Of a DNA stretch of 41,754 nucleotides, positions 1-41,754 are shown piece by piece. The notes under the pieces were generated by a model. The model ran no database searches. It was not told the DNA's origin and saw nothing but the letters and a program-made list of their open reading frames with translations. This DNA is from Paenibacillus sp. (GTDB lineage: Bacteria; Bacteroidota; Bacteroidia; Bacteroidales; Muribaculaceae): positions 572,932-614,685 of the forward strand of contig JAMPHR010000001.1 in the NCBI GenBank assembly GCA_023663345.1, in the 5' to 3' direction. Position 1 is the first letter of the stretch. The number at the start of each line of letters is the position of its first letter. The position numbers and the translations under genes were made by a program.

Positions 1-178
1 TGTAGGAGACATAAAGTTCTTCATGTTCAGGCTTGCTAAACTTTATGCCTGATCCCCCTCTTTGCCCACCGGAAAAATCCGCTGACCCTTTATACTTTCC
101 CCTCTATACTTAATCTTAAGCCCTCTGGTCCAAACAAAGCCCCTTGCTCTAAAAATCTATTGCCTCTATACTAAAAAA
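1..178. other. intergenic, no gene seen
   Basis: No convincing reading frame is visible. A 9-bp perfect inverted repeat pairs positions 10-18 (CATAAAGTT) with 39-47, with a 20-nt loop. It could be the end of a transcript entering from the left, but it lacks a clear T-run, so this is weak. The decamer CCTCTATACT occurs at 101-110 and again near 165. Confidence 0.4.
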
Positions 179-207
179 CTCCGAAACGAGCAGGACTCAT
201 TTCGGAG
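179..207 (-). terminator. rho-independent terminator of tRNA-Pro
   Basis: CTCCGAAA (179-186) pairs perfectly with TTTCGGAG (200-207). On the minus strand the stem is followed by a run of six T, immediately downstream of the minus-strand tRNA. Confidence 0.75.
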
Positions 208-216
208 TAATATCGG

Positions 217-290
217 TCGGGGTGACAGGATTCGAACCTGCGACCACCTGGTCCCAAACCAGGTGCGCTACCGGACTGCGCTACGCCCCG
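217..290 (-). tRNA. tRNA-Pro (anticodon TGG)
   Basis: Read on the minus strand, a complete cloverleaf is visible. The acceptor stem is CGGGGCG with CCCCG at the 3' side, and the D-arm contains GTAGCGCA. The anticodon stem CCTGG/CCAGG encloses the loop TTTGGGA with anticodon TGG, and the T-arm contains GGTTCGAATCC. CCA is not encoded directly after the discriminator base. The gene sits alone between its own promoter and terminator. Confidence 0.95.
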
Positions 291-326
291 ATACGAACAA
301 ATGACCATTACAGCATTTCCGTGGTG

Positions 327-358
327 CAAAGATACGAAGTTTTTTATAATTCCGCAAA
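327..358 (-). promoter_or_regulatory. promoter of tRNA-Pro
   Basis: On the minus strand TTTG (358-355) is followed after 20 nt by TATCTTTG (334-327). This exactly fits the Bacteroidota housekeeping promoter TTTG-N19-21-TAnnTTTG. It lies about 36 nt before the tRNA. Confidence 0.8.
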
Positions 359-411
359 ATCTTTAGCGCATTTCTAAACATTTGTTTAGCACATAGTCCA
401 TCCAATCTACT

Positions 412-419
412 TATCTTTG
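412..419 (+). promoter_or_regulatory. -7 promoter element for the 466 gene
   Basis: TATCTTTG matches the TAnnTTTG -7 consensus, 46 nt before the ATG. The nearest upstream TTTG (381-384) is 27 nt away, too far for a canonical -33 box, so only the -7 part is supported. Confidence 0.5.
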
Positions 420-465
420 CGATGAGACGTATTTTGGATTTTAAGCATCTTATAATTTTTCACAC

Positions 466-1170
466 ATGAAGACACTGTACAGACTGATATTATCGGTCCT
501 GCTCCTCACATGCGTATTCGATGCCGGCGCAAAAAAGGAGAAAAAGGACAAAATCGACAAAGAGAACGAAATGGTGGTGGAGGTAACTATGCCCGACGGC
601 TCCGTGGAGAAAGGTATAATCTCAACGCACTGGACCAGCGCATTGAAAAAAGGTTTCAACAAGACCTTTGTCATGTTGACCAATGATGGCCGCAAACTCA
701 ACCTGAATGGCGAGGAGGTTGACTCGGTATATTTCCCGTTGCGAGGGGAGGGACAACTGAAGACCTACCGCATGATGTCCATTCCTCAACCCAAGATAGG
801 CAACATGAAAAATATCTCACGCTGGATGTCAGGCATGGGACCAAAATCCGAACACGCCCAAATCGTAATCCCGATGGTATGGACCCACGTCCTTATCGGA
901 AACGGCAGGACCGTGAATTCATATCCCGAACTCCAGCCAATGATATGCCTTCACATAGAGGGAGACTCCATATCATACCCGTTCTATTGTAAAAACAACG
1001 GAAATTTCAACCTCGCGATAATTAAGAAATTCCTTAAGGACAAGAATCCCGGCCTTGTCGAGTATCTCGAAGCCTATTTCAAGTCCAACAAAAAGGCTAA
1101 GAAAGAAATTGGCAAACATCCCGAAATTATGCTCGATGTGTACGAAGAATATCTTAAAACCATCCAATAA
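466..1170 (+). CDS. secreted hypothetical protein, tandem paralogue 1
   Basis: This is a 234-residue protein with a clear N-terminal signal peptide (about residues 1-22, ending DAGA), followed by a lysine-rich stretch. I do not recognise a named family. Around residues 40-55 it carries a motif of the form V-x-DGSVEKG-x4-HW, and the C-terminus is helical (KEIGKHP...EEYLK). Both match the next gene at corresponding positions (DGRVYEG...KHW and NAIGADP...DNYIS), so the two are diverged tandem paralogues. The product is probably periplasmic or surface-exposed; no catalytic signature was seen. It is preceded by a TATCTTTG box and followed after 20 nt by its paralogue, which suggests co-transcription. 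Confidence 0.75.
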   Translation: MKTLYRLILSVLLLTCVFDAGAKKEKKDKIDKENEMVVEVTMPDGSVEKGIISTHWTSALKKGFNKTFVMLTNDGRKLNLNGEEVDSVYFPLRGEGQLKTYRMMSIPQPKIGNMKNISRWMSGMGPKSEHAQIVIPMVWTHVLIGNGRTVNSYPELQPMICLHIEGDSISYPFYCKNNGNFNLAIIKKFLKDKNPGLVEYLEAYFKSNKKAKKEIGKHPEIMLDVYEEYLKTIQ

Positions 1171-1190
1171 CCTATATTTCTCCTTTGCTT

Positions 1191-1925
1191 ATGAGTAGCA
1201 TATACAACCTTTTTACCGCCGTGGCGATATGTGCTATCGCCCTCTCATCACCGATCCTTGCCAATGCCGGCAACAAGGAAAAAACGCCCGAGAGAATCAA
1301 TGCCGCCAAAGTATGGTTCAAAGACGGAAGGGTCTACGAAGGCCCGCTCGTAAAGCACTGGCGCACCCATAGGCAGACATTCCTTGTGCCCGCCCATAAC
1401 TTCCACATCCTCCCCGATCCTGATGGGAAATCAGTGAAATGCGAAGCCAAGGACACCGATTCCATATTGATAATCAGCAGTACTCATCCCGATTTCAAGG
1501 ACGGAGATTTCTATGTGTCGTTCAATGGCAAGACAAACGCTTTGGGCGGTCGCACCATGCACAAGATGCTGAAACGCGAACATGCCGGCAAGAATGTGGA
1601 TCTATGCAAGCTCACTTATGTCGGCAACTGTGTCCGTGGTAAATTGAATATAGACCAATGGATGGAGTACTGGGCCGTGAGATTCCGCGACACAGGCCGG
1701 ATAGCCATGTTCTATGCCAACCCTCTGCAAAAGGGGTGCAACAAAGCCTGGTGTTTCTGGGGTGTCACCGAGATAGCAAAGTCTCATGAAGCATTGGGTG
1801 ACGCATTGACCGAGAAATTTATCCCCGACAAGGAGACCCGCAAGGAAGCCGCCAACGCTATCGGGGCAGACCCTATGGTCTACATCGATTTCATCGACAA
1901 TTACATTTCCGAGCATCCTCAATAG
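1191..1925 (+). CDS. secreted hypothetical protein, tandem paralogue 2
   Basis: This 244-residue protein has a signal peptide of about 27 residues (hydrophobic core followed by ILANA). I chose the ATG at 1191 over an in-frame TTG at 1185 because the ATG gives a normal signal peptide. It resembles the preceding protein in an N-terminal DGRVYEG...HW motif and a helical C-terminus. The middle is richer in aromatic residues and cysteines. Function is unknown. Its position 20 nt after the paralogue and 9 nt before a lipoprotein gene suggests a three-gene secreted or surface operon. Confidence 0.75.
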   Translation: MSSIYNLFTAVAICAIALSSPILANAGNKEKTPERINAAKVWFKDGRVYEGPLVKHWRTHRQTFLVPAHNFHILPDPDGKSVKCEAKDTDSILIISSTHPDFKDGDFYVSFNGKTNALGGRTMHKMLKREHAGKNVDLCKLTYVGNCVRGKLNIDQWMEYWAVRFRDTGRIAMFYANPLQKGCNKAWCFWGVTEIAKSHEALGDALTEKFIPDKETRKEAANAIGADPMVYIDFIDNYISEHPQ

Positions 1926-1934
1926 TCACAAGCC

Positions 1935-2297
1935 ATGACAACCCCGCCACGCCTCATTCTCCACCTCCTATGGCTCCAGGCTCTCCTCGGCTCTTGTTCC
2001 GACAAGGCCGAGACGGTGCCAGAAGCCCCGCAACCCGACTTCGTGACCCTAAAAGACACCGGCCCATTAACGGCTTCGTCCGAGGGTGGAATTGTCATGA
2101 TACAGTTCTCCACCAACAAGGATTGGAAAATCGAGATTCCGACAACCTCGGAGCATTTCAATGGTGTACTCGAGCATCGCTCCGGCTCCCCGGGAGAGAT
2201 CTCCATTCCATACTCGGCCTTACCTACCACCGGCACCTACCACAGATACGGTTGGTGGTATCCCGGCGAGCCGGAAAAAATGAGCCATTCACGATAG
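1935..2297 (+). CDS. short BACON-like lipoprotein, possibly truncated
   Basis: A 120-residue product begins with a hydrophobic leader ending in LLGSC (about residues 16-20), a type II lipobox, so it should be lipidated. Residues about 44-70 (LTASSEGG...NKDWKIEI) resemble the start of a BACON domain, an all-beta module common in Bacteroidota surface proteins. Only one partial domain is present, and the frame ends eight bases before the converging regulator gene. The C-terminal sequence YHRYGWWYPGEPEK does not look like the end of a BACON strand. A lost downstream domain or a frameshift is therefore possible. It is likely the last gene of the operon starting at 466. Confidence 0.55.
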   Translation: MTTPPRLILHLLWLQALLGSCSDKAETVPEAPQPDFVTLKDTGPLTASSEGGIVMIQFSTNKDWKIEIPTTSEHFNGVLEHRSGSPGEISIPYSALPTTGTYHRYGWWYPGEPEKMSHSR

Positions 2298-2305
2298 GTC
2301 GCATC

Positions 2306-2884
2306 TCACTCCTTGGCACCTCCGCCCCGCGCGATAGACTTACGGAGACGGCTGAGATGCACAGGAGTGATGCAGAGATAGGATGCAAGCTCACGCAAAG
2401 GCACACGCTGAAGAATATCGGGATACATGGTGAGAATCTTGACATACCGCTCCATGGGAGTGAGCCTGTACATGTCGATATACCTTATATAGATGGTCCT
2501 GAACAGACTCACCTCTATGCCTACAGCATATTCCAGCCCCTTTTCACTTACCAGTTCTATGAAATCACCCATGCCTACGGTCCACACGCGGCTACGCTGT
2601 CCGGCCACTACCGACACCTCGGTAGGATATCCGGCAAGCGCATTGTTGATGTCTCCCACATAATCATCCTCAAACGACAGGCCCACGACCCTCTCAACCT
2701 CCTCGGCCGTCCGTACCACATATTTGAAATAGCCCGACTCCACAAACCCCAGACATTCCGGCACCTCACCCGTACTAAGAAATTCCTCGTCACGGGCATA
2801 TTCCCTCAGCTCGCCACGGCTCATGCACAACGCCCTGACCTCCGAGAGATCAAGCACATCGAGATAATGATTGAATTGAGCCAT
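2306..2884 (-). CDS. Crp/Fnr-family transcriptional regulator
   Basis: This 192-residue protein has an N-terminal cyclic-nucleotide-binding-like beta domain (about residues 20-110, with FVESGYFKYV where the effector fold begins). A linker helix follows, and then a C-terminal winged helix-turn-helix at about 161-184 (VPLRELASYLCITPVHLSRLRK). The cAMP-contacting RE(x)6R(S/T) pattern of true CRP is absent, as is usual for the Bacteroidota members, so the ligand is unknown. It lies 30 nt downstream of the kinase gene on the same strand and is probably co-transcribed with it. It converges with the BACON-like lipoprotein gene. Confidence 0.85.
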   Translation of the reverse strand: MAQFNHYLDVLDLSEVRALCMSRGELREYARDEEFLSTGEVPECLGFVESGYFKYVVRTAEEVERVVGLSFEDDYVGDINNALAGYPTEVSVVAGQRSRVWTVGMGDFIELVSEKGLEYAVGIEVSLFRTIYIRYIDMYRLTPMERYVKILTMYPDILQRVPLRELASYLCITPVHLSRLRKSIARGGGAKE

Positions 2885-2914
2885 GACACCTGCGGGAATA
2901 TCATCTCCCCGCCA

Positions 2915-3589
2915 TCATATCAGCCCGCGGAGCTTGAGATAATGTTTCACCAGCTCCACAATCTGAGGCATGGTCATGCGAGAAGTGTCGATGGTGAGAT
3001 CATAGCTCGCCGCGTTGCCCCACTGCTTGTCGGTGAAGAAATTATAGTAATCGGCACGCCAGCGGTTGGTGCGTTTGGCCATAGCCTCGGCCTTCTCGGG
3101 CGTGAGAGCGTCGGCACGCGAGGTTATCCGCTTCACACATTCCCCCATGGGAGCGTGCAGAAACAGGTTGACCACTCTCGGGTGATCACGCAGTATATAA
3201 TCGGCAGTGCGTCCCACCACCACAAACGACTTCTTCTCAGCCTCGGTGGTAAGGAAATCGCTGATAGCCTTGTAGAGCGAATCATCGGTTATCGACCCAC
3301 CGCCTGTGTAATAACACATGGGGGTGACACCCATAGTGAACGAGAAAATACCATGGAGAAACGATGGAAAACGCTCATCCTTCTGCTCGAAAAATTCAGG
3401 CTCGATGCCGGCGAGCTTGGCCGACTCGACCAGAAGCTCCTTGTCGTAATACGCTATCCCCAGTTCATCGGCCAGGGCGCGGGCCAGTTCACGGCCACCG
3501 CTACCAAACTGGCGACCTACGGTGATTACAAACGGTGCTGCTGTCGCGGGGGCATTATCCTGTGCTGCTGATCTATTTTTATCAGTCAT
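2915..3589 (-). CDS. cytidylate-kinase-like protein
   Basis: This 224-residue protein has a P-loop near the N-terminus (GRQFGSGGREL, about residues 25-35) and follows the Cytidylate_kin2 pattern, including YYDKELL and a C-terminal DLTIDTS motif. This family is distinct from the canonical Cmk of about 230 residues and is common in Bacteroidota. Nucleoside-monophosphate kinase activity is likely, but the substrate is not proven. A strong consensus promoter precedes it on the minus strand, and the Crp/Fnr gene follows in the same direction. Confidence 0.85.
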   Translation of the reverse strand: MTDKNRSAAQDNAPATAAPFVITVGRQFGSGGRELARALADELGIAYYDKELLVESAKLAGIEPEFFEQKDERFPSFLHGIFSFTMGVTPMCYYTGGGSITDDSLYKAISDFLTTEAEKKSFVVVGRTADYILRDHPRVVNLFLHAPMGECVKRITSRADALTPEKAEAMAKRTNRWRADYYNFFTDKQWGNAASYDLTIDTSRMTMPQIVELVKHYLKLRGLI

Positions 3590-3638
3590 TATGGTCTGGA
3601 ATATGATGAGAAACTTGGTTTGCTACATTTTATGTCTC

Positions 3639-3670
3639 CAAAAATAGAAAAAATCCCGCAACCTCACAAA
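3639..3670 (-). promoter_or_regulatory. promoter of the kinase-regulator pair
   Basis: On the minus strand TTTG (3670-3667) is followed after exactly 20 nt by TATTTTTG (3646-3639), a full match to the Bacteroidota promoter consensus. It lies about 50 nt upstream of the kinase start. Confidence 0.75.
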
Positions 3671-3751
3671 AATAATTTTTCTCATATACACGTCTCGCAG
3701 AATTTAACAGATTATATGATAACGGTCTATTCAAAAACGGGGATTTTTTCG

Positions 3752-3759
3752 TACCTTTG
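3752..3759 (+). promoter_or_regulatory. -7 element for the parvulin operon
   Basis: TACCTTTG fits TAnnTTTG. It is 42 nt before the GTG start of the isomerase gene and is the likely start region of the long plus-strand operon running to 12124. No exact -33 TTTG is present at the right distance. Confidence 0.55.
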
Positions 3760-3801
3760 GCGCTGAATTGCTAAAAACATAACATTAACCAGTCGATTCA
3801 C

Positions 3802-5187
3802 GTGAAAATCAAGAATATACTACTACTTGGCATCGCCTCCCTCATGGGAGTGGCTTATGCCGTCGCCGCCATTGACAATTCAGCCGAAGAGGTAGCATGG
3901 GTCGTCGGAGACCAGCCGATATGGAAATCCGAGATCGAGGAAGCCTACCAGAGTATGCTGTACGAGAAGGTGCCTATCAACGGTGACCCCTATTGCGTGA
4001 TACCCGAGCAGCTCGCCATCGAGAAGCTGTATCTCCATCAGGCCGAACTCGACACCATCGAGATCTCGGAAAGCATGGTGCAACAGCAGGTGGACCAGAC
4101 CATCAACAACTACATAGCCCAGCTCGGCACACAGGAGAAAGTCGAACAGATGTTCAACAAACCGCTCCCGGCCATCCGCGAATATCTGCGCGATATGATC
4201 TCCAACCGCTCGCGCGTACAGCAGGTGCAGCACTCGCTCGTAAAGGACGTGAAGGCCACTCCGGCCGATGTGCGCCGCTATTTCGACAAGCTCCCCGAGG
4301 ATTCTATCCCCTATGTGCCCCGCAAGGTGGAGGTACAGATCCTCACCGCCGCCCCGGCCATTCCCCGCGAGGAGATCGACAACGTGAAGGCCCGTCTGCG
4401 TGACTATGCCGACCGCGTCAACCGTGGCGAGAGCGACTTCTCAACCCTGGCCATCCTCTACAGCGAGGATCCCGGCTCCGCAAGCCGTGGCGGAGAGCTC
4501 GGATTCTCGGGCCGCGCCCAGTTTGTGCCCGAATTTACCGCCGTTGCCTTCAACCTCAACGATAAGAACAAGGTTTCCAAGATCGTGGAGACCGAGTATG
4601 GCTACCACATAATCCAGCTCATCGAGAAGCGAGGCGACCGTGTGAACGTGCGCCACATCCTCCTGCGTCCCCGCGTAGCCGAGAAGGATCTCGAGGAGGC
4701 CGTGGTACGTCTCGACTCCCTGCGCAAAGACCTCATCAAGAACGATATCCCCTTTGAGGAGGCTGTTGCCGCCATATCCCACGACAAAGACACCCGCAAC
4801 AACCGCGGTCTGATGGTGAACTCCAACATGCAGTCCAACAACTACAACACCTCGCGCTTCGAGATGTCCGAACTCCCCCAGGAGATCGCCAAGGTGGTCA
4901 ACGAAATGAAACCGGGCGACATATCCGAGGCATTCATCATGAAGGATCCCAAGACAAGCCAGGACATCGTGGCTCTGGTGAAGCTCTCCAACCGCATCGA
5001 GGGTCACCGCGCCAACATGTCCGACGACTACCAGCAGATCAAGGAGATGTATGAGCAGTCCCAGCAAGCCGCCATACTCAAGAAATGGCTCGAGAAAAAG
5101 ATTTCCGACACCTATACCCGCATCGAGGACGGCTGGCGCGACTGCGAATTTACCCACAAGGGTTGGATCAAGGCCTCGGCCAACTAA
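3802..5187 (+). CDS. periplasmic peptidyl-prolyl isomerase (SurA-like, two parvulin domains)
   Basis: This 461-residue protein starts at GTG and carries a signal peptide (about residues 1-22). A SurA-like N-terminal chaperone region (about 25-165) precedes two parvulin repeats. The first spans about 172-275, with the SEDPGSASRGGELGF and GYHIIQL signatures typical of active rotamases. The second begins at about 279 (VNVRHILLRPRV) and is less well conserved. By homology it assists outer-membrane protein folding in the periplasm. It is followed 13-16 nt later by the OstA-like gene and then mutL, an order I recall from other Bacteroidales. Confidence 0.9.
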   Translation: MKIKNILLLGIASLMGVAYAVAAIDNSAEEVAWVVGDQPIWKSEIEEAYQSMLYEKVPINGDPYCVIPEQLAIEKLYLHQAELDTIEISESMVQQQVDQTINNYIAQLGTQEKVEQMFNKPLPAIREYLRDMISNRSRVQQVQHSLVKDVKATPADVRRYFDKLPEDSIPYVPRKVEVQILTAAPAIPREEIDNVKARLRDYADRVNRGESDFSTLAILYSEDPGSASRGGELGFSGRAQFVPEFTAVAFNLNDKNKVSKIVETEYGYHIIQLIEKRGDRVNVRHILLRPRVAEKDLEEAVVRLDSLRKDLIKNDIPFEEAVAAISHDKDTRNNRGLMVNSNMQSNNYNTSRFEMSELPQEIAKVVNEMKPGDISEAFIMKDPKTSQDIVALVKLSNRIEGHRANMSDDYQQIKEMYEQSQQAAILKKWLEKKISDTYTRIEDGWRDCEFTHKGWIKASAN

Positions 5188-5203
5188 TCATACCGTATAA
5201 GTG

Positions 5204-7291
5204 ATGAGATCATCGGCTACCGCACTCGTGGCGATCGCTCTTGTGTCGCTTCCGGCCATGCTGGCCCAGGTACCAGACAACACCGCCACCAAGGCCCCGT
5301 CGGCCAAGGATAAAAGCGAGGCTCATGACCGGAAACCTGTGATCAGGCCCATGATCCCGAAGGCTGACAGGCATGAACCTGGCAAGGTGTTTGTCGAATA
5401 TGCCGAGCGGCTCGACAAGCCCATCGGTTCTGAGGCTCAGATCCTGATAGGCAACGTGCAGTTCCGCAAGGGCGACATGTTCATGTACTGCGACTCGGCA
5501 TTGTTCTATGAGGAGACTTCATCGCTCGAAGCCTACAACAATGTGCGCATGGAGCAGGGCGACACCCTGTTTGTCTACAGCGATGAGCTGTACTACGACG
5601 GCATGACCGAGATCGCCGAGCTGCGCGCCTATCCCGGACGCGACGTCAGGCTCATCAACCGCGATGTCACCCTTACGACTCCCGTATTCTTTTACGACAT
5701 ACCGGCCGATGTAGGCTATTATATGGTAGGAGGCACTCTCGACGACAAGACCAACACCTTGAAGTCGAGACAAGGATACTATTACCCCTCGACCAAGGAC
5801 GCATTCTTCTATCTCGACGTGGATCTGACCGGTCCGCAGGAGAATGACACCCTCAAGATGTACACCGACTCGCTCACATACAACACCGACACGGGCGTGG
5901 CTCAGCTGATGTGCAAGACCCTCATAGTGAGCAAGGACGGCGAGATCACCTCGACATCAGGATTCTATGACACCCGCACCGGCATAGCCGACCTCTACGA
6001 GCGGTCGATGGTGCATACCCGCCGGGGCAACACGCTGACGGGCGACACGCTGTTCTACGACCGAGACCTGGGATTCGGCGAGGCCTTCGGCAACATGGTG
6101 CTCACCGACTCGGCCAAGCAATCATCCCTGCTGGGCGACTACGGGTATTACGACGAGTTCCGCGACAGCGCCTTCGTGACCGGCAACGCTCTGGCTATGG
6201 AATATTCCGGCAAGGACACCCTGTATCTCCACGGCGATACCATCACCGCCTACATGGTAAGCGAGACCCCGGGCGACACCACCAAGATCACAAATGCCTA
6301 TCACCGTGTGAGATTCTTCCGCAATGACATCCAGGGCCTGTGTGACTCCATGAGCATGGTGGAGCGCGACTCTATATTATATATGTATTACAACCCCATC
6401 GTGTGGTATGGCGACAAGCAGGTGATAGGAAACGTGATATGGGTACACATGAACGACTCCACCACCGACTGGGCCCGACTCCCCGAGATGGGACTGATGT
6501 CTCAGCATATAGGTGAGGACTGCTACAACCAGCTCTCGGCAAGCGACATGACGGCATGGATGGCCGACACCACCATCAACCGCCTCTATTGCGAGGGAAA
6601 TGTGCAGACCATCATGTTCCCCATGGAGAACGACTCCACCTATAATAAGTTCTCGTTCACCGAGAGCTCCTATCTGGACGCATATTTCGAGAACGGCGAC
6701 ATACGCCGGCTCATAATGTGGCCCGAGACCACCGGCAAGGTCACTCCCTTGTATCTGGCCAAGAGGAGTAGCTACTATCTGCCCAAGTTCAGGTGGTATG
6801 GACCGCTGAGGCCCATGTCGCCCGACGAGGTATTTGACTATCCGCCCGAAATGGACGAACTCGTGAAGCAGAACATACTCGGACGCATGAGCAAAGATGC
6901 CCTCACCATGCGCGGACAGGCCACCGGCAAACCCGCGCCCAAACTTCCGGTGATGGACAACCAGCAGGCTCCCGAACCGGCCGCCATGTTACCCGAGCCG
7001 ATCCCTACCGACAGTATCCCCGCTGACAGTGTTCTCTCCGACAGTGTGATGCTGCCCGACAGTATTCCCGCTCCTGTCATAACTCCCGACTCCATTGCAT
7101 CACCCGTCCAGCACCCCGACAGTATCGCGGGTAGCACCCCCACTGTTGAAGATCCTGCCGTAACCGGCACAGCCACCGATACACCGGCCGATCCGGAGCA
7201 GAACTCCGATGATACTCCCGGCAAAGAGACACCTATAAAAAAGGAAGAACCCATAACCAATAACGAGGAGGGAAAGGAGGGACGGTCATGA
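5204..7291 (+). CDS. OstA-like protein (LptA/LptD-N type repeats)
   Basis: This protein of about 695 residues has a signal peptide ending near LPAMLAQ. A GTG at 5201 directly precedes the chosen ATG. From about residue 60 to 560 it shows repeating beta-jellyroll units with the pattern 'DTLxxYxDSLxYxxxxxxAxLxGN', typical of the OstA family that carries lipopolysaccharide across the periplasm. The C-terminal tail of about 110 residues is Pro/Asp/Ser-rich with recurring PDSI/ADSV units, so probably a disordered linker, and ends in a charged stretch. Its last codon overlaps the mutL start (ATGA), indicating translational coupling. Confidence 0.88.
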   Translation: MRSSATALVAIALVSLPAMLAQVPDNTATKAPSAKDKSEAHDRKPVIRPMIPKADRHEPGKVFVEYAERLDKPIGSEAQILIGNVQFRKGDMFMYCDSALFYEETSSLEAYNNVRMEQGDTLFVYSDELYYDGMTEIAELRAYPGRDVRLINRDVTLTTPVFFYDIPADVGYYMVGGTLDDKTNTLKSRQGYYYPSTKDAFFYLDVDLTGPQENDTLKMYTDSLTYNTDTGVAQLMCKTLIVSKDGEITSTSGFYDTRTGIADLYERSMVHTRRGNTLTGDTLFYDRDLGFGEAFGNMVLTDSAKQSSLLGDYGYYDEFRDSAFVTGNALAMEYSGKDTLYLHGDTITAYMVSETPGDTTKITNAYHRVRFFRNDIQGLCDSMSMVERDSILYMYYNPIVWYGDKQVIGNVIWVHMNDSTTDWARLPEMGLMSQHIGEDCYNQLSASDMTAWMADTTINRLYCEGNVQTIMFPMENDSTYNKFSFTESSYLDAYFENGDIRRLIMWPETTGKVTPLYLAKRSSYYLPKFRWYGPLRPMSPDEVFDYPPEMDELVKQNILGRMSKDALTMRGQATGKPAPKLPVMDNQQAPEPAAMLPEPIPTDSIPADSVLSDSVMLPDSIPAPVITPDSIASPVQHPDSIAGSTPTVEDPAVTGTATDTPADPEQNSDDTPGKETPIKKEEPITNNEEGKEGRS

Positions 7292-9246
7292 GCGACGTGA
7301 TCAGACTGTTGCCCGACTCGGTGGCCAATCAGATAGCCGCCGGAGAGGTGATACAGCGTCCGGCCTCGGTGATCAAGGAACTGGTGGAAAACTCCATCGA
7401 TGCGGGAGCCACAGCGGTGACCATAGTGCTGAAGGATGCCGGACGCACGCTGATACAGGTGATCGACAATGGCTCGGGCATGAGTGATACCGATGCCCGT
7501 CTGGCTTTCGAGCGCCATGCTACAAGCAAGATATCCCAGGCCGACGATCTGTTTACACTCCACACCATGGGATTCCGTGGCGAGGCCCTTGCCTCGATCG
7601 CGGCCATCGCCCAGGTGGATCTGCGCACAATGCGCCAGGGTGAGACCCTCGGCACACGCATACTCATCAACGGTTCCAAGGTAGAGAGCCAGGAACCAGA
7701 GGCATGTGTACCCGGATCCAACATGATGGTCAAAAACCTCTTCTTCAATGTACCTGCCCGGCGCAAGTTCCTGAAGAAAGACTCCGTGGAGCTGAGTGCG
7801 ATAATGCGCGAGTTTGAGCGCCTCGCCCTCGTCAACACCGGTATAGACTTCACCCTCATCAGCAACGACACCACTGTCCACTCGCTGATGCACGGCCCTA
7901 TGAAGAAAAGGATCTGTGACCTCTTCGGCAAGAATCTCGACAAGCAACTCATCCCCATCGAGACCGACACCTCAATCGTGAGCGTCAACGGATTTGTGGG
8001 CCTGCCCGAGAATGCCCGCCGGCGCAATCCGTTGCAATTCTTCATGGTCAACGGACGCAACATGCGTCACCCCTATTTCCACAAGGCCGTGATGCAGTGT
8101 TATGAGAAGTTGATCCCGGCCGACACACAGCCCAACTATTTCATCAACCTCAGGGTGGATCCCGAGACCATTGACGTAAACATCCACCCCACCAAGAACG
8201 AAATAAAGTTCGAGAACGAGCAAGCGATATGGCAGATACTCACCGCAGCCATCCGCGACTCGCTCGGACGCTTCAATGTGGGACCCTCGCTCGATTTCGA
8301 CCGCGAGGACGCACCCGATATACCTGTGTTCGACCCTAACGCCGAGAAGATGCCCGAGATTGATATCGACCCGGGTTATAATCCGTTTGGCGAACCTATC
8401 CCCTCACCGGCCGAGATATTCGGGAGCGATTACACGCCTCCGGTCCATAATCCGTTCTCACGGCCTGCGGTATCTCCGTCGACCCGCATGTCGGCAGGCT
8501 CGGGATCCTCAATCGGTGGTGGCACGGGCAAACGCACATCGGCGGCTACCGACTGGGCCAAGCTTTACGATGACTTCATGCGCAAGCGCGATGAAGGGTT
8601 GGAGTCAGCACCTCAGGCTGAGGAGAGCGCCCCGACCGAGCTACCGCTCGACCACGGCACTCCCGCCCAGACCCAACAACCGTTCCTGGGCAATGCCATG
8701 CAGTACAAGGATGCTTATATCCTCACACCCACTCACGACGGCCTCATGGTCATAGACCAGCACAGAGCCCACCTGAGGGTACTCTACGACTCCTACATTT
8801 CCCATGCCCATGAGCAGGAATTTGTGGCCCAGGCCACCATGTTCCCCGAAGTGCTCGAGCTGTCGGCCGCCCAGAGCGCTGTGCTCACCGACATAGTGAA
8901 GTGCATGGGTGAGCTCGGATTCATCATCACCCATCGCGGTGGCACCACATGGAGTATCGACGGAGTGCCGTCACAGCTCATCGATACCTCGTCGCGCGAC
9001 ATGGTGCTCGGCATGATCGAATCGATCACCGAGACCGGCCTCGACATAGCCTCGGCCATGCAGGAACAGGTGGCACGATCCATGGCCCGATCCGGAGCCA
9101 TCAGGCGTGGCCAACCGTTGACAGCCGACGAGATCGACCGTCTGCTCAGTGACCTGTTCCGCTCCAAATCACCCGCCGTCACCCCCGACGGAAAAAATGT
9201 ATTCGCAATAATCCCCAACGACTATCTCAGCCGGCTGTTCGGTTAA
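7288..9246 (+). CDS. mutL: DNA mismatch repair protein MutL
   Basis: This 652-residue GHKL ATPase contains ELVENSIDAG (E34 is the presumed catalytic base), DNGSGM (60-65) and GFRGEALASIA. An unstructured linker at about 340-450 precedes the C-terminal dimerisation domain. In that domain the motif that is DQHA(x)2E(x)4E in endonuclease-type MutLs reads DQHRAHLRVLYD (490-501), and the terminal CPHGRP-type motif is replaced by SPAVTPDGKNV. Nicking activity is therefore doubtful. The start overlaps the previous stop by 4 nt. It would couple MutS mismatch recognition to downstream repair. Confidence 0.97.
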   Translation: MSDVIRLLPDSVANQIAAGEVIQRPASVIKELVENSIDAGATAVTIVLKDAGRTLIQVIDNGSGMSDTDARLAFERHATSKISQADDLFTLHTMGFRGEALASIAAIAQVDLRTMRQGETLGTRILINGSKVESQEPEACVPGSNMMVKNLFFNVPARRKFLKKDSVELSAIMREFERLALVNTGIDFTLISNDTTVHSLMHGPMKKRICDLFGKNLDKQLIPIETDTSIVSVNGFVGLPENARRRNPLQFFMVNGRNMRHPYFHKAVMQCYEKLIPADTQPNYFINLRVDPETIDVNIHPTKNEIKFENEQAIWQILTAAIRDSLGRFNVGPSLDFDREDAPDIPVFDPNAEKMPEIDIDPGYNPFGEPIPSPAEIFGSDYTPPVHNPFSRPAVSPSTRMSAGSGSSIGGGTGKRTSAATDWAKLYDDFMRKRDEGLESAPQAEESAPTELPLDHGTPAQTQQPFLGNAMQYKDAYILTPTHDGLMVIDQHRAHLRVLYDSYISHAHEQEFVAQATMFPEVLELSAAQSAVLTDIVKCMGELGFIITHRGGTTWSIDGVPSQLIDTSSRDMVLGMIESITETGLDIASAMQEQVARSMARSGAIRRGQPLTADEIDRLLSDLFRSKSPAVTPDGKNVFAIIPNDYLSRLFG

Positions 9247-9269
9247 CCGCCCACATATCATCCACCATC

Positions 9270-10514
9270 ATGAGACCTCTTGCCTGGCCCGCCATATCAT
9301 CACTCCAATCCATCAAAGCCGTGAGGGCTATGCTCACCGTCATTACCCTGATGATGGCACTTATCATCCCTGCCACTTCCCTGGCCCGTGGCCCCGAGGT
9401 GTCGTTGCTGATATGTGGCGAGGGAGCCGAGATATATGAACTTGAGGGACATGCCGGATTGCGCATAGATCATCCCGAGCTTGGGGATTTCACAGTCAAC
9501 TGGGGTGTATTCGACTTCAACTCCCCCAATTTCGTGTACCGTTTCGTGAAAGGGGAGACCGATTATATCGCTGCAGCCGCTCCCACCGAGTATTTCCTCC
9601 AGGCCTACCATCGCCAGGGGCGCACCGTCAAGGAGCTGAAACTCAATCTCGATTCCATCCAGGCCGAACGCATCACCGCCCTCGCCCTGGAGAACCTGAA
9701 ACCCGAGAACCGGGTGTACCGCTACAACTATGTGCTCGACAACTGTGCCACCCGCCCCCTCGAGATGATCGAGGCCGCTATAGGCGACACTCTCACCCTC
9801 GCGCCCCACAGCCTTACACCTCAGGATGCAAGCACTTTCCGCAACGTCATGAGGTACTATCACCGCAACTATCCGTGGTACCAGTTTGGCATCGACCTGG
9901 CCCTGGGCAGCGGCATCGACCGCCCCATCTCGGCGCGCGAGGCCGGATTCGCTCCGGTAGTGCTTGAGGAGATGGTCAGCGGGGCAAAATTACCCTCCGG
10001 TGAACAATTGACCCTACGTGATGGTTATCTTGTCGGCGCACCATCCGATCCATCCCCCTCAGCCGGTCCAACGCCCTGGTATCTCTCCCCACTTTTTCTC
10101 TCAATCCTCCTCCTTGCCATAGCGATATGGGCAAGCGTGGCACAGGTTAAAGGTCACCCCCGGGGCGCACGATGGTTCGATACTCTCTACTTCACCCTCA
10201 CGGGTCTCGCAGGATTGTTGCTCACCTTCCTGATATTCGTGTCGGTCCACGAAGCCACGTCGCCCAACTGGCTGTATCTCTGGCTGAATCCACTATGTTT
10301 CATCGGAGCAGTCACCCCGTGGCTAAAATGCGCCAAACGCTTGGAGATATGCTATCAAAGTGTTAACTTTGCACTCTTGGTTGCGCTGAGCATCATATTC
10401 TTATGCGGCATTCAGTCGCCCAACCCCGCTTTCGTTCCGCTCATGCTGGCCTCGGCCCTCAGAGCGGCCACCGATATCTACACATTATGCTCAAAAAGAA
10501 AGACCTCTCGATAA
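9270..10514 (+). CDS. DUF4105 / Lnb N-terminal periplasmic domain membrane protein
   Basis: This 414-residue protein has an N-terminal signal or anchor (K16/R19 then a hydrophobic core). A DUF4105-type domain at about 45-250 includes GHAGLRI, VNWGVFDFN and YNYVLDNCATRP; the His and Cys residues there are conserved in the family. About four transmembrane helices follow at the C-terminus (about 270-400). An internal ATG at 9330 could start translation, but it would remove the basic residues before the hydrophobic core, so I kept 9270. DUF4105 has a cysteine-peptidase-like fold and no settled function in Bacteroidota. It lies 23 nt after mutL and overlaps the next gene by 28 nt. Confidence 0.82.
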   Translation: MRPLAWPAISSLQSIKAVRAMLTVITLMMALIIPATSLARGPEVSLLICGEGAEIYELEGHAGLRIDHPELGDFTVNWGVFDFNSPNFVYRFVKGETDYIAAAAPTEYFLQAYHRQGRTVKELKLNLDSIQAERITALALENLKPENRVYRYNYVLDNCATRPLEMIEAAIGDTLTLAPHSLTPQDASTFRNVMRYYHRNYPWYQFGIDLALGSGIDRPISAREAGFAPVVLEEMVSGAKLPSGEQLTLRDGYLVGAPSDPSPSAGPTPWYLSPLFLSILLLAIAIWASVAQVKGHPRGARWFDTLYFTLTGLAGLLLTFLIFVSVHEATSPNWLYLWLNPLCFIGAVTPWLKCAKRLEICYQSVNFALLVALSIIFLCGIQSPNPAFVPLMLASALRAATDIYTLCSKRKTSR

Positions 10515-12124
10515 ATACCCGCATCGCATGTGCGCTCGTGGCCTCCATGGTTTCCATCGGAGTCCTCTCGGCACAGACCGGAGCCAAAGCCCCGTCACCG
10601 AGGCCCACGCTTGTGGTAGGTATTTTCGTGGAGGGACTCACCGCCGAATATGTCGACCTGTTGAGGTCCAATTTCGGTGCCGACGGCTTCAACCGTCTCA
10701 TCGACCGCGGTGTCACCGTGCGCAACGTTGACTATGGCCCCGGTATAGACGCTACAGCCGCCACCGCCATGCTTGTGACTGGCGCTGCTCCTGCGGTCAA
10801 CGGCATCCCGTCGGCCACCGCGTGGGACATGTCCACCAAGCGTGAGCATCCTGTGATGCTCGACGCATCGTTTGCCGGAAGCATGGACGAGCGCCAGCTC
10901 AGTCCGGCCAGTCTGCTCGTATCAACACTCAGTGATGAGATACGTATCAGCGACGGCGGCCTCGGCCAGGTACACTCGATAGCCACCGACGCGCAACCCG
11001 CCATACTGCTGGCCGGCCACGCCGGCAACAGCTGTTTCTGGATAAGCGATATCGACGGCAAATGGACCTCGGCCAATCATTACCGCGAGACACCCGTCCC
11101 GGTGGCCAAGCGCAACGTGGGCCTCACACTGGCCTCACGCCTTGACACCATGGCCTGGGAACCCGCCATCGCCCTCGACCGCTATCCCGACCTCCCCGAA
11201 TACAAGAAACTCTACCCGTTCCGCATAACATTCCCCGCCAAGTCCACCGACCGCTTCAAGATATTCAAGACATCGGCAATGGGCAACCGCGAGGTAACAC
11301 AGACGGCTGTCGACTACATCTCATCGCTCCCGCTGGGCAAGCGTGGTGTCACCGACATGTTGAGCATCGGGGTTAATGTAAGCCCCTATCTGTACGGACG
11401 CGATGCCGACAACCGCATCGAGACCATGGATGCATACGTGCGCCTCGACCGCGACATCGCCTCCATAGTCAAGGCCATAGAGAAAGGCCCGGGAATGGCC
11501 AACACACTGCTCTTTGTGGCCGGAACCCCCGCCCCCGCCGGTGGCAAGCGTGACGAGGAGAAATGGAACATCCCCACCGGGCAATTCTCCCCCCGCAAAG
11601 CCGTGTCGCTCCTCAACATGTATCTCATGGCCCTCCATGGCAACGGCGAGTGGGTCAACGGATACCACAACGGATTCTTCTACCTCAACCGCGACATGAT
11701 CAAGGAGCGCGACATGAGCGATGCCGACATACGTCGCGAAAGCGCGGAATTTCTCGCCCGCATGAGCGGTGTGAGCGACGTCTACACAATCGACGACATC
11801 CTCGCCCGCAGGGCCGGAGACAACCCCTCGGCCATACAGCGCAATATCTCGGCCTCACACGCCGGCGATCTCCTCGTGATGGTCAATCCCGGATGGGAAG
11901 TGACCGACGGCGAGGAATACTCCGTGCCCGGCCAGTCACAATCCCAGCTTCCTGTAGTGCGCTGGCAGGCCACGACTTCACCTGTATATATTCTTTCACC
12001 TGATATCTCGGCCACGGAGATCGTGGAGAGAGTAGATGCCCGTGCGATAGCCCCAACCGTGGCTCGCATCCTGCGCATACGGTCGCCCAATGCGGCCTCG
12101 CTCCCTCCGATCCGGATCAATTAG
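10487..12124 (+). CDS. alkaline-phosphatase-superfamily protein, probably catalytically dead
   Basis: This 545-residue protein has an N-terminal signal peptide (about residues 1-30) and the overall fold pattern of PafA-type alkaline phosphatases / type I phosphodiesterases (PF01663-like). However, where active members have an Asp metal ligand (VVDQM) it has E49 (FVEGL). The nucleophile Thr slot before TG appears to be A94. The DYVGH ligand segment reads SPYLYG (about 298-303), and ADHG reads AGTP (about 345-348). These assignments are by-eye alignment. It is therefore likely a pseudoenzyme with a binding or structural role in the periplasm. I chose the ATG at 10487, which overlaps the previous gene by 28 nt. 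Confidence 0.8.
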   Translation: MLKKKDLSINTRIACALVASMVSIGVLSAQTGAKAPSPRPTLVVGIFVEGLTAEYVDLLRSNFGADGFNRLIDRGVTVRNVDYGPGIDATAATAMLVTGAAPAVNGIPSATAWDMSTKREHPVMLDASFAGSMDERQLSPASLLVSTLSDEIRISDGGLGQVHSIATDAQPAILLAGHAGNSCFWISDIDGKWTSANHYRETPVPVAKRNVGLTLASRLDTMAWEPAIALDRYPDLPEYKKLYPFRITFPAKSTDRFKIFKTSAMGNREVTQTAVDYISSLPLGKRGVTDMLSIGVNVSPYLYGRDADNRIETMDAYVRLDRDIASIVKAIEKGPGMANTLLFVAGTPAPAGGKRDEEKWNIPTGQFSPRKAVSLLNMYLMALHGNGEWVNGYHNGFFYLNRDMIKERDMSDADIRRESAEFLARMSGVSDVYTIDDILARRAGDNPSAIQRNISASHAGDLLVMVNPGWEVTDGEEYSVPGQSQSQLPVVRWQATTSPVYILSPDISATEIVERVDARAIAPTVARILRIRSPNAASLPPIRIN

Positions 12125-12140
12125 CTATCGACTGTAAGTA

Positions 12141-12281
12141 ATCACTGATCAGATATTGGCTTGCTTTAACCGATCCGGAAGGGGATAACCGTTACGGAAT
12201 CTCCTCAGCTCATTTCAACTATACATTCACACTCCAATAAACCACCCAAAGCAACCGCTGATTACTGATCATGAAATTGGC
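12141..12281. repeat. imperfect direct repeat in the secA leader
   Basis: ATCACTGATCAGATATTGGC (12141-12160) and a similar ATTACTGATCATGAAATTGGC (12261-12281) lie in the 183-nt gap before secA. Each contains the palindrome TGATCA. The role is unknown; they may be a paired regulator site or chance. No canonical promoter box was seen in this gap. Confidence 0.3.
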
Positions 12282-12307
12282 ATCAGGGTTGCGAATCAGA
12301 TAAAGTT

Positions 12308-15300
12308 ATGTCACTAACATCATTCATAACCAAACTCTTCGGCAACAAGTCGACCCGCGACCTCAAGGAGATCGAGCCTATCGTAAGGCAGATCGAGGCC
12401 CTTGAGCCCGAAGTGAAAGCTCTCACCATCGACCAACTGCGCGAACGCATCAGCGACATCCGCGCCGACATAAAGCAGGCCATTTCGGCCGAGCAGGAGG
12501 AGAACGCCCGCCTCAAGATCGAGGTTGAGGAACTCCCCTTTGACGAGCGTCAGCCCATCTGGGATAAGATCGACCGCAACGAAAAGACAATGCTCGACAC
12601 CATCGAGGAGCGTCTCAACCACCACCTCCCCATGGTATTTGCCGTGGTACGAGAGAGCGCTGCCCGCTTTGCTGCCAACGAGACCATCGTGGTGAAAGCC
12701 ACCGAGCTCGACCGCGAACTGGCCGCACGTGGCAAGGACTTCGTGAGCATCGACGGCGACAACGCCATCTGGAAAAACCACTGGATGGCCGGCGGAAACG
12801 AGATCACCTGGGACATGGTGCATTACCGCGTACAGCTCATCGGCGGTATCGTGCTCCACCAAGGCAAGATCGCCGAGATGGCTACCGGTGAGGGTAAGAC
12901 CCTCGTGGCTACGCTCCCCGTGTTCCTCCGCTCCCTCTCGGGTCGTGGCGTGCATGTGGTCACCGTCAACGACTACCTCTCCAAGCGTGACTCGGAGTGG
13001 ATGGGCCCGCTCTACATGTTCCACGGCTCTACAGTCGACTGTATCGACAAGCATCAGCCCAACACCCCCGCCCGTCGCGCCGCCTACAACTGCGACATCA
13101 CCTTCGGTACCAACAACGAGTTTGGTTTCGACTACCTGCGCGACAACATGGCCATGACTCCCGGCGACATGGTACAGCGCAAGCACTACTATGCAATCGT
13201 CGACGAGGTTGACTCAGTGCTCATCGACGATGCCCGTACCCCTCTCATCATCTCGGGTCCCGTGCCCAAGGGCGATGATCAGCTCTTCGACCAGTACCGC
13301 ACCAATGTGGAGAAGGTCTACGAGGCCCAGCGTCGCCTCGTCACCAAGATCCTGGCCGATGCAAAAGCCAAGATCGCATCCGACGACAAGGAGACCCGCA
13401 AGGAAGGCGCACTCCTGCTCTACCGCGCGTTCAAGGGCCTGCCCAAGAACGGTGCCCTCATCAAGTTCCTCTCCCAGGACGGCATGAAGAACCTCATGCT
13501 CGAGACCGAGGCCTACTATCTGCAGGACAACCAGCGCGAGATGCCTACCGTCACCGATCCACTCTACTTCGTGATCGATGAGAAGAACCGTAGCGTGGAG
13601 CTCACCGACAAAGGCATCGACGAGCTCACCGGCAAGAGCGACGACCCGCAGTTCTTCGTGCTCCCCGACATCGCCGCCCAGCTTTCGGAGGCCGAGGTGA
13701 TCGAAGATCCCGCCGAGCGCGCACGCCGCAAGGACGAGCTGATGCAGGATTACGCCGTGAAGGCCGAGCGCGTCCACACCGTGACCCAGCTCCTCAAGGC
13801 CTACACCCTCTTCGAGAAGGATGTTGAATACGTGATCGACGAGGGCAAGATCAAGATTGTGGATGAGCAGACTGGCCGTATCATGGAGGGCCGCCGCTAC
13901 TCCGACGGTCTCCACCAGGCTATCGAGGCCAAGGAGCGCGTGAAGGTAGAGGCAGCTACACAGACATTCGCCACCATCACTCTCCAGAACTACTTCCGCA
14001 TGTATCACAAGCTCGCCGGTATGACCGGTACAGCCGAGACCGAGGCCGGAGAGCTCTGGGACATCTATAAACTCGACGTGGTCACCATCCCCACCAACCG
14101 CCCCGTGGCGCGTATCGACATGGACGACCGCGTGTACAAGACCAAGAAAGAGAAATACGCCGCCGTGATCGATGAGATCGTGAAGATGCGCGACGAGGGC
14201 CGTCCCGTGCTCGTGGGCACCACCTCGGTCGAGATCTCCGAGCTGCTCAAACGTATGCTCGACATGCGCAAGATCGAGTCACAGGTACTCAACGCCAAGC
14301 TCCACCAGCAGGAGGCCCAGATCGTGGCCAATGCCGGTAAGAAAGGCATGGTGACCATCGCCACTAACATGGCCGGCCGTGGTACCGACATCAAGCTCAC
14401 CCCCGAGGTGAAAGCCGCAGGCGGATTGGCCATCATCGGCACCGAGCGTCACGAATCGCGCCGTGTCGACCGCCAGTTGCGCGGACGTTCCGGCCGTCAG
14501 GGCGACCCGGGTTCATCAGTATTCTACGTATCGTTCGAGGATCAGCTGATGCGCCTCTTCGCCACCGACCGCGTGATGAAGATGCTCGACACCCTCGGTC
14601 TCAAGGAGGGCGAGCGCATCGAGAGCCGCATGGTCACCAATGCCATCGGAAATGCCCAGAAGCGTGTCGAGGAGAACAACTTCGGTATCCGCAAACGCCT
14701 CCTCGAGTATGACGACGTGATGAACAAGCAGCGTACCTACATCTACAACCGCCGTCACCATGCACTCCTCGGCGAGCGCATCGGCATCGACATCGCCAAC
14801 ATGATGTGGGACGTGATCGAGAACTTCATCAACAACACCTATCCTGCCGACTATCAGGATCTGGCCATGGAGCTCTTCAAGACCCTCACCATCGAGGCTC
14901 CGTTCAACGAGGAGGAGTTCCGCAACATGTCCAAGGAGGAGGCCATCGAGCGCGTACATGCTGCCGCCAACGAGGCGTTCAACCGCAAGCGCGACCGCAT
15001 CATCGAGGTAGCAATGCCAGTGGTGACCGATTGCGTGGAGAACCGCGGATTCAAGGGTCGCATCGCCGTGCCCATGACCGACGGCAAGCGATTCTTCAAC
15101 CTCGTGGTCGACATCGACGAGGCTTACCGCACCGGCTGTAAGTCGATCGTCAAGGAGTGGCACAAGGCTGTGCTCCTCGTCACCATCGACGAGCTGTGGA
15201 AAGAACACCTGCGCGAGCTCGACCAGCTGCGCCAGAGCGTGCAGAACGCATCCTACGAGCAGAAGGATCCCCTGGTGATCTACAAGGTAGAGTCGTTCCA

Positions 15301-15724
15301 CCTGTTTGAGAACATGCTCAACCAGCTCAACGTCAAGGCCATGTCGACCCTCATGCGCGGACAGATCTATGTACAGCAGGCTCCTCCTCAGGCACCCCAG
15401 GCCCCTCAGGCTCCCGCCGAACCTGCAACCGACGATAGCACCGAGACCAAGGATGAGACTCCCGCTCCCGCACAGGAGGCACCCGCCCGTCCTCAGCCCG
15501 AGCTGAAGCGTGCCGCCCCCGAGCGTCGCGAGGACTATTCCAAGTATCAGACCTCACGCGAGAATCTCCCCGGTGAGGCTGCCCAGCGCGCTGCCGCCCA
15601 GGGAGCAGGCCGTTCTTCACAGCCCACTCAGCCCGTTAAGGCCGGTCCCCGCATCAACCGTAACGATCCCTGCCCCTGCGGATCAGGCAAGAAGTATAAG
15701 AACTGCCACGGTCGCGGACTCTGA
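12308..15724 (+). CDS. secA: preprotein translocase ATPase SecA
   Basis: This 1138-residue protein is long even for the Bacteroidota SecA type. Walker A ([10 protein letters not shown]) is near residue 195 and the DEVD-containing Walker B ([10 protein letters not shown]) near 298. The GRGTDIKL and [14 protein letters not shown] helicase motifs are in the second nucleotide-binding domain. A Gln/Pro/Ala-rich linker at about 1025-1110 precedes a C-terminal SEC-C zinc motif ([13 protein letters not shown], about 1121-1133). It drives Sec-dependent export at the inner membrane and serves the many secreted proteins of this window. It is separated from the upstream operon by 183 nt and followed by a large hairpin. 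Confidence 0.98.
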
Positions 15725-15809
15725 TCCCATCCTCCGAGAGCACTCCCGGCAACCATCCGCTGAGTGCCTACACATAAGCCGGCCCATAAACCCGGCCATA
15801 ACCACCATC

Positions 15810-15852
15810 AAGGCCATCCCGCCCACATCAACATCTGTGGCAGGATGGCCTT
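15810..15852 (+). terminator. hairpin terminator after secA
   Basis: AAGGCCATCC (15810-15819) pairs with GGATGGCCTT (15843-15852), and an inner CCACA/TGTGG stem (15823-15827 with 15836-15840) extends it. The following T-run is short, so termination may be weaker than usual. Confidence 0.6.
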
Positions 15853-16076
15853 AATGGTAAATTCTGTTAATTGCGCGGATAAACAATCCGGCGGTGGTTG
15901 CCGTTTTATATGTTAAGGTGGCATATAGGCACGGCACTTCAGGCCCATATCGTTTCCGTCACAATTATCCTCACGTATCAGATTTATTCAAACAATGACA
16001 ATTTAAGTTAAAATTTCAATTTTAAGTAATAAATTGTTAACTTTGCAAGCAAATAGAGTAAAATTCCAATAGTTCC
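15853..16076. other. intergenic leader of the malic enzyme gene
   Basis: Together with the hairpin this makes a gap of about 350 nt without a gene. The only element supported is a -7 box, TAACTTTG at 16038-16045, 31 nt before the ATG. No exact -33 TTTG is spaced correctly. No riboswitch or RNA gene was recognised. Confidence 0.5.
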
Positions 16077-18353
16077 ATGGCAAAAGTTACAAAGCAGATG
16101 GCGCTGGACTACCACAAGTATCCGCGTCCAGGCAAGATAGAAGTGATCCCCACCAAGCCATACGCCACACAGGCCGACCTCGCACTGGCCTATTCGCCCG
16201 GCGTGGCTTATCCCTGTCTCGAAATACAGGAGACTCCCGAGAAGGCTTATGATTATACCGATAAGGGCAACCTTGTGGCCGTAATCTCCAACGGCACAGC
16301 AGTGCTCGGTCTCGGCAACATCGGCGCCTTGGCAGGCAAGCCGGTTATGGAGGGAAAGGCCCTGCTATTCAAGATATTCGCCGGACTCGATTGCTACGAC
16401 ATCGAGATCGATGAGAAGGACCCCGAGAAATTCATCTCCATCGTCAAGGCCCTCGGCCCGACATTCGGAGGCATCAACCTTGAGGACATCAAGGCTCCCG
16501 AGTGCTTCGAGATCGAGACACGCCTGAAGGCCGAAATGGATATCCCCGTGATGCACGACGACCAGCACGGCACAGCCATCATCTCGGCCGCCGGCCTGCT
16601 CAACGCGCTTGAGATCCAGGGAAAACGCATCGAGGATGTACGCCTCGTTGTCAACGGAGCCGGGGCTGCCGCCGTGTCATGCACCAAGCTCTACATTGCC
16701 CTCGGCGTGAAGAAGGAGAACGTGGTGATGTGCGACAGCAAGGGAGTGATCTCCGACAAGCGCACCGACCTCAATTCCCAGAAAGCATTCTTTGCCACCA
16801 CGCGCCCCATCACCACCCTGGCTGAAGCCATGAAGGATGCCGATGTGTTCCTCGGCCTCTCGGTCAAGGATGTGGTCACCCCCGAGATGATCAAGTCCAT
16901 GGCACCCAGGCCCATAGTGTTCGCCCTCGCCAACCCCGATCCCGAGATCGCCTATGAGGTAGCCACCGCTGCCCGTCCCGACCTCATCATGGCCACCGGA
17001 CGCTCCGACTATCCCAACCAGATCAACAACGTGCTCGGATTCCCATACATATTCCGTGGCGCGCTCGATTGCGGAGCCTCCGAGATCAACGAGACCATGA
17101 AGATCTATGCTGTGCGCGCGATCGCCGAGATAGCCAAGCTCCCTGTGCCTCAGGTAGTGAACGCCGCCTACGGACGCGCCAACCTGAAATTCGGACGCGA
17201 ATACATCATCCCCACCCCATTCGATCCCCGCTTGCTCACCGCCGTGAGCCCCGCCGTGGCTCGCGGAGCCATGGAGAGCGGAGTTGCACGCCGTCCCATC
17301 GAGGATTGGGCCGCTTACGACGAGAAACTGCTCCGCCTCAAGGGCAACGACCGCAAGTTCACCCGCCGTCTCAACGAGGCAGCCCGCACCAGCCCCAAGC
17401 GTGTGGTGTTTGCCGAGGCCAATACCGACAATATGCTCCGTGCAGCCACCATCGCAGCCGCCGATGGCATGTGTATCCCCATCCTGCTCGGCAACGAGGA
17501 GATGATACAGAAGCGCGCCGACCGTCTGGGACTCGACATCTCGGGACTCGAGATCGTCAACCTGCGCCACGACCGCGAGGCACCGCGCCGCGAGAAGTAT
17601 GCCGCCAAGCTGTCGGAGAAGCGTCAGCGCCAAGGCGAAAACTTCGAGAGCGCCCTCGACAAGATGTTTGACCGCAACTACTTCGGTATGATGATGGTGG
17701 AGAACGGCGACGCCGATGCCTTCATCGCCGGCACCCGCGCAGCCAACAACCGCACCGGCGAGATAGCCCGCGAGGTAATAGGACTCAAGGACGGCATAGA
17801 CCACTTCGCCACAATGCACGTGATCGAGACCTCCAAGGGCACCTACTTCCTGGCCGACACCATGATCAACGGCAACGCCGACGAGGACACCCTGCTCGAC
17901 ATCACCCGCCTCACAGCCGATGCTGTCAAATTCTTCGCCCACGATCCCGTCATGGCCATGGTATCCTACTCCAACTTCGGTTCCAATGGCGAGCCCGAGT
18001 GTACCAAGGTACATGCAGTGGTCGACAAGATGCACGCCATGTATCCCGACCTGCCCATCGACGGAGAAATGCAGATCAACTATGCCCTCAACTCCGAGGT
18101 GCGCGACCAGGTGTTCCCCTTCAACAAGCTCAAGGGCAAGGAGGTCAACACCCTCGTGTTCCCCAACCTCTCGGCAGCCAACTCGGCCTACCGTCTCATG
18201 CTCGAGATGGGTGTGGGCGAGTCGATCGGCCCGATCCAGATGGGTCTGAAGAAACCTATCCACTTCATCAATGTGGATGCCGAGGTGCGCGACATCATCA
18301 ACCTCATCGCCATCGCCGTGATTGACGCCGCAGTCCTCGATAACAAGGCCTGA
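16077..18353 (+). CDS. maeB: NADP-dependent malic enzyme fused to a phosphotransacetylase domain
   Basis: This 758-residue MaeB-type fusion has a malic enzyme half at about 1-425 and a phosphate acetyl/butyryltransferase-like half at about 430-758. The first half includes [13 protein letters not shown] (about 38-50), [10 protein letters not shown] (about 157-166) and the Rossmann motif [11 protein letters not shown] (about 190-200). The second half includes [11 protein letters not shown] and [13 protein letters not shown]. The first half decarboxylates malate to pyruvate with NAD(P) reduction. The second half is thought to be a regulatory acetyl-CoA sensor in this family rather than an active transferase. 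It is a single-gene unit with its own -7 box and terminator. Confidence 0.95.
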
Positions 18354-18386
18354 CCTGCCGGGTCGGCGACCTTGATTTAGCATATA

Positions 18387-18428
18387 TCCGTGCCGTGAGC
18401 CTTCCGGGCTTTCGGCACGGATTTTATG
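18387..18428 (+). terminator. rho-independent terminator after maeB
   Basis: TCCGTGCCG (18387-18395) pairs perfectly with CGGCACGGA (18413-18421) and is followed by TTTTATG. Confidence 0.85.
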
Positions 18429-18677
18429 TCCTATGACACCGTTTTTTGTCGCGATAAGCGCAACACTTTTCATCAATTCATAGCCATTTGATTATACTTA
18501 TGAATATTTTTCCAAAATACAATATCAATTCAACGCATTTTTCTTTTATTCACTAAATTATTTGTTATTATTCTTAATATTGCCTAATTTTGTAGACCAA
18601 TCAATTGTTATAAGCTGCTACGGATTTTGATGACCATCATACGTCTTGTGGACAGCAACCAATCTAATTCACACAAT
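18429..18677. other. AT-rich intergenic leader of the SusC gene
   Basis: The gap holds one strong promoter (listed separately) and an 85-nt untranslated leader. I looked for inverted repeats flanking the promoter that would mark an invertible switch and saw none. Confidence 0.5.
18561..18592 (+). promoter_or_regulatory. promoter of the SusC-SusD-thioredoxin locus
   Basis: TTTG (18561-18564) is followed after exactly 20 nt by TAATTTTG (18585-18592), a full Bacteroidota promoter match. It lies about 86 nt before the first candidate start codon (ATG 18678). Confidence 0.8.
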
Positions 18678-18698
18678 ATGAACAACTTAACCATCACT

Positions 18699-18707
18699 GG
18701 GGGGGGG
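18699..18707 (+). repeat. G9 homopolymer tract in the SusC leader
   Basis: Nine consecutive G lie seven codons after the ATG at 18678. As written, the frame from that ATG ends at TAA 18708-18710. Removing one G (or adding two) joins it to the SusC frame and yields a full signal peptide (MNNLTITGGGKIFALSLAMA... ending TPLWA). Confidence 0.9.
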
Positions 18708-18732
18708 TAAAATCTTTGCTTTATCCCTCGCG

Positions 18733-21700
18733 ATGGCATTATCAACACCTCTGTGGGCCGAAACATCGGTCTCACTGACGGCTATTGAGAGTGCCCAACA
18801 GCAAATTACAGTAACCGGTGTCGTAAACGACGAAAATGGCGATCCTGTGCCCGGAGCAAACGTCCTGATCAAAGGGAAAAAAGGGTACGGAACCATTACC
18901 GACATCGACGGAAAATTCTCCATCAAGGCTATGGCCGGACAGACGATCGAAGTATCGTTTCTCGGATACACTCCGGCCGAACAGACCGTAACAAACGGTA
19001 AAAACGATCTCAAATTCACATTGACCCCCGACAATCAGCAGCTCGACGAGGTGATTGTCACAGGTTATCAGACTCTCTCCAAGGAGCGCGCCTCAGGATC
19101 ATTCTCAGTAGTGACTCCCGAAAAGCTCAAAGGCAAACTCCAGACCGGCATCATGGCCCGACTCGAGGGTATGGTGGCAGGTATGAAGACCGTGAACGGC
19201 GGCACCCCCGAGATACGTGGCGTGTCGACCCTCAACGGCACCAAGACCCCTCTTTACGTAGTTGACGGTATCCCCTACGAGGGTAGCCTCGCCGCGATCA
19301 ATCCTTCCGAAATCGTGAACGTGACCGTGCTTAAGGACGCGACAGCCGCCTCGATCTACGGTGCCCGCTCGGCCAACGGTGTTATCGTCATCACCACCCG
19401 CTCGGGAGAGCAGGGAAAGACCAAGGTGAGCTACAACGGTAGCGTGAAATTCACCCCGCTGCCTGACCGCGACTATCTCAACCTCACCTCAAGCGCCGAA
19501 CTGGTCGACCTGCAGGAGACCCTGTTCAAGTATCCCCATTCAGCCTACAACCCTCTCACAGCCAACACCCCAATGAACGAGGTCTACGAGCTGCTCTATG
19601 ACCGCGATGCCGGCCGCATCTCCGATGCTGATTTCCAGCAGAAGATGGATCATTACCGCAGCCTCAACAACTATGACCAGTTCAAGGACCGCTACGTGCG
19701 CAGCAACTCGATAGTGCAGCAGCACAACATCTCGTTCAGCGGTGGCTCGGGCATCTACAAATATGCCCTCTCGGCCAACTATCAGCAGAACAACCCCTAC
19801 GAAAAGGCTCAGTCCGACAGCCGTCTCGGTTTCAACCTCAAGAACCAGTTTGACTTCTTCAAGTGGCTCCGCGTCAACCTCGGCATAATCCAGAGCAACA
19901 CCAACGCCAGCTACAACAACGGCTTCACCGGCTACAGCTATCTCTACAGCGGAGCCTCCTACAAGATGCTCTACAACGAGGACGGCACCCCCGCCCAGTG
20001 GTACAGCGGAAAGAACCAGCGCGAGATCGACCGCCTCAACGCCCTGGGACTTCTCGACGAGACATTCATCCCCGTGTATGAGGAGGACAAGGCCCACTAC
20101 AAGAGCGAGGGCAAATATCAGAACATCAACCTCGCCCTGCGCTTCAACATCATCGAGGGTCTCAATCTCGATCTCATGTACCAGACCGAGAATACCAACA
20201 GCTACACCAAGCAGTTGTACACCGAAAACTCACGCACCGTGAAGACCGAGGTCAACAACGCCACCGTGATCGACAAGGACGGCAAGGTGACCAACCATAT
20301 CCCCAAGGGCGGCAAGCTCTCGGAGAGCTGGAGCAAGAACAGCTCCTACACCATGCGTGCGCAGTTGAACTTCAACCGTCAGTTTGCCGAGAAGCACGAC
20401 GTGCAGGCCCTCGTAGGTGCCGAGCGCCGCAAGGTGACATCCCACGGCACAAGCGTCAACAAGTGGGGATACGATGACACCACTCTCGCGTTCAAGTCCA
20501 TCAACGAACTTAACCTCGGACAGGCCGTGACCGGAACCCAGTCGACAAGCGGCAGCTACTATTACAGCGGTCCTTACGACAGGTTCTCCAACTCCGACAA
20601 CCGCTATGTGGCATTCTATGCCAACGCTTCCTACACATTCGACAACCTCATCACAGCCACAGGAAGTATCCGTCTCGACAAGTCCAACCTGTTCGGTACC
20701 GATCCCAAGTATCAGAACCGTCCCCTCTGGTCGGCCGGTCTGCAGTATCATGCCCTCCGTGGCTGGAACTGGGTTGACCGCCTCACCGTGCGCGCCACCT
20801 ACGGTATCAACGGTAACGTGGCCAAGAACAGCGGCCCCTACATGATCGCACAGACCCAGAGCCGTCCCAACAGCTACACCAACGATTACTACTCGGTGAT
20901 CACCACTCCCCCGAATCCCACCCTCCGCTGGGAGAAGACCAAGGTGCTCAACCTCGGTGTTGACTTCAGCGTGCTCCACAACCGTCTGAACGGTGCCATC
21001 GAGTTCTACTCCAAGAACACCGACGACCTCCTGGGCCAGCGCCAGACCGATCCCACCTGCGGATGGGGCTCGCTACAGCTCAACTACGGAACCATGTACA
21101 ACCGCGGTGTCGAGCTCACACTCAACAGCGTGAATATCTCCAACCGTGATTTCCAGTGGACAAGCAACCTCGTGTTCAGCTACAACAAAAACAAGCTCAC
21201 CCACATCGAGAACTCGGGCACATCGGCCATGGATTACTACTATAGCCTCCAGAACCGCGAGGGCCGTCCCATGAGCTCGCTCTACTCGATACGCTATGCA
21301 GGCCTTGACAGCGAGGGCTATCCTACAGCCTACAAGCAGGATGGCACCATCATCAACAACTACCGTGACCTCGAGCCCGAGGATCTGGTGTACTCAGGCA
21401 CTACCAATCCCCCCTACTCGGCCGCCCTCACCAACCGTCTGTCATGGAAAGGCATCGACCTTGAATTCATGTTTGTGTACTACGGTGGCCACAAGCTGCG
21501 CGACGTGGGCGCAAGCTACGTGTGGAACCGTATGCCCACACTCAACTACACTGGCGTACTCGACCGCGACCGCATGCACTTCTGGCAGAATCCCGGTGAC
21601 GAGAACGATCCCGATATGGCTCCGGCATTTATCTACAACTCCGGTCACTCCAACTCGGAGTACCTGTGGAGCGCCGCCGACAAGCACATCGAGAAGGGCG

Positions 21701-21930
21701 ACTACATCAAGCTCCGCAACCTCATAATCGGTTACTCATTCCCCAAAAAGCTGATCAACAAGGCTTATCTCCAGGGCCTGCGTGTCGACCTTCAGATCCA
21801 GAACCTCTGGTACTGGGCCGCCAACAAGCGCAACCTCGACCCCGAGGTATGGTCAGGAACCACACTCAGCCCCTCGCGCGGATACCACATCCCGCCCACC
21901 TACACCATAGGTCTTTCAGCTAACTTCTAA
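18733..21930 (+). CDS. SusC/RagA-family TonB-dependent outer-membrane transporter, leader out of frame
   Basis: The uninterrupted frame is 1065 residues. A carboxypeptidase-regulatory-like beta domain (about 20-95; GDPVPGANVLIKG) comes first, then the plug. The plug begins at LDEVIVTGYQ (about 102) and contains YVVDGIPYEG and the family signature ATAASIYGARSANGVIVIT. A 22-strand-type beta-barrel follows to the aromatic C-terminus (LSANF). It would take up a nutrient with its SusD lid; the substrate is unknown. The ATG at 18733 gives only MALSTPLWA, too short to be a signal peptide. The true start is probably ATG 18678, separated by the G9 tract and one base out of frame. There is no STN domain, so no hint of anti-sigma signalling. 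Confidence 0.93.
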   Translation: MALSTPLWAETSVSLTAIESAQQQITVTGVVNDENGDPVPGANVLIKGKKGYGTITDIDGKFSIKAMAGQTIEVSFLGYTPAEQTVTNGKNDLKFTLTPDNQQLDEVIVTGYQTLSKERASGSFSVVTPEKLKGKLQTGIMARLEGMVAGMKTVNGGTPEIRGVSTLNGTKTPLYVVDGIPYEGSLAAINPSEIVNVTVLKDATAASIYGARSANGVIVITTRSGEQGKTKVSYNGSVKFTPLPDRDYLNLTSSAELVDLQETLFKYPHSAYNPLTANTPMNEVYELLYDRDAGRISDADFQQKMDHYRSLNNYDQFKDRYVRSNSIVQQHNISFSGGSGIYKYALSANYQQNNPYEKAQSDSRLGFNLKNQFDFFKWLRVNLGIIQSNTNASYNNGFTGYSYLYSGASYKMLYNEDGTPAQWYSGKNQREIDRLNALGLLDETFIPVYEEDKAHYKSEGKYQNINLALRFNIIEGLNLDLMYQTENTNSYTKQLYTENSRTVKTEVNNATVIDKDGKVTNHIPKGGKLSESWSKNSSYTMRAQLNFNRQFAEKHDVQALVGAERRKVTSHGTSVNKWGYDDTTLAFKSINELNLGQAVTGTQSTSGSYYYSGPYDRFSNSDNRYVAFYANASYTFDNLITATGSIRLDKSNLFGTDPKYQNRPLWSAGLQYHALRGWNWVDRLTVRATYGINGNVAKNSGPYMIAQTQSRPNSYTNDYYSVITTPPNPTLRWEKTKVLNLGVDFSVLHNRLNGAIEFYSKNTDDLLGQRQTDPTCGWGSLQLNYGTMYNRGVELTLNSVNISNRDFQWTSNLVFSYNKNKLTHIENSGTSAMDYYYSLQNREGRPMSSLYSIRYAGLDSEGYPTAYKQDGTIINNYRDLEPEDLVYSGTTNPPYSAALTNRLSWKGIDLEFMFVYYGGHKLRDVGASYVWNRMPTLNYTGVLDRDRMHFWQNPGDENDPDMAPAFIYNSGHSNSEYLWSAADKHIEKGDYIKLRNLIIGYSFPKKLINKAYLQGLRVDLQIQNLWYWAANKRNLDPEVWSGTTLSPSRGYHIPPTYTIGLSANF

Positions 21931-21944
21931 TCCCCCTCCGAGTC

Positions 21945-23420
21945 ATGAAATATAATAAAATATTAGCAACAACGGCTTCAGCTCTCTCCCTCATGGCCAT
22001 GTCATCGTGTGACGGCTGGCTCGACAATCAGCCCAAAGGCTTCACCATTCCCGAAAAATACGAGGATTACGAGCAGCTGATGAACAGCCAGTACCTCTAC
22101 CGCGCCCTCGACATCTATCCCTCGTTCATCACCGACGATATCCAGCTTGTGGCAACCGGCACGATACCCAATTTCAGCCTGTTTGAATACCGCGACAAGT
22201 CCGAGCATCTCAAGAATCTCTACTCCTTCCAGCACGGCCAGGTATTCACCCCCGGAAACTCCGACGGAATATGGGAGGATGCCTACTCCAATATCTTCAC
22301 CTACAATGCGGTGATCAACAATGTGCTCACCTCGGCTGGAGGTTCGGCCGATGACCGCAACCATCTCATGGGCGAGGCCCTGGTGGGACGCGCATTCGAG
22401 TATCTCAACCTGGTCAATCTCTACGGCAATCATTATGATCCCGCCACAGCCGATTCCGACTATGGTGTACCCCTCGTACTGAGCGAGGAGATCACCGGTG
22501 AGAAATATCCCCGTGCCTCAGTGGCCCAGGTATATGCCCAGATCGAGAGCGATCTCAACAATGCTGTCGACAATTATCTGGCCGCTTCCACTGCCACATC
22601 GTTCGATCCCGACCGTAGCGTGGGATTCGCATTCCTCTCGCGCATGTATCTCTACATGGGACGCTATGCCGATGCCCTTTCCAACGCCAACTCATCGCTC
22701 GCCCTCAACGACAAGCTCCTCGACTACAAGGACTACACCACCAAGCAGGGCCAGTGGGGACGCATCGTTGCAGCCGACGGCTCGGGCGACTTCCCTGATG
22801 AGCACGACAATCTCGAGAATGTGTACACCCGCATCCTCAACGGTACAAGCTACATATTCAAGAGCGTGGCCGCGAGCGAGGATCTGCTCGACACATTCGC
22901 CCGCAATCTCCCCGCCGACGGCGAGGATATGCGTCTGTCGCTCTTCTTTGCCAAGGATGAGTTCAATCCCTACACCGTAGGCGGATCTCCCGACCAATTC
23001 ATCGGCTACACCATCTTCGCTCCCTACATCGAGATGAACATAGGCTTCTCGACCCCCGAGGTGCTTCTGATCGCAGCCGAGTGTGAGGCACGTGTAGGCG
23101 ACAAGGACAAGGCTCTGGCCCATCTCGACAAGCTCCGCGACATGCGCATCAAGAACAATGTGCATTTCTCCACCGACTACACCAAGGAAGAAGTGCTGAA
23201 GATGGTGATCGACGAGCGCCGTAAGGAATTTGCCTTCATCGGTCTCACCCGTCTCATCGACCTCAAGCGCCTCAACCGCGAGAGCTGGTTTGCCAAGACC
23301 ATCACCCACTCTGCCGGAAACGAGGGCACCTGGGAGCTTCCTGCCAATGATCCGCGCTACATCATGCCCGTACCCGACAATGTGTTGAGCTTCAACAATA
23401 TGCCCCAGTACGAGCGTTAA
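21945..23420 (+). CDS. SusD/RagB-family nutrient-binding lipoprotein
   Basis: This 491-residue protein has a lipobox (MAMSSC, about residues 17-22), then the usual Asp-rich DGWLDNQPKG start of mature SusD-like proteins. The TPR-like helical scaffold and a C-terminal segment (LIDLKRLNRESWF...IMPVPDNVLSFNN) are typical of the family. It would form the extracellular lid of the SusC transporter. It begins 14 nt after the SusC stop. No glycan-binding residues can be assigned from sequence alone, and there is no glycoside hydrolase nearby to suggest a substrate. Confidence 0.93.
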   Translation: MKYNKILATTASALSLMAMSSCDGWLDNQPKGFTIPEKYEDYEQLMNSQYLYRALDIYPSFITDDIQLVATGTIPNFSLFEYRDKSEHLKNLYSFQHGQVFTPGNSDGIWEDAYSNIFTYNAVINNVLTSAGGSADDRNHLMGEALVGRAFEYLNLVNLYGNHYDPATADSDYGVPLVLSEEITGEKYPRASVAQVYAQIESDLNNAVDNYLAASTATSFDPDRSVGFAFLSRMYLYMGRYADALSNANSSLALNDKLLDYKDYTTKQGQWGRIVAADGSGDFPDEHDNLENVYTRILNGTSYIFKSVAASEDLLDTFARNLPADGEDMRLSLFFAKDEFNPYTVGGSPDQFIGYTIFAPYIEMNIGFSTPEVLLIAAECEARVGDKDKALAHLDKLRDMRIKNNVHFSTDYTKEEVLKMVIDERRKEFAFIGLTRLIDLKRLNRESWFAKTITHSAGNEGTWELPANDPRYIMPVPDNVLSFNNMPQYER

Positions 23421-23456
23421 TCGCAACAGGCATCTGACTTCATCACTAATAATGCC

Positions 23457-23497
23457 AACTGCAGACGGGAGGGGCATCTCTCCCTCCCGCTGCAGTT
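23457..23497 (+). terminator. hairpin between the SusD and thioredoxin genes
   Basis: AACTGCAG-A-CGGGAGGG (23457-23473) pairs with CCCTCCCG-CTGCAGTT (23482-23497) around a short loop. The stem is very stable, but only TCCCAATTCC follows. It may be an attenuator or RNA-processing stem that sets the SusCD:thioredoxin expression ratio, or a full terminator. Confidence 0.65.
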
Positions 23498-23515
23498 TCC
23501 CAATTCCAATCGATC

Positions 23516-24694
23516 ATGAAAAGAATAATAAGCATATTACTGCTTGCTGTAACAATTACAATATCATCTCACGCCTCAGGCATAGAATTCTATCACGGCA
23601 CTTGGGCCGAGGCTGTGGCCAAGGCCAAGAGCGAGAACAAGAAGATATTTGTGGACTTCTTCACCGAATGGTGCGGACCATGCCTCAACATGGCTCTCAA
23701 AGTGTTCCCGCTTCCCGAGGTCGGCGAAGCCTACAACAAGGACTTCGTGTGCCTCAAGATCGATGCCGAGAAAGGTGAGGGCGTGGAGCTCGCACGCAAA
23801 TATGGCGTTAACTCCTACCCCAGCTACGTATTCATCGACCCCGCTACCGAGGAGATGATACACCGTAGCGGAGGCAACAAGCCCGCCATCGACTTCATCA
23901 ACGACATCAAGGGAGCCAAGGATCCCAAACTCAGCTCGATATATCTCAATGAGAAGTACGCTTCGGGCGATTACGATTCAGCGTTCCTCATTGACTATAT
24001 ACGCGGAAAGAAGACCTCAGGCAGTCGCAATCTGCTTAAAGACTTCGACAAGCTGATCTCCATGGGCAACAAACTGACCGATCCCACCATCTGGGACCTC
24101 TACAGCGAGTGCATCACAGGATACGACAATCCCTATATCCGCGAGGTTTCTGACAACTATGGTCAGTTCTGCAACCTCTTCGGCAAAGAAGCGGTCGACT
24201 CAAAACTCGCATCGTCCACCCAGTATGCCTCGCCCGAGTTCATTCAGTCACTCTGTGATTTCGACGGCAAGGACTACAATATCAAGCTTGCCACCATGTC
24301 GCGCCTGTTCAACGGCAACAACAGCAACCCCGACGAGGCCTGGGCTTATGTGGACAAGCTCATTGCCGACACCACCGTCAACAAGAAAGATTTCGTGAGC
24401 CGTCTCGGTTTCTACACCCGCATCACTCCCAACTACCGCGACTGTGACCTCACATTTGACCAGCTTGTGAAAAAGGCTCGCTACACCCGCTACGTAGCCT
24501 ACAACAATTATGACCGCGACGACGCCATGCCTCACTACTATTACGCCATCGCGCTCGAATACCTGTGCCAGCGTGCCGCCAAGGAAGGCCGTCAGATCCC
24601 GGCCGATTTCTTCGCTACCCCCACCCATGGCAATCAGGAATACTCCACCCGCCATCCCCTCCTGAAGCAAAAGCCCTCCTACCGTAAAAAGTAG
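23516..24694 (+). CDS. secreted thioredoxin-fold protein with C-terminal helical extension
   Basis: This 392-residue protein has a signal peptide (about 1-20). A thioredoxin domain at about 25-135 has the redox motif WCGPC (C53, C56) and the cis-proline segment NSYPSYVF. A C-terminal region of about 250 residues, probably alpha-helical, has no recognised family. It would act in the periplasm on disulfides, perhaps of an imported substrate or of the transporter complex. It lies 95 nt after SusD beyond a strong hairpin. Thioredoxin-like genes beside SusC/SusD pairs are known in Bacteroidota, but the partner is not. Confidence 0.85.
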   Translation: MKRIISILLLAVTITISSHASGIEFYHGTWAEAVAKAKSENKKIFVDFFTEWCGPCLNMALKVFPLPEVGEAYNKDFVCLKIDAEKGEGVELARKYGVNSYPSYVFIDPATEEMIHRSGGNKPAIDFINDIKGAKDPKLSSIYLNEKYASGDYDSAFLIDYIRGKKTSGSRNLLKDFDKLISMGNKLTDPTIWDLYSECITGYDNPYIREVSDNYGQFCNLFGKEAVDSKLASSTQYASPEFIQSLCDFDGKDYNIKLATMSRLFNGNNSNPDEAWAYVDKLIADTTVNKKDFVSRLGFYTRITPNYRDCDLTFDQLVKKARYTRYVAYNNYDRDDAMPHYYYAIALEYLCQRAAKEGRQIPADFFATPTHGNQEYSTRHPLLKQKPSYRKK

Positions 24695-24796
24695 CGCACC
24701 ACTGCATGTAATTATTGATCTATATACACTCCGAAGGCACAAAGCACTTCTGCCGTAAAAAAATTACGGCTCAGGCTTTGTGCCTTTAATTTATAT
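24694..24796. repeat. 103-bp palindromic dispersed repeat, copy A
   Basis: The sequence from 24694 to 24796 matches 28255-28357 at all but two positions by eye. Its core is a nested palindrome. AAGGCACAAAGC (24734-24745) pairs with GCTTTGTGCCTT (24775-24786), and inside it GCCGTAA (24752-24758) pairs with TTACGGC (24764-24770). It begins at the last base of the thioredoxin stop codon and probably also terminates that transcript. Confidence 0.85.
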
Positions 24797-24830
24797 ATCC
24801 CGGCTTTGGTTCTTGATTACTACGAAATAG
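24797..24830 (+). pseudogene. possible fossil of a TOPRIM-gene 3' end
   Basis: The stretch CCCGGCTTTGGTTCTTGATT onward (from 24799) aligns with the end of the intact TOPRIM gene (from 30278). The differences fall mostly at third codon positions, so the conceptual peptide PALVLDYY parallels PAFVLDYY. It directly abuts palindromic repeat copy A. The match is short, about 30 nt, so this is suggestive only. Confidence 0.4.
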
Positions 24831-24891
24831 GGTGTGTCATTTTTGCCTCTCTCAAAATCGCGTATCATATCTATTATTCAATATAATTAGG

Positions 24892-24899
24892 TATTTTTG
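24892..24899 (+). promoter_or_regulatory. -7 element for the accessory lipoprotein
   Basis: TATTTTTG fits TAnnTTTG, 30 nt before the ATG. No exact -33 box is at the expected spacing. Confidence 0.45.
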
Positions 24900-24929
24900 C
24901 ACACCGATAATCCTTAATTTCTATCTATC

Positions 24930-26789
24930 ATGAAATATTATTTCACATATCTTGGTAGGTTTGTAGCCTTAATGTCAATAATGTTTGTGTCAGCATGTAG
25001 TAGCGACAATGATGTTATTGAATCTACCACTTTGCCAAGCAGTCCCGTAATCCACGAATACGAGTTATCCCATGAAACAGGAGAGGAGTATGACATATAT
25101 TATAAATTCAATGAAAAAGTCATACGTCTAACTCAGACAGATGTTACTAATTATGTTCGTAAAGTTGAGGACGACTCCATTCTATATCTATCAACAACCA
25201 CACCTCTCGAATTGCTTCCTGCAAAAGGGTCTATATATTCAATTCCTGTAACTGATAAGACCCCTTACGGTTTGGGCAATAGAGTTGTATCTGTAACCGC
25301 TGAACAGGATCTCTATAAATGTGTCACCACAAGTATTCCATTAGATGAAATATTTGATGAGCTGTCTTTGACTTCCGAGGTGCTGTTAATTCCTGAGAAT
25401 GTTCCGAGCATGGTCGAAGACACTGATGGAAATACACATCCAATAACATTAAACCGACACAACAAATCCCGTGTGCAAGTTGGGGCAACCGATGTACTGA
25501 CTCTCAATCTGAATTATTCGAAAGACGCTGTAACAATAGGTGGTGATATTACTTTCGGCTCCATCTTGACTCTAAATTTTGATATTAAGAATAAAACATC
25601 GGAATGTTCTCTTGCAGTATATTCAGGAATTGACGGGAATATAGAGCTAAGTGCAAAGTGGTGGGAAGAAAGTAAATATAAGAGATTATTACCGAAAACC
25701 GGGGCTTTACCAATATATGAGGGTGCCATCGTTTGGGGACCTTTAGTATTCCGACCTTATGTTGAAGTTGAACTCGGTTACGAGGGATCCGTCGAAGGAT
25801 CCATATCTACTGGTTTCACAAAAAGCTTTGGCGCTAAGTTTGGCATTAAGAATAATATTGGCTTCAGTGAGAATCTCACTGATGATAACAGTAATATATT
25901 CAACGATATATCTGTTGACGCAAAAGCTGAATTAAATCTTGTATTAAAAGTAGATTTCGGATTAGGCCTTTTCACCAAGAATATCGCCTCTGAAATTTCT
26001 CCGAATATCAAGGCCGGATTTAGTACTGAGTGCAACCTGAATAATACAAATATTTTTAAAGAAAATCCTTCAATAGATTTTGATTTTACGGCAAATGCAG
26101 ATGTTTTGCTATACGCATATTTATTTGGCCATGAATTTGCCCATGCACAAGAGAATCTGGCGACTCTTTCTATTTTTTCCCATAAATGGCATCTTTTGCC
26201 CACTGTCAAGGAAAACTCCTTCAGTATAACTGATAATGCTTCGGACAATACATACAATGCCAAGTATTCTCTTTCAGGCGGTTTACTAACACTATTCCAT
26301 GAAATATATCCGGCAATGCGTGTATTCGATGACGATAATGAGGTCTATACATTGATCTCGGATGCGAATAAAATTTCCTATGCCTCTAAAGAATATGAAT
26401 TCAATCTTAAGAATCTGGAAAACGATAAAACCTATTCAGCAAGTCCGGCTATTAATTTATTCGGGAAAATTTATGAACACGATCCTCAAAAATTTTCCCG
26501 TAATGAATTAGTAGGGACCTGGAAAGAGACTTACGAGGACGGATATAGCATCATTACTTTCAATGCCGATGGGACATGGAATGAAGAGGATCATTATGAT
26601 GTCATAGACACATTCTATGGCACATACACATTAGATACTGACCGAAAGATTCTGTACAAACATTGTCTTGGAGGTTCCGATGGTCCATTTGAATCGGAAT
26701 TTTTCTACAAGATTATAGACAATAAATTATACCTGGAGTGGACTGACGGCGATGATCATAATCCCGGACCTTACACACGTGTGTTATAA
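24930..26789 (+). CDS. AT-rich accessory lipoprotein with lipocalin-like C-terminus
   Basis: This 619-residue protein has a lipobox (FVSAC, about residues 19-23). The central region (about 150-420) is rich in beta-strand-like repeats with GYEGSVEGSIS and DFGLGLF; I do not recognise a family there. The last 110 residues (from about 512, LVGTWKETYEDGYSIITFNADGTW) resemble small lipocalin-like domains found in many Bacteroidota lipoproteins. Codon use is visibly more AT-rich than in flanking core genes, which suggests acquisition. It sits between repeat copy A and a strong terminator. Function is unknown; a surface location is likely. Confidence 0.75.
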   Translation: MKYYFTYLGRFVALMSIMFVSACSSDNDVIESTTLPSSPVIHEYELSHETGEEYDIYYKFNEKVIRLTQTDVTNYVRKVEDDSILYLSTTTPLELLPAKGSIYSIPVTDKTPYGLGNRVVSVTAEQDLYKCVTTSIPLDEIFDELSLTSEVLLIPENVPSMVEDTDGNTHPITLNRHNKSRVQVGATDVLTLNLNYSKDAVTIGGDITFGSILTLNFDIKNKTSECSLAVYSGIDGNIELSAKWWEESKYKRLLPKTGALPIYEGAIVWGPLVFRPYVEVELGYEGSVEGSISTGFTKSFGAKFGIKNNIGFSENLTDDNSNIFNDISVDAKAELNLVLKVDFGLGLFTKNIASEISPNIKAGFSTECNLNNTNIFKENPSIDFDFTANADVLLYAYLFGHEFAHAQENLATLSIFSHKWHLLPTVKENSFSITDNASDNTYNAKYSLSGGLLTLFHEIYPAMRVFDDDNEVYTLISDANKISYASKEYEFNLKNLENDKTYSASPAINLFGKIYEHDPQKFSRNELVGTWKETYEDGYSIITFNADGTWNEEDHYDVIDTFYGTYTLDTDRKILYKHCLGGSDGPFESEFFYKIIDNKLYLEWTDGDDHNPGPYTRVL

Positions 26790-26816
26790 GTCTTAATCGG
26801 TAATTAAACACAATAA

Positions 26817-26872
26817 AATAAAGTCGCTACTCTTTTCCAATAACTGGATTAATTTCGGGTAGCGACTTTATT
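26817..26872. terminator. strong bidirectional-type hairpin after the lipoprotein
   Basis: AATAAAGTCGCTAC (26817-26830) pairs perfectly with GTAGCGACTTTATT (26859-26872), a 14-bp stem with A/T flanks suited to termination in either direction. Confidence 0.8.
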
Positions 26873-26885
26873 ATGGCTATTTGGT

Positions 26886-26952
26886 TCTATGGTCTAAAGG
26901 TGTGTATTACTTCTGGAAGAATTAGAACTCAGGCTTTGTGCCTTTAATTTAT
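26886..26952. repeat. chimeric repeat, copy B
   Basis: The left part (26886-26920, TCTATGGTCTAA...TATTACTTCTG) resembles 28068-28112. The right part (26928-26952) is identical over 25 nt to 28331-28355, the right arm of the palindromic repeat. Copy B therefore looks like the copy C region with about 220 nt deleted. Confidence 0.65.
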
Positions 26953-27064
26953 CAAACTTCATCTGCGCACGTTTCAGCAACATGACAAATGTCTTTTTCT
27001 CCGACAAATCTCCTTCAGTAAGCCTCCTCAGGAATATGGCTGTTGGATATATTAACAAGTTCAT
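26894..27064 (-). CDS. possible small ORF or gene relic
   Basis: On the minus strand a 56-codon frame starts at ATG 27064. It encodes a protein-like basic helix (FLRRLTEGDLSEKKTFVMLL, then KRAQMKFDKL) and stops at 26894. It runs through repeat copy B and lies antisense to the leader of the SGNH gene. It may be the C-terminal relic of a lost gene; I cannot name a family. Confidence 0.25.
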   Translation of the reverse strand: MNLLIYPTAIFLRRLTEGDLSEKKTFVMLLKRAQMKFDKLKAQSLSSNSSRSNTHL

Positions 27065-27073
27065 ATACTTTTG
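27042..27073 (+). promoter_or_regulatory. promoter of the SGNH hydrolase gene
   Basis: GTTG (27042-27045) is followed after 20 nt by TACTTTTG (27066-27073). This is one mismatch from the full consensus, about 60 nt before the start codon. Confidence 0.55.
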
Positions 27074-27132
27074 TAATATGCTTCAAAGAATCGGCGAATG
27101 CACTGAATCGCAATAATCCAAAATACATGTAT

Positions 27133-27912
27133 ATGAAAAGAGAAACCCTTCTTCTAACAATAATGTTTTTAATATTACCCTTTATATCTTTCGGTATAAG
27201 AGGGGAGGAGAAATCTGATTCGGTCAGAGTGTTGTTCATCGGCAACAGCTACACCCATTATCACGACCTCCCGGGAATGGTGAAAGATATATCATCACGT
27301 GCGGGAATACATGAGAAGTTGAAAATCTCCACCACTTCGTTTACTCCAGGTGGATGCACATTGAAAAAACATCTCGACAACAAGGAACTGATATCTGCTC
27401 TTTCAAAAGGAGGATGGGATTTTGTGGTGATTCAGGAACAGAGCACAGCTCCTGCCGGACCTACTGAATCTGTAGTGCGCAATGTATATCCCTATGCCGC
27501 ACGTCTCGATAGTCTCGCACATGCCGGTAGTCCAGATGTAAAGGTGATATATTATATGACATGGGGGCATAAGGATGGATATGCCCACCCTACCTACCCG
27601 CTATGCCACACCTATGAGGGTATGCAGGATCGATTGATCACAAGCTATCTGGAGATGGCTCATGCAAACAAGGGTCTGTGTGCCCCTGTCGGAATAGCTT
27701 GGAAGAGAGTCAGATTGGAACGCCCGTACAATACCTTATATTGGCCAGACAGAAGCCACCCGTCTAAATTGGGAACTTATCTTGCCGCAAATGTGATATA
27801 TGCTACGATGCTCGGCAGACCATATCAATCCACTTTCACAGCCAATCTTGACCCGGAACTCGCGGAATATATCCAGCAGGTGGCACAACAGACGGTATCG
27901 AAATCAAGATAA
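27133..27912 (+). CDS. secreted SGNH/GDSL hydrolase (DUF4886-like)
   Basis: This 259-residue protein has a signal peptide (about 1-24). It shows GNSYT (37-41, nucleophile S39), GG(C) near residue 75, and a C-terminal D206-x-x-H209 in DRSHPSKLGTYLAA. Together these form the Ser-Asp-His set of SGNH esterases, and the pattern fits DUF4886. It probably removes an acyl group from a carbohydrate or other ester outside the cytoplasm; the substrate is unknown. ATG 27127 would add two residues, and the longer upstream frame would bury the signal peptide. It is a single-gene unit between copy B and a hairpin, with intermediate base composition. Confidence 0.8.
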   Translation: MKRETLLLTIMFLILPFISFGIRGEEKSDSVRVLFIGNSYTHYHDLPGMVKDISSRAGIHEKLKISTTSFTPGGCTLKKHLDNKELISALSKGGWDFVVIQEQSTAPAGPTESVVRNVYPYAARLDSLAHAGSPDVKVIYYMTWGHKDGYAHPTYPLCHTYEGMQDRLITSYLEMAHANKGLCAPVGIAWKRVRLERPYNTLYWPDRSHPSKLGTYLAANVIYATMLGRPYQSTFTANLDPELAEYIQQVAQQTVSKSR

Positions 27913-27928
27913 AGAGTGGAATAAAAAT

Positions 27929-27959
27929 AGAGAGAGACCGATGCCTCTCTCTTGCTTTT
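27929..27959 (+). terminator. terminator after the SGNH hydrolase
   Basis: AGAGAGAG (27929-27936) pairs with CTCTCTCT (27945-27952), and TGCTTTTG follows. Confidence 0.65.
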
Positions 27960-28093
27960 GACTGCTTAACCTGCAGTTTAAATCTTAAGTAAGTCTTAAA
28001 AATTAAACGCAATATGTATGTCTAAAAAAGCTTGCTCAATAAATCTTGTTCTTTATAGCTCTTTAGCTCTATGGTCTAAGAGAGCCTAAAGAT
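27960..28093. other. gene-free spacer
   Basis: AT-rich spacer with no credible frame. Its right end (28068-28093) is the left part of the repeat shared with copy B. With the remnant and repeat C it forms a 523-nt gap before the ATPase gene. Confidence 0.45.
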
Positions 28094-28218
28094 ATGTATT
28101 ACTTCTGAAAGAGCTTGTTGACGGCGAGTTTCAGGTCGGCGAGCATGGCCGAGGCGGGGGTGTGCAGAACGTGTGGATGAGCATGTTTCGCTCGATATTT
28201 CCGATGAGCATGTCGAAT
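28094..28218 (-). pseudogene. decayed 3' fragment of a diacylglycerol-kinase-like gene
   Basis: Positions 28094-28162 are identical over 69 nt to 30378-30446, including the stop codon of the intact kinase gene. Positions 28159-28218 match 30594-30653 with four differences. The two blocks join at a shared GGTG, implying a 151-nt deletion through microhomology. The fragment has the same orientation as the intact gene and cannot encode a functional enzyme. Confidence 0.85.
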
Positions 28219-28254
28219 GATTCTTGCAATACATTATTGCTCGGAATTGAAATT

Positions 28255-28357
28255 GCGCACCACCGCATGTAATAATTGATCTATATACACTCCGAAGGCA
28301 CAAAGCACTTCTGCCGTAAAAAAATTACGGCTCAGGCTTTGTGCCTTTAATTTATAT
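28255..28357. repeat. 103-bp palindromic dispersed repeat, copy C
   Basis: Near-identical to copy A (two differences seen). The outer arms AAGGCACAAAGC (28295-28306) and GCTTTGTGCCTT (28336-28347) enclose GCCGTAA/TTACGGC. The right arm contains the TTTG that serves as the -33 box of the ATPase promoter. Confidence 0.88.
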
Positions 28358-28368
28358 CATTATCTTTG
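28338..28368 (+). promoter_or_regulatory. promoter of the ATPase-TOPRIM pair
   Basis: TTTG (28338-28341), inside the palindrome arm, is followed after 19 nt by TATCTTTG (28361-28368). This is a full consensus match, about 67 nt before the ATG. Folding of the repeat as a cruciform would mask the -33 box. Confidence 0.7.
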
Positions 28369-28435
28369 CCGATGATAAATATCTGACCATAATCCACGGG
28401 ATGATGCACACATCCTTCCGTAATACCCACAAGCC

Positions 28436-29548
28436 ATGCTCAAGAAATTCAGCGTATCTAATTTCAAATGTTTCAAAGATAAAATCACCCTCGATCTTGG
28501 AGCCGTCAACGGCTACAACTTCAACTCCGAGGCTATCAAGAACGGCATTGTCAAGTCGGGTATAATCTACGGCCATAACGGATCGGGAAAATCCAATATC
28601 GCATTGGGCATATTTGATATAACCAAACACCTTACGGATCTTTCACGTCTTGATTTCAGATATTATCCCTATCTTAATGCCGATAGCTGTCAAGATCATG
28701 CTGATTTTGAATACACTTTCGTATTCGACGGGGTAGAAGTTGTGTACCGTTATTCCAAGTCGAGTTATGACACCCTTGTTTCCGAGGAATTGATTATTGA
28801 TTCCCAACCGGTGGTAACATTTGACCGCAGGTATTCTCAGGAATTCATCAGCCATCTCGATGGCACAAAAAACCTGAACAAGACCATCTCCCAACCTCAG
28901 CTATCTGCCATTAAATACATCCGTAACAACTCCGAACTGCCCGACGATAAAATCAACCGGACATTCAAGGCACTGTTCACATTTGTAGAGGGGATGTTAT
29001 TCTTCAAGTCGCTTGATGAACGTGTATATTTAGGGCGTCAACCTAAAAGCACCAGCCTATTCGACACCATAATTTCCAATGGTTTGCTTGCCGAATACAA
29101 TGATTTCCTTAGACAGGCCGGAATAGAATGTGACCTGGAGATTGCAGAAAAGAATGACGGAAAAACCATAGTACGCGTTTTCGAATCAGGCAAAAGAATC
29201 GAGATAGATGAGATATGGTCAACCGGCACAAGCAACCTCACACTATTCTTCTGCTGGTATCAGCAGGTGATCAATAATGAAGTCAGCTTCCTGTTCATCG
29301 ACGAGTTTGATGCGTTCTATCATTTCGACATTTCCCGAAGCATCATCAACCTGCTGAAGAATTCACCGGTACAGACCCTCCTCACCACCCATAATACAGC
29401 CAACATGACCAACTCCCTGTTGCGCCCCGACTGCTATTTCCTGATCCATCCCGACAGGATATCCCAGTTGTCACGACTTACCCACAAGGAACTCCGGGAA
29501 GCCCACAATATCGAAAAAATGTATAAAGCAGGCAGTTTCAATGGCTAA
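28436..29548 (+). CDS. AAA/ABC-type ATPase of a putative phage-defence pair
   Basis: This 370-residue protein resembles the AAA_15/AAA_21 ATPases of OLD/AbiL/RloA type. It starts with FSVSNFKCFKDKITLDL. Walker A is GHNGSGKS (46-53), Walker B FLFIDEFD (285-292), and the H-loop TTHN (317-320). The signature-like region is WSTGTSNL just before Walker B. There is no signal peptide, so it is cytoplasmic. The stop codon overlaps the start of the TOPRIM gene by 8 nt, the tight coupling expected of a sensor-ATPase plus effector. A defence role is inferred from family and context. Core housekeeping SMC-type roles are unlikely given its length and partner. Confidence 0.8.
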   Translation: MLKKFSVSNFKCFKDKITLDLGAVNGYNFNSEAIKNGIVKSGIIYGHNGSGKSNIALGIFDITKHLTDLSRLDFRYYPYLNADSCQDHADFEYTFVFDGVEVVYRYSKSSYDTLVSEELIIDSQPVVTFDRRYSQEFISHLDGTKNLNKTISQPQLSAIKYIRNNSELPDDKINRTFKALFTFVEGMLFFKSLDERVYLGRQPKSTSLFDTIISNGLLAEYNDFLRQAGIECDLEIAEKNDGKTIVRVFESGKRIEIDEIWSTGTSNLTLFFCWYQQVINNEVSFLFIDEFDAFYHFDISRSIINLLKNSPVQTLLTTHNTANMTNSLLRPDCYFLIHPDRISQLSRLTHKELREAHNIEKMYKAGSFNG

Positions 29549-30338
29549 CAAGATTCTTTTTGTAGTGGAAGGAGAGACGAAGGAACCTGCGATCCTATCG
29601 TCTCTGCCCACATTTATGCCTGATGAAAGCGAGAAAATCGTGTGGTGCAACCGCAATCATATATACAATTTTTACCAAAAGATCAACGAAGATCCTGACC
29701 TTGACATATTCTCACTCATAAAAGAAGAGAACCCCGATGGCCCGCTTAAGGAATATATCAGGGAGGATTTCGATCAGGTGTATATGTTCTTCGATTATGA
29801 CGGTCATGTAGGGCTTTCCCGCGTTTCTGATGAACCTCTTGGCGATGACATCATACAGTTGATGCTCGATCGGTTTGACAACGAGACCGAGGAGGGCAAA
29901 TTATTCATAAGTTATCCTATGGCAGAGGCATTGGAACATACACCTATCGATATGGCTGAGTTCCGGGATCTCACTGCAAAATGCAAGGGGATCAACTGTC
30001 CAAATAAAGAAACCTGTCCCGACAGAGAGAGTTGCAAAAAGGAACCTCACTACAAGAAGATTGTCAACCTGAACAAGCCTCTTAAGAAGCCAATCGCTGA
30101 TTATACGGATGCCGACTGGAAACGCATAGCCATGTTCCACATCTACAAAATGGAATATCTAATTAACGGCAACATGGATTTTCCGTCAGTACTCCATAGC
30201 CAGCAGAATATTTTCAAGCGCCAATTGGAGGAATATATATCCAGGCCTTGTCCTGTGGTTTCTGTTCTGAGCGGATTCCCGGCTTTCGTTCTCGATTACT
30301 ATGGAACATCCGTCAGAGAAAAATTAGAGGCTGTCTAA
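29541..30338 (+). CDS. TOPRIM-domain effector (RloB/AbiLii-like) with four-cysteine cluster
   Basis: This 265-residue protein begins with a TOPRIM-like strand and glutamate (ILFVVEGETKE, E10), followed by the DxD motif in MFFDYDGH (D85, D87). A conserved-looking ISYPMAEALEH follows (123-133). Residues 148-165 contain C-x4-C-x5-C-x5-C, a possible zinc site. TOPRIM partners of AAA ATPases in AbiL, RloAB and PARIS act as nucleases or tRNA-cleaving effectors, so a toxic effector held in check by the ATPase is plausible. It overlaps the ATPase gene by 8 nt and ends 44 nt before the converging kinase gene. RloB membership is a by-eye assignment. Confidence 0.7.
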   Translation: MANKILFVVEGETKEPAILSSLPTFMPDESEKIVWCNRNHIYNFYQKINEDPDLDIFSLIKEENPDGPLKEYIREDFDQVYMFFDYDGHVGLSRVSDEPLGDDIIQLMLDRFDNETEEGKLFISYPMAEALEHTPIDMAEFRDLTAKCKGINCPNKETCPDRESCKKEPHYKKIVNLNKPLKKPIADYTDADWKRIAMFHIYKMEYLINGNMDFPSVLHSQQNIFKRQLEEYISRPCPVVSVLSGFPAFVLDYYGTSVREKLEAV

Positions 30339-30382
30339 TAGACAACCTCCTTATGCTGTTTCTCCCAACACTTATCAATGTA

Positions 30383-31342
30383 TTACTTCTGAAAGAGCTT
30401 GTTGACGGCGAGTTTCAGGTCGGCGAGCATGGCCGAGGCGGGGGTGAGGAACGGTTTGAACGGAGGGAGAGAGTCGGGAGCGAACACTTTCAAACGGCGG
30501 TGATGGCACTTGATGTCAAGAGTGTCATCGAGCTGAAGCGGTTCGCCGTCGAGATGTGCGGCTCCGGGACTGGTGCGACGTATTGTAAGCGACGGTGTGC
30601 GAAACGTGTGGATGAGCATGTTTCGCTCGATATTGCCGATAAGCATGTCGAATCCTACAAGAGCGGTCGAAAGTGTGTTGCCGGCGTGGATTATAGTCAC
30701 GTCGAGCAGACCGTCATCTATAGTGGCGCTCGGCGCAATATAAGCGTTGTTGCCATACTGCGATGCGTTGCACACGGCCACAAGGAAAGCTTTCTCGGTG
30801 ATACGCTGTCCGTTGGCTGTGATTGTGTACAGTTCAGGCTCGTAATGGGCATAGGTCTGGAAAGTGCTCTGCAGATAGGTGAACTTGCCACGGCGTTTCT
30901 TCTCGGCAAAAGCCGCGCTCACAGCCGCGTCAAAACCTACACCAAACGTACAGAAGAATTTCAATCCGTTGACCGTAGCATAGTCGATACTCCTTGGATG
31001 CTCGTCGTGGATCACCTTTACCCCCTCGCGCACGTCGATGGGTATGCCAAGATGACGTGCCAGGCCGTTGCCCGATCCGCACGGAATAATACCGAGAGCG
31101 GTGTCGGAGCCACACAAGGCATCGGCCGTCTCATTGACAGTACCATCACCACCGGCGGCAAACACGGCATCATACCCCAACTCCACAGCCTCGCGGGCCA
31201 GGCGTGTGGCGTCACCGTGACATTGGGTATAGGTCGTCTCTATATCCCACCCTGCCGGGGAGAGCGTGTCGATTACATAACGGTCGAGTCCAGCCTTGCT
31301 GGCGGTTCCTGAGATGGGATTGATGATGAGGCGTGCTTTCAT
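30383..31342 (-). CDS. diacylglycerol/lipid kinase (YegS/BmrU family)
   Basis: This 319-residue protein contains the nucleotide-binding motif GGDGTVNE (64-71) and PCGSGNGLARHL (87-98), and a DGLLDV-type C-terminal domain with HLDGEP. It phosphorylates a lipid, probably diacylglycerol or a sphingoid/ceramide-type lipid as Bacteroidota make sphingolipids; the substrate is not determinable. A GTG at 31354 could add four residues, but I prefer the ATG at 31342. It lies 43 nt downstream of the small sorting-domain protein gene. Its 3' end is duplicated at 28094-28218 on the far side of the ATPase-TOPRIM cassette. Confidence 0.9.
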   Translation of the reverse strand: MKARLIINPISGTASKAGLDRYVIDTLSPAGWDIETTYTQCHGDATRLAREAVELGYDAVFAAGGDGTVNETADALCGSDTALGIIPCGSGNGLARHLGIPIDVREGVKVIHDEHPRSIDYATVNGLKFFCTFGVGFDAAVSAAFAEKKRRGKFTYLQSTFQTYAHYEPELYTITANGQRITEKAFLVAVCNASQYGNNAYIAPSATIDDGLLDVTIIHAGNTLSTALVGFDMLIGNIERNMLIHTFRTPSLTIRRTSPGAAHLDGEPLQLDDTLDIKCHHRRLKVFAPDSLPPFKPFLTPASAMLADLKLAVNKLFQK

Positions 31343-31385
31343 AGCGGTCGTCACATGTGAGGGGATCTTGATGATGGGTACAGGG

Positions 31386-31712
31386 CTAAATAGCTACACG
31401 TTTGGTGACATCCCCCACCTTTATTATATACATCCCTTTGGTAGAGAGTTGCATACGGTGGGTGCCTGCCGGTAGTGTTTCCTGGCAGACAAGTTGTCCG
31501 AGTATCGTGAACACCTTGACCGATGATTCCGACGGAATGGCCACGTAGACATATCCGTCGCTCACGGCCACTTCCACGGCATCGTCACCGGCAGTCGACA
31601 GCACACCGGCAAACACACCCACAGGTGCATCTACATTCTCCCAGTGCTGAGAAGCGCTGAGAGCTGTCACTCCCATGAGGATGATGGCAAGTATGATGAT
31701 GAGCCGTCGCAT
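31386..31712 (-). CDS. tiny secreted protein with T9SS type A-like C-terminal domain
   Basis: This 108-residue protein has a signal peptide (about 1-20). Almost all the rest (about 40-108) looks like a C-terminal sorting domain: VKVFTILGQLV, LPAGTHRMQL, KGMYIIKVG and a final KRVAI. Such domains normally sit at the end of large type 9-secreted proteins, so a protein with almost nothing before the domain is odd. It may be a truncated gene, a small secreted adaptor, or a non-T9SS beta protein. It has its own consensus promoter and is followed by the kinase gene. Confidence 0.65.
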   Translation of the reverse strand: MRRLIIILAIILMGVTALSASQHWENVDAPVGVFAGVLSTAGDDAVEVAVSDGYVYVAIPSESSVKVFTILGQLVCQETLPAGTHRMQLSTKGMYIIKVGDVTKRVAI

Positions 31713-31729
31713 TATCTATATTACAGATG

Positions 31730-31760
31730 CAAATTTAGTGATATTTTTTGCGTTTTCAAA
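31730..31760 (-). promoter_or_regulatory. promoter of the small CTD protein and kinase
   Basis: On the minus strand TTTG (31760-31757) is followed after 19 nt by TAAATTTG (31737-31730), a full consensus match. It overlaps the 3' end of the porin gene. Confidence 0.7.
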
Positions 31761-32823
31761 ACCGTATCACCATCTCGGCACAGATTTTGTCGCCCTCTCC
31801 GGCCGGAACCACGGCCCCAGAGCGATAGAAATACTTCTCGTAATCGAGCCTCACATCGCAATGCACCGCCTTGTAGGTATATGTGAGGGTAGCTCCGGCC
31901 GTGATGCGCTGGCGGGCGGGATGATTGGTGAAAAGCCGGCCTTCGTCATTGCGGTTTCCGTCGCTGTGGGCGGTCATGCCGTCCCAACGGGCCTGGAACG
32001 AAGCGCGGTTGAACACTCCCACTTTCACAGGCATGGCATAGTCGGCCCACACGAGCCATCCGTGGGCAGCCTTATGGGCATCGTGGGTGTAATGCTTGTT
32101 CATATATTCCCCCTCAAGAGTCCACCGGCCCGGAGTCCAGGTGACGGTAGCGTCCCACAGATTAATCCTTACCGAATCGGGAGCGACCGACTGTATTCCG
32201 GTGGCGATCTGCACGTTCCCGACACTATATACACCCTTGCCGGCATAACTCAACTCCTTGACCCACACCGCATGATCGGCCATGGCTGTGGGATTGAACA
32301 CACCACCCTCGAGCGACAGTTTCTGCCCCTCGGCCAAAGGCACTGCGTAAGAGAGTTTGGCTCCGACACCGCGCACATTGCATATCTGCTTGCCTATGAA
32401 CGAGCGATTTGCAAACACATAATTGGCAGGGGCCTTGAAACAATCGGTTCCGAACGGCAACCGGAACTGTCCGGCCTGGAACTTGAATCCTCCGCCGAGA
32501 CCTATGCGTCCCCAGGCATCGAGAATCTTCATCTTGCCACGGTCACACAGATCGGTCTGGATAAAATAGTCGATCGACGGGGCGATGAAACCGTTGAGCG
32601 TGACACGGGCATTTCTCACCTGGAAACGCGACCCGGCTCCGTCGAGATCAAGCTCATAGCGGGTGCGCAACGCACCGTGGATCTCGGGCACATAACTGAA
32701 CTCCTTCTCACCCGAGGCCGGGGCACTGTTCCCGGCGGCCACTGCATCGGCAGGTACCAATGATGACGCAAGCAAAATCAAAAGTCCCGACAGCACCTGC
32801 TTCGGGACATTGGTAAGACTCAT
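31756..32823 (-). CDS. phosphate-selective porin O/P-family outer-membrane protein
   Basis: This protein of about 355 residues has a signal peptide (about 1-30, ending DAVAA). The beta-barrel pattern matches the porin O/P family: RYELDLDGAGSRFQVRNARVTLNGFIAPSIDYFIQTDL near the start (shown here only for its key R-x-A-R and DYFIQ features), FQAGQFRLPFG, and a terminal phenylalanine (MVIRF). It would form an outer-membrane channel; phosphate selectivity cannot be inferred. An upstream in-frame ATG at 32856 would lengthen the n-region by eleven residues. It lies downstream of the ECF sigma gene, separated by a strong hairpin. Confidence 0.85.
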   Translation of the reverse strand: MSLTNVPKQVLSGLLILLASSLVPADAVAAGNSAPASGEKEFSYVPEIHGALRTRYELDLDGAGSRFQVRNARVTLNGFIAPSIDYFIQTDLCDRGKMKILDAWGRIGLGGGFKFQAGQFRLPFGTDCFKAPANYVFANRSFIGKQICNVRGVGAKLSYAVPLAEGQKLSLEGGVFNPTAMADHAVWVKELSYAGKGVYSVGNVQIATGIQSVAPDSVRINLWDATVTWTPGRWTLEGEYMNKHYTHDAHKAAHGWLVWADYAMPVKVGVFNRASFQARWDGMTAHSDGNRNDEGRLFTNHPARQRITAGATLTYTYKAVHCDVRLDYEKYFYRSGAVVPAGEGDKICAEMVIRF

Positions 32824-32890
32824 AGCAATAATCTTTTTACTTAGAAATGATGACATATTGATGATTGATGTACAATTGGTTCAGTCAGTG

Positions 32891-32917
32891 ACGGATACGG
32901 CTATATAGCCGTTCCGT
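32891..32917. terminator. hairpin between the sigma factor and porin genes
   Basis: ACGGCTATATAGCCGT (32897-32912) is a perfect palindrome. The flanking ACGGA (32891-32895) and TCCGT (32913-32917) extend the pairing with a single bulged base. No T-run follows, so it may be an operator or RNA-processing stem rather than a terminator. Confidence 0.5.
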
Positions 32918-32950
32918 GGAGGCGAGAGGAGTCGTAGCTGTACATAGCGG

Positions 32951-33541
32951 TCACACGGCAAGAACGATATTGTTCTTTTCCGCCAGATTCCGCATATTGA
33001 TGATAGCATAGCGCATACGTCCGAGAGCGGTGTTGATGCTCACCTTGGTGGCATCGGCTATCTCCTTGAACGACATGTTGCGGTAGAAGCGCATCACCAG
33101 CACCTCGCGCTGAGGATCGGGGAGCGACATCACCAGCCGGCGCAGATCCTCGTCGATCTGGAGGCTCACCATCTCGTCCTCGACAGTGCCGTCACACAGG
33201 TCACGGCGGTTGAGGAGATCGGCTCCTTCATCGTCGGTCGAGAGAGTGTTCTCAACCTTCTCCTGACGGAAGTAATCGATGATGAGATTGTGGGCTATGC
33301 GGGTGAGCCAGCCCGAGAACTTGCCGTGTTCGGCATACCGTCCCTGGCGTATGGTCATTATGGCCTTGACAAATGTCTCCTGGAAGATATCGTCAGCGAG
33401 GTCCTTGTTCTTCACAATGTGAAGTATATATGTAAAGACCCTGTTTTTATGACGCTCAAGCAGGATGTCAAACGCTTCGTTACTATCATTGGCGTAAGCG
33501 GCGACCAGTTCGCGGTCGGTGAGCTTAGTCAAGTCTTGCAT
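32951..33541 (-). CDS. ECF-type RNA polymerase sigma-70 factor
   Basis: This 196-residue protein has region 2 at about 20-95 (LADDIFQETFVKA, FSGWLTRIAHNLIIDYFR). Region 4 at about 130-185 contains LPDPQREVLVMRFYRNMSFKEIADATKVSINTALGR-like helix-turn-helix residues. No anti-sigma gene is adjacent. It may direct the porin or genes elsewhere. The lack of a FecR-type partner argues against a SusC-linked signalling role. It is preceded by an ATTG-N20-TACTTTTG promoter on the minus strand. Confidence 0.93.
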   Translation of the reverse strand: MQDLTKLTDRELVAAYANDSNEAFDILLERHKNRVFTYILHIVKNKDLADDIFQETFVKAIMTIRQGRYAEHGKFSGWLTRIAHNLIIDYFRQEKVENTLSTDDEGADLLNRRDLCDGTVEDEMVSLQIDEDLRRLVMSLPDPQREVLVMRFYRNMSFKEIADATKVSINTALGRMRYAIINMRNLAEKNNIVLAV

Positions 33542-33666
33542 TGCAGTTATTCTTTATTTTGAGTTGAGTAGAGATGTTTTCTATAGGCTGATCGCTGGTT
33601 AAGATATAGACGATGTTAAATTTTCCTAAAACGCGAATTCCACACAATAAATGGAAATCCGTTATG

Positions 33667-33698
33667 CAAAAGTAGCAAAAAACCGCCAATGCGACAAT
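33667..33698 (-). promoter_or_regulatory. promoter of the ECF sigma gene
   Basis: On the minus strand ATTG (33698-33695) is followed after 20 nt by TACTTTTG (33674-33667), one mismatch from consensus. Confidence 0.55.
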
Positions 33699-33763
33699 GT
33701 TCTTAGCATAATTTAACCACCAAAGAAAAGCACTTAGGTATGGGAATATTAAAGAATTATTCG

Positions 33764-33771
33764 TTACTTTG
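33764..33771 (+). promoter_or_regulatory. -7-like element for the prolyl oligopeptidase gene
   Basis: TTACTTTG differs at one base from TAnnTTTG and lies 42 nt before the chosen ATG. No -33 box is evident. Confidence 0.4.
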
Positions 33772-33813
33772 CATTGTGAATACCAGGATAAACCCAATCT
33801 GATAAACCAAAAA

Positions 33814-35943
33814 ATGAAACCGTTTCACATTATTGCTACAGCCATGCTGACATGCACGATGGCAGGTTGCCACACTTCCGAGAAACTCAATTACCCGGCC
33901 GCTCCGCAGGACGGGACTGTCGACACCATCTTCGGACTGGAGGTCAGTGACATCTACCGTCCGTTGGAGAACGATACCGCCCCCGAAACACTCGCATGGG
34001 TCGAGGCCGAAAATAAGGTGACACAACAGTACCTCTCACAGATACCCTATCGCGGAGCCATAGCCGAGCGCCTGGCCCACCTCAACAATTTTGTTAAGCG
34101 AGGAGTACCATCACGTGAAAATGACGGTAAATACTATTACACCGAGAACGACGGTCTGAAGAACCAGGCCGTGATATACCGCACCGCCGATCTCAACTCG
34201 GGCGACCGCGAGGTATTCCTCGACCCCAACACACTGAGTGACGACGGCACCGTGGCCCTGACCGGGACCTTCCAGTCAAAGGACGGAAAATACACAGCCT
34301 ACACCATCAGCCGCAGCGGCAGTGACTGGACTGAGATCTATGTGATGGACACCGCTACCGGCGAACTGCTACCCGATCACATCGAGTGGGCCAAGTTCAC
34401 TGGAGCCGAATGGGACGGCGACGGATTCTATTACAGTGCATATCCCAAACCCGAAGCCGGCAAGGAGTTCTCCAACGCCAACGAGAACCATCAGGTGTAT
34501 TACCACAAGCTGGGTACCCCCCAGAGCGAGGACGCTATCGTGTTCACCGACCCCGCCAATCCTCTCCACTTCCACAGCGCCGGTGTAGCAAGCACCGAGC
34601 CGGTGATGTTCGTGTCGATCGGAGGCCAGGGTGTAGGCAACGCACTGAAGATGCGCCGTGGCGGAGCATGGGTCACCGTATCGCCCGACCAGAATTATGA
34701 CTGCGAGGTGATCGACGTGATCGACGGCAAAATATACTTGCTCACCTCGTTTGGGGCTGACCGCCGTCGCCTGATGGTGGCCGATGTGGCCAACCCTGCC
34801 CGTGAGAACTGGAAAGAACTTATCCCTGAAAGTGAGGGCGTGCTCAAGAGCGTGCAACTCTCAGGCAACAACATGTATCTGACCTACGAGAAGGACGCAT
34901 CCGACCATGTATCCATCTACTCGATGGACGGCAAGAAGGTCTCCGACGTGAATCTTCCCGGCATCGGCTCGATCGCTCTTTCGACATCGCGCAAGCATCC
35001 CGAAGACGTGTTCTACAACCTGAGCTCGTTCACCTCACCCTCTACTCTCTACTCCTTCAACGCATCGACCGGTGAGAGCACCCGCATGTTCCAGCCTGAA
35101 CTCGAGGGCGTGAATCTCGATGATTATGTCACCGAGCAGGTGTTCTATCCCTCGGCCGACGGCACCAAGGTGCCCATGTTCCTCACCTACAAGAAAGGAC
35201 TGGAGCGCAACGGCAAGAACCCCGTATATCTCTACGGTTACGGAGGCTTCAACGTATCGCTCACACCAGGATTCTCGGCCTACAAAATGTTCCTGCTCGA
35301 GAACGGTGTGATCTATGCCCAGACCAACCTGCGCGGCGGATCGGAATATGGCGAGGCATGGCACGAGGCCGGCACCAAGATGAAGAAGCAGAATGTGTTT
35401 GACGACTTCATCGGAGCCGCCGAATATCTCATCAAGGAGGGCTGGACATCGCCCGACTATCTGACCATCGAGGGCGGAAGCAACGGCGGACTGCTCGTAG
35501 GCGCCACCGTGAACCAGCGTCCCGACCTTTTCAAAGTAGCATTCCCCCGCGTTGGCGTTATGGATATGATGCGCTACCATCTGTTCACCATCGGATGGAA
35601 CTGGGCTTCGGATTACGGCACATCGGCCGATTCGCCCGAAATGGCCAAATATCTGCTTGGCTACTCTCCCCTCCACACCATACGCAACGACGGCACCCCC
35701 TATCCTGCCATCATGGTGACCACCGCCGATCATGACGACCGCGTGGTGCCCGCCCATTCCTTCAAGTATGCGGCCGCCCTGCAGGCAGCCGACACCGGCG
35801 ATGCTCCCAAGCTGATACGCATCGACTCCAAGGCAGGCCACGGCGCAGGCAAACCCACCGCCAAGGTGATCGAGGAGTATGCCGACATATATTCATTCAT
35901 GTTCCACAACCTCGGCCTCAAACCCGAGAGCGTGGCAAAATAA
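33814..35943 (+). CDS. prolyl oligopeptidase (S9A) lipoprotein
   Basis: This protein of about 709 residues starts at ATG 33814; an upstream in-frame extension has no leader. The lipobox TMAGC (about residues 14-18) predicts lipidation. A seven-bladed propeller domain (about 80-425) precedes an alpha/beta-hydrolase domain. The catalytic triad is S556 in GGSNGG, Asp641/642 in HDDRVVP and H676 in GHGAG. It cleaves short proline-containing peptides, probably in the periplasm. It is followed 22 nt later by another lipoprotein gene. Confidence 0.93.
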   Translation: MKPFHIIATAMLTCTMAGCHTSEKLNYPAAPQDGTVDTIFGLEVSDIYRPLENDTAPETLAWVEAENKVTQQYLSQIPYRGAIAERLAHLNNFVKRGVPSRENDGKYYYTENDGLKNQAVIYRTADLNSGDREVFLDPNTLSDDGTVALTGTFQSKDGKYTAYTISRSGSDWTEIYVMDTATGELLPDHIEWAKFTGAEWDGDGFYYSAYPKPEAGKEFSNANENHQVYYHKLGTPQSEDAIVFTDPANPLHFHSAGVASTEPVMFVSIGGQGVGNALKMRRGGAWVTVSPDQNYDCEVIDVIDGKIYLLTSFGADRRRLMVADVANPARENWKELIPESEGVLKSVQLSGNNMYLTYEKDASDHVSIYSMDGKKVSDVNLPGIGSIALSTSRKHPEDVFYNLSSFTSPSTLYSFNASTGESTRMFQPELEGVNLDDYVTEQVFYPSADGTKVPMFLTYKKGLERNGKNPVYLYGYGGFNVSLTPGFSAYKMFLLENGVIYAQTNLRGGSEYGEAWHEAGTKMKKQNVFDDFIGAAEYLIKEGWTSPDYLTIEGGSNGGLLVGATVNQRPDLFKVAFPRVGVMDMMRYHLFTIGWNWASDYGTSADSPEMAKYLLGYSPLHTIRNDGTPYPAIMVTTADHDDRVVPAHSFKYAAALQAADTGDAPKLIRIDSKAGHGAGKPTAKVIEEYADIYSFMFHNLGLKPESVAK

Positions 35944-35965
35944 GTAAGTTTAACGACCGTTCATA

Positions 35966-36895
35966 TTGAAGATATTTCTCCAAAATATCCTGTTGACAGC
36001 ATCCCTGCTCCCACTGCAGGGATGCTTCTTCACAGGTGTAGAGTCCACTCCGCGCATTACCGGAAAGGACGTAAAGCGCGAGGTGCCTCCACCTACCGCC
36101 GAGGATTCCTATCTGGCCTCAGTGGGCGATGCTCCCTTTTCCACATGGGAGCCCGGCAAAGTTTTCATAGTGACCGACGACCGCATCGGGCGCATATTCG
36201 GAGCTTCGGGCACTCCTGCCGGTTCGCTCAAAGGCTCGGCGATCAGATACCGGGGCACCGAGGAGGCCGTGTCGGTAACAGGCGGGACCGTGTCGGACAT
36301 AACATTCACCTCACCTACCGGACTGCCACTGACCTACCGAGTCAACAAGCCTCTGTCGAGATTAATGACCGACTCCGTGACCGAGGTTCCGTTCACCATA
36401 CAGATGTCGGTGATTGACGGTGCCCGACGGCTTATGGAGGGGAAAGAATACTACATACTCACCTCGCTGTGGCGCAACGATGACGACGAGCCCACAGGAA
36501 GCGGAAGAAAATACATCCCTGTGAGGATCGACTCGGTATCGCCGGGCAATGCTCTGTTTCCCATCAAGGTGGCATTCACCGACCGCGACGGCAATTCGGC
36601 CAGGGTGTTCATCCATCCCGGGGCCAAGGGGGATGCGCCACGCACATTCTCACGAGTATTCTCGTTCTCCGATCCCCGCCTGCGTTATCCCCACATCACG
36701 CCCGAACATTGGCAACTGATCATTGACGGGCGGGTGGCCGACGGAATGACACTCGAGGAGTGCCGGCTGTCGCTCGGAGCGCCCAAGGAGATAGACCGCG
36801 GAGCCACCAACGCCTATATACGCGAGGCATGGCTGTACGAAAACGGAGTGTATCTGCTTTTCGAGGACGGATTGCTAAAACGCTACCGCCATTAG
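35966..36895 (+). CDS. lipoprotein with BamE/SmpA-like C-terminal motif
   Basis: This 309-residue protein starts at TTG; no ATG or GTG fits the leader. The lipobox LPLQGC is at about 16-21. The middle (about 60-235) is beta-rich and not recognised. The last 60 residues (DGMTLEECRLSLGAPKEI ... WLYENGVYLLFEDGLLKRY) follow the pattern of small BamE/SmpA-fold repeats, in which a 'GMTxxEVxxxLGxP' helix is followed by a two-strand hairpin. A role at the envelope is likely, but membership of the BAM complex is not implied. It is probably co-transcribed with the peptidase gene. Confidence 0.65.
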   Translation: MKIFLQNILLTASLLPLQGCFFTGVESTPRITGKDVKREVPPPTAEDSYLASVGDAPFSTWEPGKVFIVTDDRIGRIFGASGTPAGSLKGSAIRYRGTEEAVSVTGGTVSDITFTSPTGLPLTYRVNKPLSRLMTDSVTEVPFTIQMSVIDGARRLMEGKEYYILTSLWRNDDDEPTGSGRKYIPVRIDSVSPGNALFPIKVAFTDRDGNSARVFIHPGAKGDAPRTFSRVFSFSDPRLRYPHITPEHWQLIIDGRVADGMTLEECRLSLGAPKEIDRGATNAYIREAWLYENGVYLLFEDGLLKRYRH

Positions 36896-36909
36896 AGGGA
36901 TGCTCTGCC

Positions 36910-36926
36910 ACGGTCGTGACGACCGT
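36910..36926. promoter_or_regulatory. palindrome between the lipoprotein gene and dut
   Basis: ACGGTCGT (36910-36917) and ACGACCGT (36919-36926) form a perfect 8-bp inverted repeat around one G. The minimal loop favours a protein-binding operator over an RNA hairpin; the regulator is unknown. Confidence 0.4.
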
Positions 36927-36994
36927 CATTAAACACTCTTATCATCCCACGCGTTAATACATAGAATACTACTATATTTTTCGACTATTTGTTT

Positions 36995-37438
36995 ATGGAA
37001 CACATCACCGTAAAAATCATCAGCGAGTCGCCCTACGATCTCCCCACCTACGAGACCCATTCAGCTGCCGGAATGGACGTCCGCGCCAATATATCCGCCC
37101 CCCTCACCCTCGGGCCTCTCGAACGCGCCCTCATCCCTACCGGACTGAAGATGCAGCTCCCGCAAGGCTACGAATGTCAGATACGTCCCCGATCGGGCCT
37201 CGCCCTGAAGCACGGAATATCGCTTGTCAACACCCCGGGCACAGTCGATGCCGACTACCGTGGCGACATAGGCATCATCGTGATCAATCTATCCAACGAG
37301 CCTTACACAATAGCTCCCGGCGAACGTATAGCCCAGATGGTGATAAAGAAATATGTACACGTGACATGGGAACCGGTGAAGCGCATCGATGAGACCGAGC
37401 GCGGCGAGGGAGCCTTCGGCCACACCGGCACAGAATAA
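36995..37438 (+). CDS. dut: dUTP diphosphatase
   Basis: This 147-residue trimeric-type dUTPase shows all five motifs: AGMDVRA (25-31), RPRSGLA (64-70), GTVDADYRGDI (82-92, catalytic D86), PGERIAQ (108-114) and RGEGAFGHTG (136-145). The last motif differs slightly from the usual RGxGGFGSTG. It hydrolyses dUTP to dUMP, keeping uracil out of DNA and feeding thymidylate synthesis. The ATG at 36995 is preferred over an upstream TTG. It heads a cluster with the TPR protein, DUF4292 lipoprotein and EnvC-like genes, an order I recall from other Bacteroidota. Confidence 0.96.
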   Translation: MEHITVKIISESPYDLPTYETHSAAGMDVRANISAPLTLGPLERALIPTGLKMQLPQGYECQIRPRSGLALKHGISLVNTPGTVDADYRGDIGIIVINLSNEPYTIAPGERIAQMVIKKYVHVTWEPVKRIDETERGEGAFGHTGTE

Positions 37439-37508
37439 ATCAGCAACACCACCCGACAGGCCTGCCAGGCCGACAGATAAAGCAATCAGCAATCTGAAAT
37501 CTACCACG

Positions 37509-39266
37509 ATGAAGCGACTTCCATTCCTTATCATCCCCATAATGCTCCTCGCGATGGCCGTGACGGCCACCGGACGCGGACGCAAGCCGGCGACATCTCC
37601 CGAAGATGTGGCCAAGGCCGACTATATGTATCTCGAAGCCCTCAGGGCCAAGTCGCAGGGCAATTACGATGCCGCATTCTCGCTGCTGTCGCGTGCCCGC
37701 GAACTGAACCCCGATGATAAGGAGACCGGGCTTGAGCTGTCCAACTTCATCCTCATCCTGTCGTCCGACCCTACCGACACCACCGGAATGGGACGCGGAG
37801 TGAGCATGCTCAAGGAGTATTGGGACGCGAATCCCTCCGATTATTACACCGGAGTGAAATACGGCCTTCTCGCCCAGCGTTCGCTTGACCGTGCCGAAGC
37901 TATCAGAGTGTGGGACACCCTGCACCGGCTGTACCCCGAGAAGGTGGAGATAGCTTTCCAGCTTGCCGAAGTGCTCTCGCAAGGGGGCGACAATAACGAC
38001 CGGGACCGTGCCATAGCGATATATGACTCGATCGAGGCAACCGAGGGTCCCAACCTCAGCCTGTCGAGCAATAAGATACAATTATATTTCAACGAGAACG
38101 ATACAGCGTCGATCCTTGCCGAAGCCGACCGCCTGCGCGAGTCGTCACCGGCCAATGTCGAGTTCATGGTGTTCTCGGGCAAAGTGTACTCGATGTTCGG
38201 ACGCAACGATGAGGCTCTGAAATACTTCGACCGCGCATGTGAGCTCGACCCATCGAGCGGACTCGCCTATTACTCCAAGGCCGAATTCTACAAGGCTATC
38301 GAGGACTCCACCGGATATGACCGGGAGGTGTTCAACGCTCTGCGTCAGAACAGCCTCGATGTCAACACCAAGCTCTCGATACTGCGCGGATATATCCAGG
38401 AGATGTACACCGACTCGTTGCAGCAACCGCGCATCAGGCAACTGTTTGACACGCTGATAGTACAGCATCCGCTCGAGCACGACATCCACGACTCGTATGC
38501 CCGCTATCTGATAGTGACACGCGACTATGAGGGAGCCGCCGAGCAGGAGGAGCAGACCCTCGGTCTCGATCCAGCCGATCCCGAAGGATGGGAGATGCTC
38601 ACATCGCTGTATCTGCAAGTCGAGAATCTCGACAAGGCCAAGGATGCCATAGAGCGCTCACTGCACTATTACCCTGACAATGCACGCCAGCACCTGGTGC
38701 TCGGGTCGATCTACGGCCAGCGCAAGGAGAACGACAAGTGCATGGCCGAACTCGAGAAAGCCCTGAAGCTCACCGACGAAGCCGATGCCGAGACCCTATC
38801 GAGCATCTACACGGCCATGGGCGACAACATGTATCAACAGGAGCAGGTGGACAGCTCGTATGTATATTACCGCAAGGCCTTGACCTATAACCCGGCCAAT
38901 GTGCTCGCACTCAATAACTGCGCATATCACATGGCCGTACAGGGCAAGGACCTCGACGAGGCGCTCCAGATGATCGAGACCGTGATGCAAGCCGAGCAGG
39001 ACAACCCCACGTCGCTCGACACCTATGCCTGGGTACTCTTCAAGAAGAAGGAGTATGCCAAGGCCCGCGACATGATCGACCGCACCATGGAGCTGACCGG
39101 TGAAGAGGATATGAGCGCCGATGTGCTCGAACATGCCGGCGACATATACTTCATGGACGGTGAGCCCGAGCAGGCCGTGGAGTTCTGGAAAGAGGCTCTG
39201 AAAATGGAACCGTCCAACGAATTGCTCCAGCGCAAGGTGAAACATAAGACTTATTTCTTCAAATAA
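37509..39266 (+). CDS. secreted tetratricopeptide-repeat protein
   Basis: This protein of about 585 residues starts at ATG 37509, which gives a signal peptide (about 1-22). It is built almost entirely of TPR-like helical repeats. Examples are GNYDAAFSLLSRARELNPDD near residue 50, GRNDEALKYFDRACELDPSS near 237, and several more to the C-terminus. It probably scaffolds protein-protein contacts in the periplasm. The family is linked by gene order to dut, DUF4292 and M23-type genes. No catalytic domain was seen. Confidence 0.88.
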   Translation: MKRLPFLIIPIMLLAMAVTATGRGRKPATSPEDVAKADYMYLEALRAKSQGNYDAAFSLLSRARELNPDDKETGLELSNFILILSSDPTDTTGMGRGVSMLKEYWDANPSDYYTGVKYGLLAQRSLDRAEAIRVWDTLHRLYPEKVEIAFQLAEVLSQGGDNNDRDRAIAIYDSIEATEGPNLSLSSNKIQLYFNENDTASILAEADRLRESSPANVEFMVFSGKVYSMFGRNDEALKYFDRACELDPSSGLAYYSKAEFYKAIEDSTGYDREVFNALRQNSLDVNTKLSILRGYIQEMYTDSLQQPRIRQLFDTLIVQHPLEHDIHDSYARYLIVTRDYEGAAEQEEQTLGLDPADPEGWEMLTSLYLQVENLDKAKDAIERSLHYYPDNARQHLVLGSIYGQRKENDKCMAELEKALKLTDEADAETLSSIYTAMGDNMYQQEQVDSSYVYYRKALTYNPANVLALNNCAYHMAVQGKDLDEALQMIETVMQAEQDNPTSLDTYAWVLFKKKEYAKARDMIDRTMELTGEEDMSADVLEHAGDIYFMDGEPEQAVEFWKEALKMEPSNELLQRKVKHKTYFFK

Positions 39267-39305
39267 TCCTACCATCCTACCTCTCTCCCACATCAAGCAT
39301 TCACT

Positions 39306-40034
39306 ATGTTCCGATCATTATTACGCGTCATACTCATCTCCTCGCTTATACTCACCGTCGCCTCGTGCGGATCATCCCGCAAGGGTGCCGTGACAGGTGG
39401 TGACTCCTATATCCCCGGCCAGCAACAAGGCAACGGCGGTATCGAATGGACCGACCTGAAGATGCCGATAAGCGTCAACGTGAGCCAGCCCAAGTCGATA
39501 CGCATATCAGGCACAATGTCGATGGCCAAGGACAGAGACATACACATCTCCATGCGTTTCCTGGGAATGGAAGTAGCCGCAGCATACGTGACAGGCGACT
39601 CGGTGTATGCCTATGCCAAGCTGCAACGGGTATATGTGGCCGAAAGCATAGGCGAAGCTCTCGGCGGGCTCAACATCACCGTAGGCGACCTGCAGAATCT
39701 ACTGCTTGGGGCTCCGTTCCAGATACCCGCATCGACCGGAAGCGTGAGTGTGGACATGCACACCCTCGAACCTACAGGACAGCCGTTATCGATATCAGTG
39801 AGTCACCGCTCGGGGCGCACTGCCACCGTGAGCTACACTCCGCTCGAGAGTCTGCCACTTGCCTCGTCAGTCAACATCGAAGCTTCGTCGGGCAAGACCC
39901 GCATAGCCGCCACTCTCGGTTACGACTGGCAACGCGCCGAGGTGGACACAGGCAACCGCAGGCAGTTCTCCATCCCGTCGGGCTACCGCCGCATCAAGGG
40001 ATCGGAACTCCTACGCGCCCTGTCAAAAATGTAG
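39306..40034 (+). CDS. DUF4292 lipoprotein (LolB-like fold)
   Basis: This 242-residue protein has a lipobox (TVASC, about 17-21). The beta-rich body (ISVNVSQPKSIRISGTMSM, YVTGDSVYAYAKLQRVYV) is typical of DUF4292, which is thought to share the LolB/LppX lipid-binding half-barrel. A role in outer-membrane lipoprotein or lipid handling is inferred from fold only. It sits 39 nt after the TPR gene and 76 nt before the EnvC-like gene. Confidence 0.85.
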   Translation: MFRSLLRVILISSLILTVASCGSSRKGAVTGGDSYIPGQQQGNGGIEWTDLKMPISVNVSQPKSIRISGTMSMAKDRDIHISMRFLGMEVAAAYVTGDSVYAYAKLQRVYVAESIGEALGGLNITVGDLQNLLLGAPFQIPASTGSVSVDMHTLEPTGQPLSISVSHRSGRTATVSYTPLESLPLASSVNIEASSGKTRIAATLGYDWQRAEVDTGNRRQFSIPSGYRRIKGSELLRALSKM

Positions 40035-40110
40035 GACACCTCTCAGCCCCTCACGCCTCTCCTCATCACCCTACTTCTCGCCTTGATCCAAATAACAACC
40101 TTTCGTAGAA

Positions 40111-41493
40111 ATGCAATTCATCATATCACGCCTGATACGTGTATCCATAAATATGCTTGCAATCATCATGGTTTCGGCCATGATGGCTACCGGCGTATCC
40201 GATGTTCAGGCCGCGATGCCGGTGCGCAAACGCAACACCCGGACCACACAGCGGTCAGCCGAAAGCGTGAAAAAGGAGCAGACCAATACTCAACGTAAGA
40301 TCTCGGAAACCTCCACCCGCCTCAACACCACCGGCAAGGAGCTGAAGAGACAGCTCAATTCGCTCAATTCGCTCAACGCAGATATACGCCAGCAGGATGC
40401 CACCGTAAAGCAACTGCGCTCGCGCATCGACTCGATAGGCGCCGAGATCAGCACCACCGCCGACTCCATCACCTCGCTCGAATCGGAACTCGAGGAGATG
40501 CGCGCAGCATATGCCAAGGCCATGAAAAGTATGCAGCCGGCGGCCGGAGATATGAGCACCCTTTCGTTCATATTCTCGTCGCAGAGCTTCAGCGAAGCCT
40601 ACAGCCGTATGCGCTACCTCAACCGCTTCACCGCATGGCGACAGCGCAAGGCCTACGACATAGACCGGGCCATAGAACGCATCGGCGAGCGCCGGCAACA
40701 CCTCACAGGCCTGCGTCACCAGCAGGACCGTGCCTATCGCGAGGCAGAGAATGCCCGACGGTCGCTCGCCCAGAAGCAGGACGAATCGGAAAAGATGGTC
40801 ACATCGCTCCGCAAGCAGGACAAGCAACTACGAGCCGAACTGGCCGAACAGAAACGCCAGGCCCGTGCCCTCGACCGTGAGCTCGACCGCATAATTGCCG
40901 CCGAGCAAGCCCGCATAGCCCGGGAGGAAGCTGCCCGCGAGGCCAAGGAAAGGAAAGCGAAAAACTCAGCCCGCCGATCCAAGACCTCGGGAAAGGGGGA
41001 CACCCCGTCGGCCCGCGACATAGCATCGGCCCGCGCCGAGACCCGCTCGGCAGCCTCCACCTCAGCCTCACAGCTCACCGGCTCATTCACCTCCAACAAG
41101 GGCCGTCTGCTGTTTCCCGTGAGCGGACGCTACAAGATCGTGCGCCGGTTTGGCCGACAGCCCCATCCCACTCAGAAGCATGTCATGACCGACAACTCGG
41201 GCATAGATATCGAGGTATCACGAGGCACCACAGCCCGCGCAGTGTTTGAAGGCACCGTCTCGGCCATATTCCACCAGGACGGTTTCAACACCATCGTGAT
41301 GCTCCGCCACGGCAAGTATCTCACAGTCTACGCAGGACTCTCATCTGCGTCCGTGCGTCAGGGCGAGAAAGTAAAAGCCGGACAGACCATCGGCACCATC
41401 TATTCGGACCCCGCAGATGGAAACCGTGCCATACTCCACTTTGAAGTCCGCAACGAGCGTACAAAACTCAACCCCACTGTTTGGGTGAAGTGA
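40111..41493 (+). CDS. EnvC-like murein hydrolase activator (degenerate M23/LytM)
   Basis: This 460-residue protein has an N-terminal export signal (about 1-35), a long coiled coil (about 45-300; Gln/Arg/Glu-rich), a Ser/Thr/Ala linker, and a LytM domain at about 330-460. In that domain the HxxxD zinc motif reads N362-S-G-I-D366 and the HxH motif reads I441-L-H443. Two metal ligands are therefore lost. As in E. coli EnvC, the domain probably binds and activates a separate amidase during cell separation rather than cutting peptidoglycan itself. It is the last gene of the dut cluster. Confidence 0.88.
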   Translation: MQFIISRLIRVSINMLAIIMVSAMMATGVSDVQAAMPVRKRNTRTTQRSAESVKKEQTNTQRKISETSTRLNTTGKELKRQLNSLNSLNADIRQQDATVKQLRSRIDSIGAEISTTADSITSLESELEEMRAAYAKAMKSMQPAAGDMSTLSFIFSSQSFSEAYSRMRYLNRFTAWRQRKAYDIDRAIERIGERRQHLTGLRHQQDRAYREAENARRSLAQKQDESEKMVTSLRKQDKQLRAELAEQKRQARALDRELDRIIAAEQARIAREEAAREAKERKAKNSARRSKTSGKGDTPSARDIASARAETRSAASTSASQLTGSFTSNKGRLLFPVSGRYKIVRRFGRQPHPTQKHVMTDNSGIDIEVSRGTTARAVFEGTVSAIFHQDGFNTIVMLRHGKYLTVYAGLSSASVRQGEKVKAGQTIGTIYSDPADGNRAILHFEVRNERTKLNPTVWVK

Positions 41494-41562
41494 CGATCGT
41501 TGATCCGTGAGCAAAATTACCACCGCTGACACACGTATTTGGTGCGATAATGTCGCATAGAG

Positions 41563-41605
41563 TGCATATTTTTGAGAAAAACATGATTTTTCTCAAAAAT
41601 ATGCA
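41563..41605. terminator. 19-bp perfect hairpin downstream of the EnvC-like gene
   Basis: Positions 41563-41581 pair perfectly with 41587-41605 around the loop CATGA. The stem has A- and T-rich flanks (TTTTT in the 3' arm, AAAA after it). Likely a terminator that isolates the tRNA gene; it could work in both directions. Confidence 0.65.
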
Positions 41606-41633
41606 TAAAACACATAAAAACTTGGCCAGTAAA

Positions 41634-41665
41634 TTTGCATAAACCAGAAATTAGCACTACCTTTG
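41634..41665 (+). promoter_or_regulatory. promoter of tRNA-Ala
   Basis: TTTG (41634-41637) is followed after 20 nt by TACCTTTG (41658-41665), a full consensus match, 37 nt before the tRNA. Confidence 0.8.
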
Positions 41666-41702
41666 CAACGCAAAAGGCAAATAAGCCTAAAATAGACATC
41701 AT

Positions 41703-41754
41703 GGGGTATTAGCTCATCTGGCTAGAGCGCGACACTGGCAGTGTCGAGGTGAGC
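41703..41754 (+). tRNA. tRNA-Ala (anticodon GGC), truncated by the window end
   Basis: The 5' acceptor strand GGGGTAT is followed by the D-arm TTAGCTCATCTGGCTAGAGC. The anticodon stem CGACA/TGTCG encloses loop CTGGCAG, anticodon GGC. The T-arm and 3' acceptor strand lie beyond the window. Confidence 0.88.

Follow-up and report, generated by a model that had tools for sequence, protein, structure and literature searches.

Why is a complete transporter gene separated from its own start codon by a run of nine guanines? The question arises in a 41,754-nt stretch of a Muribaculaceae genome, hereafter the window, in which a G9 tract on the forward strand (18699..18707) is the candidate switch and, at its assembled length, leaves the gene out of frame. 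Reading the sequence confirmed the layout described in an earlier note: ATG 18678 and the codons up to the tract (MNNLTIT, codons 1-7, 18678..18698, forward strand) supply the n-region of a split signal peptide, run into the nine Gs and stop at TAA 18708. The core and end of the signal peptide (KIFALSLAMALSTPLWA, 18709..18759, forward strand) lie in the SusC frame, severed from this start codon. No stop interrupts that frame from 18691 onward, and its first in-frame ATG is at 18733; a start there, which the note described as lacking a hydrophobic core, loses most of that core. Tract lengths of 8 or 11 would fuse the two frames as MNNLTIT-GGG-KIFALSLAMALSTPLWA, in line with the note. The 3' flank of the tract, TAAAA (18708..18712, forward strand), is an instance of a post-tract TAA signature; its TAA doubles as the stop of the short frame (18708-18710).

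The gene behind the tract is a SusC/RagA TonB-dependent transporter with 1065 codons intact from ATG 18733 (18733..21930; Pfam, NCBIfam TIGR04056), and it scores 621.5 bits with TIGR04056 against a cutoff of 368.25. A SusD-like lipoprotein, the partner of the transporter, adjoins it (21945..23420; Pfam PF14322, PF07980). Downstream on the same forward strand lie a thioredoxin-like protein (23516..24694), placed by its spacing perhaps in the same operon, and two further possible operon members: a 619-aa protein with a lipoprotein-like start, to which Pfam and NCBIfam searches assigned no family (24930..26789), and a DUF4886 protein (27043..27912). Upstream, direct reading finds TTTG (18561-18564), 20 nt and TAATTTTG (18585-18592), the consensus of a Bacteroidota-type promoter (18561..18592, forward strand), so that the promoter described in the note holds. 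Elsewhere in the window, at 28436-30338, an AAA ATPase and its partner gene correspond to PDC-M12A/PDC-M12B, a candidate defence pair of PADLOC (3.5e-143 and 2.2e-68).

The best explanation of the tract, at odds of roughly four in five, is a slipped-strand on/off contingency locus, a reading made from sequence comparison. Replication slippage would change the G count. At one length in three the start codon would read into the signal-peptide core and SusC would be exported (ON); at the other two, translation would stop soon past the tract (OFF). The window gene would be OFF as assembled. The homopolymer sits between the start codon and the signal-peptide core, exactly where its length would alter the frame and, judged from the frame, expression. 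Such a switch presumes different tract lengths among the cells of a population, with protein coming only from in-frame tracts; the length variation observed here is that between species and between paralogs, as distinct from variation within one clone. Within the window the bare G run is at chance level (2 overlapping G8 matches against 2.27 expected from window shuffles). Because the run alone is expected by chance, the case is built on comparison.

Comparison places the tract in a genome-wide set. The source genome (2.64 Mb, 22 contigs) holds 51 tracts of at least seven Gs. TA follows directly after all 14 of those with at least nine Gs and after only 6 of the 37 G7-G8 tracts (Fisher P 3e-8), a contrast that rules out chance. 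Tracts of at least eight Gs followed by TA number 18, 17 of them distinct; one of two tracts at locus L082 was merged on account of identical flanks for the counts of gene content, promoters and ORF position, and both were kept for the frame tally. Six SusC genes carry G9 in or just behind the signal peptide (the window gene, two at L082, and one each at L084, L086 and L090), and two carry C9 on the coding strand (L083, within the signal peptide; L085, further in). At L087, L088 and L091 the tract lies upstream of SusC, and L086 has a second, upstream tract. Other genes are represented by an acyltransferase that begins with a C10 (L089, PF01757) and a glycosyltransferase ORF with C9 at its 3' end (L081, PF00535). 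Among the shorter TA tracts, that of L100 lies in a SusC resembling the L082 genes and is in frame at G8, and that of L109 is upstream of a SusC. One genome thus has several such loci on surface genes, as expected of a phasome, with 18 TA-flanked tracts of at least eight Gs. The slipped-strand locus proposed in the note gains support from this comparison, but not as a lone locus: the window tract appears to be one member of a slippage phasome found in part of the Bacteroidales.

TA-flanked tracts of the source genome favour SusC. By one assignment rule, 12 of the 17 distinct tracts fall to SusC, two to other genes and three to none, whereas 22 non-TA control tracts, drawn from the 31 non-TA tracts of at least seven Gs in this genome, give 2, 16 and 4 (Fisher P 4e-5 for the SusC share of assigned genes). 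Pfam searches over more genomes put SusC and other surface families at the top of the TA-tract lists and not of the control list. The 102 ORFs from seven genomes of the family gave Plug 25 times, Acyl_transf_3 8, Glycos_transf_2 6, LRR_5 3 and Glyco_transf_8 3; the 45 from a Phocaeicola MAG (G451) and a Bacteroides strain (G452) gave Plug 19, FecR_C 5 and Acyl_transf_3 3. The 18 control ORFs gave Plug 2 and otherwise single families such as Rho, tRNA synthetases and ribosomal S4. Some ORFs assigned by the rule are probably artefacts, that of L081 being an example. On these lists a coding class of G8-12-TA tracts would sit mostly at the 5' ends of SusC, acyltransferase, glycosyltransferase and FecR genes. 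Not every genome targets SusC. It makes up 44 of 147 assigned genes in nine genomes together, unevenly spread, and is absent from the 18 assigned genes of G032 and the 25 of G059, two related genomes with many tracts.

Several tract-bearing genes merit description in their own right. In the Phocaeicola MAG, FecR anti-sigma genes have G or C tracts ahead of a membrane segment (L268, L273, L280), and SusC regulons might be switched through the FecR anti-sigma factor. Neighbouring ORFs with similar starts each have their own C tract near the start at L112, L114 and L134 (G059 and G032), tracts that have perhaps spread by gene duplication. ORFs of more than 1100 aa lie behind upstream tracts at L125, L132, L133 and L136, several with signal-peptide-like starts. 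LRR_5, of the BspA type, is among the families of tract-associated ORFs.

Orthologs of the window gene hold tracts of different length at the same site. An uncultured Muribaculaceae genome of the same genus (G019, 83% identity) has G7 followed by TAAAAGC, out of frame; in the Phocaeicola MAG (73%) a G10 precedes TAAAAT and is out of frame; Bacteroides sp. Marseille-P3684 (65%), a genome with 11 tracts, has an in-frame G9 ahead of TAAG, giving MNSFRKPVGGGKIFALFSMLALTVPMPGEA. The G7 of G019 is perhaps a locked state. Two other Bacteroides orthologs (64-65%) are without the tract and have an ordinary signal peptide, and the ortholog in G010 (81% over residues 24-1065) likewise lacks it, its N-terminus being longer. 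Searches of 393 genomes from the order and 397 from the family gave few close orthologs, namely the source gene and those of G019 (83%), G010 (81%) and G152 (52%). Within the source genome, two SusC paralogs have G9 out of frame and a third has G8 in frame. The comparison of tract length among relatives that the note had called for therefore yields G7, G10 and G9 in orthologs and G8 and G9 in paralogs, with both frames represented. A signal-peptide tract kept across families with differing length and state is what a selected contingency locus predicts. The expectation that a SusC gene controlled by a simple sequence repeat (SSR) would be unusual for Bacteroidota needs qualifying, for Phocaeicola and Bacteroides too have tract-bearing SusC genes.

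Decay of the gene accounts for little of this. A pseudogene with an accidental homopolymer would be out of frame, as the window gene is and as its G019 ortholog is at G7. Yet all 1065 codons of the frame are intact, with 83% identity to G019, the tract position is kept in Phocaeicola and Bacteroides, and the same arrangement recurs at many other loci. The earlier judgement that the gene is not decaying stands on that intact frame, identity and conserved position, and we give the pseudogene almost no credence.

Both frame states occur across genomes, and in the source genome one of them predominates. Free slippage predicts that one third of coding tracts are in frame. Among SusC-coding tracts of the six genomes that have them (the source, G010, G014, G019, G451 and G452), 11 of 31 are in frame and 20 out, a share not different from one third; the tally was made by reading rather than by script, leaves out L285, which has no clear in-frame class, and assigns L279 and L282 by open frame alone, without a signal peptide. 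In the congeners G014 and G010 tracts are mostly of length 8, several in frame at that length and others out, whereas tracts of Phocaeicola and Bacteroides usually need nine Gs to be in frame, and both states are present there. Lengths are strongly peaked, with G8 in 19 of the 20 tracts of at least eight Gs plus TA in G014. In the source genome, 8 or 11 is the in-frame class of all eight coding families, every SusC-coding tract except that of L100 is one G too long, and seven of the eight families have all copies out of frame. The probability of one common in-frame class across eight families is about 5e-4. This uniformity sits oddly with free slippage; it could reflect a real but mostly silent set, a +1 call confined to these tracts, or a programmed step. 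It touches the state of the switch in the source genome and not the existence of the tract set.

A +1 call would mean that the true tract is one G shorter and that the genes are intact in the sequenced population. Correcting such an assembly or sequencing error would put all eight coding families in frame at 8, the length that the congener G014 shows in 19 of 20 cases, and two blocks of exactly 100 N in the stretches analysed point to scaffold gaps. But the tracts, their TA flank and their placement at gene starts remain whatever the call, and the same assembly calls G8 at one SusC (L100) and at three non-coding tracts (L105, L108, L109). Phocaeicola and Bacteroides show both frame states. Twelve of the 22 non-TA controls (ten G7, two G8) lie inside ORFs that run through them, so there is no general +1 error, although this is not a clean comparison, as only such ORFs qualify and few controls reach G8. 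A related count, with one rule for both kinds of tract, considered those touching an ORF of at least 250 aa: of 10 TA tracts, 2 are spanned by an uninterrupted ORF and 8 meet one at its edge, against 12 and 4 of 16 non-TA tracts, with L086 scored as spanned despite its out-of-frame start codon. The note had named homopolymer error as the main alternative. It could be part of the story, given that coding tracts are mostly one G too long, but it is not the whole of it, with tract placement kept between families and a systematic TA flank. We consider error unlikely as the explanation; it may hold for the local state while the tracts switch elsewhere, and to that extent its odds overlap with those of the contingency locus.

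A programmed step would leave the DNA unchanged. Here a fixed out-of-frame tract would be bypassed by a fraction of slipping transcripts or ribosomes, giving constant low expression, as the uniform +1 relation of the source-genome coding tracts and the tight length peaks would allow. Against a fixed state, in-frame and out-of-frame tracts coexist at the same site among both paralogs and orthologs. The tracts in promoters have no reading frame, and where C is on the coding strand the same outcome would be needed from a different sequence. Programmed slippage is accordingly a slim prospect, and a contingency locus whose length varies by replication slippage remains our preferred reading.

The promoter tracts extend the set beyond coding sequence. 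Among 161 TA tracts from nine genomes (36 of the 39 in G451, 27 of 28 in G059, 8 of 12 in G019, 17 of 18 in the source and all of those in the other genomes), 52 are accompanied on the G strand by an exact TAnnTTTG no more than 80 nt away, against a mean of 7.2 and a maximum of 18 in base-shuffled flanks. The motif starts 17-23 nt downstream of the tract in 26 of the 161 (shuffled mean 0.81, maximum 4). Counted from the end of the tract, 14 of the starts fall on bases 13-14 and 19 on bases 19-20. Many of the tracts also have two TTAA motifs upstream. The tract seems to lie about where a -33 element would be, such that its length would set the spacing. A promoter class of G8-12-TA tracts would then stand before the TAnnTTTG box and act by altering that spacing.

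The flank itself is shared by all classes. The 121 of 161 tracts that fell into three classes were all preselected for TA and give free evidence only from position +3 on. There, A follows TA in 43 of 49 promoter tracts, 32 of 40 coding tracts in G sense and 22 of 32 in C sense. The next two bases past TAA are mostly A or T, most weakly at +5 in C sense. Codon usage was considered as a source of the TA and rejected: a flank kept in promoters and on both coding strands has no explanation in codons. Easier strand opening beside the tract and recognition by a factor are both candidates for its basis. A wider generalisation, which we offer tentatively and think somewhat improbable in its full form, is a large SSR phasome in part of the Bacteroidales made of two-part elements, each a G8-10 run with TAA and more A/T behind it, located in promoters and in genes of either orientation. 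The flank would then act as an orientation-dependent signal at the DNA level, setting the rate of slippage or drawing in a dedicated factor, and this would amount to targeted tract mutagenesis in commensals.

The TA enrichment belongs to part of the Bacteroidales. TA follows 232 of 443 tracts of at least nine Gs in 61 genomes of the family and 54 of 211 in 40 genomes from other families of the order, and 27 of these 101 relatives are without any such TA tract. Across 395 genomes sampled from the phylum, the source genome has 10 copies of GGGGGGGGTAA, and the five others of its order have 0, 0, 0, 1 and 0. By our reading of the table, at least five copies occur in 3 of 389 genomes outside the order (G880 with 5, G1060 with 5 and G1176 with 12, the last also having 26 matches of the reversed control). 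The few GGGGGGGGTAA-rich genomes outside the order and the relatives lacking TA tracts together assign the enrichment to part of the order. Other poly-G elements were met along the way. The control AATGGGGGGGG matches 20 times in G1056 and 26 times in G1176, which suggests, from these matches, that another poly-G element may exist elsewhere in the phylum. In G088 (L186-L188), inverted repeats rich in TGCGCA and GGGTACCC enclose paired G8-TA sites that look like a different repeat family, unrelated to the tract set. In G032, poly-G without a following TA stands beside repeated TTGCAAAACC-like sequence (L199, L202, L204).

Could the G-TA units be recombination sites that invert or shuffle promoter and signal-peptide cassettes? 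SusC inversion is known in Bacteroides fragilis, according to a title cited in PMC11868660, and at the sister locus L086 (6437-6818) a G9 and a G10 in opposite orientation, each followed by TAG and 372 bp apart, bracket the SusC promoter region and signal peptide. The shared arm of this pair is only 12 nt, however. Among the loci scanned for inverted-repeat partners, which lay outside the window locus, L086 alone gave such a pair. In 12 source-genome stretches, two tracts occur only there and at L082, where they have the same orientation and lie 5.8 kb apart. Tracts within the SusC N-terminal domain (L085, L166, L172) would break genes on inversion. Recombination is therefore very doubtful, and slippage at the tract itself fits better.

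If the contingency reading is right, a slippage phasome in Muribaculaceae and Bacteroidaceae would tie bet-hedging to glycan uptake in commensals. It would add switched SusC genes that inversion searches miss and that may be annotated as broken. The TAA flank makes the mechanism testable by point mutation. Among the matches listed from full-text literature, a corpus that omits many subscription papers and all bioRxiv preprints, none described SSR-driven phase switching of a SusC gene, or any SSR phase variation in Muribaculaceae, Phocaeicola or Bacteroides. PMC11868660 cites a 378-genome survey of long SSRs, and Bacteroides may be among the organisms it covered.

As far as we have seen, the class of mechanism is known and the host group, target and flank are new. 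Poly-G/C contingency loci, a form of SSR phase variation, are known in Campylobacter, Helicobacter and Neisseria. The likeness is close: G homopolymers at the 5' ends or promoters of surface genes, many loci per genome and one length in three in frame. Unlike those systems, the present candidate belongs to Bacteroidales and has SusC/SusD nutrient uptake as its main target in several genomes; the 3' TAA flank seen here in every class may be a further difference. Neisseria porA and nadA are phase-variable through repeats in their promoters, and share with the promoter class a homopolymer or repeat within the promoter; here the tract precedes a -7 box of the Bacteroidota type, in many cases with upstream TTAA motifs, and its effect on transcription is presumed from that position. 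SusC genes of Bacteroides fragilis, according to PMC11868660 and a title cited there, switch by inversion. In these invertase-switched SusC/SusD systems the same protein family is phase-variable within the same order, but there the event is site-specific inversion, whereas here tract length would do the switching, and a 12-nt inverted pair occurs at one sister locus only.
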